64,000 bases of DNA, taken from positions 124,001 to 188,000 of the forward strand of contig JAIBEX010000021.1 in assembly GCA_019459455.1 (NCBI GenBank), given 5' to 3'. A program made the position numbers and the translations under genes. The first letter of the stretch is position 1; every line of letters begins with the position of its first letter. Shown here one piece after another: positions 1-64,000 of this stretch. The stretch is from Weeksellaceae bacterium (GTDB taxonomy: Bacteria; Bacteroidota; Bacteroidia; Flavobacteriales; Weeksellaceae). The notes under the pieces were generated by a model. It ran no database searches and was not told the DNA's origin. It was given only the letters and a program-made list of their open reading frames with translations.

Positions 1-185
1 CGTTTGAAAGTGATGCTACTTCCAATATTATCCTTACACCAAACGGAAATTCCACTAAAGTGACCTGGGATATGGATTGCGAGCTGGATTATCCGATGAA
101 CCTGATGTCTATTTTTATGGATGGGCAAATGGATAAATCATACGGCAGCGGCTTGGCAAAACTTAAGGAAATCTCGGAGAAATAA
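1..185 (+). CDS. SRPBCC (polyketide cyclase-like) protein, C-terminal end only
   Basis: The reading frame whose first full codon is at position 3 stays open to a TAA at 183-185 and gives about 60 residues. It contains a beta-strand pattern (T-K-V-T-W-D-M-D-C-E-L) followed by P-M-N-L-M and a C-terminal amphipathic helix ending G-L-A-K-L-K-E-I. This arrangement is typical of the end of START/SRPBCC lipid-binding proteins annotated as polyketide cyclase family. The start lies outside the window, so ligand and function cannot be assigned. A rho-independent terminator follows directly. Confidence 0.7.
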   Translation, partial: FESDATSNIILTPNGNSTKVTWDMDCELDYPMNLMSIFMDGQMDKSYGSGLAKLKEISEK

Positions 186-205
186 ACACACACAATCTTA
201 ATCGG

Positions 206-229
206 CCGGGCTGTAGTCCGGTTTTTTTT
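206..229 (+). terminator. Rho-independent terminator of the SRPBCC gene
   Basis: CCGG at 206-209 pairs with CCGG at 218-221, extended inward by a G-U and a C-G pair around a TGTA loop. It is followed by a run of eight T. It lies 20 bases after the stop codon at 185. Confidence 0.75.
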
Positions 230-323
230 GAAAGGTACAAGTCAGGTCATAGTTGTTTTCGCTGCGGTGGCATCAGATCCTAAAATAAATCTGCACATTT
301 TTTGTTTTAAATGGGTTAACTTT

Positions 324-331
324 TATATTTG
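324..331 (+). promoter_or_regulatory. Bacteroidota -7 promoter box upstream of the Gre-like gene
   Basis: TATATTTG matches the flavobacterial -7 consensus TAnnTTTG. It lies about 50 bases before the start codon at 383, leaving a leader of about 45 bases. No clear -33 TTG at the ideal distance was picked out. Confidence 0.5.
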
Positions 332-382
332 AGTTAAATTAATAAATCGGTTGGTCCAGGATACGGAAACTTAAGAACGCAT

Positions 383-832
383 ATGCAGAAGGCTGTTTAC
401 AATAAGAATGATTTGCGGAATTACGTAAAGGAAATGATTTCAGGCAAGGTTAAAACCCTGGAGTTTTATCTGAATTTTACATTGGAAGCCAGCCGCGAAA
501 TAAAAAAGACCACAAAGTACGACTCCATTCGGGAGGAAATCCAGAGTGAAATCTACCACCTGGACAAACAGATGTTTACTCTTAAAAACATGCAGCGCGA
601 GATGCAGAGGGTACTCAACACAACCTCGGAAACGATTAATCTGGGTTCTGTGGTCATCACCAATAAAGCAAGGTTTTATATCTCGGTTTCCCTGGGCGAA
701 TTTTTTTATGAAGGCGACCGCTTTTATGCAATTTCCGAAGAAAGTCCCATGGCCAAAATGATGAAAGGCAAGAAGGTGGGTACAGAATTCACGCTTAACA
801 ACATCCACCAGCGGATAGAAGAAATTCTGTGA
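383..832 (+). CDS. GreA/GreB-like transcript cleavage factor family protein
   Basis: The product is 149 residues. The N-terminal ~75 residues are charged and helical, as in the Gre coiled coil. The C-terminal half resembles the Gre globular domain that docks beside the RNA polymerase secondary channel: a strand-rich stretch (G-S-V-V-I-T-N-K-A-R-F), then S-P-M-A-K-M-M-K-G-K-K-V-G, close to the S-P-I-A-x-A-L-x-G-K signature of GreA. It differs enough from canonical GreA (about 158 residues) that it may be a lineage-specific Gre-like protein rather than GreA itself. It is monocistronic, with its own TAnnTTTG box upstream. Confidence 0.6.
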   Translation: MQKAVYNKNDLRNYVKEMISGKVKTLEFYLNFTLEASREIKKTTKYDSIREEIQSEIYHLDKQMFTLKNMQREMQRVLNTTSETINLGSVVITNKARFYISVSLGEFFYEGDRFYAISEESPMAKMMKGKKVGTEFTLNNIHQRIEEIL

Positions 833-913
833 ATCTTTCAGCTGGTTTTAGCTACATTGCAGCGCACCGCCGGTTGGTCTTTTGATAAAATCTGTTCCTA
901 ATCCAAATCTTCT

Positions 914-921
914 TACTTTTG
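914..921 (+). promoter_or_regulatory. -7 promoter box overlapping the nitroreductase start region
   Basis: TACTTTTG matches TAnnTTTG and ends only four bases before the ATG at 926. If it is used, transcription would start at or next to the start codon, so the mRNA would be leaderless or nearly so. Confidence 0.5.
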
Positions 922-925
922 CATA

Positions 926-1435
926 ATGGATGAAGCCCAAATTCTAAAACACATCATCGAAAGCAGGAAAAGCAGCTTCCCGAGAGATTATACTGATCAG
1001 GAAATTCCACATGAAATTCTTGAAGAAATCCTGAATTCTGCCCGCTTTGCCCCAAATCATAAGAAAACAAAACCATGGCGGTTCCAGCTTTTTCGCAAAA
1101 ATGAGAAAGCAGGACTGGGACAGAAATTAGCCGAAATTTATAAGGAAACAACCCCATCCCAAATCTTTCTTGAGAAAAAATACATAGATATTTCCTCTAA
1201 AATTTCAAGGGCTGATGCGGTAATCACCGTGTCGGTGAATTTCAGCGGTCTCGTTCCGGAATGGGAGGAGATTGCGGCCGTGGCAATGGCGGTTCAGAAT
1301 ATGTATTTAACATGTACTGCGCATAAAGTGGGTTGTTACTGGAGTACTCCTGGCATGATTAAACATATTGATGAATATCTGCAGCTGGAGCCCAACCAGA
1401 AATGTTACGGCCTCTTTTATCTGGGTAAAATTTAA
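926..1435 (+). CDS. Nitroreductase family protein
   Basis: The 169-residue product looks like a small FMN-dependent nitroreductase-fold oxidoreductase. The N-terminus has I-x-x-R-K-S-S-F (FMN phosphate binding Arg/Ser) and then the family helix E-E-I-L-N-S-A-R-F-A-P-N-H-K-K-T-K-P-W-R-F. The central A-V-A-M-A-V-Q-N-M-Y-L and the late G-C-Y-W-S-T-P are also typical. Such enzymes reduce nitro compounds, quinones or enones with NAD(P)H; the real substrate cannot be read from sequence. It is compact, near the short end for the family (170-220 residues). It stands alone ahead of rpsP. Confidence 0.85.
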   Translation: MDEAQILKHIIESRKSSFPRDYTDQEIPHEILEEILNSARFAPNHKKTKPWRFQLFRKNEKAGLGQKLAEIYKETTPSQIFLEKKYIDISSKISRADAVITVSVNFSGLVPEWEEIAAVAMAVQNMYLTCTAHKVGCYWSTPGMIKHIDEYLQLEPNQKCYGLFYLGKI

Positions 1436-1493
1436 TCCTCTCCCAAATTCCACTTTTTTTTAGGCTTGCATTTTTTAGATTGCAAAATTTGAC

Positions 1494-1501
1494 TATCTTT
1501 G
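1494..1501 (+). promoter_or_regulatory. -7 promoter box of rpsP
   Basis: TATCTTTG matches the flavobacterial TAnnTTTG consensus and lies 46 bases before the rpsP ATG at 1548. An upstream TTG at 1466-1468 could serve as -33 element, although the spacer is longer than usual. Confidence 0.6.
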
Positions 1502-1547
1502 CACACTTAATATTTAACGGGACGAGATCCCACAAAATCAAACATTT

Positions 1548-2333
1548 ATGTCAGTAAAAATTAGATTACAAAGACACGGTAAAAAAGGGAAACCTTTCTT
1601 CCACATCGTAGTTGCAGATGCCAGAGCTAAAAGAGATGGTAAATTCATCGAAAAGTTAGGGATCTACAACCCAATTACAAACCCTGCAACAATTGAACTT
1701 AACGTTGATGCCGCCGTGAAGTGGTTAAACAACGGTGCTCAGCCAAGTGATACGGCAAGAGCGATTCTTTCTTACAAAGGTGCCCTTTACAAAAAACACC
1801 TGATGGGTGGAGTTGCAAAAGGTGCTTTTGACGAGGCTGAAGCTGAAAAGAGATTCGGTGCATGGCTTGAAGAAAAAGAGAAGCAGGTATCCGGCAAATC
1901 AGAAGGTTTGGCACAATCTAAAGCAGATGCTAAAAAAGCAGCTTTGGATGCTGAAACTAAAGTGAATCAGGCGAGACTTGATGCAGCTGCAAAAATTGAA
2001 GCTGATGCAAAAGCGGAAGCCGATGCCAAATTAGCAGAAGAGAAAGCAGCAGCTGATGCAAAATTAGCAGAGGAAAAGGCAGCTGAAGAGGCTAAAAATG
2101 CAGAAGAGGAAGCAGCAAACGCTCCGGTTGCAGAAGCAACAGAAGAAACCCCTGAAGCTGAAAAGACTGTAGTGGAAAATGTAGCTGAAAAAATTGGTGG
2201 TGCCGCGGCTGCAGTAGCAGGTGCAGTTGGTGCAATAGCAGAAACAGTAGCAGACGTATCGGGGAAGATTGCTGAAGCAGTTGCTCCTAAAACGGATGCT
2301 GAAGGTGAAGAATCAGAAGAGACTAAGGCTTAA
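1548..2333 (+). CDS. rpsP: 30S ribosomal protein S16 with long C-terminal extension
   Basis: Residues 1-80 are a standard S16 (S-V-K-I-R-L-Q-R-H-G-K-K then P-F-F-H-I-V-V-A-D-A-R), an early-assembling protein of the 30S subunit. The protein is 261 residues, while bacterial S16 is usually 80-100 and flavobacterial S16 is often moderately extended. Residues ~115-200 are Ala/Glu/Lys-rich and predict a long helix with 11-residue repeats (A-D-A-K-L-A-E-E-K-A-A, about three units). Residues ~210-245 are an Ala/Gly/Val-rich, more hydrophobic helix, and the tail is acidic. It precedes rimM, which encodes the maturation factor for the 30S head where S16 acts; the pairing is conserved widely. A strong terminator separates the two genes here. 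Confidence 0.95.
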   Translation: MSVKIRLQRHGKKGKPFFHIVVADARAKRDGKFIEKLGIYNPITNPATIELNVDAAVKWLNNGAQPSDTARAILSYKGALYKKHLMGGVAKGAFDEAEAEKRFGAWLEEKEKQVSGKSEGLAQSKADAKKAALDAETKVNQARLDAAAKIEADAKAEADAKLAEEKAAADAKLAEEKAAEEAKNAEEEAANAPVAEATEETPEAEKTVVENVAEKIGGAAAAVAGAVGAIAETVADVSGKIAEAVAPKTDAEGEESEETKA

Positions 2334-2357
2334 CAGTCTTCACTTCATATCATATTT

Positions 2358-2386
2358 AAGACGCCTGTTTGGCGTCTTTTTTATTT
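2358..2386 (+). terminator. Rho-independent terminator after rpsP
   Basis: AAGACGCC (2358-2365), loop TGTTT, GGCGTCTT (2371-2378) form a perfect 8-bp stem followed by a T-rich tract. It lies in the 145-base gap between rpsP and rimM, so rimM probably depends on readthrough or its own promoter. Confidence 0.85.
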
Positions 2387-2478
2387 TAAAGAAATTATAT
2401 TTGCACTTCGAATCATCCGCGGGATTTAAACAATCTGAACCTGCGGGCATTTCAGTACTAAAAAATAAATAAAGACAG

Positions 2479-3021
2479 ATGAAAAAGGAAGACTGCTATT
2501 TTCTGGGTAAAATTACACGAACCCATGGACTCGCCGGCAATGTAATTATGAAACTGGACACAGATCAGGGGGAACTTTATAATAAGCTGGACGGAGTTTT
2601 TGTGGAAGTTAACGGACTGTTGGTTCCCTTTTTTGTGGAGAAACAGCAGTGGAGCAGGGATAATACCAAAATCGTCTTCTTTAAGAATGCTACGCTCGCC
2701 ATGGCGGAACAGCTCGTAGGTAAGAATGTCTTTCTGCCGCTAACCGCCCTTCCCGAACTGTCAGGCAACCAGTTTTATTACCATGAGGTACTCGGTTACG
2801 AAATCCGGGATGAGAATGACAATTCGTGCGGACTGATAAAAGAAATAAACGACCAGATAGCACAGCATTATTTTATCCTGAATCTGGAAGGTAAGGAAGT
2901 CATCATACCCATCATTAAGGACTGGATTCTCGAAGTTAACCGTGCAGAGCGGTTTATCAGGATGCAGCTTCCGGACGGTTTGCTGGAGGTGTTCACCAAA
3001 CCTGCGGTGAAGGATGAGTGA
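2479..3021 (+). CDS. rimM: Ribosome maturation factor RimM
   Basis: The 180-residue product matches the family length (160-180). The N-terminal beta-barrel begins with Y-F-L-G-K-I-T-R-T-H-G-L-A-G-N-V, the RimM hallmark G-x-I-x-x-x-H-G-L-x-G. The C-terminal PRC-barrel half has L-G-Y-E-I-R-D and ends E-V-I-I-P-I-I-K-D-W-I-L-E-V-N. RimM binds S19 and helps 16S rRNA 3'-domain folding in the 30S subunit. It lies downstream of rpsP in the usual order; trmD and rplS, often next in other bacteria, do not follow here. Confidence 0.93.
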   Translation: MKKEDCYFLGKITRTHGLAGNVIMKLDTDQGELYNKLDGVFVEVNGLLVPFFVEKQQWSRDNTKIVFFKNATLAMAEQLVGKNVFLPLTALPELSGNQFYYHEVLGYEIRDENDNSCGLIKEINDQIAQHYFILNLEGKEVIIPIIKDWILEVNRAERFIRMQLPDGLLEVFTKPAVKDE

Positions 3022-3120
3022 GTCACTCGTCTTATTAAAGTAAATTAGGGTGTTTTTCCCCGTTGATAACGTTTTTTTTTCTTTTTCTTTGTGTATGTTT
3101 AATTAAAAACTCAAATTATT

Positions 3121-3795
3121 ATGAAAAAAGTAATTACTACAATGGCGTGTTTAACTATTTTACGTAGCAATAAGGATAATGGTATGAAAAGTTTTTTAGT
3201 TATTGTAATGATTAGTTTTCATTTTGTCTTATATCCAGCACAGAATGAAAGGTTTAATGGCTTCATACTGCAGCCAGAAATGGGAATGCTGACTTATGAG
3301 CAAGAGAATACTTTTAAAACAACTGCATATAGTATGTCAGGAGGAGTTGGTAAAGAGTTCCATATACCCAAAAATTTATCTTTAGTAACAGGGATACATG
3401 TTCATAATATTTATGCTGATTATCATAATGGAATGAATATGGTCTTTTTACGGAGTAATTTCGTTAGTGTACCGGTCAATCTTAGGCTTTATTCTACTAA
3501 GAATAGTAATTCTGCATTTTATTCCGGATTAGGTTTAGATAATAAATTTAAATTTAATGAATCTGCCGAGGAAATTCCTACGAATCAAAAATACAAAAGA
3601 AATAATGCATACCATTTAGGAAGTATAATCGAATTTGGTTTTCGAACAAAAATTCATGATCAAGTCGATTTATTAACGGGTATTAATTATAGAAGTGATA
3701 TATTACAGGTGGGCTATAAAGAGAATAAAAGTAAAATTACAAATGCTGTAAATCTATCCATTGGTTTTGAATTTTTTAAAAAAACAAGCAATTAA
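3121..3795 (+). CDS. Outer membrane beta-barrel protein (PorT/OmpA-like fold), AT-rich
   Basis: The frame is open from 3121, but the likely translated start is the ATG at 3184. That gives a clean signal peptide (M-K-S-F-L-V-I-V-M-I-S-F-H-F-V-L-Y-P-A) before Q-N-E-R-F, and about 203 residues. The mature part alternates strands and turns (L-S-L-V-T-G-I-H-V, V-P-V-N-L-R-L-Y, F-Y-S-G-L-G-L-D) and ends with an aromatic C-terminal strand (S-I-G-F-E-F-F), as in 8-stranded outer membrane barrels. Base composition is much more AT-rich than the rimM and asnS genes either side. The 21 codons upstream (M-K-K-V-I-T-T-M-A-C-L-T-I-L) look like the start of a different signal peptide, suggesting a fusion or deletion scar. 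It overlaps the pseudogene that follows. Confidence 0.65.
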   Translation: MKKVITTMACLTILRSNKDNGMKSFLVIVMISFHFVLYPAQNERFNGFILQPEMGMLTYEQENTFKTTAYSMSGGVGKEFHIPKNLSLVTGIHVHNIYADYHNGMNMVFLRSNFVSVPVNLRLYSTKNSNSAFYSGLGLDNKFKFNESAEEIPTNQKYKRNNAYHLGSIIEFGFRTKIHDQVDLLTGINYRSDILQVGYKENKSKITNAVNLSIGFEFFKKTSN

Positions 3796-4397
3796 TTTTT
3801 GTCTAATAGTTTTACCGACCTTTTTTGTGCAATGCAACAGAAAAGGTCAATTTTCATTATAAAGGCATTGATCTAAAAGAAAATCAAATTTATTTGTTTT
3901 TTAGGGAAACCAGTTCCAAAGCAGGAATGGTTTCAAAATCTTACAATGTAAATGGCACAAATTATTCACATGTTGGTATAGGCGGGATTATTATGACAAA
4001 GAAAATGAGAAACAATTTCACAATTCTGAATTGAGAATTGAAAAAGTAGAAGATTTTTATAATTCTAAAACTGATAAAGTAATTTCAGGTTGCATTATGA
4101 AAGTGAAGAATAAAGATGAATTAAATTTTTCAAAATTTAAAACAAATCATATCAAAACTCCAAACGAGAAAATTAAAGTTCGATAAAAAATCTGAGAGTA
4201 AAGAAGATGACCATTTCTATTGTTCAGAATTAGTTTATTATATTATTAAAAATTCCAACAGAGAAATAAAAATCGACATTGTAAAAAAGAAATTAACCGG
4301 AATAGACGCTGTTTTATTGAAGCGGGATACAATTACTTATTACCCAACCGATATTTTCTTAAGCGATAAAAATTTTGAAGTATTAAAAAGATGGTAA
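3767..4397 (+). pseudogene. YiiX/YebB-like NlpC/P60-superfamily lipoprotein, broken by three 1-base indels
   Basis: Reading across three frame changes recovers one continuous protein of about 210 residues. A possible TTG start at 3767 leads to a lipoprotein-like signal (L-I-V-L-P-T-F-F-V-Q-C). The frame then changes in the A-run near 3840, the G-run at 3984-3986 and the A-run near 4175. Removing one A, adding one G and removing one A restores the frame to a TAA at 4395-4397. The restored product has S-H-V-G-I and F-Y-C-S-E-L-V-Y, the His and Cys blocks of the permuted papain-like YiiX/YebB hydrolases. Each break lies in a homopolymer, so sequencing error is an alternative to true decay. It starts inside the end of the beta-barrel gene, suggesting they were translationally coupled. 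Confidence 0.7.
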
Positions 4398-4474
4398 TGT
4401 TCGAGGCTATTTATTAAAATCCCTTTCTTTGTTTTCATTGCGGCTCTCATAATCAAAAATTACGCCGAAATACT

Positions 4475-4482
4475 TACCTTTG
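4475..4482 (+). promoter_or_regulatory. -7 promoter box of asnS
   Basis: TACCTTTG matches TAnnTTTG, 70 bases before the asnS ATG. Confidence 0.55.
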
Positions 4483-4552
4483 CAACTCCTGATTCGGTTA
4501 ATATGAAAACCAAAAAATTTCCAATAACCATTAAAAATAGGAATGCAAGCAA

Positions 4553-5998
4553 ATGAGAACCACGATTAGCGAATTACTGACCGATTATAAAAAAATACTG
4601 CATCACGACATCACCGTACAGGGTTGGGTCCGCGCCTTCCGCTCCAACCGTTTTATTGCACTGAACGACGGCTCCACAATGGCCAATCTTCAGGTTGTAG
4701 TGGATTTCGAGAACTTTGATAAGGACATCATCAGCAGGATCAGCGTAGCTTCTTCACTTAAAATCACCGGAGAGGTGGTGGAAAGCCAGGGCAGCGGTCA
4801 GAGCATAGAAATCATTGCCAAAAAAATCATCATCCTGGGTGATAACTTTACCGAAGAAAGGGACAAAACCATCCTTCAGCCAAAAAAACACTCTCTGGAA
4901 GTGCTGCGTGAGCAGGCACACCTCCGTTTCAGGACCAATCTTTTTTCCGCGGTGTTCCGCGTGCGGAGTGCGGTGAGTTTTGCAATACACGAATTTTACA
5001 ACAAGAACCATTTCTTCTACATCAATACGCCGATTATTACCGGAGCTGATGCCGAGGGAGCAGGAGAGATGTTTGCGGTCACCAATTTCGATCTGAACAG
5101 CATCCCGAAAGATGAAAGCGGGGAAATCGATTATTCCGAAGATTTTTTCGGAAAGAAAACCAACCTTACCGTTTCCGGTCAGCTTGAAGCTGAAACTGCG
5201 GCCATGGGTCTTGGCAGGGTATATACTTTCGGACCTACGTTCCGTGCGGAAAATTCAAACACCACGCGTCACCTCGCAGAATTTTGGATGGTGGAGCCGG
5301 AAGTGGCTTTCAACAACCTGGAGGACAACATTGACCTGGCGGAGGATTTTCTGAAGTATGTCATCAGCTATGTGCTGAAGAACTGTGCTGAGGACCTTGA
5401 ATTCCTGAACAACCGCTTCGCCGAAGAGCAGAAACAGAAGCCGGAGAAGGACCGCGCGAAGGAGGGGCTTATAGAAAAACTGGAGAATGTCATCAAAAAA
5501 CGCTTCATGCGGGTTTCCTACACCGAAGCCATTGAAATCCTGATGAATTCCAAAGAGAATAAAAAAGGTAAATTCCAGTATCCGGTGGACCGTTGGGGCA
5601 TCGATCTGCAGAGCGAGCATGAACGTTTTCTTGTAGAGAAACATTTTGAAAGTCCTGTTGTTTTATTCGACTACCCAAAAGAAATAAAAGCCTTCTACAT
5701 GCGTCTGAATGATGATAACAAAACCGTTGCCGCTATGGACGTCCTGTTTCCGGGTATCGGAGAAATTATAGGCGGATCACAAAGGGAAGAAAGGCTGGAA
5801 GTGCTGAAGCAGAAGATGAACGACATGAGCGTGGACGAACATGAACTGTGGTGGTATATGGATACGCGTAAATTCGGTTCTGTTCCGCATGCCGGATTCG
5901 GCCTTGGACTGGAGCGACTGGTGCTGTTCGTAACCGGCATGACCAACATCCGCGACGTGATTCCTTTCCCGCGAACACCCAAGAATGCGGAGTTCTAA
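4553..5998 (+). CDS. asnS: Asparagine--tRNA ligase
   Basis: The 481-residue product is a class II, AspRS-like synthetase. The N-terminal OB-fold anticodon domain covers residues 1-110 (V-Q-G-W-V-R-A-F-R-S-N-R-F). The catalytic core has motif 2 (F-R-A-E-N-S-N-T-T-R-H-L-A-E-F) and motif 3 (G-F-G-L-G-L-E-R-L-V). The H-L-A-E-F-W-M-V-E-P-E stretch is characteristic of AsnRS rather than AspRS. It charges tRNA-Asn directly. Length matches bacterial AsnRS (about 465-485). It is co-directional with rpoN, 92 bases away. Confidence 0.96.
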   Translation: MRTTISELLTDYKKILHHDITVQGWVRAFRSNRFIALNDGSTMANLQVVVDFENFDKDIISRISVASSLKITGEVVESQGSGQSIEIIAKKIIILGDNFTEERDKTILQPKKHSLEVLREQAHLRFRTNLFSAVFRVRSAVSFAIHEFYNKNHFFYINTPIITGADAEGAGEMFAVTNFDLNSIPKDESGEIDYSEDFFGKKTNLTVSGQLEAETAAMGLGRVYTFGPTFRAENSNTTRHLAEFWMVEPEVAFNNLEDNIDLAEDFLKYVISYVLKNCAEDLEFLNNRFAEEQKQKPEKDRAKEGLIEKLENVIKKRFMRVSYTEAIEILMNSKENKKGKFQYPVDRWGIDLQSEHERFLVEKHFESPVVLFDYPKEIKAFYMRLNDDNKTVAAMDVLFPGIGEIIGGSQREERLEVLKQKMNDMSVDEHELWWYMDTRKFGSVPHAGFGLGLERLVLFVTGMTNIRDVIPFPRTPKNAEF

Positions 5999-6053
5999 TC
6001 GAATTTTGTAATAAAACAGAAGTAAATTGTAAATTTTAAATTTAAATTCAAAG

Positions 6054-6061
6054 TAAATTTG
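6054..6061 (+). promoter_or_regulatory. -7 promoter box of rpoN
   Basis: TAAATTTG fits TAnnTTTG, 29 bases before the ATG at 6091. A TTG at 6027-6029 lies a plausible, slightly long distance upstream. Confidence 0.45.
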
Positions 6062-6090
6062 CTACGCAGAAATAATTTGTAGAAAAGAAT

Positions 6091-7566
6091 ATGCTGAAAC
6101 AAAACCTTCAACTCAGACTCGGACAGAAACTCGCTCCACAGCAAATTCAGCTCATGAAGTTGATACAGCTTCATACGCTTGAGTTTGAAGAGGAACTGGA
6201 ACGTGAACTTGAGGAAAATCCGGCGCTGGAGCGAACAGATGATGATAAGGATGCCAAGGAAGAATTAGCTTCTGATTTTGAGGACGAGGGGAACAGCAGC
6301 ATCGATACTGATTTTGATGTCAATGAATATCTTTTTGATGACGAACCGAGCTACAAGACTTCTTCCAGCAACTATTCTGCGGACGATGAAGAGTTTGATA
6401 ACGAAAGCCTCCTCACGGAAGGCCAGTCCCTCTATGACTATCTTCTGGAGCAGATAAGGCTTATCAATATCGATAACGACGATTTGAAGACAGCGGAATA
6501 CATCATTGGAAACCTTGATACAGACGGTTATTTAAGGAGGGAGGTCAAGGCAATTGTTGATGATCTTGCATTTTCCCAGGGAATTTATACCACAAGGGAA
6601 AAAGTGGATGATATTTTGGAAAATTATATCCAGAAACTGGATCCACCAGGAGTTGGTGCCCGGAGCTTGCAGGAATGTCTCCTTCTTCAGATTGAGAAGA
6701 AGGTGAGTGCAGATAAATCACTGTCCCTGGCTGCAAACATTTTGCGGAATCAGTTTGATGCCCTTACCAACAAACACTACAACAAGATCATGCAGAAGTA
6801 TGATGTGGATGAGGAGGACCTTAAAGATGCTCTGGAAGAGATATCCAGGCTTTCTCCGCGGGTAGGAGGTAATTTCGATACCCAGACCATCACCATCAAC
6901 CAGGAAATCATCCCCGATTTCGTAATTCAGATAACGGAGAGCAAAAAAGGAGGTCAACCCGATGTAATTCCATTGCTGAACAGTAAGAATGCCCCTTCCT
7001 TAAGGGTTTCGGATGAATATAAAGATATACTTTCCACCTATTCACACGACAAGAATTCGCCGGATCATAAGCAGGCGGCCTTATTTATAAAGCAGAAGCT
7101 GGATGCAGCCAAATGGTATATCGATGCGATTAACCAGCGGCAGAATACGCTTTTGCAGACTATTACCGCCATCGTAAAACTTCAGAAGGAATATTTCATC
7201 ACCGGCGACGACAAATCGCTGAAACCGATGATTCTGAAGGATGTCGCAGACATTACCGGCTTTGATATCTCCACCATTTCCAGGGTTGTTAAAAGTAAAT
7301 ATGCTGATACGCCCAACGGGATCATTTATCTTAAAAGCCTTTTTTCCGACAGTCTTACCAACGATGACGGAGAGGAAGTGTCCACCAAAGAAATTAAAAT
7401 GCATTTGATGGAAGCCATTGAGAAGGAGAATAAGCGTAAACCTTATACAGACGACGCCCTGGTTGGCATTCTGAAAGAAAAAGGGTACAATATCGCCCGA
7501 CGGACCATTGCAAAATACCGGGAGCAGCTCGGCATTCCCGTAGCAAGACTGAGGAAAGAACTCTAA
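6091..7566 (+). CDS. rpoN: RNA polymerase sigma-54 factor
   Basis: The 491-residue product has all three RpoN regions. Region I is the glutamine-rich N-terminus (L-R-L-G-Q-K-L-A-P-Q-Q-I-Q-L-M-K-L-I-Q). An acidic region II covers about residues 50-115. Core-binding and HTH parts follow, and the RpoN box near the C-terminus is A-R-R-T-I-A-K-Y-R-E-Q-L-G-I-P. Sigma-54 directs transcription from -24/-12 promoters and needs an AAA+ activator, none of which is encoded in this window. The gene ends at a strong terminator. Confidence 0.96.
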   Translation: MLKQNLQLRLGQKLAPQQIQLMKLIQLHTLEFEEELERELEENPALERTDDDKDAKEELASDFEDEGNSSIDTDFDVNEYLFDDEPSYKTSSSNYSADDEEFDNESLLTEGQSLYDYLLEQIRLINIDNDDLKTAEYIIGNLDTDGYLRREVKAIVDDLAFSQGIYTTREKVDDILENYIQKLDPPGVGARSLQECLLLQIEKKVSADKSLSLAANILRNQFDALTNKHYNKIMQKYDVDEEDLKDALEEISRLSPRVGGNFDTQTITINQEIIPDFVIQITESKKGGQPDVIPLLNSKNAPSLRVSDEYKDILSTYSHDKNSPDHKQAALFIKQKLDAAKWYIDAINQRQNTLLQTITAIVKLQKEYFITGDDKSLKPMILKDVADITGFDISTISRVVKSKYADTPNGIIYLKSLFSDSLTNDDGEEVSTKEIKMHLMEAIEKENKRKPYTDDALVGILKEKGYNIARRTIAKYREQLGIPVARLRKEL

Positions 7567-7580
7567 ACGTAAGAAAATAT

Positions 7581-7613
7581 AAAGGCCTGCAATTAGAATG
7601 CAGGCCTTTTTTT
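7581..7613 (+). terminator. Terminator between rpoN and the convergent sigma-factor operon
   Basis: AAAGGCCTGC (7581-7590) pairs perfectly with GCAGGCCTTT (7600-7609) around a 9-base loop and is followed by a T-run. The A-run on the 5' side makes it likely to work in both directions, serving rpoN (+) and the gene ending at 7632 (-). Confidence 0.88.
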
Positions 7614-7631
7614 ACACCTTTAAATAGCTGT

Positions 7632-8300
7632 TTATTCTGTATCTATTTCTTTCAGTTGTTCTAAGTTTTTGCCCAGCCTCCGCATAATGATGCCATAAAC
7701 AAGACGGTAATAAAGCCAGATCAGGCCGATGCTCAGTACCGTTGTAATTAAAATTCCAAGGCCCATTCCTATTAGTACAGACTCCTCCGGATAAACCTTC
7801 TGCTGGGTAAGCACCTGAAATACAAAGATTGTTAGGGTTGCGGTGAAGAGAATAAGAAGCACGATATTGGTCAGGATAAAGATATTGACCGTTTTCCTGA
7901 AAGTCATAATCTGTTCGATGAACTTCTTCAGATTGGCCTCTACATTTATTTTACGGAAATTAAGATAAAACTTTACCACGAAGAATGCAGTCACCACCAG
8001 ACTTACAATTTTCAGTATATAATACAACCTGGAAAAGTCCTTCTCCAGTTCGGGGGTTTTTGTAACGCCGATACTTTCCATGATCCGAAGGAAACTGTTG
8101 GTTTCTTCGCTTCTCAGAAGGTAGAATAGCGAAAGCCCACAGAAGAATAAAAATTCGACAACGCTGATCCAAAAAATGTATTTTACGTAATTACGCGATT
8201 TGCGGTTCAGCATTTCCAGAATTTCTGAATTGCCGTATTTGGACTGAACTTCCTGTTCCTGCCACGTTTTCTTAAAATCGTCTATATTAAATTCAGACAT
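7632..8300 (-). CDS. Four-helix membrane protein paired with ECF sigma factor (possible anti-sigma factor)
   Basis: The product is 222 residues. About 40 hydrophilic N-terminal residues (F-N-I-D-D-F-K-K-T-W-Q-E-Q) precede four hydrophobic segments: about 42-64, 92-112, 137-162 and 172-203. A short charged tail ends the protein. The start ATG overlaps the stop of the upstream sigma factor gene, so the two are translationally coupled. A small cytoplasmic N-terminal region followed by membrane helices, next to an ECF sigma gene, fits a membrane anti-sigma factor. No zinc-binding ZAS motif (HxxxCxxC) is visible, so this role is inferred from context. Confidence 0.6.
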   Translation of the reverse strand: MSEFNIDDFKKTWQEQEVQSKYGNSEILEMLNRKSRNYVKYIFWISVVEFLFFCGLSLFYLLRSEETNSFLRIMESIGVTKTPELEKDFSRLYYILKIVSLVVTAFFVVKFYLNFRKINVEANLKKFIEQIMTFRKTVNIFILTNIVLLILFTATLTIFVFQVLTQQKVYPEESVLIGMGLGILITTVLSIGLIWLYYRLVYGIIMRRLGKNLEQLKEIDTE

Positions 8301-8787
8301 GTTTTTCCATTAATTCTTTAAGTCTTTTTTTCAGACGGTTCATTTTCACCCGCGCGTTGACCTCGGAAATCCCAAGGTTTTCTGCGATATCCCGGTAGGG
8401 GAGATCGTCCAGGTACATCATAACGATGGCCCGTTCGACCTTTGGGAGCATCTTGATTACCTTATAGAGCAGGGCAATTTGCTGTTGCTTTTCCTCATCA
8501 TCTTCCACATAGTCTTTGTGGTGAAAATCCATCAGCTCATCGGTTTGCGGCGATTTTGTTTTTTTCCGGAAAAGTGTAATGGCAGTATTCAGCGCGACAC
8601 GGTACATCCAGGTCGAAATCTTGCTTCCTCCTTTGAATGTGTCGTAACTGCGCCACAGTTGTAACACAATTTCCTGAAAAAGATCCTCTTCATCTTCCAG
8701 CGCATTGGTATAAAGCCGGGAAATCTTGATAATCAGTCCCTGATTATCTTTTATAAGTTTCGCAAACTCTTTTTCCTTTGTGCTCAC
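8293..8787 (-). CDS. ECF-type RNA polymerase sigma factor
   Basis: The 164-residue product has region 2 (D-E-E-D-L-F-Q-E-I-V-L-Q-L-W-R-S-Y, then S-K-I-S-T-W-M-Y-R-V-A-L-N-T-A) and region 4 (L-P-K-V-E-R-A-I-V-M-M-Y-L-D-D-L-P-Y, then the helix-turn-helix I-A-E-N-L-G-I-S-E-V-N-A-R-V). A short acidic linker joins them, as in group 4 sigma factors. It is first in a two-gene minus-strand operon with the membrane protein below, which may hold it inactive. The target promoters cannot be inferred. Confidence 0.92.
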   Translation of the reverse strand: MSTKEKEFAKLIKDNQGLIIKISRLYTNALEDEEDLFQEIVLQLWRSYDTFKGGSKISTWMYRVALNTAITLFRKKTKSPQTDELMDFHHKDYVEDDEEKQQQIALLYKVIKMLPKVERAIVMMYLDDLPYRDIAENLGISEVNARVKMNRLKKRLKELMEKHV

Positions 8788-8937
8788 CTTTTCTTTATTT
8801 TGTGCAGACGAAGATAATTATTTGGGCCCACACCACAAGCGCTTCCGGTGCTTTTTAATGCCGTCTCCCGGACATCTCACTGCGCGCCTCCGCGTCATGT
8901 TCCCTGGTTTTCTGTTCTGATGTCTCAAATCCGCCCT

Positions 8938-8998
8938 AATCCTCAACCTTCATCTCAACCTTCATCTCAACCTCAACCTTCGCCTCACCCTCCCGGTA
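8938..8998. repeat. Degenerate (TCAACCT)-type word repeat upstream of rnpB
   Basis: Words of the form CCTCAACCTT, CATCTCAACC and CTTCGCCTCACC follow each other for about 60 bases. It is the first of many C/T-versus-A/G skewed short-word arrays in the window and lies directly before the rnpB -7 box. Confidence 0.7.
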
Positions 8999-9005
8999 AT
9001 TTTCA

Positions 9006-9013
9006 TATCTTTG
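9006..9013 (+). promoter_or_regulatory. -7 promoter box of rnpB
   Basis: TATCTTTG is a full TAnnTTTG match ending four bases before the predicted 5' end of RNase P RNA at 9018, the spacing expected for a start at the mature end. Confidence 0.7.
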
Positions 9014-9017
9014 CCCT

Positions 9018-9331
9018 CCACAAGAAAGACGGCCTGTTGATCTCCGCTCCGGCGGAGGTAGGAAAGTCCGGACACCACAGGGCAGCAAAGCGGGTAACGC
9101 CCGCCGGTCGCGAGATCAGGACCAGTGCAACAGAAAGTATGTATATTAATTTATAGTGAAACCAGGTAAACTCTTTGCGGTGCAATGTTAAGTATATCAT
9201 CAGTTAAGGGCGGCCCGTCCGTTGATGAGGGGTAAACAGCTAAAGCTTTGCAGCAATGTAAAGCGCAGATAAATAACAGGCATTTTCGCTTCGGCGAATC
9301 TACAGAATCCGGCTTACAGTTTTTCTTGTGG
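9018..9331 (+). ncRNA. rnpB: RNase P RNA (bacterial type A-like)
   Basis: The catalytic RNA of ribonuclease P, which trims tRNA 5' leaders. The 5' conserved block GGAAAGTCCGGACACC begins at 9061, and the matching 3' block ACAGAATCCGGCTTACAG spans 9302-9319. Helix P1 is a perfect 10-bp pairing between CCACAAGAAA (9018-9027) and TTTCTTGTGG (9322-9331). AGGGCAGCAAAGCGGGTAAC and GGGGTAAACAGCTAA follow the expected order for CRII-CRIV-type regions. At about 314 bases it is a little shorter than E. coli M1 RNA (377). Short open frames crossing it are spurious. Confidence 0.95.
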
Positions 9332-9346
9332 TTTTTATGATACAGA

Positions 9347-9376
9347 AAAAGCAGAAATTTACGTTTCTGCTTTTCT
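9347..9376. terminator. Bidirectional terminator between rnpB and ppk2
   Basis: GCAGAAA (9351-9357) pairs with TTTCTGC (9364-9370). An A-run lies on the 5' side and a T-run on the 3' side, so the hairpin can end rnpB on the plus strand and the polyphosphate kinase gene on the minus strand. Confidence 0.7.
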
Positions 9377-9393
9377 TCTTATTAACATGGCGA

Positions 9394-10263
9394 TTACTCG
9401 CTTTCCAGCTGTTTTCTCGCTCCATCCAGCTCTTTCAAATCTTCTTCCGAAAGTTTCGGGAACTCCAGTTTCATGCCTTCCAAAGCATCAATAATAATCT
9501 GTATTGCCGCAACCCTCGCAAACCATTTATCGTCTCCGGGAATGACAAACCAGGGGGCGTGGCTTTTTGAGGTTTCCTTGATGGCCTCTTCATACACCTG
9601 CATGTACTTATCCCAAAGTGTCCGCTCCGCAAGGTCGCCCACAGAGAATTTCCAATTTTTATCATGTTCTTCTATGCGGTCCAGCAGGCGTTTCTTCTGT
9701 TCCTTTTTCGAAATGTTCAGGAAGATCTTCACGATGGTGGTGCCGTTTTCTGCCAGATGACTTTCAAAGTTTCGTATGCTCTCGTATCGTTTCTTCCAGA
9801 AGGCCTCATCAAAATCATCCACGGTCTTCCATACCTTTTCGTTCAGGTTATATTCCGGGTGAACCTTACATACCAGAACACTTTCATAGTGACTCCTGTT
9901 GAAGATCCCAATTTTACCCTTTGCCGGTAGTGCAATATAATGCCGCCAGAGAAAATCATGTGTATATTCTTTTTCGCTTGGCGTCTTGAAACTCGTCACA
10001 TCACATCCCTGCGGATTTATCCCACCGAAAACATGCTCGATCAGGGAGTCCTTTCCTGCGGCGTCCATCGCCTGCAGTACGATTAGGAGAGACTTGCTGC
10101 CGTCTGCGTACAGTTTTTCCTGAAGTTGATGCAGCTTTAGCTTTTCTGAGGCCAATAGTTCCCGGCCTTCTTCTTTCGTAAGTTTGCCTTTGTACTCGGT
10201 TTCGGTCTCCTTTAACAGGAATTTTCCCCTGACGATATAATTGTCGCTGAAATCCAGATCCAT
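9394..10263 (-). CDS. ppk2: Polyphosphate kinase 2 family protein
   Basis: PPK2 enzymes move phosphate between polyphosphate and nucleotides (ADP/GDP or AMP, depending on the class). The frame is open from 10305, but the ATG at 10263 (M-D-L-D-F-S-D-N-Y) fits the family N-terminus better and gives 289 residues. The P-loop-like Walker A is A-M-D-A-A-G-K-D-S, the lid precursor G-G-I-N-P-Q-G-C-D-V follows, and the Walker B region is G-I-F-N-R-S-H-Y-E-S-V-L-V. Later R-I-E-x-H-D-K-N-W-K-F-S and W-D-K-Y-M are also typical. The short form without an N-terminal extension points to class I or III, which cannot be told apart safely here. It is monocistronic. Confidence 0.92.
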   Translation of the reverse strand: MDLDFSDNYIVRGKFLLKETETEYKGKLTKEEGRELLASEKLKLHQLQEKLYADGSKSLLIVLQAMDAAGKDSLIEHVFGGINPQGCDVTSFKTPSEKEYTHDFLWRHYIALPAKGKIGIFNRSHYESVLVCKVHPEYNLNEKVWKTVDDFDEAFWKKRYESIRNFESHLAENGTTIVKIFLNISKKEQKKRLLDRIEEHDKNWKFSVGDLAERTLWDKYMQVYEEAIKETSKSHAPWFVIPGDDKWFARVAAIQIIIDALEGMKLEFPKLSEEDLKELDGARKQLESE

Positions 10264-10290
10264 AATTAATTGTTTAACGTTAAATATATG

Positions 10291-10318
10291 AAAAAACCGT
10301 TTCACCAGGTGAAACGGT
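10291..10318 (-). terminator. Terminator of the DUF1573 gene
   Basis: ACCGTTTCACC and AGGTGAAACGGT (10297-10318) form a near-perfect 11-bp hairpin. On the minus strand it is followed by six T (the A-run at 10291-10296). It lies between the DUF1573 stop at 10348 and the ppk2 start. Confidence 0.85.
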
Positions 10319-10347
10319 CCGTATATATTATAAAAAGGGTGACTTAA

Positions 10348-10830
10348 TTAAGCAGTCGCTTTTTTTGTTTTTTTAGCAATTTTTTTCGCTTTTTTCGCAG
10401 CAGCGGCTTTTTCCATCTCAATTTTCTTTACTTCTTCCGCAGTCAGTACCTTAGGCTCAGGTGCATTAGGGTCTACATTTCCTTTGATATGGATTACCGA
10501 TCTTTGGTTTTCCGGATCATTGGAAAAAACTTCGATAATCTTCTGGAATGATCCAACGGTAGCGGTATTGTAATGAACTTTAATCTCGCCCGTTTTCCCT
10601 GGCATGATTGGATCTTTACTGTATTCAGGGGTAGTACAGCCGCAGGCAGGCTTCACACTTGAAAGGATCAGGGGCTTATCACCTGTATTCTTTATCCTGA
10701 ACACCCGGTTACCATCCGCAGAAGGTTTTATAGTACCGTAATCCATCACGGTGTTGTCGAAGGTAATGGTTTGTGCAGAAGCAAATGCTACACTTCCTAA
10801 AATTGCAAGACCTGCAAATAATTTTTTCAT
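10348..10830 (-). CDS. Secreted DUF1573 domain protein
   Basis: The product is 160 residues. The signal peptide is M-K-K-L-F-A-G-L-A-I-L-G-S-V-A-F-A-S-A before Q-T-I-T-F. Residues ~25-115 are the Ig-like DUF1573 domain: F-D-N-T-V-M-D-Y-G-T-I, G-D-K-P-L-I-L, then the hallmark P-A-C-G-C-T-T-P-E-Y-S and P-G-K-T-G-E-I-K-V. The C-terminal 30 residues are a Lys/Ala tail (A-A-K-K-A-K-K-I-A-K-K-T-K-K). The domain is very common in Bacteroidota periplasmic and surface proteins but its biochemical role is unknown. The Lys/Ala tail resembles ones that bind acidic polymers; that is only a suggestion. Confidence 0.9.
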   Translation of the reverse strand: MKKLFAGLAILGSVAFASAQTITFDNTVMDYGTIKPSADGNRVFRIKNTGDKPLILSSVKPACGCTTPEYSKDPIMPGKTGEIKVHYNTATVGSFQKIIEVFSNDPENQRSVIHIKGNVDPNAPEPKVLTAEEVKKIEMEKAAAAKKAKKIAKKTKKATA

Positions 10831-10871
10831 ATTGTTAATGTTTGATATGACTTTTGATTTAATTTAGAGAG

Positions 10872-10879
10872 CAAAGTTA
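10872..10879 (-). promoter_or_regulatory. -7 promoter box of the DUF1573 gene
   Basis: CAAAGTTA on the plus strand reads TAACTTTG on the minus strand, a full TAnnTTTG match about 42 bases before the start codon at 10830. Confidence 0.55.
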
Positions 10880-10919
10880 AAAATAAATTTAAATAATCAT
10901 TAAAAATTTTTGTTTTCCC

Positions 10920-10927
10920 TATTTTTG
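10920..10927 (+). promoter_or_regulatory. -7 promoter box of valS
   Basis: TATTTTTG fits TAnnTTTG and lies 29 bases before the valS ATG at 10957. Confidence 0.5.
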
Positions 10928-10956
10928 CACCTGTAAAGCCTAAAAAAGCCAGCATA

Positions 10957-13575
10957 ATGCAGATTTCAGAAAAATACAGTCCACAGGAAACGGAAAATAA
11001 ATGGTACAGCTACTGGCTGGAAAACAACTACTTTCACTCCGAACCCAACGAAAAACCACCATACACGGTTGTAATTCCTCCGCCAAATGTCACCGGAATC
11101 CTTCATATGGGCCACATGCTGAACAACACGATTCAGGATGTGTTGGTTCGCCGCGCCAGAATGCAGGGTTTCAACGCGTGCTGGGTGCCGGGTACGGATC
11201 ACGCTTCCATCGCAACCGAAGCCAAGGTGGTGGCAAAACTTAAATCTGAGGGGATCAGTAAATCCGATATCACAAGGGATGAATTTCTGAAACATGCCTG
11301 GGACTGGACCGATAAATATGGAGGAACCATCCTTGAGCAGCTGAAAAAACTGGGCTGTTCCTGCGACTGGGAACGGACGCGCTTTACAATGGAACCCAAG
11401 CTCTCAGAGCAGGTCATCAAATCATTCGTTGATTTGTATAATAAAGGCTTGATTTACAGAGGATACCGGATGGTCAACTGGGACCCGGAAGCAAAGACCA
11501 ACATTTCTGACGAAGAAGTGATCTTCAAAGAGCAGAACGGGCAGCTCTACTATCTGAAATATAAGATTGAAGGTACCCGGGACTTCCTTTCCGTGGCAAC
11601 CACCCGCCCTGAAACAATTTTCGGCGACACTGCGGTCTGCATCAACCCCAATGATGAAAGATATGCACATTTACGGGGTAAAAGGGTAATCGTACCAATC
11701 GTAAACCGGGCCGTTCCTGTTATTGAAGATGACTATGTGGATATTGGATTCGGAACAGGAGCCTTAAAGATTACGCCGGCCCACGACACGAATGATTATG
11801 AAATCGGGAAACGCCACGGATTGCCGGTAATCGATTCTATTGACAATGACGCCAACCTTAACGAACACGGACAGCACTATGCGGGTAAAAACAGATTTGA
11901 AGTCAGGAAACTGATCGCCAGGGAACTGGAAGAAAAAGGTCTGTTGCTGAAATCCGAGGATTATGTGAATAAAGTGGGCACCTCCGAAAGAACCGGCGCT
12001 GTAATAGAACCCAAAGTTTCTGTGCAGTGGTTCCTGAAGATGTCCGAAATCGCAAAACCCGCCCTGGATGTGGTGATGAATGATGAGGTTAAGTTTCATC
12101 CGGAAAAATTCAGGAATACCTACAGACACTGGATGGAGAACATCCGCGACTGGAACATTTCCCGGCAGTTGTGGTGGGGACAGCAAATTCCGGCTTATTA
12201 TTTCGGAGAAGGTGAAGGTGACTTCGTTGTCGCTGAAACCGCCGAAGAAGCTTTGGAGCTCGCAAAGCTTAAATCGCAAAACCCTCATCTGATTATTTCG
12301 GATCTGCGTCAGGATCAGGATGCGCTCGATACCTGGTTTTCTTCCTGGCTCTGGCCGATTTCGGTGTTCGACGGGGTCCTGGATCCCGATAATAAAGAGA
12401 TCAACTATTATTACCCCACTTCCGATTTGGTTACTGCTCCGGATATCATCTTCTTCTGGGTGGCCCGGATGATTATGGCCGGTCTTGAATACCGCCAGGA
12501 AGTACCCTTTAAGAATGTCTATTTCACAGGAATCGTTCGCGACAAGCAGCGCAGGAAAATGTCAAAATCGCTGGGTAATTCGCCGGATCCTATTGAGCTG
12601 ATTGAAAAATACGGAGCGGACGGTGTTCGGGTGGGCATTTTAATGAGTTCGGCAGCCGGCAACGATTTGCTGTTCGATGAGGAACTCATGCTTCAGGGAC
12701 GTAATTTTGCGACCAAGATCTGGAACGCCTACCGCCTGATCCAGGGGTGGACAAAAGACGACAGCATTAACGCCAACAGTTCAGATTTGCAGGCCATAAC
12801 GTGGTTTGGCAACCAAATGGATAAAACCATTGCCGAAATTGCCGATCAGTTTGAGAAATTCAGGATTTCGGATGCGCTGCATCTGGTATATAAACTGATT
12901 TGGGACGATTTCTGCTCGTGGTATCTCGAAGCGGTGAAGCCCGGTTTTGGCGATCCCATATCCACGGAAGTATATCAAAAGACCATCGTCTATTTTGAGG
13001 AGCTGATGAAACTCCTTCATCCATTCATGCCGTTTCTGTCGGAAGAACTGTGGCAGAATGTCGCTGATCGCACACCGGAGCAGGCTCTGGTCATCGCACA
13101 GCAGAGAAAACCTATGGCATACAGCGTTGATTTAATCAGGGATTTTGAAACCTCCAGGGAGTTGATATCAGGAGTCCGGAATTACCGCCAGAGCAAAGGG
13201 ATTTCACCAAGGGAAATGGTGGAGGTCTTCACCAACGCACAAACCTTTACCAATGAAAATCTGGTGCGGAAACTTGCCAACATCGCAGAGGTTCATTTCG
13301 GGCAAAAGACAGATAAACCGAGTTTCACCTTCATGGTGGGTGGTACAGAGGTTTCCATTCCTTTAAGTGAGAGCCTGGATCTGGAAGAGGAAAAAGCCAG
13401 GACCGAAGAGGAAATTAAATACCTCCAGGGATTCCTTATTTCTGTGGAGAGAAAACTGACCAACCAGAAATTTATGGCAGGTGCACCGCAACAGGTTGTG
13501 GACAATGAGCTGAAGAAGCAGAAAGACGCACAGGATAAAATTGCGCTGCTTTCGGAAAAACTCAAATCACTTTAA
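10957..13575 (+). CDS. valS: Valine--tRNA ligase
   Basis: The 872-residue product is a class I synthetase that charges tRNA-Val. The HIGH-type motif appears as P-N-V-T-G-I-L-H-M-G-H-M. The editing (CP1) domain contains T-T-R-P-E-T-I-F-G-D-T-A-V and T-P-A-H-D-x-N-D-Y-E-I-G. The KMSKS loop is R-K-M-S-K-S-L-G-N-S-P-D-P. The Val-specific core W-P-I-S-V-F-D is present and the last ~65 residues form the usual coiled-coil tRNA-binding arm. Length fits the ValRS family (850-950). It stands alone, followed by a weak terminator-like hairpin at 13601-13627. Confidence 0.97.
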   Translation: MQISEKYSPQETENKWYSYWLENNYFHSEPNEKPPYTVVIPPPNVTGILHMGHMLNNTIQDVLVRRARMQGFNACWVPGTDHASIATEAKVVAKLKSEGISKSDITRDEFLKHAWDWTDKYGGTILEQLKKLGCSCDWERTRFTMEPKLSEQVIKSFVDLYNKGLIYRGYRMVNWDPEAKTNISDEEVIFKEQNGQLYYLKYKIEGTRDFLSVATTRPETIFGDTAVCINPNDERYAHLRGKRVIVPIVNRAVPVIEDDYVDIGFGTGALKITPAHDTNDYEIGKRHGLPVIDSIDNDANLNEHGQHYAGKNRFEVRKLIARELEEKGLLLKSEDYVNKVGTSERTGAVIEPKVSVQWFLKMSEIAKPALDVVMNDEVKFHPEKFRNTYRHWMENIRDWNISRQLWWGQQIPAYYFGEGEGDFVVAETAEEALELAKLKSQNPHLIISDLRQDQDALDTWFSSWLWPISVFDGVLDPDNKEINYYYPTSDLVTAPDIIFFWVARMIMAGLEYRQEVPFKNVYFTGIVRDKQRRKMSKSLGNSPDPIELIEKYGADGVRVGILMSSAAGNDLLFDEELMLQGRNFATKIWNAYRLIQGWTKDDSINANSSDLQAITWFGNQMDKTIAEIADQFEKFRISDALHLVYKLIWDDFCSWYLEAVKPGFGDPISTEVYQKTIVYFEELMKLLHPFMPFLSEELWQNVADRTPEQALVIAQQRKPMAYSVDLIRDFETSRELISGVRNYRQSKGISPREMVEVFTNAQTFTNENLVRKLANIAEVHFGQKTDKPSFTFMVGGTEVSIPLSESLDLEEEKARTEEEIKYLQGFLISVERKLTNQKFMAGAPQQVVDNELKKQKDAQDKIALLSEKLKSL

Positions 13576-13600
13576 AAATTTACAAGGAATGACGGTAAAA

Positions 13601-13627
13601 TTGAGCTCATGTATTTGGGCTTTTTTC
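13601..13627 (+). terminator. Weak terminator-like hairpin after valS
   Basis: GAGCTC pairs with GGGCTT with two G-U pairs around an 8-base loop and is followed by six T. The stem is short, so this is a tentative call. Confidence 0.4.
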
Positions 13628-13655
13628 CTTTATCTTTACTCCCTATTCCATTCCC

Positions 13656-14294
13656 ATGAAGCATCTGGAAAATATAAGCAAACTTTTCAGTAAGGATTTC
13701 GTTGAAAATCCCTTAATAGAGACCTTTGAGGTTGGCCGCATCGCGCTTCCAACGGGTAAACTGGTGGCTTGTGATCCTGTGATCACCAGCGATATGAAGG
13801 AGTTCAAGGTCCATTTTCCAACAGGTGAATTTCCTGTACTGCTGCATAAGGAACGCGATACCAACTGTGTGGCCTATGCTGAAATACGTTTCGCTGCTGA
13901 AGACATCACCGAATGGAAAATTGCAACCACAGAGGGGCAGGATACAGCCGACCTGAAGGGGGAAGAAATCTTCGGCTATCCCGTGGAAAGCGGTATGGCA
14001 AGCTTCATGGACCTGGAAACCCAGGACTGCCTCAATCACCTGGAAAAGACCCTTTTCCACAGGAAAGGTGCTGATTTCATGGGCATCTATGAGGAATTTT
14101 TCCATGAGCATTTTTTTGATGAAAACGGTGCCATTGACCAGTATGCATTCCTGAAACCGGATGAAGAGATGCCGGGAACGGTACTTGCGTTCGAGGCCGG
14201 TTATGGCGAGGGTTTTTACGCCAGTTACATCGGTTTTGGCAAGGACAGTCAGCCTGTAAAGATCGTCACGGAATTCATTGAGATTTTAAGTTAA
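13656..14294 (+). CDS. DUF4241 domain-containing protein
   Basis: The 212-residue product looks cytosolic, with no signal peptide or membrane segment. Recognisable DUF4241 traits are the N-terminal V-G-R-I-A-L-P-T-G-K-L-V-A-C-D-P, F-P-T-G-E-F-P-V-L-L-H, A-Y-A-E-I-R-F, and the late E-A-G-Y-G-E-G-F-Y-A-S-Y-I-G-F block. The function of this family is unknown. Members occur scattered in many bacteria, sometimes as immunity-like proteins, but no toxin gene is adjacent here. The next gene encodes a sugar kinase 63 bases on. Confidence 0.75.
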   Translation: MKHLENISKLFSKDFVENPLIETFEVGRIALPTGKLVACDPVITSDMKEFKVHFPTGEFPVLLHKERDTNCVAYAEIRFAAEDITEWKIATTEGQDTADLKGEEIFGYPVESGMASFMDLETQDCLNHLEKTLFHRKGADFMGIYEEFFHEHFFDENGAIDQYAFLKPDEEMPGTVLAFEAGYGEGFYASYIGFGKDSQPVKIVTEFIEILS

Positions 14295-14357
14295 CAAGCG
14301 TTAAATGTCTTCAGAAATCTGGTTCAAAATAATATATTTGTTCATAAAGCTACGCAC

Positions 14358-15248
14358 ATGAAATTAAGTTCAGAACAGCCAAAAATCATCGTGGTGGGAA
14401 GTTCGTCCATCGATTTGGTACTGCTTACGGCAAGGCACCCCCAACCCAATGAAACGGTGATGGCCTCTAAAGCCGACCGTTTTTTTGGTGGCAAGGGAGC
14501 GAACCAGGCAGTCGGAACTGCACGGCTGGGCGCCATTGTTTATTTTGTAGGCTGCGTGGGCATGGATCCGCTTGGTAAGCAGGTGATTGGGAATCTGGTA
14601 AATGAGGGAGTGAATGTAGGATTTATCCATGAAACTGAGCGCGCGGACACGGGAACCGCTTACGTAACTTCCGCCGGGGGTAAGAATGCAATCGTGGTGG
14701 TTCCTGCTGCCAATTACTGTCTGAAACCTGAACATATTAACAGGGCGGAAAAATATTTTGAAAGCGCGGACCTCATTCTCCTTCAGCTTGAAATTCCAAT
14801 GGACACGGTGGAACATACCGTCCAGCTTGCGAAAAGGTATGGTAAGAAAGTGCTCATTTATGCCGCCCCGGCCATGAAACTGTCGGAAGAGGTGCTGGAG
14901 TATGCCTCCTTCATCGTGGCAAAAAGCAGCGAACTCTCTTTGATTTTTGGGGAGGCCAACAGGGAGCACGTTTTAAGGAATTTTCCGAATAAGGTCTTTG
15001 TACGCGACGACACCAATTCCACCACCTACTTTAACGGTTCCGAAATGAAATATTACCGTAACGATCACGACGATATGCTGTATAAAATAGGGATGGGCGA
15101 TGCCTTCACGTCCGGTTTTGCGGTGGCCTACTGTCATGGAAACCCCATTGAGGTGTGCGTGAAATTCGGGACCGATGTATCGCTTAAAGTAGCCAAAAAC
15201 AAAGGTTCACAGGGAGGTTTGCCCTACCTTGCAGATCTTGTGCTGTAA
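14358..15248 (+). CDS. PfkB-family carbohydrate kinase (ribokinase-like)
   Basis: The 296-residue product fits ribokinase (about 300) and phosphorylates a sugar or nucleoside at a primary hydroxyl with ATP. PfkB signature 1 is seen as G-G-K-G-A-N-Q-A-V-G-T-A-R-L-G, and the N-terminal V-V-G-S-S-S-I-D-L-V supports ribokinase-like substrate binding. The C-terminal signature reads G-M-G-D-A-F-T-S-G-F, where the family normally has G-A-G-D; the catalytic Asp is kept but the anion-hole Ala is Met. No ribose transporter is adjacent, so the substrate is open. Confidence 0.85.
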   Translation: MKLSSEQPKIIVVGSSSIDLVLLTARHPQPNETVMASKADRFFGGKGANQAVGTARLGAIVYFVGCVGMDPLGKQVIGNLVNEGVNVGFIHETERADTGTAYVTSAGGKNAIVVVPAANYCLKPEHINRAEKYFESADLILLQLEIPMDTVEHTVQLAKRYGKKVLIYAAPAMKLSEEVLEYASFIVAKSSELSLIFGEANREHVLRNFPNKVFVRDDTNSTTYFNGSEMKYYRNDHDDMLYKIGMGDAFTSGFAVAYCHGNPIEVCVKFGTDVSLKVAKNKGSQGGLPYLADLVL

Positions 15249-15322
15249 GTTGTACTGTTCTTTCGTAACGAATTCAATATAAAGTTATCCGCTTTTAGAT
15301 AAATTTGCTGAACTGACCCTTC

Positions 15323-16165
15323 ATGAAATCTTACAGTCTCAAAACAGACGATGATTACACCCTGTCCGTCACTCTTTTTGAGCCGGAAATTTCCCACCGG
15401 AAACTTTTGATTATCAATTCTGCAACAGGCGTAAGACAGCAGGTTTATTTCTCTTTTGCAAAATATCTTACTGAAAACGGATTCACCGTCCTTACCTACG
15501 ATTACCGTGGGATTGGACAGTCCAAACCCGGTAAGATGCGGGGTTTTGTGGCTTCCATGCGTATTTGGGGGACTCTGGATTATAAAGCGGTGACTGATTT
15601 CGTTCAGCAGCAGTTTCAGGACTTTGAAAAGTATGCACTTGGTCATTCGGTAGGCGCACTGATCCTCGGAATGAATCCCTATTCCCATATTTTTAAGAAA
15701 TTTGTTTTTGTAAGCACGCAGAAGGCCTTCCTCGGGAACCTTGATTTCAGGACGCGTATTCTTGGATATCTCGGATTTGGAGTGGTACAGCCGTTGACCA
15801 CTGCACTTTTCGGCTATTTTCCGGCACACCGGTTCGGGCTGGGCGAAAGTTTGCCCGCCGGGTCTGCCTACGACTGGCGCACGCTGGTACTCAACAGGAA
15901 ATCCACGAATAAGCTGCTGGAGCATGTGGAATACGACTGTTCAGCAGGGTTAAAGCAGGAGGTCCTTGTGATACGTGCGCAAGACGACGGCTGGTTAACG
16001 GATAAGGCGGTGAGGAAACTGCTGGAGGAAACATTCCCCAACATGAGACCGACCTACCGTCTGGTGCATACGGCAGAGAGTGAACGCGGCAAAATAGGGC
16101 ACATTAATTTTTTCAGAACGTATAACAGGAAACTCTGGAAGATGGTGCCGGACTTTTTGGACTGA
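15323..16165 (+). CDS. Alpha/beta hydrolase (serine aminopeptidase/YheT-like)
   Basis: The 280-residue product is an alpha/beta hydrolase without signal peptide. The nucleophile elbow is G-H-S-V-G with Ser at about residue 109. The preceding strand and turn T-Y-D-Y-R-G-I-G-Q-S-K-P is typical of the fold. V-I-R-A-Q-D-D-G-W-L contains the likely acid Asp, and G-H-I-N-F-F near the C-terminus supplies the His. Substrate is not predictable: such enzymes act on esters, peptides or lipids. It sits 58 bases before the HD hydrolase gene and may be cotranscribed with it. Confidence 0.85.
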   Translation: MKSYSLKTDDDYTLSVTLFEPEISHRKLLIINSATGVRQQVYFSFAKYLTENGFTVLTYDYRGIGQSKPGKMRGFVASMRIWGTLDYKAVTDFVQQQFQDFEKYALGHSVGALILGMNPYSHIFKKFVFVSTQKAFLGNLDFRTRILGYLGFGVVQPLTTALFGYFPAHRFGLGESLPAGSAYDWRTLVLNRKSTNKLLEHVEYDCSAGLKQEVLVIRAQDDGWLTDKAVRKLLEETFPNMRPTYRLVHTAESERGKIGHINFFRTYNRKLWKMVPDFLD

Positions 16166-16223
16166 ACCACTACAGCTGTTTGTAGGTATGGTTGGGCATT
16201 TAATTTAAAATATAGTCAAAAAA

Positions 16224-16910
16224 ATGAATCATCGGATTGAAAAAACGGTTCTTTTCGTTAAAGAAAAACTGAAGGATGCCGAGGCCGGCCACGACTGGTT
16301 TCATATTGAACGGGTATGGAATCTTGCAAAGAAGATTGCTGAGATTGAAAGCTGTAACCGGGAAGTGGTGGAGCTGGCCGCCCTGCTGCACGACATTGCC
16401 GATCCTAAATTTCATGACGGCAATGAAGAGCTTGCGCTTACTATTTCAGGGGAACACCTAGTAAGCATTGGAGCCGAAGCGGATATTATTCAGCAGGTTC
16501 TGTTCATTATTAAGCACATGTCCTTCAAGAACAGTCTGGAGACCGGCCCGGCCAGTGCATTAATGACCACAGGATCCCGGACCCCCTTAACCGAACTGCA
16601 TATCGTTCAGGATGCCGACCGCCTGGATGCAATAGGAGCCATAGGCATTGCGCGTACATTCAATTTCGGCGGGTACAAAAATAACCTCATGTACGATCCT
16701 GAGATTAAACCTAAACTTAACATGACCAAAGCCGAATACAAAAAGAACGACGGCACAACCATTAACCATTTTTACGAAAAACTGCTGCTGCTGAAAGACC
16801 GCATGAACACAGTAACCGCAAAAAAAATTGCATCCCGGAGACACGATTTTATGCTTAAATTTTTGGAAGAGTTTTATAATGAATGGAATTCCAATGATAC
16901 ATCATGCTGA
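16224..16910 (+). CDS. HD-domain phosphohydrolase (YedJ-like)
   Basis: The 228-residue product has the metal-binding HD signature: H-D-W-F-H-I-E-R-V at residues ~23-31, L-L-H-D-I-A-D-P-K-F at ~55-64, and D-A-D-R-L-D-A-I-G-A-I-G around residue 130. This arrangement H...HD...D matches the YedJ/HDIG-like soluble phosphohydrolases that act on nucleotides or other phosphate esters. The C-terminal helices (F-Y-E-K-L-L-L-L-K-D-R-M) are also typical of the family. Substrate is not known. Confidence 0.88.
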   Translation: MNHRIEKTVLFVKEKLKDAEAGHDWFHIERVWNLAKKIAEIESCNREVVELAALLHDIADPKFHDGNEELALTISGEHLVSIGAEADIIQQVLFIIKHMSFKNSLETGPASALMTTGSRTPLTELHIVQDADRLDAIGAIGIARTFNFGGYKNNLMYDPEIKPKLNMTKAEYKKNDGTTINHFYEKLLLLKDRMNTVTAKKIASRRHDFMLKFLEEFYNEWNSNDTSC

Positions 16911-17121
16911 TTTATCTTGTTTTTTAGATCTTTAATCACCATACGCGATATGAGTTTCAGGCCAGTTGCGGAGCAACGGTCAATTTACAGGATTGGAATT
17001 CATTCATTCCATTTTTTGGAAACTTCATCCGGGAGAAACCGCTTTTATGTTCAGAATTTTTTTGGAGTTCTGTCCGGAATGGAAGGGCGTTTATTGCCGT
17101 GCTTTACCCGCACAAAATAAT

Positions 17122-17129
17122 TATCTTTG
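17122..17129 (+). promoter_or_regulatory. -7 promoter box before the 17137 gene
   Basis: TATCTTTG, a full TAnnTTTG match, ends only seven bases before the ATG at 17137, predicting a very short leader. Confidence 0.5.
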
Positions 17130-17136
17130 CTGACCG

Positions 17137-17730
17137 ATGGAAAACTACATCTTTATCATATTTCTTCTGTTGTGCCTTGCGCTGCTGCTGTCTGTCCTTA
17201 AAAGAGGCAAATATGCGCTCTATGCAAAGGTGCTCAGGCTGGTCATTATCGTGGGAGCGGTGGTCTATTTCACGATGTGGTTTGTGAAAAGGAGCAAGTA
17301 TCCGTTTGTAATGAATGCCATGGCAGTACAGATCATCAACAAACTGCCGCAGCCGCTGGATTTTTACGTAGTCAAGGTCACGGATTCTAAAAATGAAACG
17401 GACAGGTATGAGCTGAAACACGCAGGGAAGATCCGTCCCGAACATTATCAGCTGGAATATCTTAAAATGGACCAATCCACCGAGTTTTGGGTGGCCGGGT
17501 ACCTGGGTAGAAAGAACATGGTCTATTTTTCCCAGCATGCCGTCCCGAACAAGAACAGCGACCAGATCATTGAGGTCAACAATTACATCAACCAGAGCAT
17601 GAAACTGTCCGAAACAGCCGGTTCGCTCATCGATGTAAAGAAAATGGAAAACACGGGCAGCAGCGTATGGGTGACCCTGAGCCTGCTTCTGCTCTTTTTG
17701 AATACCGTACTCATCGTAAGAAGGAAATAA
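17137..17730 (+). CDS. Hypothetical membrane protein, three helices
   Basis: The 197-residue product is not recognised. Hydrophobic segments lie at about residues 4-20 and 30-50 near the N-terminus and 175-194 at the C-terminus. Between them is a ~120-residue soluble region rich in strands (L-D-F-Y-V-V-K-V-T-D-S-K), probably periplasmic. The C-terminus ends R-R-K, a cytoplasmic anchor. It is convergent with the MacAB-like operon and has its own -7 box. Confidence 0.6.
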   Translation: MENYIFIIFLLLCLALLLSVLKRGKYALYAKVLRLVIIVGAVVYFTMWFVKRSKYPFVMNAMAVQIINKLPQPLDFYVVKVTDSKNETDRYELKHAGKIRPEHYQLEYLKMDQSTEFWVAGYLGRKNMVYFSQHAVPNKNSDQIIEVNNYINQSMKLSETAGSLIDVKKMENTGSSVWVTLSLLLLFLNTVLIVRRK

Positions 17731-17754
17731 AAAATCCTGAAATAATTTCAGGAT
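17727..17754 (-). terminator. Terminator of the MacAB-like operon
   Basis: ATCCTGAAA (17734-17742) pairs with TTTCAGGAT (17746-17754) as a perfect 9-bp stem. The A-rich run just before it (17727-17733) is a T-run on the minus strand, so it ends the operon whose last gene stops at 17786. Confidence 0.8.
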
Positions 17755-17785
17755 CCAATGGGTTTTGTTTCGCGGGCGGAACCTC

Positions 17786-18979
17786 TTATGATTTTTTCTC
17801 TTCCAGTGCTTCTTTATCCTTGTCGCTCGGATTCCAGACTTTCACTTCTGCATTTTTGTCAATACCGGAGAGGATCTGAACATTGATACCGTCGCTCGCA
17901 CCCAGGGTTACAAACACTTTTTTGAAGGAGCCGTCCTTCTGTTTTACCTCTACAAAAGGCACATCTTTGCCGTTTTTCTTCTCATACTGGATCAGCGCTT
18001 CATCCAGCAGCAGGGCATTTTTCTGTGAACTTAAGACGATTTCTCCGTTAGCAGAAAATCCTGCCCTGATGTATTCGTTGTTGGGATTAAACACGTCACC
18101 TTCCACGGGGAACTTTATCGTTCCGCTCTGGTCCTTACCCTTGGGGGCAATCATCGTAAGGCGTCCCGGGAATTTCTTGTTCTGCAGGGCGCCAATCACA
18201 ACATTCATGTTCATCCCTTCCTTCAGTTTCCCGGCCTGGGCCTCGTCGATCTCCCCCTGGAAGATCAGTGAGTTCAGGTCCGCAATGGAGGCAATGGTGG
18301 TTCCGGAGTTGAAGGAGTTGGCTTCAATGACCTGGCTTCCCACCTTCACCGGAACTTCCAAAACGGTTCCATTGGCCTTCGACCGTATTTGGGTCGTAGC
18401 AAGACTCTGCAACTCGGGGGTGACACCGGTTCTGGCAATCTGCAGGTTCTTTTGTGCGGTATTCAGCTGTTGGTTGGCGTTCCGTACCTGTATCTGTGCG
18501 GACTGTACCTGCTGCTGTGCTACCAAAAATTCCTGTCTTGAAATCACTCCCTGATTAAAGAGCCGCTGCTGCATGGAAAACTGTTTCTGCTGGTTGTCCA
18601 GATTGAGCCGTGCATTGCTGATCTGTAGATTCGCATTGTTGATTTCCTGCTGTGCACCATTTACATTCTGGATACTGGGAACAATCCGGATGGTGGCCAG
18701 AAGCTGGCCGATGGTCACCTTGTCACCTTCGTCTACCAGGACCCTGTCCACGATTCCTGACATGTTGGGCTTTATCTCGATTTCTTCGCGCGGTACAATT
18801 TTCCCTGTCGCCATTACCTTGTCTTCCATATTCTGGACCATAGGCTTTTTTGTGAGGAAGGTTTCGCTTTCTTTTGAATTGGATTTAATCAGATATCCGA
18901 CTCCCGCAAAAAGTCCGGCGGCTACCAGCAGGCCGAGGAAGATATAGAGTACTTTTTTTCCGGTGATTTTCTTGTTCAT
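17786..18979 (-). CDS. MacA-like periplasmic adaptor (HlyD/MFP family)
   Basis: The 397-residue product has one N-terminal membrane helix (Y-I-F-L-G-L-L-V-A-A-G-L-F-A-G-V-G-Y). A biotinyl-lipoyl half-motif follows (P-N-M-S-G-I-V-D-R-V-L-V-D-E-G-D-K-V), then a long coiled-coil hairpin (~105-195, rich in Q/N/A) and the second lipoyl half (S-K-A-N-G-T-V-L-E-V-P-V-K-V-G). Beta-barrel and membrane-proximal domains complete it. Such adaptors bridge a MacB-type ABC pump and an outer membrane channel. It is the last gene of a four-gene operon; no TolC-like gene is adjacent, so the channel must be encoded elsewhere. Confidence 0.9.
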   Translation of the reverse strand: MNKKITGKKVLYIFLGLLVAAGLFAGVGYLIKSNSKESETFLTKKPMVQNMEDKVMATGKIVPREEIEIKPNMSGIVDRVLVDEGDKVTIGQLLATIRIVPSIQNVNGAQQEINNANLQISNARLNLDNQQKQFSMQQRLFNQGVISRQEFLVAQQQVQSAQIQVRNANQQLNTAQKNLQIARTGVTPELQSLATTQIRSKANGTVLEVPVKVGSQVIEANSFNSGTTIASIADLNSLIFQGEIDEAQAGKLKEGMNMNVVIGALQNKKFPGRLTMIAPKGKDQSGTIKFPVEGDVFNPNNEYIRAGFSANGEIVLSSQKNALLLDEALIQYEKKNGKDVPFVEVKQKDGSFKKVFVTLGASDGINVQILSGIDKNAEVKVWNPSDKDKEALEEKKS

Positions 18980-19021
18980 ATGATTGGTTTATTTTTTAAA
19001 TCTTTTTAATTGTGACATTTA

Positions 19022-20290
19022 TTACTCGCTCCGCAGCGCTTCTATCGGCCGTATTTTCACTGCACGCTGTGCGGGAATCATTCCTACAATCAGGCCGAGG
19101 GTCACCATAACCGCCATGGCTGAAAAAACATTCCCATAATCTACTGTGGGGTTGTAAAACGGAAACTCTTCCTGGTCTCTGGTAAAAACATCAAGCACCA
19201 TTAAGAGTAAAATCCCGAAGATGAATCCCAGTATCCCCGAGGTGAGCGTAATAACCACACTCTCCAGCAGGATTTGGTTTCTGACCTCCGCCGGTTTCGC
19301 TCCGATTGCACGGCGGATGCCGATTTCCTTTGTCCTTTCCTTTACGGTGATGAGTAATATATTCGAAATGGCAATTACCCCCGCCAGGATCGTAAGTGTT
19401 CCCACGATGATGGTAAGCAGCTGCATGCCGCTTAAGAATCCCGTAAGTTTCTTAAATTCCTTGCCCAGGTTAAAGCTGCCGAACGCATTGGTGTCCTCCG
19501 GGGAAACATTGTATTTTGCCTTCAGCGCGTCCTTCACTTTTTCTTCCACAATGCTTACATCGGCATTCGGCATGCTTACGATTGAAAAAACGTCCACCTG
19601 ATCACCCGCATTGAACATTTTCATATAGGTGGTAAGCGGGATATAGGCGGTGGTGGCATTCTCCATTGGACTGGCTCGCTTAACCGTAAACACCCCGATG
19701 ATGTTGAAAAAGGTGCCTTTCACGTTGATGCTTTGCCCTATTGGGTTTTCCTTTTTCTTGTGGTCGAAGAAGTTTTTGTAAATATCTTCTCCTATTACAA
19801 TCACATTTTTATTCAGGGAAAGATCCGCGTCATTCAGATACCGGCCGAAGAGGAGTTTCTTTTCGGAAATCCTGTTGCCCACGGGTGAATCACCGTTCAG
19901 GGAATAGGTACCCGTCTTTCCGGTACGCGACATCAGTTCGCCGGCACTGCCGAAACTTCCTTTGGAGCTTTGGGGTGATATATAATCGATTTCCGGAATC
20001 TTTGCTTCCAGCATTGCGATGTCATTCCTGTCCAGCATCATCTTCCGGCCTTTTGCAAAACCGGCGTAGGGAATGTTGGTATTTTGGGCCCACATAAAGA
20101 TACTGTTGGTGGCAAATCCGGAGAAGAGTTTATCGAACCCGTTTTCCATGCCTTTGGCCGCGCCCAGGAGCGAGACATACAGAAACATGCCCCATGCCAC
20201 ACCAATCATGGTAAGAAAGGTGCGGAGCTTGTTCTGACGCAGGGAATGATAGATCTCCTGCCAGGTGTCGGTCTTGAAAACGATGTTCAT
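19022..20290 (-). CDS. MacB-like ABC transporter permease
   Basis: The 422-residue product has the MacB/FtsX architecture. An N-terminal helix (L-R-T-F-L-T-M-I-G-V-A-W-G-M-F-L-Y-V) is followed by a large periplasmic domain (about residues 45-280), then three helices at the C-terminus including I-S-N-I-L-L-I-T-V-K-E-R-T-K-E-I-G-I-R-R-A-I-G-A. The latter is the coupling segment conserved in FtsX-domain permeases. Its paralogue lies directly upstream in the operon, so the pair could form a heterodimer. It ends in R-P-I-E-A-L-R, as its paralogue does. Confidence 0.92.
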   Translation of the reverse strand: MNIVFKTDTWQEIYHSLRQNKLRTFLTMIGVAWGMFLYVSLLGAAKGMENGFDKLFSGFATNSIFMWAQNTNIPYAGFAKGRKMMLDRNDIAMLEAKIPEIDYISPQSSKGSFGSAGELMSRTGKTGTYSLNGDSPVGNRISEKKLLFGRYLNDADLSLNKNVIVIGEDIYKNFFDHKKKENPIGQSINVKGTFFNIIGVFTVKRASPMENATTAYIPLTTYMKMFNAGDQVDVFSIVSMPNADVSIVEEKVKDALKAKYNVSPEDTNAFGSFNLGKEFKKLTGFLSGMQLLTIIVGTLTILAGVIAISNILLITVKERTKEIGIRRAIGAKPAEVRNQILLESVVITLTSGILGFIFGILLLMVLDVFTRDQEEFPFYNPTVDYGNVFSAMAVMVTLGLIVGMIPAQRAVKIRPIEALRSE

Positions 20291-20326
20291 GATCAGTTCA
20301 GTTTACTTTCTCAGTTTTTTATTAAT

Positions 20327-21559
20327 CTATTCCGCCCTCAGGGCTTCAATCGGCTTGATTTTACTTGCACGGTACGACGGTACAAAACCGGCGATAAGGC
20401 CCGAGAGGACCAGACAGATAAAGGCCGCTATGATAAGTCCCCAGCCCACACTTGGGTCTTTGATAAAATATTCCTCCAGGCCGTCCCCAATCAGGTTTAA
20501 AGTCAGGACGCCCAGTCCGACGCCTATGAAACCGGATATCACCGTAATCACGATACTTTCCTGTATGATGAGGGCAATGATGCTGTTCGGTTTCGCGCCA
20601 ATGGCCTTCCTGACCCCAATTTCCTGGGTCCTTTCTTTCACGATATACACCATGATGTTGCTGATGCCGATGATTCCGGCAAGCAGGGTTCCCATGCCAA
20701 TGAACCCGACCACCAAAGTCAGGATAAAAAGAAACTGGAAGCTGTCTTTGGTGTTTTCCGCATTGTTCCGTACGCGGATTGCATTTTCATCATCCGGTGA
20801 AACCTTATGTCTTGCTTTTACCTGCTTTTCGATTTCCTCGCCGTATTTTATGGCTTCGTCCGGCGTCATGTTCTGGTTATAGGTGAGCTGTATGGAATTA
20901 ACAGTATCTGACCCCTTCTTCATTTGCTGCAGGGTGGAGATCGGGATGGAAATCATCCGTTCCTCAAAGTCACCTCCGCCTTCATCCGAGAATACCCCAA
21001 CTACCTTAAATATCGTACCGTTGATTTCCAGGTCCTTACCGACCGGACTTCCGTCCTTTATAAGGTCCCGCTGAACCATCCTTCCGATAATGGCCACATT
21101 CTGCCTCCGTTGTAGATCTCCGGGGCTGATATACCTGCCCTCCACCAGTTTTCTGTTCTCGATGAATTTTTCATCACCCGTAGTTCCGCTGATCTGGTAG
21201 TTCCCGCTTTCCCGGCCGTATTTTACCATCATCCCGGTGCTGTATTTGGGCGCGGAGTATTCCACCTTTGCGGGATCCAAACCAATCACCTCGTCGTAAT
21301 CCTCATTCTTTAAAACGATTTGCCGGTCCGACTGCAGACCGCCGTAAGCCACCGTTGTTTTTCCCGAAAAGATGGCGATGAGGTTCTGGGCATCCCGCGC
21401 AAAACCTTCGGTAAAGGCGTTCTTCAGCCCCGAACCGATGCCGAAAAGTACAATAAAGATGTACAGGCCCAGTGCAACGGTAAATCCGGACAGGATGGTT
21501 CTCAGAACATTACTTCGGATGGAGGCGAAAATTTCCTGCCAGCGGTCCAGGTCAAACAT
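20327..21559 (-). CDS. MacB-like ABC transporter permease (paralogue)
   Basis: The 410-residue product has the same fold as its neighbour: N-terminal helix (L-R-T-I-L-S-G-F-T-V-A-L-G-L-Y-I-F-I-V), a periplasmic MacB_PCD domain, then the FtsX core with I-V-K-E-R-T-Q-E-I-G-V-R-K-A-I-G-A and a C-terminal K-P-I-E-A-L-R. The two share the same end and coupling helix but differ elsewhere, suggesting an old duplication. With the ATPase it probably makes a mechanotransmission-type exporter rather than a transporter moving substrate across the inner membrane. It is second in the operon. Confidence 0.92.
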   Translation of the reverse strand: MFDLDRWQEIFASIRSNVLRTILSGFTVALGLYIFIVLFGIGSGLKNAFTEGFARDAQNLIAIFSGKTTVAYGGLQSDRQIVLKNEDYDEVIGLDPAKVEYSAPKYSTGMMVKYGRESGNYQISGTTGDEKFIENRKLVEGRYISPGDLQRRQNVAIIGRMVQRDLIKDGSPVGKDLEINGTIFKVVGVFSDEGGGDFEERMISIPISTLQQMKKGSDTVNSIQLTYNQNMTPDEAIKYGEEIEKQVKARHKVSPDDENAIRVRNNAENTKDSFQFLFILTLVVGFIGMGTLLAGIIGISNIMVYIVKERTQEIGVRKAIGAKPNSIIALIIQESIVITVISGFIGVGLGVLTLNLIGDGLEEYFIKDPSVGWGLIIAAFICLVLSGLIAGFVPSYRASKIKPIEALRAE

Positions 21560-21570
21560 GGTGGGGATTA

Positions 21571-21640
21571 GGGGTTAAGTTGTTGATTTGTTCAATTGTT
21601 CAGTTGTAAAACTGTAAAGTCGTTCAGTTGTTATCGGCTT
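21571..21640. repeat. Degenerate heptamer array between ABC ATPase and permease genes
   Basis: The spacer reads as about seven related 7-base words built on GTTGATT, TGTTCAA, TTGTTCA, GTTGTAA and AACTGTA. It lies inside the operon, between the ATPase stop at 21649 and the permease start at 21559, in the permease leader. Confidence 0.6.
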
Positions 21641-21648
21641 AAATTCTG

Positions 21649-22341
21649 TTAGACAAGCACGCGCTGGGTGATGAATTCATCACTTTCAATGATGCCGTCC
21701 TTCAGGATCACGTTCCTTTTGGTTTCTGCCGCTACATCGGGCTCATGGGTAACCACAATGATGGTTTTACCTTCCCGGTTGATGTCCTGCAGGAGTTTCA
21801 TGATGTCATAGGTGGTCTTGGAATCCAATGCTCCGGTCGGTTCATCGGCCAGGATAATTTTGGGATTGGTAATGAGGGCGCGGGCAATGGCGACCCTTTG
21901 TTTCTGTCCGCCCGACAGTTCGTTCGGCAGATGATTCGCCCAAGGTGCCAGACTTACTTTTTCAAGATATTCCATGGCTCTTTGGTTACGTTCCTTTCTT
22001 CCGATGTTCTGATAGTAGAGTGGGAGGGCGACATTTTCCAGGGCAGTCTTGTACGCAATCAGGTTAAAGGACTGGAATACAAACCCTAGAAATTTACTTC
22101 GGTATTCTGCCGCTTTTATTTCGGACAGGTCTTCAATCGGGATTCCGTCCAGGGTATAGGTCCCCGAGTCTTTTTCGTCCAGGATGCCGATGATGTTCAG
22201 AAGTGTGGATTTTCCGGAGCCTGAACTTCCCATGATGGATACGAATTCACCTTCGCCTATCTCAAGGTTTATTCCTTTCAAAACGTGGAGTTTGCTCTTC
22301 CCTGTGTCGTATGATTTGTGGAGATTCCGGATGCTTAACAT
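21649..22341 (-). CDS. MacB/LolD-like ABC transporter ATP-binding protein
   Basis: The 230-residue nucleotide-binding protein has Walker [11 protein letters not shown]-loop F-V-F-Q-S-F-N-L, signature [14 protein letters not shown], Walker [15 protein letters not shown] and switch His V-V-T-H-E-P. The [12 protein letters not shown] string and short length place it in the LolD/MacB ATPase group. It is the first gene of the minus-strand operon with two permeases and the adaptor, so the ATPase and permease parts of MacB are separate proteins here. Confidence 0.95.
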
Positions 22342-22758
22342 GAATGGCTGTTACTTCTTTAATAAGTAGGTCTATCTTTTTAATTGTTACAAAGGATTTC
22401 CCTAAATAATAAAATGGCGTCGTTTGACTGTAAGTAATTGTAAAACAGGGTCATTCCGTATGGTGTTTAGCGTTTTTCAGCCGGAAACCTCCAACACGGG
22501 AACATACCGCATCTAAAGTTGCTGATACAGCGGTATGTGTGCCTTTGTGGAAAACTTTTAGGCTTAGAAGTCAGTAATTTAACCATTGCGCCTTTCACAG
22601 GAGCAGGGGATTATCTATTTTTGTTTTCACCTCAAAAAAGGACTTATAACCAGGAGTTGCGTAGTATACGGTTTTATAATATAAACGTTTTCAGGTCGTT
22701 ATAAAATATCCGGACCGCTCCGCAACTGCCAATTTAAACAACATAATTAAAATACACG
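22342..22758. other. Divergent intergenic region between ABC operon and nrdB
   Basis: This 417-base spacer separates two divergent transcription units. It has a plausible nrdB -7 box (22616-22623). I saw no convincing NrdR box pair, no coding frame with family features and no hairpin of note. The stretch 22380-22600 has average composition and remains unexplained. Confidence 0.5.
22616..22623 (+). promoter_or_regulatory. Candidate -7 promoter box of nrdB
   Basis: TATTTTTG fits TAnnTTTG and would give a leader of about 130 bases before the nrdB ATG at 22759. Confidence 0.4.
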
Positions 22759-23733
22759 ATGGGAATTTTTGACAAAAGAGTAAGCTACAAACCGTTTGAA
22801 TATCCGGAAATTTTGCAGTTTGTTGAGGCGATTAACAAATCGTTTTGGGTGCATTCCGAAGTAGACTTTACCGCTGATGTCCAGGATTTCCAGTCCCAGC
22901 TGGAACCGCACGAGAAAAACGCGATTAAAAATGCGCTGCTGGCCATTGCACAGATCGAGGTTTCCGTTAAGACGTTTTGGGGCAATCTGTATAACCACAT
23001 GCCGAAACCGGAGCTTAACGGTCTGGGTTCCACTTTTGCCGAGTGTGAATTCCGCCATTCGGAGGCATACTCCCGTTTGCTGGAAGTGCTGGGGTATAAC
23101 GATGCATTCACGCATGTGGTGGAGATTCCGGCCATTAAAAAGAGGATCGATTTCCTTTCAAATGTGCTGAAACACTCCAATTCCACGACTCCCAAGGAGT
23201 ATGTGTCGTCTCTGCTGCTTTTCAGCATTCTCATCGAGAACGTTTCCCTATTCTCGCAGTTCGCGATTATCCTGTCGTTTACAAGATTCAAGGGCTATAT
23301 GAAGAACGTCTCCAACATCATCGCCTGGACGTCTGTGGACGAGCAAATCCATGCGAATGCCGGAATCTACCTCATCAATAAGATCCGCGAAGAACAGCCT
23401 GACCTGCTCACGGATTCCGATATAGAAGATATTTACACCCTTGTAGACCATTCCATTACAGTGGAGGAGGAGATCCTGGACTGGATCTTTGAACTGGGAG
23501 AGATCGACAACTTTACCAAAGAGGATTTGCTGAACTTCATGAAGTACCGGGTGGACGACAGTCTGAAGAAGATCAGCATGAAAACCCGCTACAACATCAC
23601 GCCGGAACAGTACCGGCCGATGGTCTGGTTCGAGGAGGAGGTTTTTGCAAATTCCATGGACGATTTCTTTGCAAAGCGTCCTGTGGATTATACCAAGCAC
23701 GACAAGAGCATTACCGAGAACGATTTGTTTTAG
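22759..23733 (+). CDS. nrdB: Class I ribonucleotide reductase, small (radical) subunit
   Basis: The 324-residue ferritin-like protein generates the stable radical used by the large subunit. The first metal helix is W-V-H-S-E-V-D-F-T-A-D-V. The second has E-F-R-H-S-E-A-Y, giving ExxH plus a Tyr four residues after the His, the position of the classic radical tyrosine. The later ligands are I-E-N-V-S-L-F and D-E-Q-I-H. The C-terminus ends S-I-T-E-N-D-L-F, the tail that docks on NrdA. The gene order small subunit, small ORF, large subunit is reversed from E. coli nrdAB. Confidence 0.93.
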   Translation: MGIFDKRVSYKPFEYPEILQFVEAINKSFWVHSEVDFTADVQDFQSQLEPHEKNAIKNALLAIAQIEVSVKTFWGNLYNHMPKPELNGLGSTFAECEFRHSEAYSRLLEVLGYNDAFTHVVEIPAIKKRIDFLSNVLKHSNSTTPKEYVSSLLLFSILIENVSLFSQFAIILSFTRFKGYMKNVSNIIAWTSVDEQIHANAGIYLINKIREEQPDLLTDSDIEDIYTLVDHSITVEEEILDWIFELGEIDNFTKEDLLNFMKYRVDDSLKKISMKTRYNITPEQYRPMVWFEEEVFANSMDDFFAKRPVDYTKHDKSITENDLF

Positions 23734-24064
23734 GGTTGGGTTAAACCTTCAAGGTTTTTAAAACCTTGAAGGTTTCGAAGAGTCAAAGAGTCAAAGAGCC
23801 AAGGCAAAAGTAAAAAGTAAAAAGGCAGAAAGGCAAAAAGAAAATGAATTTAGAGCCAGAAGGAAGAGCTAAAGATTAACGCTGTGTTCTCTGTGGTTAG
23901 ATTTCTGAGGAAGGAGGAAAGAACAAAGAGGAAAGAACAAAGACTTCGGGTGCCATGGCTTTAAAGTGCTATTTTCCAACATCTCAGGTTTTTATTAATA
24001 GTAAGTATATTGCCTAAAGCCTAAAGCCTAAAGCCTAAAGCTTACAGCATTAAAAAAACAACCA
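23734..24064. repeat. Repeat-filled spacer after nrdB: hairpin, 8-bp words and heptamers
   Basis: It starts with a perfect 15-bp inverted repeat: AAACCTTCAAGGTTT, beginning at 23743, pairs with AAACCTTGAAGGTTT ending at 23775. An A-rich region of roughly 8-base words (GAGTCAAA, GAGCCAAG, AAAAGGCA) follows at 23777-23845. Four exact copies of GCCTAAA plus two degenerate ones end the spacer (24012-24053). The hairpin may act as the nrdB terminator. Confidence 0.75.
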
Positions 24065-24403
24065 ATGATCAATATAAACGTAAAATATACCGTATTGCCC
24101 GGATTTTCGGATACGAACAGGGAGAATATTGAACGCTTTCTGGCATCCTTTCGTGAGCTCGACCATACGAAATTCCGCTATCAGGTTTTTGTGGAAGAAG
24201 ACGGACTCACGTTCTATCACCATTCTGCCTATGCGAATGAGGAGATTCAGAAACAGCTTCTGGCCATGCCGCAGTTTCTGGAGTTCCAGCGGCAGCGGGA
24301 CGCCAACCTTAAGGGAGAGACCGAAATGAAGGTCCTGAAGTTTCAGGGGAGCGCCGGAAGTTTTGATAACATTTTCGGGAATTTTGATGCCCCTGAGATT
24401 TAA
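24065..24403 (+). CDS. Conserved small protein between nrdB and nrdA (possible ABM-like fold)
   Basis: The 112-residue soluble product is not firmly recognised. The pattern I-N-V-K-Y-T-V-L-P-G-F, F-R-Y-Q-V-F-V-E-E-D-G-L-T-F-Y-H-H-S-A-Y-A-N-E-E and L-L-A-M-P-Q-F-L-E-F-Q-R-Q-R resembles small ferredoxin-like dimeric proteins such as antibiotic-biosynthesis monooxygenase (ABM) domains. It sits between the two ribonucleotide reductase subunit genes on the same strand, so a role tied to that enzyme is a reasonable guess and nothing more. The GCCTAAA array lies just upstream of its start. Confidence 0.6.
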   Translation: MININVKYTVLPGFSDTNRENIERFLASFRELDHTKFRYQVFVEEDGLTFYHHSAYANEEIQKQLLAMPQFLEFQRQRDANLKGETEMKVLKFQGSAGSFDNIFGNFDAPEI

Positions 24404-24442
24404 GGATACAAATTCAGCTATAAGAAGCGAAGAACAATATTC

Positions 24443-24506
24443 TAGCCCTGATGGAAGCGGCATCCCCGCCGCGGCGGGATACAGCGGACAGCGGGACCGG
24501 ACGTGA
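24443..24506 (+). repeat. Flavobacterial interspersed hairpin element
   Basis: The segment begins AGCCCTGATGGAAGCGGCAT and ends in GATACAGCGGACAGCGGGAC. Between them is a short hairpin, CCGCC/GGCGG. From memory, elements with the same ends and a variable hairpin tip recur in many Flavobacteriales genomes. It lies between the small ORF and nrdA; function is unknown. No reading frame through it looks like protein. Confidence 0.5.
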
Positions 24507-24551
24507 AAGAAAGCAGTAACGGGTTGCTTCAGAAAAATATAAATAATATAT

Positions 24552-24593
24552 GTACATCGTACTTTGTACTTTATACATTTTACAACATAAACA
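24552..24593 (+). repeat. Heptamer array forming the nrdA leader
   Basis: Six 7-base words (GTACATC, GTACTTT, GTACTTT, ATACATT, TTACAAC, ATAAACA) run without gaps and end exactly at the nrdA ATG (24594). It should be part of the 5' untranslated region and contains the initiation region. Confidence 0.7.
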
Positions 24594-26252
24594 ATGGAAG
24601 ATCAAAAAAACGACATCTGGTGGCTTAATGAAGAGTCCGAGCAAATGCTGAACCGCGGATACCTCCTGAAGGGAGAAACCGTGAAAGGTGCCATAGAACG
24701 CATCACGACTGCTGCCGCCAAAAGGCTCTATAAACCGGAACTGCAGCCTGCTTTTGAGGAAATGATCACGAAAGGGTGGATCAGCTTCTCATCACCCGTG
24801 TGGGCCAATATGGGAACTCAGCGCGGGCTGCCGATTTCCTGTTTCAACGTGCACGTACCGGACAATATCGAGGGAATCACCCACAAACTGGGCGAGGTCA
24901 TCATGCAGACCAAGATCGGTGGCGGTACTTCCGGTTATTTCGGGGAACTCAGAAACCGCGGAACGGCGGTGACCGACAACGGAAAATCTTCCGGTGCGGT
25001 CTCCTTTATGAAACTCTATGATACGGCCATGGATGTGGTGTCCCAGGGCGGCGTACGCCGCGGTGCTTTCGCGGCCTATCTGGATGTGGACCACGGCGAT
25101 ATCGAGGAATTTTTGTCCATCAAAGATATCGGAAGCCCAATCCAGAACCTTTTTACCGGGATCTGCGTGCCGGATTACTGGATGCAGGACATGATTGACG
25201 GCGATATGGACAAACGCAAGATCTGGGCGCGTGTGCTGGAAAGCCGCCAGCAGAAAGGTTTGCCGTATATCCTGTTCTCCGATAATGTAAACCGCAACAA
25301 ACCGCAGGTCTACAAGGACCTCGGAATGACGATCAATGCGAGTAACCTCTGTTCGGAGATCATGCTGCCTTCCAGTGAGGAGGAGTCCTTCATCTGTTGC
25401 CTTTCTTCCATGAACCTCGAGCTTTATGATGAATGGAAGGACACCAACGCCGTGAAACTGGCGATTTACTTCCTGGATGCCGTATTGTCTGAGTTCATTG
25501 AGAAAACCGAAGGGAATTATTACCTTACCGGTGCCAGAACCTTCGCAATGCGCCACCGGGCACTTGGTTTGGGCGTTTTAGGATATCATTCCTATCTTCA
25601 GAAAAACATGATTCCGTTTGAAAGTTTTGAGGCAACGCAGTTCAATGCGAGGGCTTTCAGACAGATTAAGGAACAGTCCATCCAGGCGTCGCAGGAACTG
25701 GCCAATATTTATGGGGAACCGGAAATACTGAAAGGCTACGGAATGCGTAACACCACTACGATGGCGATCGCTCCCACGACGTCAAGTTCTGCCATCCTGG
25801 GCCAGACTTCACCGGGAATCGAGCCTTTTGCGTCCAATTATTATAAGGCAGGACTTGCGAAAGGTAACTTCATGCGCAAGAACAAATACCTGGCGAAACT
25901 TCTGCAGGAAAAAGGCCTCGACAATGAGGAAACATGGAGAACAATCATGCTGAACCACGGATCCGTACAGCATCTGGCTGAACTTACGGAAGATGAGAAA
26001 GCGGTGTTCAAGACCTTCAGGGAAATTTCGCCGATGGAAATCATTTCGCAGGCAGCCCAGCGTCAGCAGTACATCGACCAAGCACAGTCGCTGAACCTTC
26101 AGATCCCGTCTACGATGCCGGTTAAGGATGTGAACTACCTCTACATCGAAGCCTGGAAGAAAGGTGTGAAGACGTTGTATTACCAGAGAAGTTCTTCGGT
26201 TTCGAAGGAAATGATGGTGAATTTTGTGAGTTGTTCGAGTTGTGAGGCGTAA
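24594..26252 (+). CDS. nrdA: Class I ribonucleotide reductase, large (catalytic) subunit, no ATP-cone
   Basis: The 552-residue product reduces ribonucleoside diphosphates to deoxy forms. Active-site pieces are visible: first redox Cys in P-I-S-C-F-N, the N-x-C-x-E block N-L-C-S-E, the second redox Cys in F-I-C-C-L-S-S-M-N-L, the radical-transfer tyrosines T-L-Y-Y-Q-R, and the C-terminal shuttle pair S-C-S-S-C-E-A. There is no N-terminal ATP-cone, so ATP/dATP control of overall activity through that domain is absent; the short length (E. coli NrdA is 761) agrees. A terminator follows at 26290-26320. Confidence 0.95.
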   Translation: MEDQKNDIWWLNEESEQMLNRGYLLKGETVKGAIERITTAAAKRLYKPELQPAFEEMITKGWISFSSPVWANMGTQRGLPISCFNVHVPDNIEGITHKLGEVIMQTKIGGGTSGYFGELRNRGTAVTDNGKSSGAVSFMKLYDTAMDVVSQGGVRRGAFAAYLDVDHGDIEEFLSIKDIGSPIQNLFTGICVPDYWMQDMIDGDMDKRKIWARVLESRQQKGLPYILFSDNVNRNKPQVYKDLGMTINASNLCSEIMLPSSEEESFICCLSSMNLELYDEWKDTNAVKLAIYFLDAVLSEFIEKTEGNYYLTGARTFAMRHRALGLGVLGYHSYLQKNMIPFESFEATQFNARAFRQIKEQSIQASQELANIYGEPEILKGYGMRNTTTMAIAPTTSSSAILGQTSPGIEPFASNYYKAGLAKGNFMRKNKYLAKLLQEKGLDNEETWRTIMLNHGSVQHLAELTEDEKAVFKTFREISPMEIISQAAQRQQYIDQAQSLNLQIPSTMPVKDVNYLYIEAWKKGVKTLYYQRSSSVSKEMMVNFVSCSSCEA

Positions 26253-26610
26253 TCACAGACAAGAGATTAAGAGACTGGAGATAAGAGACAAAACCGTAGA
26301 TTTTCTGCGGTTTTTTTCATTGCGCTCCTTGTGTAAACCTTTGTGTTCTTTGTGGTTAAAAAGCTGGAAGCTGGGAGTCAGGAAGCAGGAAGCTGGGAGT
26401 CAGGAAGCCGGGAGCTGGGAGTCAGGAAGCCGGGAGCGTGAAGCGTGAAGCCGGGAAGACAGGAAGCAGGGAGCAGGAGGAGGGAAGCCAGGGTAAAGTT
26501 TACCAGCCGGCAGGACAGGTCTGGCGACGCTTACTTGTTGCGGCGTTTCTCGCGCACTTATCCTTATCCTCAACCTAGACCATATTTTTCCATTTTAATG
26601 TAAAGTAATT
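26253..26610. repeat. Spacer with large GGAAGC-type heptamer array
   Basis: After the nrdA terminator the region 26361-26490 is almost entirely 7-base (a few 8-base) words such as AGGAAGC, CGGGAGC, TGGGAGTC and GTGAAGC. It is strongly purine-skewed on the plus strand. No protein-like reading frame was found. The remaining ~100 bases up to the promoter show nothing further. Confidence 0.75.
26290..26320 (+). terminator. Terminator of nrdA
   Basis: AACCGTAGA pairs with TCTGCGGTT (one G-U pair) around a short T-loop and is followed by seven T. Confidence 0.8.
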
Positions 26611-26641
26611 TTGTCATTATGTAAGAAATATATTACATTTG
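26611..26641 (+). promoter_or_regulatory. Promoter with possible operator before the membrane protein/XRE pair
   Basis: TTG (26611-26613) and TACATTTG (26634-26641) are 20 bases apart, matching the flavobacterial -33/-7 consensus well. Between and over them lies the inverted repeat TGTAA-N8-TTACA (26620-26637), which overlaps the -7 box and could be an operator for the XRE regulator encoded two genes down. The start codon follows 15 bases later. Confidence 0.65.
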
Positions 26642-26656
26642 TATAAAATAAATGAA

Positions 26657-27109
26657 ATGAAAACACCTCATCTTTTACCACACCGTTTTAAAATGATCGG
26701 TTGGATTATTTTTATACCCGCACTTATTCTCGGACTGATTACTCTTTGTGGGTTGGAGTTTGATTCGGTTCTGATTCCGGTGGTATACAATTCCGGCTTT
26801 CCCTTAAGCAACGAAGCAACCGGCTTCTTCCGTGTGGCGGAGGTAGATTTGATGGGGAACGTTGCGGGAATCCTTATCATTGTCGGCGGACTTCTGGTAG
26901 GATTTTCCCGGGAAGATCAGGAGGATGAATACATTTCCTCATTGCGTCTGCAATCTGTATTTTGGAGCCTGATAATCAGTTATGCGGTTATTTTGATTTT
27001 GTTTGTCAGCATATTCGGGGGTCTGTTTTTTACCGTCATGCTTATTGCCGTGTACCTGCCCTTGATTCTGTATATTTTGCGGTTTAATTATTTGCTCCTT
27101 AAAAAATGA
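26657..27109 (+). CDS. Small multi-pass membrane protein (partner of XRE regulator)
   Basis: The frame is open from 26639 but the ATG at 26657 (M-K-T-P-H-L-L-P-H-R-F-K) is the likely start, giving 150 residues. Four hydrophobic segments are visible: about residues 14-35, 65-88, 102-125 and 126-147. No enzyme motif is present. Its stop overlaps the ATG of the XRE regulator (ATGA), so the two are translationally coupled. Membrane protein plus small YozG-like HTH protein is a recurrent arrangement in Gram-positives and Bacteroidota; what it senses is unknown. Confidence 0.8.
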   Translation: MKTPHLLPHRFKMIGWIIFIPALILGLITLCGLEFDSVLIPVVYNSGFPLSNEATGFFRVAEVDLMGNVAGILIIVGGLLVGFSREDQEDEYISSLRLQSVFWSLIISYAVILILFVSIFGGLFFTVMLIAVYLPLILYILRFNYLLLKK

Positions 27110-27306
27110 AAAACACGTTAAAAATTGAACGTGCAGTGAGAAGTATTACTCAGGAAGATCTCGCAAAGATTATTGGCGTCTCCCGGCAGACCATTAACGC
27201 CATGGAAGCCGGGAAATATGTACCTTCTACGGTATTGGCATTGAAAATTGCCCGGTATTTTGGAAAACCTTTGGAGGATATTTTTGAATTGGAACCCACG
27301 GATTGA
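27106..27306 (+). CDS. XRE-family helix-turn-helix regulator (YozG-like)
   Basis: The product is 66 residues, essentially one lambda-repressor-type HTH: R-S-I-T-Q-E-D-L-A-K-I-I-G-V-S-R-Q-T-I-N-A-M-E-A-G-K-Y-V-P-S, split here only by the usual turn. The remaining F-G-K-P-L-E-D-I-F-E-L-E tail is diagnostic of the small YozG/YgzD group. It is coupled by ATGA overlap to the membrane protein upstream and probably autoregulates the promoter at 26611-26641. Confidence 0.92.
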   Translation: MKNTLKIERAVRSITQEDLAKIIGVSRQTINAMEAGKYVPSTVLALKIARYFGKPLEDIFELEPTD

Positions 27307-27510
27307 CCGATGGTCGCTGGGTTCTTTATAAAAAACACCAGCAGCAAGTGGGACAGTGAAATCAGATATATACTTTGATCTTGTGTACTTCGTGTAAACC
27401 TTTGTGCTCTTTGTGGTTAAAAGATGAGCCGGCATGCACCACCCGTTCTCTTCTCCTTCAAAAAATATTATCTTTGCTATGAAGACTACCGTCTGTCGCG
27501 GGGCCTTCCT

Positions 27511-27546
27511 TAACCTTAACCTTAACCTTAAGCTCAACCTTAACAC
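27511..27546 (+). repeat. Hexamer array forming the DUF72 gene leader
   Basis: Six 6-base words (TAACCT three times, TAAGCT, CAACCT, TAACAC) run directly into the ATG at 27547. A TATCTTTG -7 box lies upstream at about 27469-27476, so the array should be inside the transcript leader. Confidence 0.7.
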
Positions 27547-28431
27547 ATGAAATTCGGACAAGTAGAAGACCCCTCGCAGATTGATTTTACCCTACCACCG
27601 GACCATCCCAAAACGGCGGAGATTCTGAAGAAATCCAAAGCAAAAGAGCTGGAAATCCGTATCGGATGTGCAAAATGGAACAAGACCGACCTCAAAGGAT
27701 TTTACCCCAAAGGCACGAAGGACGAACTGACCTACTATGCAACGCAATTCAACTCCATTGAGCTTAATGCCACCTTCTACGGCATGCCCTCCGCCGAGCA
27801 GGTCCTGACGTGGAACGAAAAGACGCTGGGAGATTTCCGCTTTTATCCGAAGATCACGAATACGGTTTCCCATTTCCGCAGGCTGCAGAACATCACTGAT
27901 GTCGTCACCCAGTTCGCGACCAATGTCCTGAACTTTGATGAGAAACTTGGAATGGTTTTCCTGCAACTTCACGATAACTTCAAGCCTAAGGATTATGACC
28001 GGCTGGAGCAGTTTATCAAAGACTGGCCGCGGGAAATCCCGCTCGCGGTAGAACTCCGGAACAATGAATGGTTTGCGGATGAGGAAGTGTTCACAAAAAC
28101 GATGGACCTTTTTGAAAAACACAGCATCACGAACATCATTGTAGATACTGCGGGAAGACGAGACCTGCTTCACATGCGTCTTACTACGCCCGTGGCCTTC
28201 ATCCGGTATGTCGGAGCGAATGCGGAAAGTGATTACACCCGCCTGGACGACTGGCTGGAGCGGATTAAGGAATGGAAGGCTGCCGGTCTGGAAAAACTGT
28301 ACTTCTTCGTTCACCAGAATATTGAGAAAGCATCACCGCTGCTTTCGGCGTATTTTATTGAGAAAGTGAATAACGAGTTCGGGACTGATATCCATGTACC
28401 GCAAATGGCGGATCCGAAAACGAGATTTTAA
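27547..28431 (+). CDS. DUF72 (YecE-like) protein
   Basis: The 294-residue soluble product has the DUF72 hallmarks. They are R-I-G-C-A-K-W, F-Y-P-K-G-T-K-D-E-L-T-Y-Y-A-T-Q-F-N-S-I-E-L-N-A-T-F-Y, then F-R-F-Y-P-K-I, and later A-V-E-L-R-N-N-E-W-F. The family is a TIM-barrel fold of unknown function, widespread in bacteria and archaea. It differs from average YecE (about 270) by an N-terminal extension of ~35 residues. Confidence 0.9.
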   Translation: MKFGQVEDPSQIDFTLPPDHPKTAEILKKSKAKELEIRIGCAKWNKTDLKGFYPKGTKDELTYYATQFNSIELNATFYGMPSAEQVLTWNEKTLGDFRFYPKITNTVSHFRRLQNITDVVTQFATNVLNFDEKLGMVFLQLHDNFKPKDYDRLEQFIKDWPREIPLAVELRNNEWFADEEVFTKTMDLFEKHSITNIIVDTAGRRDLLHMRLTTPVAFIRYVGANAESDYTRLDDWLERIKEWKAAGLEKLYFFVHQNIEKASPLLSAYFIEKVNNEFGTDIHVPQMADPKTRF

Positions 28432-28588
28432 GAGGCTGGATGCTGGAAGCGGGAAGCGGGAAGCAGAAAGCTGGGAGTCTGGATGCCATCAGCACCTACT
28501 CGCGCTAACCATTTTCTTGAATCTATAATTTAAAATCTAAAATTCAAAACTAAGGTCAGTTTGTTTTAGGCTAACAGCCAACAGCCAT

Positions 28589-28885
28589 CTACGCCAGGAA
28601 CTCAATCTCCTTATCAGTGAAATTGTTTTTCTCCACAAGTTTACCCATGGTTTTCACCATTTTGCGGCGCAGCTTTGCCATTTTGCGGATGTTTTTGTCC
28701 GGACTGTAGTCGAATATATTGTCCTCAAAGGAGAAGGTGTCCCCTTTTTCAAAGGTGATGTCATTGTTCTTCAGTTCCTTCAGCAGCATCAGGTTGGTCA
28801 TGCTTTCAAGCAGCTCATGTTCAATAAAGGCCAGACCTTTCAGGGATTTAAGGACTTCCTTTTTATATTTCTTTTTGTTTTTCAT
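28589..28885 (-). CDS. Hypothetical small basic protein
   Basis: The 98-residue product is not recognised. It is helical and highly charged, with a Lys-rich N-terminus (M-K-N-K-K-K-Y-K-K-E-V) and a central stretch F-E-K-G-D-T-F-S-F-E-D-N-I-F-D. It has no membrane segment or cysteine. The codon use looks coding and the frame is the best in its interval, so it is probably a real gene of a narrow lineage. It lies between repeat-rich spacers. Confidence 0.55.
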   Translation of the reverse strand: MKNKKKYKKEVLKSLKGLAFIEHELLESMTNLMLLKELKNNDITFEKGDTFSFEDNIFDYSPDKNIRKMAKLRRKMVKTMGKLVEKNNFTDKEIEFLA

Positions 28886-28951
28886 CGTCTATTTAAATGG
28901 GCCGTAAAGATATTCAATTTTTTTGGATTGGGAAGGGGTGGTTGCGGCCGG

Positions 28952-29028
28952 GATGGACGAAATACGAAATACGAATTACGAAGTACGAATTACGAATTAC
29001 GAAATGCGAATTACGAATAACGAAGTGC
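28952..29028. repeat. Eleven-unit degenerate heptamer array (GAAnTAC)
   Basis: Eleven consecutive 7-base words with no gap: GATGGAC, GAAATAC twice, GAATTAC, GAAGTAC, GAATTAC twice, GAAATGC, GAATTAC, GAATAAC and GAAGTGC. First, second, sixth-seventh positions are nearly fixed while the middle varies. It lies in the 413-base spacer before glyA, which otherwise holds (CCTCAA)n words (29029-29135) and a further array next to glyA. Confidence 0.85.
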
Positions 29029-29159
29029 TCAACCTCAACCTCAGCCTTAACTAACCTTATCCTCACCCTCAACCTCAATTCTTCCATCTTCCATCTTCCG
29101 GCTTCCAATCTCAACCTCAACCTCAACCTTACCCTTTACCGTAATACCGAAATTTTCCT

Positions 29160-29167
29160 TAAATTTG
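29160..29167 (+). promoter_or_regulatory. -7 promoter box of glyA
   Basis: TAAATTTG fits TAnnTTTG; it lies 132 bases before the glyA ATG, so the heptamer array at 29208-29298 would be in the leader. Confidence 0.5.
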
Positions 29168-29207
29168 AAACATAAATCTTACCGCGCAGCGCGTAACCGG
29201 GATATTT

Positions 29208-29298
29208 GAAATTTATAATCCAAAATCCAAAACCTAAAACCCAAAATCTCCAATCTCTCAGTCTCTAATCTAAAATTTAAAATCTAAAATCTAAAATA
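29208..29298 (+). repeat. Thirteen-unit heptamer array ending at the glyA start codon
   Basis: Ninety-one bases divide exactly into thirteen 7-base words, drifting from ATAATCC, AAAATCC, AAAACCT through AAAATCT and CTCAGTC to TAAAATC (twice) and TAAAATA. The last base is immediately before the ATG at 29299. No other leader sequence lies between array and start codon, so the ribosome must initiate on the array. Confidence 0.85.
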
Positions 29299-30567
29299 AT
29301 GCAAGACCCCATTTTTGACCTCATTGAACAGGAAAGACAAAGACAGACCCACGGAATTGAACTCATCGCTTCGGAAAACTTTGTCTCCGATAATGTAATG
29401 AAAGCCATGGGCAGTGTCCTTACCAATAAATATGCAGAAGGCTATCCCGGAAGGAGGTATTATGGCGGCTGTGAGGTCGTGGACGAAGTGGAGAACTTGG
29501 CCATTGCCAGAGCCAAAGAATTATTTGGGGTGGATTATGTGAATGTGCAGCCGCATTCCGGTTCCCAGGCCAATGCGGCGGTGTACCTTGCCGTCCTTAA
29601 ACCGGGAGACACGATTTTAGGTCTTGATTTGTCCATGGGTGGACACCTTACCCACGGAAGTTTCGTCAATTTTTCCGGCATCCAGTACAACGCCAATTTC
29701 TATGGGGTTAACCGTGAGGACGGACTCATCGACTACGATGCCATGCGTCAGAAAGCCCTTGAAGTTAAACCGAAAATGATCATCGCGGGATTCTCTGCCT
29801 ATTCCCGTGACCTCGATTATAAGAAATACCGTGAGGTGGCCGATGAGGTAGGCGCAACCCTTTGGGCTGACATTGCACATCCGGCAGGTCTTATTGCGAA
29901 AGGGCTGCTCAGCAATCCTTTTGAACACTGTCACGTCGTTACCACCACCACCCACAAGACCCTTCGCGGACCGCGTGGCGGACTCATCATGATGGGTAAG
30001 GATTTTGAGAACAACTACGGCCACAAAACCCCGAAAGGAGAAACCAAGATGATGAGCGCCGTTCTGGACAGCGCCGTCTTCCCGGGAATCCAGGGCGGCC
30101 CGCTGGAGCATGTCATTGCCGGTAAGGCTGTGGCTTTTGCCGAGGCCATCGATCCGAAATTTGAAACGTATGCAAAACAGGTCATCGCCAATGCCCAGGC
30201 ACTTTCCAAAGCAATGGTCGCCAACGGGTTCGATATCGTAAGCGGAGGCACCGACAACCACCTCATGCTGGTAGACCTCAGGAACAAGAACGTAAACGGC
30301 AAGGAAACCGAGAAAGCCCTTGTAAAGGCCGATATCACCTGCAACAAGAACATGGTTCCATTCGACGACAAATCCGCGTTCACCACCTCCGGAATCCGTC
30401 TCGGAACCGCTGCCATCACGACCCGTGGCCTGAAGGAAAACGACATGGAGACAATCGCCGGCCTCATCAACGAAGTCGTGACCAACCTCAAGGACGAAAC
30501 CGTCATCACCTCCGTCCGCAAGAAAGTCAATGAGCTGATGGATGCGCGGCCGCTGTTTGAGTATTAG
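29299..30567 (+). CDS. glyA: Serine hydroxymethyltransferase
   Basis: The 422-residue PLP enzyme converts serine and tetrahydrofolate to glycine and 5,10-methylene-THF, the main source of one-carbon units and of glycine. Motifs are L-I-A-S-E-N-F-V-S near the N-terminus, [25 protein letters not shown], and the PLP lysine in [14 protein letters not shown]. Length fits (415-430). Long antisense frames across it are artefacts of its GC-skewed codon use. It ends at a terminator at 30656-30680. Confidence 0.97.
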
Positions 30568-30655
30568 GCATGACGCTGGATGCGGGAAGCAGGAAGCTGG
30601 AAGTGTTGACAGCAATCTGGACAAGCAGGAACCTACCGCAAATAACCAAACATTC

Positions 30656-30680
30656 ACCGCAGATAAATCTGCGGTTTTTT
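30656..30680 (+). terminator. Terminator downstream of glyA
   Basis: ACCGCAGAT pairs with ATCTGCGGT (9 bp) around a 2-base loop and is followed by six T. A heptamer-like GGAAGC stretch lies between glyA and this hairpin. Confidence 0.85.
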
Positions 30681-30860
30681 CTGCAATCTCCTGTGCGCGC
30701 TGTATACTCTGGGTTCATAAAATCAGGAGTAGGGAATCAAGAACCGAGAAGCCCGATGCCTGATGGTTTCAAAAAGTTCAGAGTTCAATGATATTCCGGC
30801 CGTGCGTTAACTGCATTTTTTTTAATATGATGGCCATGTCAGCTATTACTGTTAATTTTA

Positions 30861-30888
30861 CTTCTAACTTCTAACTTCTAACTTCTAG
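30861..30888 (+). repeat. CTTCTAA heptamer array just before recX
   Basis: Three exact CTTCTAA copies and one CTTCTAG follow without gap and end five bases before the GTG start of recX. Confidence 0.8.
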
Positions 30889-30893
30889 GCTCC

Positions 30894-31358
30894 GTGGAAC
30901 ACAAATCCTACACTTTCCTTGAGATCAAACAGAAAATGGTAAACTACTGCGTGTACCAGGACCGCTGCCATCAGGAAGTGGAGCAGAAGATGCGGGATTT
31001 TCTGCTCATCCCCGAAGCGAAAGAGGAAATCCTGCTCTACCTGATGAAGGAAAACTACCTGAACGAGGAGCGTTTCACCCGCAGTTACATCCGCGGCAAG
31101 TTCTATATGAAGTCCTGGGGCCGGAACAAGATCCTGAACCACCTGAAGTTCAAGGGCATTTCGGAAAAACTCGTGCGCAGCTGCTTTGAAGAGATCGATG
31201 ATCAGGATTACGAAAAAACACTGAAGAAAATTTATGAAGATTATTTTTCCCGCCAGAAAGGAAAGGAATACCAGAAACGGTCGAAGACCATTAAATACCT
31301 CCTCAGCCGCGGCTTTGAGTATGAGGAAATTTTGAGGGTGGAGGAAGGGCTACTGTAA
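30894..31358 (+). CDS. recX: Regulatory protein RecX
   Basis: The 154-residue product with a GTG start is a RecX homologue, which modulates RecA filament activity. The three-helix repeats are seen in C-V-Y-Q-D-R-C-H-Q-E-V-E-Q-K-M, L-M-K-E-N-Y-L-N-E-E-R-F-T-R-S-Y-I-R-G-K-F, W-G-R-N-K-I-L-N-H-L-K-F-K-G-I-S and C-terminal Y-L-L-S-R-G-F-E-Y-E-E-I. Length is in range (150-170). No ATG in frame gives the N-terminal helix, which supports GTG. recA is not adjacent in this window. Confidence 0.9.
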   Translation: MEHKSYTFLEIKQKMVNYCVYQDRCHQEVEQKMRDFLLIPEAKEEILLYLMKENYLNEERFTRSYIRGKFYMKSWGRNKILNHLKFKGISEKLVRSCFEEIDDQDYEKTLKKIYEDYFSRQKGKEYQKRSKTIKYLLSRGFEYEEILRVEEGLL

Positions 31359-32319
31359 GGGGAAGTGGAAGAGTGGAAGAGTGGCATCGTTTCGACAGGG
31401 AGTTGACGGATCTCCCTCCTGCGTCGGAATCACACCGGTTTAGTAATAGCGACGGCTGTGGCTTCGTAAGAATGCAAACTTACAACGCTGTCATTGCGAG
31501 GAGTGACTGCAGGGAGCGACGCGGCAATCCCAAAGTAGATTCCTTTGTTACTTTTTGCCTTGACACAAAAAGTAACCAAAAAGGTCAAGACTTGGAAATT
31601 CTTGCTAAAAAAGTTTTCATTCCGCTAAAAGATTTGAACTGACTCCCTGTGGTTGTCGAACCGCGTTGCTAGGTTTCGGCGCGGAAAGTTATTGGATTCG
31701 CTATAGTAAATTCTGCCCGCGCTCAAGCAGAAAATCTTTGCCTCATATATCTTATTGTTTAATGCAGAATCGGCGAACCTCCCCGTAGGCGGGTTTTTTA
31801 AAGCTGCATTACAACTTTTTCTTCACGCAAAAATCTCCTATGTCGTGGAGGGATTGTTAAGGAATCGACTTTTCAGGCTTTATAGGAGATTCCTCCTTTG
31901 TCAGGATGATATCCGCCGCGCCTGTGTCCTTTGTGAATACCTTTGTGTCGTTTGTGGTTTAAAGCAATAAGTAATAAGCCATAAGCAGGAAGCGCGACCG
32001 GCTTGAGCATATAGCGTATCGCATATAGCCTTTAAGATTTATCATCCGGAATTCAAAATTCATAATCCAAAATCCGAAGCGGATGCCTTCAAAACAGATA
32101 CCTCCTCAGTCGGGATGACAAGCGGGGAAGAGCCAAGGAAAAAGGAAAAAGGTAAAAGGGTTCCGATGTAAAAGATCCCTCCTTCGTCGGGATGACAGTT
32201 CAAAACCAGCCGAAATTTGGTTAAACCGCAACTTCCATCTCCCATCTTCCGGCTCCCATCTTCACCCCCTCGATTCTCATTCACTCACCACCCAATCACT
32301 CCATCACTCCTTCATCTCC
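31359..32319. repeat. Repeat island 1, no credible genes
   Basis: This 960-base region has no frame resembling a protein family. It holds: GTGGAAGA words at 31363-31383; a REP-like block with CATTGCGAGGAGTGAC and GCGGCAATCCCAAAGTAG (31494-31540); a segment with TTGACACAAAAAGTAACC and AAGGTCAAGACTTGG (31559-31596); a TCTTCACGCAAAAATCTCC block (31820-31842); (AAGCAAT)-type heptamers near 31962-31990; two copies of CTCCnnnGTCGGGATGACA (32094-32118 and 32170-32196); and CTTCCAT/CTCCCAT heptamers at 32230-32265. The same families recur at 37.3-39.2 kb. Confidence 0.7.
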
Positions 32320-33303
32320 CTACTTAAACACCTCCACAATCTCTTCCACCGTCACCTTTCCGAAGAATTCCGTCAGGTCCAGCGCGGAAAAGATCGCCTC
32401 AAGTTCTCGGCTGTCGTGCTTTACGCCGATGAGTTGCGCTTCAAGTTCCTCTATGGGTCTGGAGGCAAAAAAATCCCCGAAGATCTTCGCCTTTTCTATG
32501 ATGCCCTGCACGACATCCAGATGCACTTCTATGAAACCTGCCGGAACCTTCACTGCCTTCTGGAAATTGTATTTTGGGGAGAAACCGAAATTCCACTCCC
32601 AGGTTTCGTATTTCTCTGCGACCAGTATTTCAATGCCGGCATGGTCTTCGGGCGTCAGCTCATATCGTGCAGCATCCGGGGTATCCCGCATCAGTTCTTC
32701 GGTGAGCCATTCTTTGAGCTGCTCCGTAGTGGTGCCCTCCGGCAGGTAATGGATGAGGTTCGTTACCCTGGCACGGTTGGATTTTGTGGCCTTGTCGGTG
32801 AATTTTAAGGGATTTGCCTTAAGCGCCTCTCCCAGCACCTCCATTTCCGAATTCAGCAGCAGGGTACCGTGCTGTATCATCTTCCCCTGACGCGCAAGTT
32901 TGGCGTTGCCGCTGAATTTCCTGCCCTCCACCAGCAGGTCATTGCGGCCTTCCAGCACCGCGGGAACTCCGTGCCGGTTGAGAAGGGTCAGGACGGGCTG
33001 CGTAAACTGTGCAAAATCCCCGAAATCATGATCCGCCAGCAGCGTGTGAAAGGAGAAGTTCAGGTTGCCGTGGTCGTGGTACACCGCGCCGCCTCCCGAC
33101 ATCCGCCTTACAACCTTTATCCCTTTTTCCTGCACATAGTCCAGGTTGATCTCCGCAAGGGTATTCTGGAATTTCCCCACGATAATCGAGGGCGCGTTCA
33201 CATAGAGCAGGAAGAGGTCTTCGGTCGGAAACCGCGTAAGCAGGTATTCCTCAGTGGCGATATTAAAATAAGCATTGGTTGATGGAGAGTCGATGATGAG
33301 CAT
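32320..33303 (-). CDS. lplA: Lipoate--protein ligase (LplA-like)
   Basis: The 327-residue product attaches lipoic acid to E2 and GcvH proteins through lipoyl-AMP. The BPL/LplA fold motifs are visible: S-I-I-V-G-K-F-Q-N-T-L-A-E-I-N, then the substrate loop K-V-V-R-R-M-S-G-G-G-A-V-Y-H-D-H-G-N-L-N-F-S-F, and S-G-N-A-K-L-A-R-Q-G-K-M-I-Q-H-G-T-L-L-L. The last ~80 residues form the accessory C-terminal domain needed for lipoate activation. It is monocistronic, flanked by repeats. Confidence 0.93.
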   Translation of the reverse strand: MLIIDSPSTNAYFNIATEEYLLTRFPTEDLFLLYVNAPSIIVGKFQNTLAEINLDYVQEKGIKVVRRMSGGGAVYHDHGNLNFSFHTLLADHDFGDFAQFTQPVLTLLNRHGVPAVLEGRNDLLVEGRKFSGNAKLARQGKMIQHGTLLLNSEMEVLGEALKANPLKFTDKATKSNRARVTNLIHYLPEGTTTEQLKEWLTEELMRDTPDAARYELTPEDHAGIEILVAEKYETWEWNFGFSPKYNFQKAVKVPAGFIEVHLDVVQGIIEKAKIFGDFFASRPIEELEAQLIGVKHDSRELEAIFSALDLTEFFGKVTVEEIVEVFK

Positions 33304-33668
33304 GTGAATGGTTTTTTACAAAAGTAAGGATTTAGGGGTAAAGGGAAGGATGAGGTTAAGGTTAAGGGCGAGGTTACGAGGCTAGAAGTTTAAGAGATTA
33401 AGCGGATCCTTAATATCAATATGTGTTGCTTAGGGTTAGTGAGGGTCCACTGACCAGAACCGGACCGGCATCTGTTAAGATAAATGTTGTGCTGTTTGTA
33501 TTTCCAATTAACGGTTTGCAGACAGCGCTCCCAATTATAAATCTTCTGTAGTACCTATGGAATCTAAATTGTTGGATGCCGTTATTTTATTCATGCTAAT
33601 TTAACATAAAATGTTTTAGTTTTTTTATAAAAATGTATAAATTCGCCACATCACATAATACAATATTA
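33304..33668. other. Upstream region of the T9SS protein gene
   Basis: The first ~80 bases contain GAGGTTAAGGTTAAGG-type words (the reverse orientation of the CCTTAA family). The rest is AT-rich with no recognisable reading frame; a start for the next gene upstream of 33669 would add residues ahead of its signal peptide. I see no clear -7 box close to the start. Confidence 0.45.
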
Positions 33669-36600
33669 ATGAAAACACATTTATTTTTCAGGTACATTCT
33701 CTTTCTTGCGGTATTTTCTTTCTGCAACAGTTTGTGTGGACAAGTGACTTTACCTCACACTAGAAGCACTTGGGACTCAACCCCTAGTGGGTGGATCGAT
33801 TCTCCCTTGGATTCTTATCTTACAACTTTTGCGTGTTCGGGTACCAATGGTGCTAAGTTCGATACAACAAATGATGGTAAAATAGTCCAACTGGATTCTT
33901 CTCCGGACAAATTAAGTTTTGTAGTAAAATCAAATTCTACTAGCAATACTTCTGTTCTACTCGTTCAGGAGTCTGATGATAATATTACATATACCGCTGT
34001 AATAAGTTTGACGGGAAGTATTGGCCTCCCAACAACATGTTCAACAAAGGGAGACTACCAACTTAAGAGTACTACGCGTTATATTAAGTGGACTTTTACC
34101 AAAGGTTCCAGCAATATGACTATGGATGATGTTACTATTTCTAAACTAACATTAACTACAAACCCCAATTTATCCATTACTCCCAATACCTTAAATCACG
34201 GAAGCTCCTGCGTGAATACTGGGGCGACGCCAGTACTGTATACCATTACCAACACTGGTACGGTTGCTGCAGACGGAATAACAGTTCTGTCTTCAAATGC
34301 TTCTGAGTTTACCGTTTCAGCGCTTTCGCCTACTACAGTTGCAGCCAACGGCGGTACAGCTACGTTTAACGTGACGTTTACCCCCTCTGCTTCTGGAGCC
34401 AGAAGCGCCACCATTACCGTGGCTACCGCAACGGCTGGAGGGAACAGCCCGACACTGGCTCTTACCGGAACCGGGGATGCAACGCTGGCCGGAGCGATTA
34501 CGACGTCTGCTGAAAGCAATGTGGCCAGTACCGCGGTACGGTTAAACGGAAATGTTACGACCTTGGGAACCTGCCCCAGCACTACTGAAAAAGGTTTTGT
34601 TTGGGGAGCCAACGCAGACCCAACGATTTTAGACCTCAATACTTCCGTAGCAGGTCTTACCACCGGCGCCTATTTTTATGACCTAACCGGCCTTACGCCC
34701 AATACAACTTACCACTACCGAGCCTACATTAAAGATGCTAATGGCTATGTATATGGGTCAGATGAAGCATTTACGACTTTGGATGTGGCGGATCATATCG
34801 CTTTTGTAAATGTTCCTTCTGCAGGAACCGTCAACAGCAATCTTACTGCTTTTACAGTAGAGGCACGAACAGCAGGGAATGTAGTGGATGCAGCATATGC
34901 GGGGAACGTTACTATATCAAAAGCAACCGGCTCAGGAGCCATTTCCGGAACGCTTACGAAAGCGTTTGTAAACGGGGTAGCTACCTTCAACGATATTGAA
35001 TTCGATGCTGTGGATACCTATACCCTGCATGCAGACAGCGGTGCCTTTTCCCAAATTACTTCCGGAAATATTGCTGTTGCTGCAGCAGTCATTTATACCA
35101 AGATTAATTCTTTGGCTGAACTCACAGACGGGGACTATGTAATTGCAAACCAAAACGATCTTGTTGCAATAGGTGCGCTGGGTTCCAGTCAGTACAATGC
35201 AGTGACTATTTATCCGCAAAGCGGACAACTGTCAAATCCTGATTCAGGAATCATTTATCATGTAGAATCGCTAGGATCCGGTGTATTCACCTTCCAGAGG
35301 GTGGCTACTGGAAATTATATAGGCTGGTCGTCCAGTACGAGTTTAGCGGCACCAACAACCGCTAACACTAACAGTCAGAAATGGACCGTTACTTATGACA
35401 ATAACAACTACTTTGTTGCAGCTAATTTGGCTGATGCTACAAAATTGATACGATATAATTCCGGACTTACCACCCCTGGCTTTAAAGCATATGCTGCCAG
35501 TTCAAGTTTTGGAAGTGAGGGATATTTGCAGTTTTATAAAAGGTTACCATCCACATGGAACGGATCAGGTTGGTCTAATGGTCCACCAAATGCCAATACC
35601 CATTTAATCATCTCTGCCAATTACGATACAACGACTCAGCCCGACCTTGTTGGTAACACCATAACTATTAACAATGGCGGGACATTGGAAATTATCAATG
35701 GCAAAAGTGTTACGGCAACTAGCATAATTGTAAATGACGGTGGTAACTTCATCGTTAGAGATGGAGCCACAACTTCAGTGACCAATTTCACCGTAAACCG
35801 CAACAGCGCAAGTGTTGCGAATAAATATGCCTTCTGGTCCTCTCCGGTGTCAGCGGCCAATATTTATTCGGTATTTCCGGGGTTTACCCCTCAGTATGTG
35901 ATGACCTACAACACCGCTACCGATTTCTACACGGTAGTGCCTAACCCCACTGCCACTACAGCAGGGACAGGGTATTCGGTGAAGATTCCGGCAACAGCTC
36001 CGAACCTCAGTTTTATCGGAACGCCGAACAACGGCATCATCAACACTGCACTTTCTACAGTGGGCAACACCTACAACCTGGTGGGCAACCCATACCCATC
36101 GAATATGGATCTGCCGTCATTCTATAGCGCCAACAGTGCGAACATCGGTTCCACCTTATGGTTCTGGGACAATACGAGCAACAGTGTAACTACCCAGACG
36201 GGCAACACGACGGTTAACGTCGGCTATGCGACCTATAATGCAGCAGGATCCACGTGGGTGGCAGCACCCACTTCCGCTGCCCCTACAGGTAACGCGGCAA
36301 AAATCGGCCAGGGTTTCATTGTAGAGGCGCTTAGTACTACGCTCTTATTTACCAACAGCATGAGGGTTGCTGATTCAGGGGTAAGCCTGAATAAAAGTTC
36401 AGCGAATGCGGGCGAAGGCAAGTACTGGTTGAAACTTTCCACCCCGTACAATACTTATATTTCTCAGGCGGTCACCTACGGTCAGGGAGCATCTGATACC
36501 TACGATGCGTATGATTCGAAAGCGATCGCGACCGGCTCCGATGCCTTCTACAGCACCGTTGGAACAGAGAAGCTGGTTATCCAGGGGAAAGCTGACTTTG

Positions 36601-37061
36601 ATATTCACGATGTGGTTCCTCTGGGCAACAAGCATTTTGAGAACGGTCAGTTCACCATTGCGCTTACCCAAAAAGAAGGACTCTTCCTTACCGGACAGGC
36701 CATTTACTTAAGGGACAAACTTCTCGGAACTGAGACCAACCTGCAGAATGGGGCCTATACCTTTACATCGGACGCCGGCGAATTCGCCAATCGTTTTGAG
36801 ATCGTGTACAAGCAGAGTGTACTCGGTACCGCCGACACCCCGGTGAAAAACGACCTGAAAGTGTACCGCAGCGGAGAGGATTTCGTGATTGATGCACCAT
36901 CAAGGATACAGAACGTATTGGTGTACGATGCTTCGGGCCGACTGATACAGACTGTTTCTTCCAAATCCACTACCGCAACGGTAAGAAATCTGGACAGAGG
37001 CGTGTATATCCTTCAGATCACCACCGATGCCGGCAGCGTATCCAGGAAAATCGTTAAATAA
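33669..37061 (+). CDS. Large secreted protein with T9SS type A sorting domain
   Basis: The ATG at 33669 gives 1130 residues with a signal peptide (H-L-F-F-R-Y-I-L-F-L-A-V-F-S-F-C-N-S-L-C-G). Parts in order: an N-terminal beta domain (~30-170); a choice-of-anchor-D Ig-like domain (L-S-I-T-P-N-T-L-N-H-G, ~175-275); an FN3-like domain (Y-H-Y-R-A-Y-I-K-D-A-N-G); an Ig-like repeat; a ~150-residue domain (D-G-D-Y-V-I-A-N-Q); a strand-rich G-N-P-Y-P-S region; and a C-terminal Por-secretion domain ending G-V-Y-I-L-Q-I-T. The type IX machinery exports it and removes the tail. The first ~500 bases are more AT-rich than the rest. Function beyond surface or matrix adhesion is not predictable. Confidence 0.9.
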   Translation: MKTHLFFRYILFLAVFSFCNSLCGQVTLPHTRSTWDSTPSGWIDSPLDSYLTTFACSGTNGAKFDTTNDGKIVQLDSSPDKLSFVVKSNSTSNTSVLLVQESDDNITYTAVISLTGSIGLPTTCSTKGDYQLKSTTRYIKWTFTKGSSNMTMDDVTISKLTLTTNPNLSITPNTLNHGSSCVNTGATPVLYTITNTGTVAADGITVLSSNASEFTVSALSPTTVAANGGTATFNVTFTPSASGARSATITVATATAGGNSPTLALTGTGDATLAGAITTSAESNVASTAVRLNGNVTTLGTCPSTTEKGFVWGANADPTILDLNTSVAGLTTGAYFYDLTGLTPNTTYHYRAYIKDANGYVYGSDEAFTTLDVADHIAFVNVPSAGTVNSNLTAFTVEARTAGNVVDAAYAGNVTISKATGSGAISGTLTKAFVNGVATFNDIEFDAVDTYTLHADSGAFSQITSGNIAVAAAVIYTKINSLAELTDGDYVIANQNDLVAIGALGSSQYNAVTIYPQSGQLSNPDSGIIYHVESLGSGVFTFQRVATGNYIGWSSSTSLAAPTTANTNSQKWTVTYDNNNYFVAANLADATKLIRYNSGLTTPGFKAYAASSSFGSEGYLQFYKRLPSTWNGSGWSNGPPNANTHLIISANYDTTTQPDLVGNTITINNGGTLEIINGKSVTATSIIVNDGGNFIVRDGATTSVTNFTVNRNSASVANKYAFWSSPVSAANIYSVFPGFTPQYVMTYNTATDFYTVVPNPTATTAGTGYSVKIPATAPNLSFIGTPNNGIINTALSTVGNTYNLVGNPYPSNMDLPSFYSANSANIGSTLWFWDNTSNSVTTQTGNTTVNVGYATYNAAGSTWVAAPTSAAPTGNAAKIGQGFIVEALSTTLLFTNSMRVADSGVSLNKSSANAGEGKYWLKLSTPYNTYISQAVTYGQGASDTYDAYDSKAIATGSDAFYSTVGTEKLVIQGKADFDIHDVVPLGNKHFENGQFTIALTQKEGLFLTGQAIYLRDKLLGTETNLQNGAYTFTSDAGEFANRFEIVYKQSVLGTADTPVKNDLKVYRSGEDFVIDAPSRIQNVLVYDASGRLIQTVSSKSTTATVRNLDRGVYILQITTDAGSVSRKIVK

Positions 37062-37076
37062 CCTTAGATTACAATA

Positions 37077-37313
37077 ATGAAAAAAACAGCAATACTACTG
37101 GGAATCGTAATTTCTGCCACTACCTTTTCGCAGCAGAAGGAATATAAATTTTTTGAAGAACCGCAGCAGTCGCCAAATATGGAGGTGGAAAAGGCACCCG
37201 GAGATCCCGGCGACCCCGTACCCATTGACGGTTATGTGCCCTTTCTGGTGCTGGCCGGCGTGGGACTTATTGCCTGGTATGGCAGCCGCAAAGCGGTAAA
37301 AGTAAGTGAATAA
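37077..37313 (+). CDS. Small secreted protein with PID-type C-terminal sorting tail
   Basis: The 78-residue product has an N-terminal signal peptide (M-K-K-T-A-I-L-L-G-I-V-I-S-A-T-T-F-S) and ~30 mature residues. It ends in a tripartite tail: D-P-V-P-I-D-G-Y, a 17-residue hydrophobic helix (V-P-F-L-V-L-A-G-V-G-L-I-A-W-Y), then basic S-R-K-A-V-K. This matches the PID-type sorting signals known in Bacteroidota, thought to be processed by an exosortase-like enzyme. It follows the T9SS protein after 15 bases on the same strand and is probably cotranscribed. No exosortase is in the window. Confidence 0.8.
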   Translation: MKKTAILLGIVISATTFSQQKEYKFFEEPQQSPNMEVEKAPGDPGDPVPIDGYVPFLVLAGVGLIAWYGSRKAVKVSE

Positions 37314-37335
37314 ATGAGCTATTTTTTATTGAGAG

Positions 37336-37363
37336 AGAGACCGGATTTGTTCCGGTCTTTTTT
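37336..37363 (+). terminator. Terminator after the PID-tail gene
   Basis: AGACCGGA pairs with TCCGGTCT around a TTTGT loop and is followed by six T. It ends the two-gene T9SS/PID unit. Confidence 0.85.
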
Positions 37364-37735
37364 GTGGAAGAGCTTCCTCCTGCGGCGGGATGACAGGCTG
37401 GGAAGAACAAAGGAAAAATTCAAAAGGGAAAAGTGGGGAGGCGGCAGCCGAGGAAGCAATCCCGAAGTAGATTCCTTACGTTGGGAGCGGGAAGTTCCGA
37501 CGGTTATCGAGACCCGGCCTACAGTCCATAAGCCAAAAGCCAACCGCCAGCCGCCACCTTACAGCGCTGTCTTTGCGGGGAGGCGGCAGCCAACGAAGCA
37601 ATCCCAAGTTAACCTTGTCCAGGTTTGAAACCCCTGACAAGGTTAGGCAGGATCTTCCAGGACCGGAAGAGGGTAAGAAAATCAGCGGTTGTAAAGAAGG
37701 CAGTTAGCAAGACGCTGCAGGCGGTAAAAGAATAC

Positions 37736-37787
37736 GAAAATTCCAGCCGTTTTACCCCTACCCTAAAGGGAGCCGGCTGGAATTTTC
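37736..37787. repeat. Composite hairpin H1 with conserved 24-nt loop
   Basis: The 14-bp arms GAAAATTCCAGCCG (37736-37749) and CGGCTGGAATTTTC (37774-37787) pair perfectly. The 24-base loop contains TTTACCCCTACCCTAAAGGG, itself with a CCCT/AGGG mini-hairpin. The loop matches the reverse complement of that of the next hairpin, while the arms differ. Confidence 0.85.
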
Positions 37788-37866
37788 ACAAGGAAAGGAG
37801 TAAAAATATCTGCATTTTAACCCGGTCCTGAAGGAAGCCCGCCGATTTTTGCAGGCGCGTGGTGAA

Positions 37867-37914
37867 AAAATCCGAATCACTCCCTTTAGGGCCGGGGTAA
37901 AGGATTCGGATTTT
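37867..37914. repeat. Composite hairpin H2, same loop in opposite orientation, different arms
   Basis: AAAATCCGAATC (37867-37878) pairs perfectly with GATTCGGATTTT (37903-37914). Its 24-base loop (ACTCCCTTTAGGGCCGGGGT and 4 more bases) is, reversed and complemented, identical to the H1 loop at 20 of 24 positions. Confidence 0.85.
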
Positions 37915-38033
37915 CTGTTGGCCTGACCCCGGCTGCAGCCAGCTGCCAAAAGCCAGCCGCCAGCCGCCACCTTACAGCGCTGTCTTTGCGAGGAGCGACC
38001 GCATGGAGGGACGCGGCAATCCCAAAGTAGATT
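37888..38033 (+). repeat. Direct repeat, copy 1 (about 146 bp)
   Basis: From the AGGGCCGGGGTAAAGGATTC part of hairpin H2 to CCCAAAGTAGATT, this stretch recurs 377 bases downstream with only a few substitutions and no indels (38265-38410). It includes the right arm of H2 and a whole REP-like TTGCGAGGAG/GGCAATCCC block. Confidence 0.85.
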
Positions 38034-38221
38034 TCTTTAGCGGGGAGTTGGGAGCGGGGAGTTGGGAGCGGGAAAGCCCGGCGGGTTATCGGGATCCGGC
38101 CAAAAGCCACCTTCCTTTAGACACTCTTACGGCACATTAGCGTACAGCCTACTGCGTATGGCATACCGCATGCTCAAGAGATCCCTCCTGCGTCGGGATG
38201 ACACGCAGACGCGTCGTGGGG

Positions 38222-38290
38222 AAATCCGAATCACTCCCTTTTTTATGCTGAGCCTGCCGAAGTAAGGGCCGGGGTAAAGGATTCGGATTT
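38222..38290. repeat. Composite hairpin H3 with a 23-bp insert in the loop
   Basis: AAATCCGAATC (38222-38232) pairs with GATTCGGATTT (38280-38290). The loop equals that of H2 plus 23 bases containing ATGCTGAGCCTGCCGAAGTA, a commonly dispersed element in this group of bacteria, set precisely at the centre of the CCCTTT/AGGG core. Confidence 0.85.
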
Positions 38291-38410
38291 TCTGTTGGCC
38301 TGACCCCGGCTGCAGCCAGCTGCCAAAAGCCAACCGCCAGCCGCCACCTTACAGCGCTGTCTTTGCGAGGAGCGGACGCAGGGAGGGACGTGGCAATCCC
38401 AAAGTAGATT
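38265..38410 (+). repeat. Direct repeat, copy 2 (about 146 bp)
   Basis: Second copy of 37888-38033, same orientation, offset 377 bases, gap-free by manual alignment, with scattered substitutions mostly in the REP-like part. Confidence 0.85.
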
Positions 38411-39043
38411 CTAACGTTACTTTTTGCCTCTATTAATATTATATTTTTAATGGAATCGGCGATCCGCCCTTAGCGGATTGTCTTGACACAAAAAGTAATC
38501 AAAAAGGTCAAGACTTGGACATTTGCCAATCCATTTTTTATTTTTATTAATGGAATTGGCGAAACTCCTTCGTCGTTTTTTGCTAAAAAGACCAAAATTT
38601 CTTCAAAGAAAACATCCAAAATTGCCTCATCTTTTATATTTTTTTTATGGAATCGGCGATCCGCTTTCGCGGATTGCGCGAGACGAAGATGAGGTGAATT
38701 ATATGCGATTTGTGTCGCGCGTCGGACAGTGGAAGTTTTTCTGTTGCCATAACGACACGAATATTAATAAGAAAAATCCTGTTTTTGCCAATCTGTTTTA
38801 TATATCTTTAGTGGAATTGGCGATCTCGCCTTTGGCGGATTCTTCACGCAAAAATCTCCTATGTCGTTTGGGATTGGTTAATTAAAGAGCCATGTCATTG
38901 ACCAAGTCGAATCTTCGATTTCAGAACGGAGCGAAGCAGAGTGAAGAATCTCTTTTAATGGCATTATGTATTTATAAAAAGCGAGATTAGGCACAGAAAA
39001 AGATCCCTCCTTCGTCGGGATGACACGCAGACACGTCGTGAGG

Positions 39044-39107
39044 AAATACGAATCCCTCCCTTTTTTATGCTGAGCCTGCCGAAGTAAGGGCCGGGGTCAT
39101 GGATTCG
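39044..39107. repeat. Composite hairpin H4, degenerate copy with insert
   Basis: CGAATC (39049-39054) pairs with GATTCG (39102-39107), but the outer stem has mismatches. The loop has the same 23-bp insert as H3. The flanking upstream sequence (GATCCCTCCTTCGTCGGGAT, then GACACGCAGAC) also matches that of H3. Confidence 0.75.
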
Positions 39108-39316
39108 GCTTTTCTGTGGGACTGTCCCGGCCTGCAGCCAACCGCCAAAAGCCAAAAGCCAAAAGCCAAAATTGTGACGCGCTGGTTTTCCATCTTCCAT
39201 CCCCTCACCCTCACCCTCACCCTTAACCTTAACCTCAACCTATGACCCGCATATTATCTTTTCGTCACAAAATATATATTTTTACAGTTTTTTTCACAAA
39301 CATCACAAAAAATCTT

Positions 39317-39324
39317 TACTTTTG
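39317..39324 (+). promoter_or_regulatory. -7 promoter box before the 39337 gene
   Basis: TACTTTTG fits TAnnTTTG, 12 bases before the ATG at 39337. Confidence 0.5.
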
Positions 39325-39336
39325 CTGCAAACTCAA

Positions 39337-39603
39337 ATGATGATGCTTAAATTATTCCGAACCCGGGAACGGGAATTCCTGTTTGGTGAACAGGACTGGC
39401 TCCTGGATGAACTGAAGAAGAATTACAGCCTGTCTCTGGATCTGGGTCAACTGAAGGTTCGCAGCACTACCCGCTTCATTCTTTGTGTCTTACAGTCCAA
39501 CCGCTACATTTTCCATTCTGAGGGCTCCGAAACGGTCGTCGGGTCCACCCTCCGTTATTTTTCACATTTCCCGTTTGCCGGCAAGGTACGCGCGAAAGGG
39601 TAG
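39337..39603 (+). CDS. Hypothetical small protein
   Basis: The 88-residue product (start chosen at ATG 39337, directly behind a good -7 box) is not recognised. It is soluble and mixed alpha/beta (F-L-F-G-E-Q-D-W-L-L-D-E-L-K-K-N-Y, then S-T-T-R-F-I-L-C-V-L-Q-S-N-R-Y-I-F). Its promoter and coding-like composition support a real gene. It stands alone between the repeat island and the polysaccharide locus. Confidence 0.5.
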   Translation: MMMLKLFRTREREFLFGEQDWLLDELKKNYSLSLDLGQLKVRSTTRFILCVLQSNRYIFHSEGSETVVGSTLRYFSHFPFAGKVRAKG

Positions 39604-39915
39604 CGGGGGAGCGTGCCGGCGTGGGTTAGTAGGTTAGTGGGAGCGTGGGAGCGTGGGAGAGTGGTTTGGCGGTAAAGTTGTGAAATTGTGAAATCGTAAA
39701 GTCGTAAAGTTGTTGGTTTACCTTTACCCCGCAACCGGGACCTTTACCTTAACTTATAGCTCAATCTTTACCTCAACCTTACCCTTATCCTTAACCTTCG
39801 TAATTCGCACTTCGTAATTCGCCGTTCCATCCGCCATGCAATCAATAAAACAAATTCCCGGCTTCCCATACACCTTTCCCATCTTTTCCCTATATTTGCA
39901 GCAATTATATTTTAT
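39604..39915. repeat. Spacer with octamer and heptamer arrays before wza
   Basis: GGGAGCGT-type 8-base words lie at 39638-39661. GTAAAGTT/GTGAAATT 8-base words follow at 39672-39711. CCTTAAC-like words cover 39738-39795, and heptamers CTTCGTA, ATTCGCA, CTTCGTA and ATTCGCC lie at 39796-39823. The last family is the reverse complement of the GAAnTAC array at 28952. The wza -7 box follows. Confidence 0.7.
39891..39898 (+). promoter_or_regulatory. -7 promoter box of the polysaccharide locus (wza)
   Basis: TATATTTG matches TAnnTTTG, 18 bases before the wza ATG. It is probably the main promoter for the export genes. Confidence 0.55.
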
Positions 39916-40707
39916 ATGAAAAACAGCATATACTTCCTTCTGATCTTCCTGGCCCTTGGTTCCTGCAAGCCGAAGGAGAACATGGTCTATATGGAAACCG
40001 ACCGCACGCTGGCCGAACAGCAGGTACAGCAGGCCGTTTTTGAAGGCTCCCGTCTTCAGTCCGGTGATCTTCTGGACATTAAAGTAACGGCCTTTGACGA
40101 GTACGCCGTCCGTCCCTTTAACCTGCACTCCATGAATCAGGTTACCGCCACAGGCGAAGGCGGCAATACCTCCTCAACTCAGACCGCACCACCGGGCTAC
40201 CTCGTCGATAATGAAGGCTATATTTTCTTCCCCGTCCTCGGCAAAATTTTTGTAAAAGGCATGACGATGGCGCAGCTCCGCGCGGATCTTGAGCAGCGGC
40301 TGTTGCAGTATCTCTCCGATCCCCTCGTTTCTATACGGCAGCTTAATTTCAATGTTACGGTACTGGGTGAAGTGAAAAACCCCGGGCAGTATACCAGTGC
40401 TTCCGATAAAGTAACCGTGCTGCAGGCCCTCGGCATGGCCGGAGACATGACCGACTATGGCGACCGCACGAAGGTCAAACTGATCCGCCATGCCGACGGC
40501 GTGGATCAGACCCATATCATCGATTTTACCGACAAAAACATCACGGCTTCGCCTTACTACTATATGCAGCAGAACGATGTGCTGTATATTGAGCCGGATG
40601 TCATCAAAAGGAAATCCGCCAATGTGGACCCGAACCGCAACCTGGCCTTCCAGATCGGGGGCATTGTGCTGGCACTTGCTTCCGTTATCATTACTTTAGC
40701 ACGATAA
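39916..40707 (+). CDS. wza: Polysaccharide export outer membrane lipoprotein (Wza-like)
   Basis: The 263-residue product has a lipoprotein signal (L-I-F-L-A-L-G-S-C with the acylated Cys at ~17). A polysaccharide export domain (S-G-D-L-L-D-I-K-V, V-D-N-E-G-Y-I-F-F-P-V-L-G-K-I) follows, then a SLBB domain (F-N-V-T-V-L-G-E-V-K-N-P-G-Q-Y). A hydrophobic C-terminal helix (I-G-G-I-V-L-A-L-A-S-V-I-I-T-L) completes it. It forms the outer membrane channel for polymer export with the Wzc-like kinase whose gene starts 8 bases on. The length and C-terminal helix are the usual Bacteroidota form. Confidence 0.92.
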   Translation: MKNSIYFLLIFLALGSCKPKENMVYMETDRTLAEQQVQQAVFEGSRLQSGDLLDIKVTAFDEYAVRPFNLHSMNQVTATGEGGNTSSTQTAPPGYLVDNEGYIFFPVLGKIFVKGMTMAQLRADLEQRLLQYLSDPLVSIRQLNFNVTVLGEVKNPGQYTSASDKVTVLQALGMAGDMTDYGDRTKVKLIRHADGVDQTHIIDFTDKNITASPYYYMQQNDVLYIEPDVIKRKSANVDPNRNLAFQIGGIVLALASVIITLAR

Positions 40708-40715
40708 TTTTTTTT

Positions 40716-43052
40716 ATGGATTTAACGGAAAAACTGACGGAAAAGAAGGACAGTGGGGAAGTCAAAAGACAAATACAGCGTTACCTCCGCTGGTGGCCCC
40801 TGTTTGTGGGCTGCGTTTTAGTGGGTCTTACCCTTGCGTGGATCTTCCTTCGGTATGCCACGCCTCAGTATATGAGCAAGGCTTCGGTGTATGTGAAGAT
40901 CAGTTCCGGTAAATCCGGTGGCATGACCGGCCTTCAGGATTTCCAGGATATGGCTTTACCGTCAGGACTTACCACAAATGAGGTGGACAATGAACTGTCG
41001 GTAATCGTTTCCAAGCCGCTGCTTTATAATGTGGTAAAGGCGCTGAAGCTTGAGATCAAAGCCATCAATGAAGGCAAAGTTAAAGAGGCCGAGCTTTATG
41101 AAAACAGCCCTGTGCAGGGCGAAATCAACGCCCTTAAAAATGCGCGTGCCTTCCGCAGCCAGACCTATACCATTACAAGTAGTGGCGGCTCAGTCTTCAC
41201 CCTGAAGGATGATACGCAAGAGATCAAAGGCTCCTATGGAAAACCGGTGTTGACGGATTTCGGTAGCTTTACGTTGACCCGCAATGCGGCTGCGAAGTTT
41301 GAAAAACCTTTAAAACTTATCGTTACCAATCCACGGGTGGTGGCAGATCAGATTGAAGCATCCATTTCGGTTATTATCCCGCAGAAAAAATCCTCGATAA
41401 TGGAGTTGAGCCGAACCGGTGTGAATCCCGTACGGTCTGAAGACATCCTCAACGAACTGATCCGCCAGTACAACGGTGACGCCATCAGGGACAAGAATGC
41501 GGAGGCAGTGGCCACAGCCGAATTCATTGATGAACGGCTGGACCTTATCACAAAGGAACTCGGCGGCATTGAAAGCCGCAAGGAGAATTTTAAATCAGCC
41601 AATAAAATCGCGGATCTCCAGGTGCAGGCCGAGTTAAGTTTGCAAAATGCAAGTGATAATACCAAAAAACTGATGGACATAGGCACGCAGCTCGAGATGG
41701 TGGATTCGGTCCTGCGGATTGCCAACTCCTCGGCCAACGACCAGCTCCTGCCTACGAATGTCGGTATGCCCTCTGGCCTCGATGCCGTTATCAATGAATA
41801 CAACCAGCTCGTTCTGACGCGCAACCGTACGCTCAGACAGGCCACGCCATCGAATCCTGCCGTGCAGCAGTTTAATCGGGATATTTCCTCCATGCGCAGC
41901 CTCATCCGCGAAAACCTGAGGAAATCAAGAACAAGCCTGCAGGTCAGCATGGGCCAGGTCCAGGACCGGATATCCGAGTCCGGGGTTGCGATAAGCAAGT
42001 TCCCTCAGCAGGAGCGTGTTTTCCGCGATATCGAAAGACAGCAGAACCTGAAGGAGGCGCTTTTTCTTTATCTTCTGCAGAAAAGGGAGGAAACCTCCAT
42101 TGCCCTATCAGTCAATACCCCCAAGGCTAAGGTCGTTAATCCAGCCTACACCCTGGCCGAACCCGTTACGCCGAAAAAGGATATCGTATATCTGGCCGCG
42201 GCCCTGTTGGGGCTTTTGCTTCCGGGCGCATTCCTTTACACCCGTTTTGCTCTTGATACTTATGTACACAGCCGACGGGAAATTCGCCAGCTCCTGCCGG
42301 ACATCCCGGTTGTGGGCGAGATCCCGAATGCCGGCGAAGGCGGGGACGACGTGGTGAAGAAAAACGACTTTTCCTCGTTTGCAGAGTCCTTCCGGATTAT
42401 GCTGACGAATATGAAATTTATATTGAAGAAACCAGCTGTAGGCAAAGCGTCCGTTATTATGGTATCCTCCTCCGTAAAAGGTGAAGGCAAGACGACAATT
42501 TCGGTAAATACGGCGCTGACCCTCGCCCAGAACAGGAAGGTCCTGCTTATTGGAGCCGATATCAGGAACCCACAGTTCAAAAGGTTTATGAACCTTTCCA
42601 CGGTTGGACTTTCCGATTTTCTGGCTTCCGATGACCTGACGGCTGAAACCTATATTGAGCCTTCCGGTCTCAGTGAAAACCTCGACGTGATCGCGAGTGG
42701 CAGCATTGCGCCGAACCCGACCGAACTCCTGGCCAACCCGAAATTCGGGACCGTCGTGGAGGACCTGAAATCGCGTTACGACTATATCGTCATAGATACG
42801 GCACCGATGCTGATGGTGAGTGATACGTTCAACCTGCTCGAATATATGGACCTGCTGCTCTATGTAATGCGGGCGGAGCATACCGAAAGGGATATGCTTG
42901 AGTTCGCCTACCAGATCTACCGTGAAAACGCACGAGACCGCTTCGCCATTGTACTTAACGATGTTAAGAATATGCACCTAAGCTATGGTAATAAATACGG
43001 CTACGGCTACTATACGGAAGAACCAAAGAAAAAAAAATGGTTCCAGTTTTAA
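40716..43052 (+). CDS. wzc: Polysaccharide co-polymerase/tyrosine autokinase (Wzc-like)
   Basis: The 778-residue product has a membrane helix at ~30-47, a large periplasmic Wzz-type domain with coiled coils to ~490, and a second helix (I-V-Y-L-A-A-A-L-L-G-L-L-L-P-G-A-F). The cytosolic BY-kinase domain has Walker A S-S-V-K-G-E-G-K-T-T, Walker A' L-L-I-G-A-D-I-R and Walker B Y-I-V-I-D-T-A-P. The tail is a tyrosine cluster (Y-G-N-K-Y-G-Y-G-Y-Y) that is autophosphorylated in such kinases. It controls chain length and assembly of the exported polymer. Confidence 0.95.
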   Translation: MDLTEKLTEKKDSGEVKRQIQRYLRWWPLFVGCVLVGLTLAWIFLRYATPQYMSKASVYVKISSGKSGGMTGLQDFQDMALPSGLTTNEVDNELSVIVSKPLLYNVVKALKLEIKAINEGKVKEAELYENSPVQGEINALKNARAFRSQTYTITSSGGSVFTLKDDTQEIKGSYGKPVLTDFGSFTLTRNAAAKFEKPLKLIVTNPRVVADQIEASISVIIPQKKSSIMELSRTGVNPVRSEDILNELIRQYNGDAIRDKNAEAVATAEFIDERLDLITKELGGIESRKENFKSANKIADLQVQAELSLQNASDNTKKLMDIGTQLEMVDSVLRIANSSANDQLLPTNVGMPSGLDAVINEYNQLVLTRNRTLRQATPSNPAVQQFNRDISSMRSLIRENLRKSRTSLQVSMGQVQDRISESGVAISKFPQQERVFRDIERQQNLKEALFLYLLQKREETSIALSVNTPKAKVVNPAYTLAEPVTPKKDIVYLAAALLGLLLPGAFLYTRFALDTYVHSRREIRQLLPDIPVVGEIPNAGEGGDDVVKKNDFSSFAESFRIMLTNMKFILKKPAVGKASVIMVSSSVKGEGKTTISVNTALTLAQNRKVLLIGADIRNPQFKRFMNLSTVGLSDFLASDDLTAETYIEPSGLSENLDVIASGSIAPNPTELLANPKFGTVVEDLKSRYDYIVIDTAPMLMVSDTFNLLEYMDLLLYVMRAEHTERDMLEFAYQIYRENARDRFAIVLNDVKNMHLSYGNKYGYGYYTEEPKKKKWFQF

Positions 43053-43095
43053 GATATTGTTAAATACCTTATTACCTATTTAAAACCTAGATATA

Positions 43096-44098
43096 TTGAA
43101 ACAAAATCAATTGATCACACATGTTATTCTTACTGGAGGTGTTGGAAGCAGACTCTGGCCTTTATCTAGGAAAAGCTATCCCAAACAATATATTGAAATT
43201 TTCAATGGTGTATCCTTATTTGAAATGACAATTGAACGCAACCGCGGCATAGCTGGTAAAATCATTGTGGTGGGAAACGTGGACAACTCTCGTTTAAGCA
43301 GAATTATCTTAGAGAAATCTGGAATTGAATATATTGAGATTATTGAATCAACTCCGAGAAATACTGCTGCCGCTATAGCCTTTGCTGCTTTTGCCACGCA
43401 ACCTGATGATATCCTACTGGTAACACCCTCAGACCACCTTATTGAGAATAAAGCCAGTTATCTGGAGGCCGTAAAAGACGCGATTTCAATAGCAGTGGAG
43501 GGTAGTATTGTAGCCTTTGGTATCAAACCATGCAAACCCGAAACCGGGTATGGTTATATCGAATTTGATAGTGATAAAGTACTGGCATTTCACGAAAAAC
43601 CAGCCCTGGACAAAGCAATTGAATATCTGCAAAAAAATAGTTTTTACTGGAACAGCGGAATGTTTTGTTTCAAGGCAGCCGTATTCTTACAAGAATTGGA
43701 AAATTACGCACCGGAGATATACAAAAATTCCAAATTAGCTTGGGAGGCTAATAAAAAAGGGCATTTAAATTTGGAGATGTCATTAAGAATCCCATCCATA
43801 AGTGCGGATTATGCGGTGATGGAGTACAGTAAAAAGATTAAAGTTATACCTTCCCAATTTGGCTGGTCTGATTTGGGTTCTTTCGAATCGGTTTATGATT
43901 ATTTGATAAAATTAGGGCATCCTTCAGATGAAAATGGCAATATTACAATAGGCACTGAAATCCACACTTCTTTCATAGGACTTGAGAGTTGCATTTTTGT
44001 ACATACTACCGGCTTTTTTGATATTGAAAAAAGAGAAATCGCAGGACGTTAAAAAAATACACGAGCATTTAGAGGCAATACATTCAGATTTAATTTAA
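43096..44098 (+). CDS. manC: Mannose-1-phosphate guanylyltransferase, apparent frameshift near the end
   Basis: It makes GDP-mannose from mannose-1-phosphate and GTP. TTG start; nucleotidyltransferase motifs G-G-V-G-S-R-L-W-P-L-S-R-K-S-Y-P-K-Q-Y and A-F-H-E-K-P are seen. As read, the frame stops at 44052 (318 residues) with an odd tail, F-D-I-E-K-R-E-I-A-G-R. Dropping one T from the T-run at 44014-44019 gives L-I-L-K-K-E-K-S-Q-D-V-K-K-I-H-E-H-L, the expected family end, with a stop at 44096-44098 (333 residues). That leaves five bases before the cupin gene. Either the base is a sequencing error or the last residues are altered; the catalytic part is intact. Confidence 0.85.
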
Positions 44099-44103
44099 AA
44101 GAT

Positions 44104-44445
44104 ATGGAGCACGATAAAAGACCATGGGGAGAATATTGGGTATTGGAAGATGCGCCTACCCATAAGGTGAAAAGAATTTTGGTGTACCCCCGCGGACGCC
44201 TGTCCTACCAGTATCATCACCACCGTGCAGAAGTATGGACCGTGGTTTCCGGGGTTGGAAGAATCACAGTGGACGGAGTAATAAAAGATTATTCCGCAGG
44301 AGAAACTGCCATCATTCCCTTGGGAGCCAAGCACCGAATTGAAAATCCTTTCGCATCACCCTTAGTTTTTATTGAGGTGCAGCACGGAACCTACTTTGGA
44401 GAAGATGATATAGTTAGGATTGAAGATGACTATCAAAGAACTTAA
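44104..44445 (+). CDS. Cupin mannose-6-phosphate isomerase-like protein (type II PMI domain)
   Basis: The 113-residue single-domain cupin corresponds to the C-terminal half of bifunctional ManC/AlgA proteins: R-P-W-G-E-Y, then L-S-Y-Q-Y-H-H-H-R-A-E-V-W, then I-P-L-G-A-K-H-R-I-E-N. The HxH...E...H metal ligands are visible. It should convert fructose-6-phosphate to mannose-6-phosphate. Here it is a separate gene starting right behind manC, so the two activities are split over two polypeptides. Confidence 0.85.
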   Translation: MEHDKRPWGEYWVLEDAPTHKVKRILVYPRGRLSYQYHHHRAEVWTVVSGVGRITVDGVIKDYSAGETAIIPLGAKHRIENPFASPLVFIEVQHGTYFGEDDIVRIEDDYQRT

Positions 44446-44452
44446 TTAAAAA

Positions 44453-45406
44453 ATGATATATAGAAATTCAAAAATATATATTGCGGGCCATAATGGTATG
44501 GTCGGACGTGCCATCTGGAGGACTTTAATTGATAAAGGATATACTAATTTACTGGGCGTTTCCAGCAAGGAACTTGATTTGCGAAATCAACAAACAGTTG
44601 CCGCTTTTATAACAAAGGAGAAGCCTGAAGCAATTATTGACGCTGCTGCGAAGGTGGGCGGTATATTGGCTAATAATAATTTTCCATACCAGTTCCTTAT
44701 GGAAAACATGCAGATCCAAAATAATCTTATTGACAGCGCATTACAGGGTGGTGTGGAAAAGTTTATTTTTCTGGGGAGTTCCTGCATTTATCCAAAATTG
44801 GCCCCGCAACCTTTGAAGGAAGAATATCTGCTTACCGGTCCTTTGGAAGCTACCAACGAATGGTATGCCCTTGCGAAGATTTCGGGAGTTAAAGCATGTG
44901 AGGCTATTAGAGAACAATTTGAAAAAGATTATATAAGTCTTATGCCCACTAATTTGTATGGTACGTATGATAATTTTGATTTGAATTCCTCCCATGTTTT
45001 GCCTGCGATGCTGCGCAAATTTCATGAGGCGAAAGAGAATCACAATGCTCCTGTAACCCTCTGGGGAAGCGGAACACCAATGCGTGAATTTCTGTTTGTG
45101 GATGATATGGCTGAGGCTGTTGTCTTTGCTTTGGAAAATAAACTGCCGGAATCCCTTTACAATGTAGGAACTGAACAGGATTTGACCATTAAGAATTTGG
45201 CTGAAGTGATACAGACTATAACCGGACATCAGGGAGAAATTGTATGGGATGCGCGGAGGCCGGATGGTACGCCTCGTAAACTAATGGATATATCCAAATT
45301 GCATGCATTAGGCTGGAAACATAAGATCCAACTAGAAGAGGGAATACAAAAGACCTATGAATGGTTTTTGAACAATATAGATTCGTTTAAGCAAGTGGAA
45401 ATGTAG
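44453..45406 (+). CDS. fcl: GDP-L-fucose synthase
   Basis: The 317-residue short-chain dehydrogenase (epimerase/reductase) makes GDP-L-fucose from GDP-4-keto-6-deoxy-mannose. NADP-binding G-H-N-G-M-V-G-R-A-I sits at the N-terminus, and A-A-A-K-V-G-G-I-L-A-N-N is specific to the family. The catalytic S-S-C-I-Y-P and Y-A-L-A-K are present, as are G-S-G-T-P-M-R-E-F-L and the late W-D-A-R-R-P-D-G. It works with gmd, here placed downstream rather than upstream. Confidence 0.95.
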   Translation: MIYRNSKIYIAGHNGMVGRAIWRTLIDKGYTNLLGVSSKELDLRNQQTVAAFITKEKPEAIIDAAAKVGGILANNNFPYQFLMENMQIQNNLIDSALQGGVEKFIFLGSSCIYPKLAPQPLKEEYLLTGPLEATNEWYALAKISGVKACEAIREQFEKDYISLMPTNLYGTYDNFDLNSSHVLPAMLRKFHEAKENHNAPVTLWGSGTPMREFLFVDDMAEAVVFALENKLPESLYNVGTEQDLTIKNLAEVIQTITGHQGEIVWDARRPDGTPRKLMDISKLHALGWKHKIQLEEGIQKTYEWFLNNIDSFKQVEM

Positions 45407-45558
45407 ACATTTAACTAATCTTCACGTTTATTTTTATAAGAAATTTCATATAATTATCCATATAAAAATGATACAATCAGTACCTATAAAAATTAGAGAT
45501 AACGATACAACTACCTAGCAAAAATAAATTTGATTAAGCTTTTAAACAGAACAAAATC

Positions 45559-46686
45559 ATGAGTAATACATTGCCAAAAATAGCATTTATCACTGGCGTC
45601 ACGGGACAGGATGGGGCGTACTTAAGTGAATTTTTATTAAAGAAAGGGTACATCGTTCATGGATTAAAAAGACGTTCGTCTTTGTTTAATACAGACAGAA
45701 TTGACCACTTGTACCAAGATCCTCACATGGAAAATCAAAACTTCATATTGCATTACGGGGATATGACAGACAGCACCAACTTAATCCGCCTGATAAAAGA
45801 CATCCAGCCTGATGAAATCTATAATCTCGCTGCGATGAGCCATGTAGCGGTTTCTTTTGAAACGCCGGAATATACCGGAAATGCAGATGGTCTGGGTACT
45901 TTAAGGATCTTGGATGCTGTCCGTTTGCTGGGACTGGAAAAGAAAACGCGTATTTATCAGGCTTCCACCTCCGAATTATACGGAAAAGTACAGGAGGTCC
46001 CTCAATCTGAAACTACACCATTCTTCCCACGCTCTCCTTATGCGGTAGCCAAGATGTATGCCTACTGGATCACGGTAAACTACAGGGAAGCATACGGGAT
46101 GTATGCCTGCAACGGCATTCTTTTCAATCATGAATCTCCGATCAGAGGCGAGACCTTTGTAACCCGTAAAATAACAAGAGCCACAGCCAGAATCGCCTTA
46201 GGACTGCAGGACAAACTTTACCTGGGTAATTTGGATGCCCAGAGAGACTGGGGACATGCCAAGGATTATGTAAGGATGATGTGGATGATTCTGCAGGCAG
46301 ATGAAGCCGAAGACTGGGTAATTGCCACAGGGAAGACAACTCCGGTTCGGGATTTTGTGCGGATGAGTTTTGCCGAAGTCGGTATTGAACTGGAATTTAG
46401 GGGGGAAGGTATTGGAGAGAAAGCGTATGTCAAAGCCTGTAATGATGCCCGATTCCGAATCCAAATTGGAAAGGAAGTTTTGGCAGTTGATCCTAAATAC
46501 TTCCGGCCGACAGAAGTGGATCTGCTTATTGGTGATGCATCAAAAGCAAAAAACAAACTCGGCTGGGAATGTCAATACAACTTACAGGATCTGGTAAAAG
46601 ACATGATGCAGTCGGACCTGAAATTAATGCAGAAAGATCAGTATTTAAAAGACGGGGGATACAACACCCTTAATTATTTCGAATAA
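45559..46686 (+). CDS. gmd: GDP-mannose 4,6-dehydratase
   Basis: The 375-residue product makes GDP-4-keto-6-deoxymannose. Motifs: [14 protein letters not shown] at the N-terminus, [19 protein letters not shown], catalytic T-S-E and Y-A-V-A-K, and [17 protein letters not shown]. Length is typical (345-375). A 150-base AT-rich gap without features precedes it. Confidence 0.96.
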
Positions 46687-46691
46687 CATTG

Positions 46692-47675
46692 ATGTTTACG
46701 ATACAATTAACAAATAATAAAAGTTTTTCCTGTACAGTAGATGATACCATATTGTTCAGTGCGCATAAGGAAGATATTGCGTTAAACTACAGCTGCAATA
46801 GCGGCCGCTGCCAGTCCTGTAAAGCAAAGGTCATCTCCGGCGATTCGGTACCGGTGGCCGAAGAATTGGGATTAACTGAAGAAGACAAGGCGGCAGGCTA
46901 CATTCTCTGCTGCGTGCGGAAACCTATTTCTAATTTACAGCTGGCTATAGAGGACCTCAGTGATTATCACCTGGAAAAAGTCCGGACAGTCCCGGCCAAG
47001 ATCAACTATCTCGCTAAAAAGTCAGACCATGTGATGGAACTCCATTTAAGAACGCCCCCCAATATGTCTTTTCGGTACCGCTCCGGACAATACCTGAATA
47101 TGATTAAGGGTGACTTTAGGAGAAGTTATTCCATAGCCAACAGCAACTCATCACCCGATCTTGTATTTTATATTAAGAATTATCCCGAAGGCCGTTTCAG
47201 CAGTTACTTGTTTAATGAAGCGAAAATAAATGATTTGCTGCGGGTTGAAGGCCCTTTGGGTACTTTTTTCCTTAGAAACACTCAGCAACAGAATATAGTC
47301 CTTCTCGCAACTGGAACCGGCATAGCGCCATTGATCGCCATATTGCAGGATATGGATGAAGATGCCCCTTCGTTTGGCAAAAAGAACATCTTCCTGTTCT
47401 ACGGTGGGCGTTTTGTGGAAGATCTTTTTTGGAAGCCACAGTTCAACAATATCGAAGTACATTTCTATCCGATTCTCAGCAGAAACACTCAGGAATGGAA
47501 TGGCGAAAGAGGATATATACAGGATGTTGTTATTACAAAGGGAATCGATTTGGCAGATGCCGTGGTTTATGCCTGTGGGTCCGAAAATATGATTCTCGAT
47601 GCAAAAAAAGTATTAACGGCGAATGGCCTGGTAGAAGACTGTTTCCACTCCGATGCCTTTGTAAGCACCAACTAA
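46692..47675 (+). CDS. CDP-6-deoxy-L-threo-D-glycero-4-hexulose-3-dehydrase reductase (E3, AscD/DdhD-like)
   Basis: The 327-residue product (ATG at 46692) feeds electrons to RfbH in 3-deoxygenation. An N-terminal plant-type [2Fe-2S] domain has C-N-S-G-R-C-Q-S-C and L-C-C at about residue 73. A ferredoxin-reductase FAD domain with R-R-S-Y-S-I-A-N and an NAD domain with L-L-A-T-G-T-G-I-A-P-L follow. It lies just upstream of rfbF-G-H, as in Yersinia and Salmonella clusters, and starts five bases after gmd. Confidence 0.9.
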   Translation: MFTIQLTNNKSFSCTVDDTILFSAHKEDIALNYSCNSGRCQSCKAKVISGDSVPVAEELGLTEEDKAAGYILCCVRKPISNLQLAIEDLSDYHLEKVRTVPAKINYLAKKSDHVMELHLRTPPNMSFRYRSGQYLNMIKGDFRRSYSIANSNSSPDLVFYIKNYPEGRFSSYLFNEAKINDLLRVEGPLGTFFLRNTQQQNIVLLATGTGIAPLIAILQDMDEDAPSFGKKNIFLFYGGRFVEDLFWKPQFNNIEVHFYPILSRNTQEWNGERGYIQDVVITKGIDLADAVVYACGSENMILDAKKVLTANGLVEDCFHSDAFVSTN

Positions 47676-47687
47676 TAAAAAAATAAT

Positions 47688-48464
47688 ATGAAAGCAGTTA
47701 TTCTTGCCGGAGGTCTCGGTACACGATTAAGCGAGGAAACAGTATCCAAACCAAAACCTATGGTAGAAATTGGGGGAAAGCCCATTTTATGGCATATTAT
47801 GAAAACCTACTCCCACTATGGGATCAATGATTTTATCATTTGCTGTGGTTACAAAGGCTATGTAATTAAAGAGTATTTTGCCAATTATTTTTTACACCAG
47901 TCCGACGTCACCTTTCATATGAAAGACAACAAAATGGTGGTACATGAAGAAAGAGCAGAGCCCTGGACCGTGACTTTAGTCGATACCGGGGACGATTCCA
48001 TGACCGGTGGGAGGCTCAAAAGAGTGGCAAAGTATTTAAAGGAAGAAGAAAGTTTTTGTTTTACCTATGGAGATGGTGTCGCTGATGTTAACATCAAAGC
48101 TCTTGTGGAATTTCACAAAGCCCATGGAAAAGATGCCACCCTTACAGCAACTTATCCACCGGGAAGATTCGGGGCTTTGGAAATTGTAGAAAGTGAGGTT
48201 CGACAGTTTCAGGAAAAACCCAGAGGTGATGGAGCTTTGATAAACGGAGGTTTTTTTGTGTTGTCCCCAAGGGTAATAGACCGAATATCGGATGATGGAA
48301 CGGTTTGGGAACAGGAACCCCTTAAAGGTCTTGCATCAGATAATCAGTTGATGGCTTTTAAGCACGAAGGTTTCTGGCAGCCAATGGACACGCTCAGGGA
48401 TAAAATGCATCTGGAGGAATTATGGGATTCAAATAAAGCGCCGTGGAAATTATGGAAAGAGTAA
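47688..48464 (+). CDS. rfbF: Glucose-1-phosphate cytidylyltransferase
   Basis: The 258-residue product makes CDP-glucose from glucose-1-phosphate and CTP, the first committed step to 3,6-dideoxyhexoses. The N-terminus has [13 protein letters not shown] and [17 protein letters not shown], close to the family pattern. G-D-G-V-A-D-V-N and the late F-W-Q-P-M-D-T follow. It overlaps rfbG. Confidence 0.96.
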
Positions 48465-49525
48465 AAGGAAAAGTAGATCCTTCTTTTTGGAAAGGTAAAA
48501 AAGTGTTTGTAACAGGGCATACCGGTTTTAAAGGCAGCTGGCTGGCTTTATGGCTGCAGTCGATGGGCGCGACAGTGAAGGGCTACGCGCTTGAACCACC
48601 TACGGATCCAGCTCTTTTTGTAGTGGCAAATGTGGGAGACCAAATGGATTCCCAAATAGGTGACATTCGGGATTTAGAGATTTTGCAAAAAAGCATGATT
48701 TCTTTTAATCCGGATATATTAATCCATATGGCAGCACAGCCATTGGTACGGCTGTCTTATCTGGAACCTGTTGAAACGTATACCACAAATGTTATGGGTA
48801 CCGTAAATGTCCTGGAAGCCGCAAGGTCTTGCCCCTATTTAAAGGCAATAGTATCTGTCACCACGGATAAATGTTATGAAAATAAGGAATGGGCCTGGGG
48901 TTACCGCGAGAATGAACCGATGGGCGGGCACGACCCGTACAGCAACAGCAAAGGTTGTGCGGAATTGGTAACCTCCGCGTACCGGCGTTCATTTTTTCAT
49001 ACTCCTGATACTGCTTCAATAGCTACTGCAAGGGCGGGGAATGTAATTGGCGGTGGAGACTGGGCAGAAGACCGGTTAATCCCCGACATTTTAAGGGCAT
49101 TTGAAAAATCGCAACCGGTGGTTGTCCGCAACCCGTTATCAACACGCCCCTGGCAACATGTTCTGGAACCCCTTTCCGGCTATTTGGTTTTGGCCCAGCA
49201 TTTATTTGAAGATGGAAGTGAATTTGCCGAAGCCTGGAATTTTGGACCTAAAGATGAAGATTGCAAACCTGTTAATTGGATTCTTGATAAAATGATGAAG
49301 GAATGGGGTAAGGATGCCCGTTGGGAATTGGATAGAAACAGTCATCCCCACGAAGCTGGATATTTAAAACTGGATTGTTCCAAGGCAGCCGCTCGTCTGA
49401 ACTGGCATCCTAACTGGAATTTGGACCATACGTTAGCTTTAATTGTCAACTGGCACCAGGATTGGCGCGCGGGGAAAAATATGAATGAAAAGTGCTTGCA
49501 GGAAATAGCAAGCTATAACAAATAA
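48452..49525 (+). CDS. rfbG: CDP-glucose 4,6-dehydratase
   Basis: The 357-residue product converts CDP-glucose to CDP-4-keto-6-deoxyglucose. Signature [16 protein letters not shown] is specific for Rfb[11 protein letters not shown] and the catalytic Y-S-N-S-K follow, and R-P-W-Q-H-V-L-E-P is typical. ATG 48452 overlaps the end of rfbF by 13 bases; a GTG at 48443 is the alternative start. Confidence 0.95.
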
Positions 49526-49533
49526 GATACAAA

Positions 49534-50859
49534 ATGGAGAGTAAAGAAATCTTAGAAAATCTTAGGAAGGAAATTGCAGTGCTTGTTGGACAATATACGA
49601 CAGAAGCATACAGACCCAAAGCTTTCGTGCCGGGAGAATCCGTAATCCCGCCAGCGGGTAAGGTGATAGGCAATGAAGAAATTCAGAATATGGTAGACGC
49701 CTCCTTGGATGGTTGGTTAACCACAGGGCGTTTTAATGCGGAATTTGAAAAAAAACTCGCTTCATTCCTGCAGGTCAAGCATTGTATTTCAGTGAATTCG
49801 GGCTCGTCTGCCAATTTGGTGGCATTCAGTACCCTGACTTCTTCGAAACTCGGTGAACGTGCAATAAAAAAGGGAGATGAAGTAATTGGTGTTGCAGCCG
49901 GCTTTCCTACAACCGTAAACCCCATAGTTCAATTTGGTGCGATACCGGTGTTTGTGGATGTTGACATACATACCCATAACATCAATGCTGATTTAATTGA
50001 AGCAGCGATTTCTCCTAAAACCAAAGCCATTATGCTGGCTCATACTTTGGGAAATCCTTTCAATCTTGACAAAGTAAAGGCACTTTGTGAGAAGTATAAT
50101 TTATGGTTGATTGAAGACTGTTGTGATGCATTGGGTGCCACCTATAACAATCAGTTGGTGGGCACTTTCGGGGATATTGCCACCTTGAGTTTCTACCCGG
50201 CGCATCACATTACCATGGGTGAAGGCGGCGCAGTTTTCACCAACAATGCCGAATTAAAATTAATCGCTGAATCATTCAGGGACTGGGGCAGGGACTGTTA
50301 TTGTGCACCAGGATGTGACAATACCTGCGGATGTAGGTTTGAACAGAAGCATGGTGACCTGCCGTATGGGTATGATCACAAGTATGTGTATTCCCATCTA
50401 GGATACAATTTAAAAATTACAGATATGCAGGCTGCATGCGGGGTTGCACAGTTGGACAGAGCAGCGGGTTTCATTACCAAGCGAAGGGAAAATTTCACGA
50501 TTTTGTATGATAGACTGAGCAGTCTCACTGATTTTATCGACCTGCCACAAGCTACGCCAAACAGTAACCCATCATGGTTTGGATTTCCCATTACTTTAAA
50601 AAAGGAATCCGGCGTGAACAGGGTTGATTTGCTACGTTTTTTAGACCAGAACAAAATTGGATCCCGATTGCTTTTTGCAGGAAATCTTACCAAACAGCCT
50701 TACTTTAAAGAAATTGAGCACAGAGTCGCGGGGGAGCTTACAAATACCGACATTACCATGAATGATACTTTCTGGATAGGAGTTTATCCGGCTTTAGGCC
50801 AAGAGCATTTTGACTTTGTTGGTGAAAAACTGGAAGAATTTTTTGGATTGAATTTCTAA
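49534..50859 (+). CDS. rfbH: CDP-4-keto-6-deoxyglucose 3-dehydrase (E1)
   Basis: The 441-residue protein is a PMP-dependent, [2Fe-2S]-containing dehydrase that removes the 3-hydroxyl. Like other E1 enzymes it has His in place of the usual PLP lysine ([14 protein letters not shown]). The cluster cysteines are in [13 protein letters not shown]. Length is typical (~437). Its electron donor is the E3 reductase encoded upstream. Confidence 0.97.
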
Positions 50860-51734
50860 TGAGTACTATACTGATAACAGGAGTTACAGGGTTTTTGGGA
50901 AGTCATTTATTGGAGTCTTTTGTTCAACAGGAATTAGATGTAGTAATATTAAAACGAACGACGTCCGACACCTGGAGAATTAATCATTTGTTAGATAAAG
51001 TAAGAAGTTACAATATTGACACCGTTGATTTTAAAACAGTTTTTGAGCAGGAGAAAGTTGATGTAATTATCAATACGGTATGCAGCTATGGCAGGAGCAA
51101 TGAAGGTCTTGTGGATGTTGTGAATGCCAATTTAATTTTCGGTTTGAATTTATTGGATGAAGCAATAAAAAATAAAGTGAGGACATTCATTAATACGGAC
51201 TCACTATTGCCCAGAAATCTTAATGACTACAGTTTATCTAAAGCACAGTTTGCTGATTGGCTGTATCAACGGTCGGAAATGATACAGGTTATTAATTTTA
51301 AAATTGAACATATGTATGGTGTTAAAGATGATGTGAAGAAGTTTCTACCCTGGGTGACGAAGGAAATGACTGATAAAACAGACGATATCAATTTAACTTC
51401 CGGAATTCAAAAGAGAGATTTTATTTATATAACCGATGTAGTTGCCGCTTATGATTTAGTTTTACGAAAAAGAAGTATTTTGCCAGACTGGAGTCAATTT
51501 GATTTAGGAACAAGTATATTTACCGAGGTAAAAGAATTTGTATTAATTCTTGCTACAGAATTAGAAAAATTAAATAAAAGCAAAATAGTTTCAAGATTAA
51601 AATTTGGAGCTATCCCCTACAGAAAAGGCGATGTCATGATCCCGGAATTAGATAATACAGAATTAATTGAGCTGGGATGGAAGCCGAAAGTGAGCATCAA
51701 TGACGGAATTCAAAAAATACTAAAAGAAAAATAA
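50859..51734 (+). CDS. CDP-paratose/abequose synthase-like reductase
   Basis: The 291-residue short-chain dehydrogenase starts at the last base of rfbH (TAATG). The NAD(P)-binding motif is T-G-V-T-G-F-L-G-S-H-L, and the active site has I-N-T-D-S-L-L-P and Y-S-L-S-K. The overall order with G-I-Q-K-R-D-F-I-Y-I-T-D-V and the late L-G-W-K-P-K matches RfbJ (abequose synthase) and RfbS (paratose synthase). It reduces C4 of CDP-4-keto-3,6-dideoxyglucose. Which epimer it makes is not clear, but the tyvelose epimerase next door points to paratose. Confidence 0.8.
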   Translation: MSTILITGVTGFLGSHLLESFVQQELDVVILKRTTSDTWRINHLLDKVRSYNIDTVDFKTVFEQEKVDVIINTVCSYGRSNEGLVDVVNANLIFGLNLLDEAIKNKVRTFINTDSLLPRNLNDYSLSKAQFADWLYQRSEMIQVINFKIEHMYGVKDDVKKFLPWVTKEMTDKTDDINLTSGIQKRDFIYITDVVAAYDLVLRKRSILPDWSQFDLGTSIFTEVKEFVLILATELEKLNKSKIVSRLKFGAIPYRKGDVMIPELDNTELIELGWKPKVSINDGIQKILKEK

Positions 51735-51814
51735 ATTGAAACGTGCATATTAATATTCATTTTAAGATATAATTAATAGCGAGTTCTATGTGACCACAAA
51801 AAAAATAATAGCAC

Positions 51815-52834
51815 ATGAAGTATTTAATAACAGGAGGTTGTGGATTTTTAGGTTCAAATTTAGCTGCTGAAGTTTTGCAAAGAGGTGATGAACTTTTTGT
51901 TTTTGATAATTTGTATCGTGTAGGTGCGGAACAAAATTTAAAATGGTTAAAATCATTGGGAAAATTTAAATTCTATCATTCTGATATACGATCCTACAAT
52001 GATGTTGAATATGCAATAAAAGACTGTAAGCCCGATGTGATTTTTCATTTGGCTGGCCAAGTTGCAATGACTACTTCACTCGAAAATCCTAGATTTGACT
52101 TTGAAGTGAACGTTATGGGAGGGAATAATGTACTGGAAGTGGTTAGAAAGTATAGTCCGGATACCATCATAACCTACTCTTCCACAAACAAGGTATATGG
52201 GGATTTAGAGTGGGTTGAATATGAGGAAACGGAAACGCGGTTCAAAGCTAAAGGTTTTGAAAATGGTTTTGATGAGAAAGTGTCTCTTGATTTTCAATCA
52301 CCTTATGGCTGTTCTAAAGGTGCGACTGATCAATATATGCTTGATTATGCAAAAATGTTTGATTTAAAAACTGTTGTTTTTAGGCATTCGTCAATTTTTG
52401 GAGGGCGTCAATACGCTACTGCTGACCAAGGATGGATTGGTTGGTTCATAAAACAGGCAATTGATATTAAAAGTGGAGCACTAAAAGAACCGTTTACCAT
52501 TTCAGGATCAGGAAAGCAGGTTAGAGATGTGTTATTTGGAGATGATCTAATCAAATGTTATTTTTCTGCAATCAATTCTATTGATCATACAAAAGGAAAG
52601 GCTTTTAATGTCGGTGGGGGAATGAATAATAGTCTTTCATTGTTGGAACTTTTTGAAGTATTAGAAAATGAGCTGGAAATAGAGATGAAATATACAAAAC
52701 TACCGTGGAGAAAAAGTGACCAAAAAGTTTACGTTGCCAATGTAGATAAAGCTAAGAATGCATTTGGATGGGCACCTACAATAGATAGCAATGCTGGTGT
52801 TAAAAAAATGGTCAATTGGGTAAAATCAATTTAA
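51815..52834 (+). CDS. rfbE: CDP-paratose 2-epimerase (CDP-tyvelose epimerase)
   Basis: The 339-residue product turns CDP-paratose into CDP-tyvelose. It has the epimerase Rossmann motif T-G-G-C-G-F-L-G-S-N-L-A. H-L-A-G-Q-V-A-M-T-T-S and E-V-N-V-M-G-G-N follow, with catalytic Y-G-C-S-K and R-H-S-S-I-F-G-G-R-Q-Y. These closely match the tyvelose epimerase of Salmonella and Yersinia. From here the region is strongly AT-rich. Confidence 0.88.
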   Translation: MKYLITGGCGFLGSNLAAEVLQRGDELFVFDNLYRVGAEQNLKWLKSLGKFKFYHSDIRSYNDVEYAIKDCKPDVIFHLAGQVAMTTSLENPRFDFEVNVMGGNNVLEVVRKYSPDTIITYSSTNKVYGDLEWVEYEETETRFKAKGFENGFDEKVSLDFQSPYGCSKGATDQYMLDYAKMFDLKTVVFRHSSIFGGRQYATADQGWIGWFIKQAIDIKSGALKEPFTISGSGKQVRDVLFGDDLIKCYFSAINSIDHTKGKAFNVGGGMNNSLSLLELFEVLENELEIEMKYTKLPWRKSDQKVYVANVDKAKNAFGWAPTIDSNAGVKKMVNWVKSI

Positions 52835-52836
52835 TT

Positions 52837-53739
52837 ATGGATAATTTACAAGTTGCTATTCCAACATATAATAGAAACGAATTATTAGAAAAACTACTCT
52901 CATCAATTCCACAAAGAATTAAAGTTACGGTAAGTGATAATGGCTCCTTTACAGAGCTAAATTTAAAAAATAAATTCACAAACGCTACTTTTATTTCTAG
53001 TTCTATTGTTTTAGATGTTTTTGCCAATTGGAATGTAGCGGCAAAAAATGTATCCACTGAATGGGTGATGATACCATCAGATGATGATCTATTTTATGAG
53101 TTTACTTTTGAAATAATTCAAAAAAATATCGAGAAATACCCCAATGCTGATATGATTGTGTTCGGTTATGATGTAATTGATGAATTTGATGTCAAGAGAA
53201 AAGGCTGGGTGGTAAAAAATGAAATTTCATATGAATCTCCACTTGGATTTGATATTTTTAAGTATGGAGTTGATGCTCGGATGCCAGCTATAGTATTTAA
53301 AACAAGTATGTTAAAAAAGTTAAATTATTTTGATGAAAACTATAAGTTGACTGCTGGAGATAGTGATTTGATTCAGAGAGTTTTATTGACTGGTAGTGTT
53401 ACTTTTATTCCAGAAATAGTAGCTGCTTATAGGGTTTGGAATGGCGCATTAACGCACCAGAAGATTGCCACGAAGTTATGGCTTTCTGAAATAGACTTTT
53501 GGCAGAACAAACTAAAAAATTATGGAATAGAGGTGTATAGAAAAAAGGGATTACTACCTTTACAATTTGATTCTATTAGAGATGAGGTTTACGCTAGAAA
53601 TCTTTTACCTGGAATATCCCAAATCAGAAAAACAAATGGTTTTGTAGCTGCGTTGAGGTTTATACAACAAAATAGATACCCATTCCGAGCAGATATTAAA
53701 ACACAATTAATTTTGGTAAAAGTAATCTTATTAGGATGA
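52837..53739 (+). CDS. Family 2 glycosyltransferase
   Basis: The 300-residue GT-A protein begins at the ATG three bases after rfbE. The N-terminus I-P-T-Y-N-R-N-E-L-L-E-K-L-L, the D-N-G nucleotide site and the DXD-like S-D-D-D-L at about residue 75 support the call. No membrane helix. It probably adds one sugar of the repeating unit; donor unknown. Confidence 0.85.
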   Translation: MDNLQVAIPTYNRNELLEKLLSSIPQRIKVTVSDNGSFTELNLKNKFTNATFISSSIVLDVFANWNVAAKNVSTEWVMIPSDDDLFYEFTFEIIQKNIEKYPNADMIVFGYDVIDEFDVKRKGWVVKNEISYESPLGFDIFKYGVDARMPAIVFKTSMLKKLNYFDENYKLTAGDSDLIQRVLLTGSVTFIPEIVAAYRVWNGALTHQKIATKLWLSEIDFWQNKLKNYGIEVYRKKGLLPLQFDSIRDEVYARNLLPGISQIRKTNGFVAALRFIQQNRYPFRADIKTQLILVKVILLG

Positions 53740-55010
53740 GTTTGAATTTGTCGGTTTTAAAATCTATCATTGGTTCAACCATATTTAAAATTGCTAGTTC
53801 GATTGTTTCGTTAATCGCTGTACCATTGCTGTTAAAGGCACTTGGGACTTATAATTATGGGGTCTGGGTGACTTTAACAGCATTGGTTGGATGGCTAAAT
53901 ATTTTTGATTTTGGTTCAGGTTATAGTCTTAAAAACAAGGTGACAGAATCACTTGTTAACAAGGATAAATCCTATTTGCAAATTTTAATTGCAGGTACAA
54001 TTCAGTTTTATGTTTTGGCAACGTTTGTTATATTATTAGTTTTCGGATGTAGTTTTTTTGTTATAGCTGCACTACGTGAAAATGCAATACTTTCTGTCAT
54101 ATTGTATTTGCCGGTGATATTAGCGTTTCCGTTTACGTTAGGTCACTTTATAGTGCAAGGTTTGAAAAAATTCAATCTTCTTAATTTTTTACTATTGTTT
54201 CAATCTCTACTTTGGTTGATAACAATTGTGTTGTATAGTTATGGAATTATTCAATTAAATATTTATAAAGTAGCATTTATTTACGGTTTACTATATGTGC
54301 TAATTAATTTTAGCATTTTTTATATTTCACTTAGTTATCTGAAGTTTAAATGGGAAGAACTTTTAAATTTTTCACATTTTACGTCTTCAAAAGATTCTCT
54401 GCTGGTTGGAGGGCGTTTTTTCCTTTTACAACTTTCAACATTAATGTTGTTTTCTTTAGGCAATTTGATGACTTACGATAATTTACAGGTTAAAGATGTT
54501 GCTCAATTTGATACTATTAATAAAATTTTCTTAATAGGAATGACTTTTTTTAGCGTGATTATTGGAGTTTTTTGGGCTGAAATTTCACATGCAAAAGCTT
54601 TAAAACAGAAGGTCTTGTTGTTTAAGGCTAAAAATCAACTTCTCTGGATATCTTTGTTCTTTAGCATTGGAACATGTATTGTCGCTTATTTTATGCCATT
54701 TATAGTACCTTTTTGGACAAATGGGATTATAAATATTGAATTTACTCAATTATTGCCTTTTGTTTTTCTTGTCGTTATTCAGTATTTCGCATATTCAGGG
54801 GCGGTGTTTCTAAATGCTTTTGAGGATTTAAATGGCCAAGTTGTTTTATCAGTAGCGGCATCAGTTTTCATCATTCCTTTGGCCAAGTATTTTTTTTATA
54901 TTGGGATAGGTATTGGTTCTGTACCCCTGGCATCTGCTATTTTGATTTTGCCAACTCTTATTTATGTTTTATATAAATCCAATAAATGCATTAATAATTT
55001 AATTGTATGA
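53736..55010 (+). CDS. wzx: Flippase (Wzx-like, polysaccharide transporter family)
   Basis: The 424-residue product has about 12 hydrophobic segments and no large soluble domain. The N-terminus S-I-G-S-T-I-F-K-I-A-S-S-I-V and A-L-G-T-Y-N-Y-G-V-W-V-T-L fit MOP-superfamily flippases. It should flip lipid-linked repeat units to the periplasm. It overlaps the glycosyltransferase by ATGA. Wzx proteins vary a lot between strains, as expected in such loci. Confidence 0.9.
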   Translation: MSLNLSVLKSIIGSTIFKIASSIVSLIAVPLLLKALGTYNYGVWVTLTALVGWLNIFDFGSGYSLKNKVTESLVNKDKSYLQILIAGTIQFYVLATFVILLVFGCSFFVIAALRENAILSVILYLPVILAFPFTLGHFIVQGLKKFNLLNFLLLFQSLLWLITIVLYSYGIIQLNIYKVAFIYGLLYVLINFSIFYISLSYLKFKWEELLNFSHFTSSKDSLLVGGRFFLLQLSTLMLFSLGNLMTYDNLQVKDVAQFDTINKIFLIGMTFFSVIIGVFWAEISHAKALKQKVLLFKAKNQLLWISLFFSIGTCIVAYFMPFIVPFWTNGIINIEFTQLLPFVFLVVIQYFAYSGAVFLNAFEDLNGQVVLSVAASVFIIPLAKYFFYIGIGIGSVPLASAILILPTLIYVLYKSNKCINNLIV

Positions 55011-55633
55011 TAAAATATTTTTTAGAATTATTCCGCAAAGAACGAACCAAGAGGAAACATCAGCGATTGGCTACCTATATTAAAAGAGGTAATTCATATT
55101 TGTTACCTGGTTTTTCAATTAATGTAAATAATCCCCAAAAAAATAAAATTTATGTTGAAGTTGGCGATGATACTATGCTCAATTGCCAGATAACTTTCGA
55201 ATCACCAGAAGGTATAGTCCTTGTTGGAGATAATTCATTTATTGGAGGGAGTCATTTAATTTGTAAAAATAAGATTGTTATTGAACATAATGTTTTTATT
55301 GCGTGGGGGACTTATGTTTATGATCACAATTCTCATTCTTTGGATTTCAGAGACCGAGAAAATGATATTTTACAGCAGTTGAGAGATTATAGAGAAGGGC
55401 GAGATTTTATTGCTGATAAAAATTGGGATGTGGTCAATTCAAGTCCAATTTTAATAAAATCAAATGCCTGGATTGGGATGAATTGCATAATATTAAAAGG
55501 TGTAACTATAGGTGAGGGCTCAATTGTTGGGGCAGGTAGTGTTGTGACAAAAGATGTGCCTGATTGGACAGTCGTAGGGGGCAACCCTGCACGAGTGCTT
55601 AAAGTATTGCCCGAAAATTTACGAAGAAAATGA
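55007..55633 (+). CDS. Hexapeptide-repeat acyltransferase
   Basis: The 208-residue left-handed beta-helix protein has repeated [LIV]-G-x4 hexads, e.g. W-I-G-M-N-C-I-I-L-K-G-V-T-I-G-E-G-S-I-V. It continues V-V-G-G-N-P-A-R-V-L, the classic C-terminus of sugar O-acetyltransferases. A long loop (Y-D-H-N-S-H-S-L-D) carries the likely catalytic His. It probably acetylates a polysaccharide sugar. ATGA overlaps on both sides. Confidence 0.88.
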   Translation: MIKYFLELFRKERTKRKHQRLATYIKRGNSYLLPGFSINVNNPQKNKIYVEVGDDTMLNCQITFESPEGIVLVGDNSFIGGSHLICKNKIVIEHNVFIAWGTYVYDHNSHSLDFRDRENDILQQLRDYREGRDFIADKNWDVVNSSPILIKSNAWIGMNCIILKGVTIGEGSIVGAGSVVTKDVPDWTVVGGNPARVLKVLPENLRRK

Positions 55634-56523
55634 AAATACTAATTATAGGTTCTGAAGGGTTTATTGGGGGACACTTGAAACGATTTTTTTCAAGTAAGCA
55701 TGAAGTTTTTAGTGCTGATATAATACAATTAGATAGGTCTCAAAATTATTTTAAATTGGCAGCTATAAATTCTGATTATGAAGTGGTATTTAATAAGATG
55801 AAATTTGATGTTTGTATTAATGCCAGTGGTAATGGGAGTGTACCAATATCTTTGACTAAGCCAGTTTTTGATTTTGAATTGAATGTCACAAATACTATTA
55901 AGATTCTTGATGCGATTAGAGTTCACAATCCTGAATGTAAGTATATTAATTTGTCATCAGCAGCGGTATACGGGAATCCAGTTAAATTGCCAATAAAGGA
56001 AACGGCTGATTTGAAACCTTTATCGCCTTATGGTTGGCACAAACTTTATGCAGAACAAATTTGCAAGGAGTATTTTTATCTTTATAACATTCAAACCATA
56101 AATTTGAGATTGTTTTCGGTTTATGGAGAACGGCTCAAAAAACAAATCTTTTGGGACTTGTATCAAAAATGCTTGCATTCTAATGAGATAGAATTGTTTG
56201 GTTCTGGAACGGAAACTAGAGATTTTATATACATTAGTGACGTAATTAATGCCATTGACTGTATAATAAAAGATGGTCTTTTTAATGGTGAGGCTGTAAA
56301 TATTGCATCAGGTCTAGAAATCGAAATAAAAAAGGCGGCTTTGGTTTTTATAAACGAACATAATTCTGATGTAAAGTTAAAGTTCAATATGATAGTAAAA
56401 CCTGGTGATCCAATCCATTGGAGAGCTGATATCAGTTTATTGGAAAGTTTTGGATTTAAGTTTCAAGTTTCTATACAAGAAGGACTAAAAAATGTGGTAC
56501 AATGGCTGAAAGAAAGCAATTAA
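55630..56523 (+). CDS. NAD-dependent epimerase/dehydratase
   Basis: The 297-residue extended short-chain dehydrogenase has a Rossmann motif I-G-S-E-G-F-I-G-G-H-L, active-site L-S-S-A-A-V-Y-G and Y-G-W-H-K, and G-S-G-T-E-T-R-D-F-I. It could be a nucleotide-sugar epimerase or reductase; the substrate is not evident. It overlaps the gene before by ATGA and the gene after by 22 bases, so it is inside one tight operon. Confidence 0.85.
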   Translation: MKILIIGSEGFIGGHLKRFFSSKHEVFSADIIQLDRSQNYFKLAAINSDYEVVFNKMKFDVCINASGNGSVPISLTKPVFDFELNVTNTIKILDAIRVHNPECKYINLSSAAVYGNPVKLPIKETADLKPLSPYGWHKLYAEQICKEYFYLYNIQTINLRLFSVYGERLKKQIFWDLYQKCLHSNEIELFGSGTETRDFIYISDVINAIDCIIKDGLFNGEAVNIASGLEIEIKKAALVFINEHNSDVKLKFNMIVKPGDPIHWRADISLLESFGFKFQVSIQEGLKNVVQWLKESN

Positions 56524-57638
56524 CTTTACTTTTCCAATATTCTGATAATTGGATTGGAGGGACATATTACATTCTTAATATTATTAAGGCATTGAACGGT
56601 CTAAATAGTGCTGAAAAACCCTTCTTGCGAATTCTATATAATTCTGAAGAATCTATAAATTTAATTGCGGAACTTAATTACCCTTTTTTAGAGTTCAGTT
56701 ATTTTAGTCCAAAACTAAATTTTGGTCAAAGAATCTTGAATAGAATAAGCAGAGAGCTTTTTAGTAGAGATTTGGTGAGAAAGAAAATAAAGATTGATGG
56801 AATTTTGAATTTATATCCAATTAATTTAACTATTGATACCTCAAATATTAGAGGTTTTTATTTCTGGATACCAGATTTTCAGGATCGATATCTACCTGAA
56901 TTTTTCGAGAAAAAAGAGATAAAAAATAGAAGAATTGCACAAAATTATGTTGTCAAAAACAAATATCCCATTGTTTTTAGTAGCAATTGTGCTTTAGCTG
57001 ATTTTAATAAGTTTTATCCAAATAATACAAATCGTAAAGAGGTTTTAAGATTTGTAAGTGTGGTTGATGATAGTTATGAAAGCCTTGATCTGATGGCTTT
57101 AAAAAAGAAATTCAATATTGACGGAAGCTATTTTATTGTTCCAAATCAGTTTTGGAAACATAAGAATCATAAGGTCATAATTGAAGCGGTTAAAGTTCTA
57201 AAGGAGAAAGACTATAATATTAGTATTGTTTTTACCGGAAAAGAATTTGATTATAGAAATCCGGAATATACTTCTGATTTAAAAAGAACCATTGCAGAAT
57301 ATGGATTACAGGAGAATTTTCGATTTTTGGGCTTTATTGATAGACATGAACAATTACAGTTGATGAAGAACTCTATCGCGATTGTGCAACCCTCATTGTT
57401 CGAAGGTTGGAGTACCGTCGTAGAGGACACTAAAGCGTTGAACCATGTAATTCTTCTATCTGATATTCCTTTACACAGAGAACAGATGAAAGATAACTGT
57501 CTATTTTTTAAGCCTTTGGATCATAATGATTTAGCAAGCAAATTATTATATGCGATGGATTGTAATTTGGTGACCGCCAAATTTGACGTACAAATGGAAC
57601 AATTGCATTTTGCACAAAAAATTGTTTCTATCTTGTAA
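56502..57638 (+). CDS. Family 4 glycosyltransferase
   Basis: The 378-residue GT-B protein has N-terminal G-G-T-Y-Y-I-L-N-I-I and a C-terminal donor-binding part with F-L-G-F-I-D-R-H-E and the E-x7-E region Q-P-S-L-F-E-G-W-S-T-V-V-E-D-T. The last reading frame ends at 57638. It probably transfers a hexose or deoxyhexose within the repeating unit. Confidence 0.88.
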   Translation: MAERKQLTLLFQYSDNWIGGTYYILNIIKALNGLNSAEKPFLRILYNSEESINLIAELNYPFLEFSYFSPKLNFGQRILNRISRELFSRDLVRKKIKIDGILNLYPINLTIDTSNIRGFYFWIPDFQDRYLPEFFEKKEIKNRRIAQNYVVKNKYPIVFSSNCALADFNKFYPNNTNRKEVLRFVSVVDDSYESLDLMALKKKFNIDGSYFIVPNQFWKHKNHKVIIEAVKVLKEKDYNISIVFTGKEFDYRNPEYTSDLKRTIAEYGLQENFRFLGFIDRHEQLQLMKNSIAIVQPSLFEGWSTVVEDTKALNHVILLSDIPLHREQMKDNCLFFKPLDHNDLASKLLYAMDCNLVTAKFDVQMEQLHFAQKIVSIL

Positions 57639-58029
57639 ATTATTTATAAAAGGCCTAAGTTTTTACTAATATTTAATTTGTAAGTATAGTTGATTTTTGT
57701 TCAAAATTGACAAAATTATTTACGTAGTAATATGGTTTTTAATTTATTTTAAAGCATATAATAAATTCTTAAGATTGACAAAATTATGTTATTGTGAAGC
57801 GATTTAATTAGTTATTCTTTTGGCAGAAATTTATTCTTTGTTTGTCAAAGGCGTAGATGTATATTGTTTTTATATTAGAGTACTAATTAGTAAAGATGAA
57901 ATTGTAGAAATCAAGTAAGTTGTTGCATAAATTTTTGGTCTCTCAGGAAACATTTGATGAAAATCTTGCAATACCTTGCACCCCTATAATAGTTAAGTCC
58001 CAAATACACCAGTTGGTAAATTAATAAAG
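57639..58029. other. AT-rich gap within the glycosyltransferase block
   Basis: This 391-base gap interrupts an otherwise tightly packed gene block. No frame is protein-like. The 14-base word ATTGACAAAATTAT occurs twice (57706-57719 and 57774-57787), 68 bases apart, and there is no clear TAnnTTTG box. It may be the site of a past gene loss or insertion; nothing else is seen. Confidence 0.5.
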
Positions 58030-58917
58030 ATGAGAAATAATTTAAAAAAAAGAATTTTAAAAAAGCAATTCAACCATTTTGAAAATAATCAGTTTTCTGA
58101 ATTTTTTTCCAAAAGTACATTTAAGGATGCGTTTCTTTTTGAGAAGGATCAATCTTTACCCAAAATTTCCATTATTATGCCTTCTTTTAATCAAGTTGAG
58201 TTTATTGAAAGATCTATATTATCAGTTTTGAATCAAAATTATCGAAATTTTGAATTAATTATCATAGACGGTGGATCGACCGATGGCACAGTAGATTTAA
58301 TTAGAAAATATGAAAAATATATTTTTCACTGGGTTTCAGAAAAAGATAAAGGGCAGAGTGATGCATTAAATAAGGGTATAAGGAAGGCAAGCGGTGATTT
58401 GGTAGGATGGATGAACAGTGATGATGTATATTTAGAAAATGCATTTCAAGAGGTTGCCAATGAATATCTGAAGAACACTACATGTAAAGTTTTTTTTGGA
58501 AATACAATTTCAATCGATGAGAATGATAAATTAATAGACCTAAATTTATCTTTTCCATTTTCGTCCAATCATCTAAAACATGAAGGATTTGTTGCTGTAA
58601 CTCAATCTTTGTTTTGGTCATCAAAATTGAATAATGCGATCCACTTTGATATAAGTTTATTTACAAATATGGATTTGGATATATATTTTCAGATAAACGA
58701 GGCGTATAGCATTAGAGATTGGAAGTATGTTAATTGTTTTTTTGGAGGGTTTCGAAAACAGATGAACCAAAAAACATCTGAAAAGTATAGTGCTGTTATA
58801 ATGCAAGATTTATTATACATTGAGAACAAGCACGATATTAAAATAAGAAGATCTTTAATAAAAAAAATTATATATAAAAGTAAAAGATTTTGGTATAATT
58901 TATACTTATCACGATGA
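58030..58917 (+). CDS. Family 2 glycosyltransferase
   Basis: The 295-residue GT-A protein has I-S-I-I-M-P-S-F-N-Q-V-E-F-I-E-R-S-I, I-I-D-G-G-S-T-D-G-T-V-D and the DXD-like W-M-N-S-D-D-V-Y. These are typical of WcaA/RfbF-type GT2 enzymes. A Lys-rich N-terminal extension and a basic C-terminal helix may bind the membrane surface. Donor unknown. Confidence 0.9.
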   Translation: MRNNLKKRILKKQFNHFENNQFSEFFSKSTFKDAFLFEKDQSLPKISIIMPSFNQVEFIERSILSVLNQNYRNFELIIIDGGSTDGTVDLIRKYEKYIFHWVSEKDKGQSDALNKGIRKASGDLVGWMNSDDVYLENAFQEVANEYLKNTTCKVFFGNTISIDENDKLIDLNLSFPFSSNHLKHEGFVAVTQSLFWSSKLNNAIHFDISLFTNMDLDIYFQINEAYSIRDWKYVNCFFGGFRKQMNQKTSEKYSAVIMQDLLYIENKHDIKIRRSLIKKIIYKSKRFWYNLYLSR

Positions 58918-59078
58918 AGAATTATCTCCATATAGGTTTAAAATTGTTCTTGCAGGAACCGTACAGTGATGAATGTGTGTAAAAATATTACTTGGTTAAT
59001 TTATTATTAGCAAGTAGATTTATTATGCTCTAATTTACATCAATTTTTAAATAATCAGGTTTTTAATAACAGATAATA

Positions 59079-59594
59079 ATGTATAAATCAATTTTGAAAG
59101 TTTTATTAAATTTCATAATAAGACTATTACCTGAAACTAGTTTATTTGAGTTTAAAAGATTTTTATACTTGCTGCAAGGATATAAAGTCGGGCCTAAGAC
59201 TAGAATATGCTCGTCTGCTAGAATATTTGGTGCAGGATGTATAGAGATTGGATCAAACGTTTGGATAGGTCCAGAGGTAATGATTATTTCCTCGTCTTCA
59301 ATTAAAATTGAGGATAATGTTGATATTTCTCCTCGTGTATACATAGGTACAGGAACTCATAACATCGGTGACATAGAGGGGAGGATGGCAGGTAAGGGAA
59401 TAAGTAAGGATATTATTATAAAAAAAGGATCTTGGTTAGGGGCTAATTCATTAATAATGCCTGGCGTTATTGTTGAAGAGATGAATATTGTAAATTCAGG
59501 GGCTGTTGTAGCAAAAAATTTTCAACGACATAGTTTATTAGCAGGTGTTCCTGCGAAAGTCATAAAAGATTTAAATAAGGAAAGAGCCGAATAA
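59079..59594 (+). CDS. Hexapeptide-repeat acyltransferase
   Basis: The 171-residue left-handed beta-helix protein has hexads around W-I-G-P-E-V-M-I-I-S-S-S and S-W-L-G-A-N-S-L-I-M-P-G-V. G-T-H-N-I-G holds the likely His, and L-L-A-G-V-P-A-K-V-I the C-terminal signature. It resembles WcaF/VatD-type sugar O-acetyltransferases. It is the second acetyltransferase-like gene of the locus. Confidence 0.87.
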   Translation: MYKSILKVLLNFIIRLLPETSLFEFKRFLYLLQGYKVGPKTRICSSARIFGAGCIEIGSNVWIGPEVMIISSSSIKIEDNVDISPRVYIGTGTHNIGDIEGRMAGKGISKDIIIKKGSWLGANSLIMPGVIVEEMNIVNSGAVVAKNFQRHSLLAGVPAKVIKDLNKERAE

Positions 59595-59634
59595 AGTAAA
59601 TCATTATAAAAGAGATATTAAAAATGAATTTTAG

Positions 59635-60672
59635 ATGAAAGTGGTATTTCTAGTCATCGACTATGTACCCCATCAGGTACTGAGTATTAAAAATACAATG
59701 GATAATTTAGGGGCAAAAGTTATGGCTTTTCACGTAGCCCGTTTTTCTACTGAAATTCCGGATTTAGGGTTAGATTTTATAACCGCTAATTATAAAGATT
59801 TTAGCAGGGAGCAAGTACTTCAAAAGATTAATGAGTTTAAGCCGGATCTTGTAATAGCCGCAGGCTGGATGATACCGGAATTTACCTGGGTGTGTAAGCG
59901 GCTCAAATTGGAAACAGATCTACCCATCGTTGCGCTTTCGGATACACCATGGTATGGAACTATACGTCAGAAAATAAATGCACTGCTTAGTCCTTATCAC
60001 TTACATAAGGCTTTTACGCATCTCTGGGTCGCAGGTATACGTCAGTATGATTATGCAAGAAAATTGCAGTTTGCTAATCACCAAATTATTTTCCATTCCC
60101 TGTGCGCAAACGTAGACTTTTTTCAGAAGGTAAATATAGAATTGAAGTCGGTGAAGTGGCCAAAAAATTTTCTATATGTAGGAACTTTAAATGTAAATAA
60201 AGGACTTCGTAATGTGATGGAAGCATGGAGTGCGATTGAAGATAAAAAAGGTTGGTCCTTCACGCTTGTTGGAGAAGGAGAGATGCGAGAAGATTTAATA
60301 CAGAATGGCGGTTTTATTGTGAAGGGATATCAACCTCAAACAAATCTGCTTAAGGAGATGCAAAATGGGGGGTGCTTTCTTATGGCATCCCTAAGTGATC
60401 AATGGGGTGTGGCGCTTCATGAAGCCGCTGCAGCAGGTTTACCTATTCTATGCACCGAAACGTGTGGCGCCGCGCCACACTTTGTAATTAGTAATTATAA
60501 TGGGTACACCGTTAAAAATAATTCCGTAACGGATCTTAAAGATAAAATAGAAAAGATAATAAGCTTGTCCGATAATGAGTTATTGGTTTACGGACATAGA
60601 AGCAGAGATCTTTCCAATACCATCAATCCAGCGGTGCAGTTAGCAAATCTGAAGCAAATTTTGAAATGTTGA
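59635..60672 (+). CDS. Family 4 glycosyltransferase
   Basis: The 345-residue GT-B protein has a C-terminal domain with L-Y-V-G-T-L-N-V-N-K-G-L-R-N, L-V-G-E-G-E-M-R and the donor site L-S-D-Q-W-G-V-A-L-H-E-A-A-A-A-G-L-P. It overlaps the polymerase gene start. Acceptor and donor are unknown. Confidence 0.9.
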   Translation: MKVVFLVIDYVPHQVLSIKNTMDNLGAKVMAFHVARFSTEIPDLGLDFITANYKDFSREQVLQKINEFKPDLVIAAGWMIPEFTWVCKRLKLETDLPIVALSDTPWYGTIRQKINALLSPYHLHKAFTHLWVAGIRQYDYARKLQFANHQIIFHSLCANVDFFQKVNIELKSVKWPKNFLYVGTLNVNKGLRNVMEAWSAIEDKKGWSFTLVGEGEMREDLIQNGGFIVKGYQPQTNLLKEMQNGGCFLMASLSDQWGVALHEAAAAGLPILCTETCGAAPHFVISNYNGYTVKNNSVTDLKDKIEKIISLSDNELLVYGHRSRDLSNTINPAVQLANLKQILKC

Positions 60673-61835
60673 TACGCGGTAACAGTAAACTGAGTATGGC
60701 GGTCCTGCTGCTTTTTATTATAACTCCGTTTGTGATGAGTTTTCATGATATGGATGTCAAAGAATTACTGGGGGCCAGAGTGTTGCCAGCTGCCGTAGGG
60801 TCGGGAGCTTCAATGGTGAGGTGGGGGCTGTTCGGGATTTTATTATTATACTCCTTATACATGCTGCAGCAAAAGAAACTGTCCATTTCGCAACCCGTCT
60901 CTTTGCTTGTTATATTCTACTTTCTGCAATTTCTGTATGCATTGGTGGATGGTGTAGACTATTTAAGGTTTCTCGCATTAACTGGATTTTGTTTACTATT
61001 ACCGCCTATCATTGGGAAGGTTTTCCAGCAGAACAACAATATATTAAAGTACTTTGTTAATGCTATACTTCTATTTCTAATAATCTCTGTAGTGCTTAAT
61101 GGCCACTTAATTCTTGCAGGTCAACGTTTTTTTGGATTTATGAGCAATTCCAATGCCTATGGGATAGCTACAATTTTCTGGTTGGTAATTATTATGCTGG
61201 CGAATAGGAATAAACTGATTCACCGCTATTATTTTAACGTGCTATTGCTTCTTATTTTAGCAACAGCTTTTTTTAGTGGCTCACGCAATGCCGTGGTTGG
61301 ATGTGTATTGATCTTAGGATTTAACTATATCGCAGAAATAGGAAAATTTGCTAAACTTGCTGTATTTAGTATTATTTCTGCAATTATATTATCATACTTT
61401 ATAGATCTTTCCTTTTTACTCAGTAGATTTTCCGATATAGCAGATGCTGCCTCCTCTTCCGGAAGACAGGATATTTGGGACAGTGCAGCATTTATGATTG
61501 ATAAAAATCTGTGGTGGGGAAATGGAATGGATGCTCACTTACTCATTACCGGATATGGCAATATGCATAATTGCTATATCAGGTTTGTTTTAAATATGGG
61601 TTTGTTTTTTACCATACTTGTTGTTTTAACTTACTTTTTATCGATTCTTTCGGTGTTTCTTTCAAAGCGAGCAGTACCGCTGATTCTACCGGGATACTTA
61701 CTGGTCTATGCCGTAATGAACGTTGGAGAGGATTTTTTTGTTGGTTTGGGTTCCGTAGCATTTATTTATATGCTTTTTATCTTAGGCTTTATAAATTACT
61801 ATATAACAAGACCCCCTTCTGTAAATCAGTCCTAA
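60666..61835 (+). CDS. wzy: O-antigen polymerase/ligase-like membrane protein (Wzy-like)
   Basis: The 389-residue product has about 11 hydrophobic segments and one larger periplasmic loop at ~260-310 (S-S-S-G-R-Q-D-I-W-D-S-A, G-N-G-M-D-A-H). The Arg and the G-x-G-x-x-x-H pattern in that loop resemble the Wzy_C/WaaL family. It should polymerise or ligate the repeat units at the periplasmic face. It is the only such gene here, fitting a Wzx/Wzy-dependent pathway. Confidence 0.85.
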   Translation: MLIRGNSKLSMAVLLLFIITPFVMSFHDMDVKELLGARVLPAAVGSGASMVRWGLFGILLLYSLYMLQQKKLSISQPVSLLVIFYFLQFLYALVDGVDYLRFLALTGFCLLLPPIIGKVFQQNNNILKYFVNAILLFLIISVVLNGHLILAGQRFFGFMSNSNAYGIATIFWLVIIMLANRNKLIHRYYFNVLLLLILATAFFSGSRNAVVGCVLILGFNYIAEIGKFAKLAVFSIISAIILSYFIDLSFLLSRFSDIADAASSSGRQDIWDSAAFMIDKNLWWGNGMDAHLLITGYGNMHNCYIRFVLNMGLFFTILVVLTYFLSILSVFLSKRAVPLILPGYLLVYAVMNVGEDFFVGLGSVAFIYMLFILGFINYYITRPPSVNQS

Positions 61836-61950
61836 CATACGCAACAGGGGCTCCCCAATACTCTGTGAATATGAATCCTTATGCAAAGAATGTAATGTAA
61901 GAAAAACCCACAGGTACAGAGGTTTTATAACAAAGTAATTATTACAAACT

Positions 61951-63084
61951 ATGAAAATATTTTTTCCCATAGGCGCATTCTTTCCCTGCCAGATCGGCGG
62001 ACAGGCCAGCGCTGTGCATTGGCATGTATCCGCATTGGCTAGGGAAAATATAGAATGTGACGTTTTCACAACAATGTATGGGATAGCCCCGGGACATATA
62101 ACATCAGACAAAATAACCCCCTCCGATTATGGAAATGTATATTATGCAGTAAATGCCCTAAGTTTTAAAAGCCTACTTTCTTTATATGGGCAAATAAAAA
62201 AAGCAGACCTCATCCATCTGAGCGGCATCTTTAACATCCCATCCACATTAAGTTTGATTATGTGGGCCCTTTTGCTTTCAAGAAAACCTTTGGTAGCAAG
62301 CGTACATGGGGAGCTGAGCGCAGACGCTTTACGGTTCAGCCGCTGGAAAAAACAGCCTACCTTATTCTTATACCGCATTCTTTACAAAAAGATGCTCTTT
62401 CATACCACCTCGGATAAAGAGACCGAAGATGTAACCGATTTTTTTAATGGCTGCAGAACCCTTCAGGTTCCTAATTTAATGTATCCGGCTGACCCGGTGT
62501 CTGCCGTAAAAAAGAAACAGTTTTTATTTATGGGCCGTATACATGAAATAAAAGCACTCCATAAATTTATCGACGCATTGGCTCTAAGTAAATTATTTAA
62601 GAATTCGGAGTTCGTTTTCGATATTGCGGGTTCACACGAAGAAAGGCATGAGGACTATTTTCAGGAATTGAAAAAACTTATCATAGACCTTGACCTAGAT
62701 CACAAGGTGAAGTTTTCAGGACACATTACCGGTGACGAAAAAGAAACCAAATATGCAGAATCTTGGTTCTTAGTGCTGCCAAGCGAAAGTGAAAATTTTG
62801 GAAATGTCGTCGTGGAAGCACTGAATCAGGGAACACCTGTTTTAGCTTCTTTGGGAACCCCCTGGTCCGTTTTGGAAAAGTACCGCTGTGGCATCCATAC
62901 GTCTAATGCTCCTGAGAATTTGGCTGAGTATATAGATAAAATAATTACGATGGACAGTCGTGTATATGATGAATACTGCCACAATGCAGGCACCTTAGTA
63001 AATGAAAAATTCAATATAAAAACCCAGATATCTGTTTGGACCGAAACCTATAAACAGCTATCTTCCGCAAAACAACAAATATGA
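61951..63084 (+). CDS. Family 4 glycosyltransferase
   Basis: The 377-residue GT-B protein has N-terminal P-C-Q-I-G-G-Q-A-S-A-V-H-W-H and C-terminal F-M-G-R-I-H-E-I-K-A, L-P-S-E-S-E-N-F-G-N-V-V-V-E-A-L-N-Q-G-T-P-V. GC content is higher than in the preceding genes. Its last codon overlaps the start of the next gene (ATATGA). Confidence 0.92.
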   Translation: MKIFFPIGAFFPCQIGGQASAVHWHVSALARENIECDVFTTMYGIAPGHITSDKITPSDYGNVYYAVNALSFKSLLSLYGQIKKADLIHLSGIFNIPSTLSLIMWALLLSRKPLVASVHGELSADALRFSRWKKQPTLFLYRILYKKMLFHTTSDKETEDVTDFFNGCRTLQVPNLMYPADPVSAVKKKQFLFMGRIHEIKALHKFIDALALSKLFKNSEFVFDIAGSHEERHEDYFQELKKLIIDLDLDHKVKFSGHITGDEKETKYAESWFLVLPSESENFGNVVVEALNQGTPVLASLGTPWSVLEKYRCGIHTSNAPENLAEYIDKIITMDSRVYDEYCHNAGTLVNEKFNIKTQISVWTETYKQLSSAKQQI

Positions 63085-64000
63085 AAATCCAAAATAAAAT
63101 ACTCCTCATCACCGGTGGCACCGGCTCGTTCGGCTCCGCGGTCCTTAACCGTTTCCTCCATACCGATCATTTCAGAGAGATTCGCATTTTTTCGAGGGAC
63201 GAGAAGAAGCAGGATGATATGCGGATCCTCTACAAAAACGACAAGATCAAATACTACATCGGCGATGTACGGGATTATTCAAGTGTGGAACCTGCCACAC
63301 GCAGCGTTGATTATGTCTTCCATGCGGCGGCGCTGAAACAGGTCCCTTCCTGTGAATTTTTCCCAATGCAGGCCGTAAAGACGAATGTTGAAGGTACACA
63401 GAATGTAATCCGTGCTGCCGCCTTCAACAAAGTACAGAAGGTTATTTGTTTGAGTACAGACAAAGCAGCTTATCCGATAAACGCGATGGGAATCTCCAAA
63501 GCCATGATGGAAAAGGTGGCAGTGGCCGAGTCGCGCAGCCTTACCGAAACGGTCGTGTGTCTTACGAGATACGGAAATGTAATGGCCTCCAGAGGCTCTG
63601 TTATCCCATTATTTCTGAACCAGATTAGAAAAGGAGAAAAAATCACGATTACCGATCCCAATATGTCTAGGTTCTTTATGTCATTGGATGATGCGGTTGA
63701 CCTTGTGCTTTTCGCCTTCGAGAATGCCAACCCGGGAGATCTGTTTGTAAATAAAGCTCCGGCCGGAACGATTGGAGACCTTGCGAAAGCGCTTATGGAT
63801 CTTGCAGGTAAGGAAGTGCCGGTGAAGATTATCGGCACCCGCCATGGCGAAAAGCTCTATGAAACCCTTTGTACAAGGGAAGAAATGCTGCATGCGGAAG
63901 ACATGGGTGACTTTTACAGGATCCCTGCCGATAACCGGGACCTGAACTATGCCAAGTATTTCTCTGAAGGGGAGCGTGACATCTCTAAAATTGAGGATTA
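63081..64000 (+). CDS. fnlA: UDP-N-acetylglucosamine 4,6-dehydratase/epimerase (FnlA/CapE-type), cut by window end
   Basis: The frame from ATG 63081 is open through the last base (306 codons seen; the family is ~345). Motifs: L-L-I-T-G-G-T-G-S-F-G, F-S-R-D-E-K-K-Q-D-D-M-R, A-A-A-L-K-Q-V-P-S-C-E-F-F-P, S-T-D-K-A-A-Y-P-I-N-A-M-G, T-R-Y-G-N-V-M-A-S-R-G-S and G-T-R-H-G-E-K-L-Y-E. These match the first enzyme of UDP-L-FucNAc synthesis (FnlA/CapE/WbjB). It catalyses 4,6-dehydration with 5- and 3-epimerisation of UDP-GlcNAc. fnlB and fnlC would be expected just beyond the window. Confidence 0.9.
   Translation, partial: MKIQNKILLITGGTGSFGSAVLNRFLHTDHFREIRIFSRDEKKQDDMRILYKNDKIKYYIGDVRDYSSVEPATRSVDYVFHAAALKQVPSCEFFPMQAVKTNVEGTQNVIRAAAFNKVQKVICLSTDKAAYPINAMGISKAMMEKVAVAESRSLTETVVCLTRYGNVMASRGSVIPLFLNQIRKGEKITITDPNMSRFFMSLDDAVDLVLFAFENANPGDLFVNKAPAGTIGDLAKALMDLAGKEVPVKIIGTRHGEKLYETLCTREEMLHAEDMGDFYRIPADNRDLNYAKYFSEGERDISKIED

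Follow-up and report, generated by a model that had tools for sequence, protein, structure and literature searches.

The two inverted hairpins H1 and H2, found in the 64,000-nucleotide stretch of Weeksellaceae DNA analyzed here (the window), most likely represent a decayed, gene-less copy of a mobile palindrome of the Bacteroidota that is spread by a hairpin-loop-recognizing DUF559 nuclease, a reading to which we assign a probability of roughly 0.7. The hairpins of this family are associated with DUF559 genes and their arms covary, and DUF559 is probably the agent that mobilizes them. The element would consist of inverted hairpins with the core TTTACCCCnnCCCTRAAGGGAG and arms that are paired but otherwise unconstrained, occurring alone or clustered beside a DUF559 gene.

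The hairpins of the window and their counterparts beside the DUF559 gene

The first-pass annotation of this region described H1 and H2 as perfectly paired hairpins whose 24-nt loops match at 20 of 24 positions once one of them is reverse complemented, and both descriptions hold on re-examination. The H1 arms GAAAATTCCAGCCG/CGGCTGGAATTTTC pair at 14 of 14 positions and the H2 arms AAAATCCGAATC/GATTCGGATTTT at 12 of 12, each enclosing a 24-nt loop, and TTTTACCCCTACCCTAAAGGGAGC differs from the reverse complement of CTTTACCCCGGCCCTAAAGGGAGT at 4 of 24 positions. For loops shorter than 60 nt, H1 and H2 exceed in length every other perfect inverted repeat in the 64 kb, where only eight such repeats of at least 11 bp occur, H3 included. 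When folded as single-stranded DNA, H1 has z-scores of -5.9/-5.7 and H2 of -3.7/-4.1, and the fold of each beats all 200 shuffles on both strands. The sequence CCCTAAAGGG is found in the window at the H1 and H2 sites only, with 0.19 occurrences expected.

Beyond the two hairpins of the annotation, the region contains a degraded hairpin between them as well as H3 and H4 (Table 1). H3 is a perfect inverted repeat of the same family as H1 and H2, and its right flank is common to H2. A sequence of about 22 nt, TTATGCTGAGCCTG(C/T)CGAAGTA, occupies the core apex in five hairpins whose arms differ, which is suggestive of insertion at that point or of transfer from loop to loop by conversion. The intergenic DNA around the hairpin unit is a mosaic of several repeat families. 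A 51-nt direct repeat GCCAAAAGCCAACCGCCAGCCGCCACCTTACAGCGCTGTCTTTGCGGGGAG lies on either side of the unit (37532-37582 and 37945-37995), and four copies of another repeat, (A/G)TGGAAT(C/T)GGCGA, are located at 38450-38830. The latter repeat is followed by short self-complementary sequences that are specific to each copy (ATCCGCCCTTAGCGGAT, ATCCGCTTTCGCGGAT, and others) and is present too in the sister genome G003 (L238).

Table 1. Location of the hairpins and related features; positions are those of the window unless another locus is named.
Feature	Location	Strand	Description
H1 hairpin	37736..37787	+	14-bp arms at 37736-37749 and 37774-37787; core TTTTACCCCTACCCTAAAGGGAGC
H2 hairpin	37867..37914	-	12-bp arms at 37867-37878 and 37903-37914; minus-strand core CTTTACCCCGGCCCTAAAGGGAGT
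Whole three-hairpin unit	37736..37916	-	Gene-less copy of the direct repeat flanking the DUF559 gene of genome G000
Degraded middle hairpin between H1 and H2	37801..37843	+	Relic of hairpin R; boundaries approximate
H3	38222..38290	-	11-bp arms AAATCCGAATC/GATTCGGATTT; core interrupted by about 22 nt (TTATGCTGAGCCTGCCGAAGTA)
H4	39043..39114	-	Imperfect (GAAATACGAATC/GATTCGGCTTTTC); interrupted core as in H3
Apex sequence of about 22 nt	38244-38264, 39066-39086; L239 1144-1164, 1848-1868; L008 1341-1361		
In-frame DUF559 inserts, various Bacteroidota	L213 610-3219 (-); L215; L203 193-3327; L231; L194; L206; L211; L217		

The genome to which the window belongs (G000) is 2.59 Mb in size and contains approximately eight hairpins with this core, whose arms, for example CCAGCCG, CCGAATC, CACGAA, CAGCGG, and CCAACCG, are paired within each copy. 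Its only DUF559 gene (C13:208016-208330) lies 20 kb past the end of the window and encodes a protein of 121 residues that matches PF04480 with an E-value of 3.3e-34. On each side of the gene lies, in direct orientation, a unit of about 250 bp that comprises three hairpins, Q, R, and S. The minus strand of the window from 37681 to 37960 is collinear with this unit. Specifically, H2 corresponds to Q and has the same arms GAAAATCCGAATC, R is degraded, and H1 corresponds to S with the arms AAAATTCCAGCCG. The core of H1 is uninterrupted, whereas both gene-side copies of S carry a 22-nt insert. The H1 arm recurs beside the DUF559 gene at G000:C13:207629, and the H2 arm recurs there at G000:C13:208471 and also at G000:C19:120226. 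Given this collinearity and the shared arms, the element in the window is a version of the repeat found around the DUF559 gene that lacks the gene itself and has partly decayed. In the sister species G001 and G002, the genes downstream of this copy are kept and the upstream intergenic DNA is unalignable, and no clean empty site was found.

Conserved core and free arms across the Bacteroidota

An exact scan for the core ACCCCNACCCTAAAGGGAG in one genome per species, covering 84,980 species, returned at least 118 stretches, and nearly all of those among the matches listed are from Bacteroidota. The flanks of 126 distinct core sites from these listed matches were then compared without selection for pairing. 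The arm complementarity score is at least 8 in 63 of the 126, whereas combining left flanks with right flanks from other sites gives an expectation of 2.2. Most often, the arms directly adjoin the 22-nt core TTTACCCCnACCCTAAAGGGAG, and they pair in a fixed register, with positions 1-9 Watson-Crick paired in 55-84 of the sites, above shuffled maxima of 47-61. Nearly every arm position uses all four pair types (AT, TA, GC, and CG), and the arm sequences vary widely between sites yet covary. The annotation had proposed that the arms are constrained to pair and had suggested a test for covariation in other genomes; that test bears the proposal out, and the unnamed structured element it envisaged proves to be a real family.

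Changes within one Chryseobacterium arm family are for the most part compensated. Covariation is not universal, however, because the 18 copies of one arm family in a single Arenibacter genome have mostly uncompensated changes. There, 30 of 1000 swaps reach the observed pairing value, and almost no covariation is found beyond that from shared ancestry. In the genome G148, two copies of a 110-bp doublet with the structure A-core-A'-B'-core'-B lie at two loci, and homology stops at the doublet edges. The two copies differ by paired substitutions and by one base pair that has been deleted from both arms.

The compensated deletion fits both selection and hairpin-templated correction as the keeper of pairing. 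If correction alone were at work, the palindromes could be passive products of a one-time duplication, in which quasipalindrome template switching keeps the arms paired and the core and DUF559 are inactive. The deletion and the paired substitutions, all from one genome, are the expected trace of such correction, and the uncompensated changes in some arms are also in line with it. A passive origin is nonetheless unlikely, as it leaves unexplained the phylum-wide conservation of the core and the tight proximity to DUF559 and lineage-specific core types described below. Within the interpretation of the hairpins as a mobile element, template switching may still serve as the keeper of arm pairing.

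The hairpins could instead act in the host as bidirectional intrinsic terminators or as another type of RNA hairpin, in which case DUF559 would be an unrelated neighbor. Such a role would be consistent with the strong folding and with the A-tract/T-tract located at the stem base in G000. However, terminator-like sites in the region are not enriched (4 versus 4.9 expected from shuffles), the loop is long at 24 nt, no Rfam family matches the hairpins, and the arms in other genomes are often AT-only. Moreover, only 8 of 148 genomes from the order possess the strict core, which is therefore not a housekeeping signal. A terminator or other host RNA is accordingly very improbable. Elsewhere in the window, Rfam identifies a Flavo-1 sRNA (24440-24502) and an RNase P class A RNA (9021-9332).

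Self-priming fold-back of the core (CCC-TAAA-GGG) was considered as a direct source of the arms but dropped, because ACCCC would then be copied rightward too, which is not seen. In addition, a group of loci from uncultured Bacteroidota (L024, L041, L050, L062, L077, L109, L124, L126, L127, and L134) possess the core ACCCCGACCCTAAAGGGAG with no long arms, followed by RTGTTATKTG, and could represent another type of recombination site. An attC-like identity for these sites in freshwater Bacteroidota was set aside, given that no integrase recurs near the cores and long arms are absent.

The DUF559 nuclease

Unbiased clustering of the ORFs located within 700 bp of the cores yielded DUF559 as the sole recurrent family (7 loci, with all others at 2 or fewer). 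Of the eight DUF559 genes detected across the 8-kb core loci, seven are within 500 bp of a core, and the arrangement of hairpins with DUF559 is also found in Arenibacter, Flavobacterium, Aequorivita, Psychroflexus, relatives of Chryseobacterium, and other taxa. In these genomes, the majority of DUF559 genes lie amid C-run/G-run palindromes. Around 54 DUF559 loci, the hairpins with C/G runs number 129, 71, 9, 4, 2, and 3 in successive 250-bp bins outward, a steep drop beyond 500 bp. By the patterns used, 5 of 56 DUF559 genes have no flanking hairpin. A search of the open-access literature, with subscription journals outside its scope, returned no paper that links DUF559 with palindromic repeats.

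The clades of DUF559 have their own cores, which are CCCTAAAGGG for clade A, CCCCTCCnnnGGAGGGG for clade B, or others. On the DUF559 tree, the A core requires 2 changes compared with 12.7 when shuffled, and the B core requires 4 compared with 16 (0 of 500 shuffles in each case). Within the genus of the window, the genome with an A-type DUF559 has A hairpins and no B hairpins, two genomes with B-type genes carry B hairpins on either side of the gene and lack A hairpins, and a genome that lacks a DUF559 gene has a single relic hairpin. Similarly, in a sample of the family, all genomes with a B gene have B hairpins, and the two with an A gene (G000 and G134) are without them. An A-type DUF559 was not detected in the A-core genomes G031, G070, G148, and G158, so that these genomes require trans mobilization, loss of the gene, or a different agent. 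The B-type genes of G001 and G002 (L251-L254) are flanked by CCCCTCCnnnGGAGGGG palindromes that carry a neighboring hairpin with variable paired arms (GGCAATCCGCCGAAGGCGCGATTG and similar), and therefore free arms may be general to DUF559 elements.

DUF559 is predicted to be a PD-(D/E)XK endonuclease with the Vsr/I-Bth0305I fold. A profile built from A-clade members matches PDB 3HRL as well as I-Bth0305I (3R3P), a mobile-intron endonuclease, the latter with an E-value of 1.3e-4. The fold of an AlphaFold model (pLDDT 83) likewise matches 3HRL (E-value of 6e-7), followed by 3R3P (1e-3) and, further down, Vsr. The acidic residues D65, E76, and D78 are invariant in an alignment of six diverse members of the A clade.

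While the A clade, to which the DUF559 of the window's own genome belongs, is intergenic, members of a sister clade are found inside the long open frames of RecG and MetH and, by inspection, of LeuRS and ValRS. The C/G palindromes that flank these inserts are translated (SPEGE, SSPSGRE), and remnants of them are present at both edges. The RecG frame is continuous but for an insert of about 149 residues, located between positions equivalent to 516 and 519 in 1GM5. The frame of MetH is likewise continuous apart from residues 403-562, with the insert between 752 and 771 of 9SSP. No intein or self-splicing intron was recognized around the inserted DUF559, and the frame of the host gene stays open. 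Judged from sequence, these insertions into housekeeping genes look like the product of mobility.

Membership in a nuclease family does not by itself prove mobility, since the DUF559 protein VsrA of Caulobacter is described as mismatch-repair-like and is proposed to be a Vsr endonuclease tied to cytosine methylation (PMC12907096). By extension, DUF559 could be a host repair or defense nuclease for which the hairpin arrays are regulatory or guard (binding/repression) sites, not mobile cargo. The location of DUF559 genes within hairpin arrays would be compatible with this. However, many genomes have hairpin units dispersed far away from the gene, and in-frame insertions of DUF559, bordered by remnants of hairpins, occur within unrelated housekeeping genes, both of which make a purely host function quite unlikely.

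Proposed mechanism and relation to known systems

Under the interpretation of the hairpins as a mobile element, spread would proceed in four steps. The arms would first allow single-stranded or supercoiled DNA to extrude as a hairpin, as the folding suggests. The cognate DUF559 would then recognize the core in the loop and nick or cut either there or at the target, an activity to which the fold, the invariant acidic residues, and the lineage-specific pairing with cores all point. In the third step, repair would install a copy of the hairpin unit, which may or may not include the gene, at a new site, in the manner of homing endonucleases and REPIN/RAYT. Copying of the unit is indicated by a doublet that recurs at different loci, where homology stops at the doublet edges, and by the in-frame inserts of the sister clade, and repair after cutting by DUF559 is the route that we infer. 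Finally, the arms would drift freely by compensatory change because only their pairing matters, perhaps aided by hairpin-templated (quasipalindrome) correction. If the nuclease recognizes the loop of the extruded hairpin, the arms need only pair, and free arms around a conserved core would give rise to two hairpins with a nearly identical loop and different arms. The annotation had offered an RNA hairpin, a protein-binding cruciform, and a palindrome-targeted mobile sequence as options. The last is now the best supported, with a cruciform-recognizing nuclease as its likely agent, and the RNA hairpin is disfavored.

The element shares with REP/REPIN sequences and their RAYTs (PMC3116915, PMC2817692, PMC3733652) short dispersed palindromes, inverted doublets, palindromes that flank a cognate single-domain enzyme gene, and gene-less copies elsewhere. 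At the two G148 loci, the dispersed unit has the REPIN architecture of two inverted palindromes. By analogy, the element may work like a REPIN system in which a homing-type nuclease replaces the Y1 transposase. Membership in REP/RAYT itself fails on the defining features of partner gene and conserved stems. The REP/RAYT partner is a Y1 (PF01797) HUH transposase, whereas the partner here is a PD-(D/E)XK Vsr-fold nuclease. In REPs the stem is conserved, the opposite of the conserved loop and free stems found here, where arms differ between copies in the same genome, with Arenibacter as the exception. Inspection of H1 and H2 revealed no GTAG or CGTC tag at the base of either hairpin. The hairpins are short intergenic palindromes in REPIN-like inverted doublets, and four Y1_Tnp genes are present in G000, as would be expected of REPs mobilized by a RAYT. 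However, none of the 34 Y1_Tnp loci in 12 core-bearing genomes has a core within 1.5 kb, and this link was rejected as extremely improbable.

Vsr-like homing endonucleases, exemplified by I-Bth0305I (PDB 3R3P), resemble DUF559 in catalytic fold and sequence profile and in the insertion of the sister clade in conserved genes. They differ in that palindromic hairpins flank the gene here and the inserts leave the host frame open, with no intron or intein recognized. The likeness is one of sequence and predicted fold, and homing activity in the present system is putative. Rickettsial palindromic elements are also palindromic repeats able to insert in frame in protein genes; to our knowledge they have no link with DUF559, and the insert described here differs in carrying a nuclease domain. 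In integron attC sites, the outer R boxes are conserved, the inner part is variable, and an integron integrase is nearby. In contrast, the present family has a conserved inner core and variable outer arms, and no integrase family recurs near the cores. The Caulobacter VsrA shares the Pfam domain and fold but differs in that the available portion of its description mentions no palindromes (PMC12907096). A study of Cardinium MITEs contains no endonuclease or hairpin link (PMC9769881).

There is a sizeable chance, about an even one, that the element deserves its own class of mobile DNA, in which the loop is the recognition sequence, the stems are free of sequence constraint, a cognate Vsr-fold DUF559 is responsible for spread, and one lineage inserts in frame. 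If the proposed explanation is correct, much of the repetitive intergenic sequence of Bacteroidota (CCCTTTAGGG and CCCCTCC..GGAGGGG repeats) could be traced to an origin and assigned an enzyme, and a testable substrate would be available for DUF559, so far a domain of unknown function. A system in which the stem sequence is free and pairing alone is kept would also allow selection on DNA hairpins to be separated from hairpin-templated correction. Overall, the element would represent a further enzymatic route to REP-like repeats, beside the Y1 RAYTs and the MITEs derived from insertion sequences.
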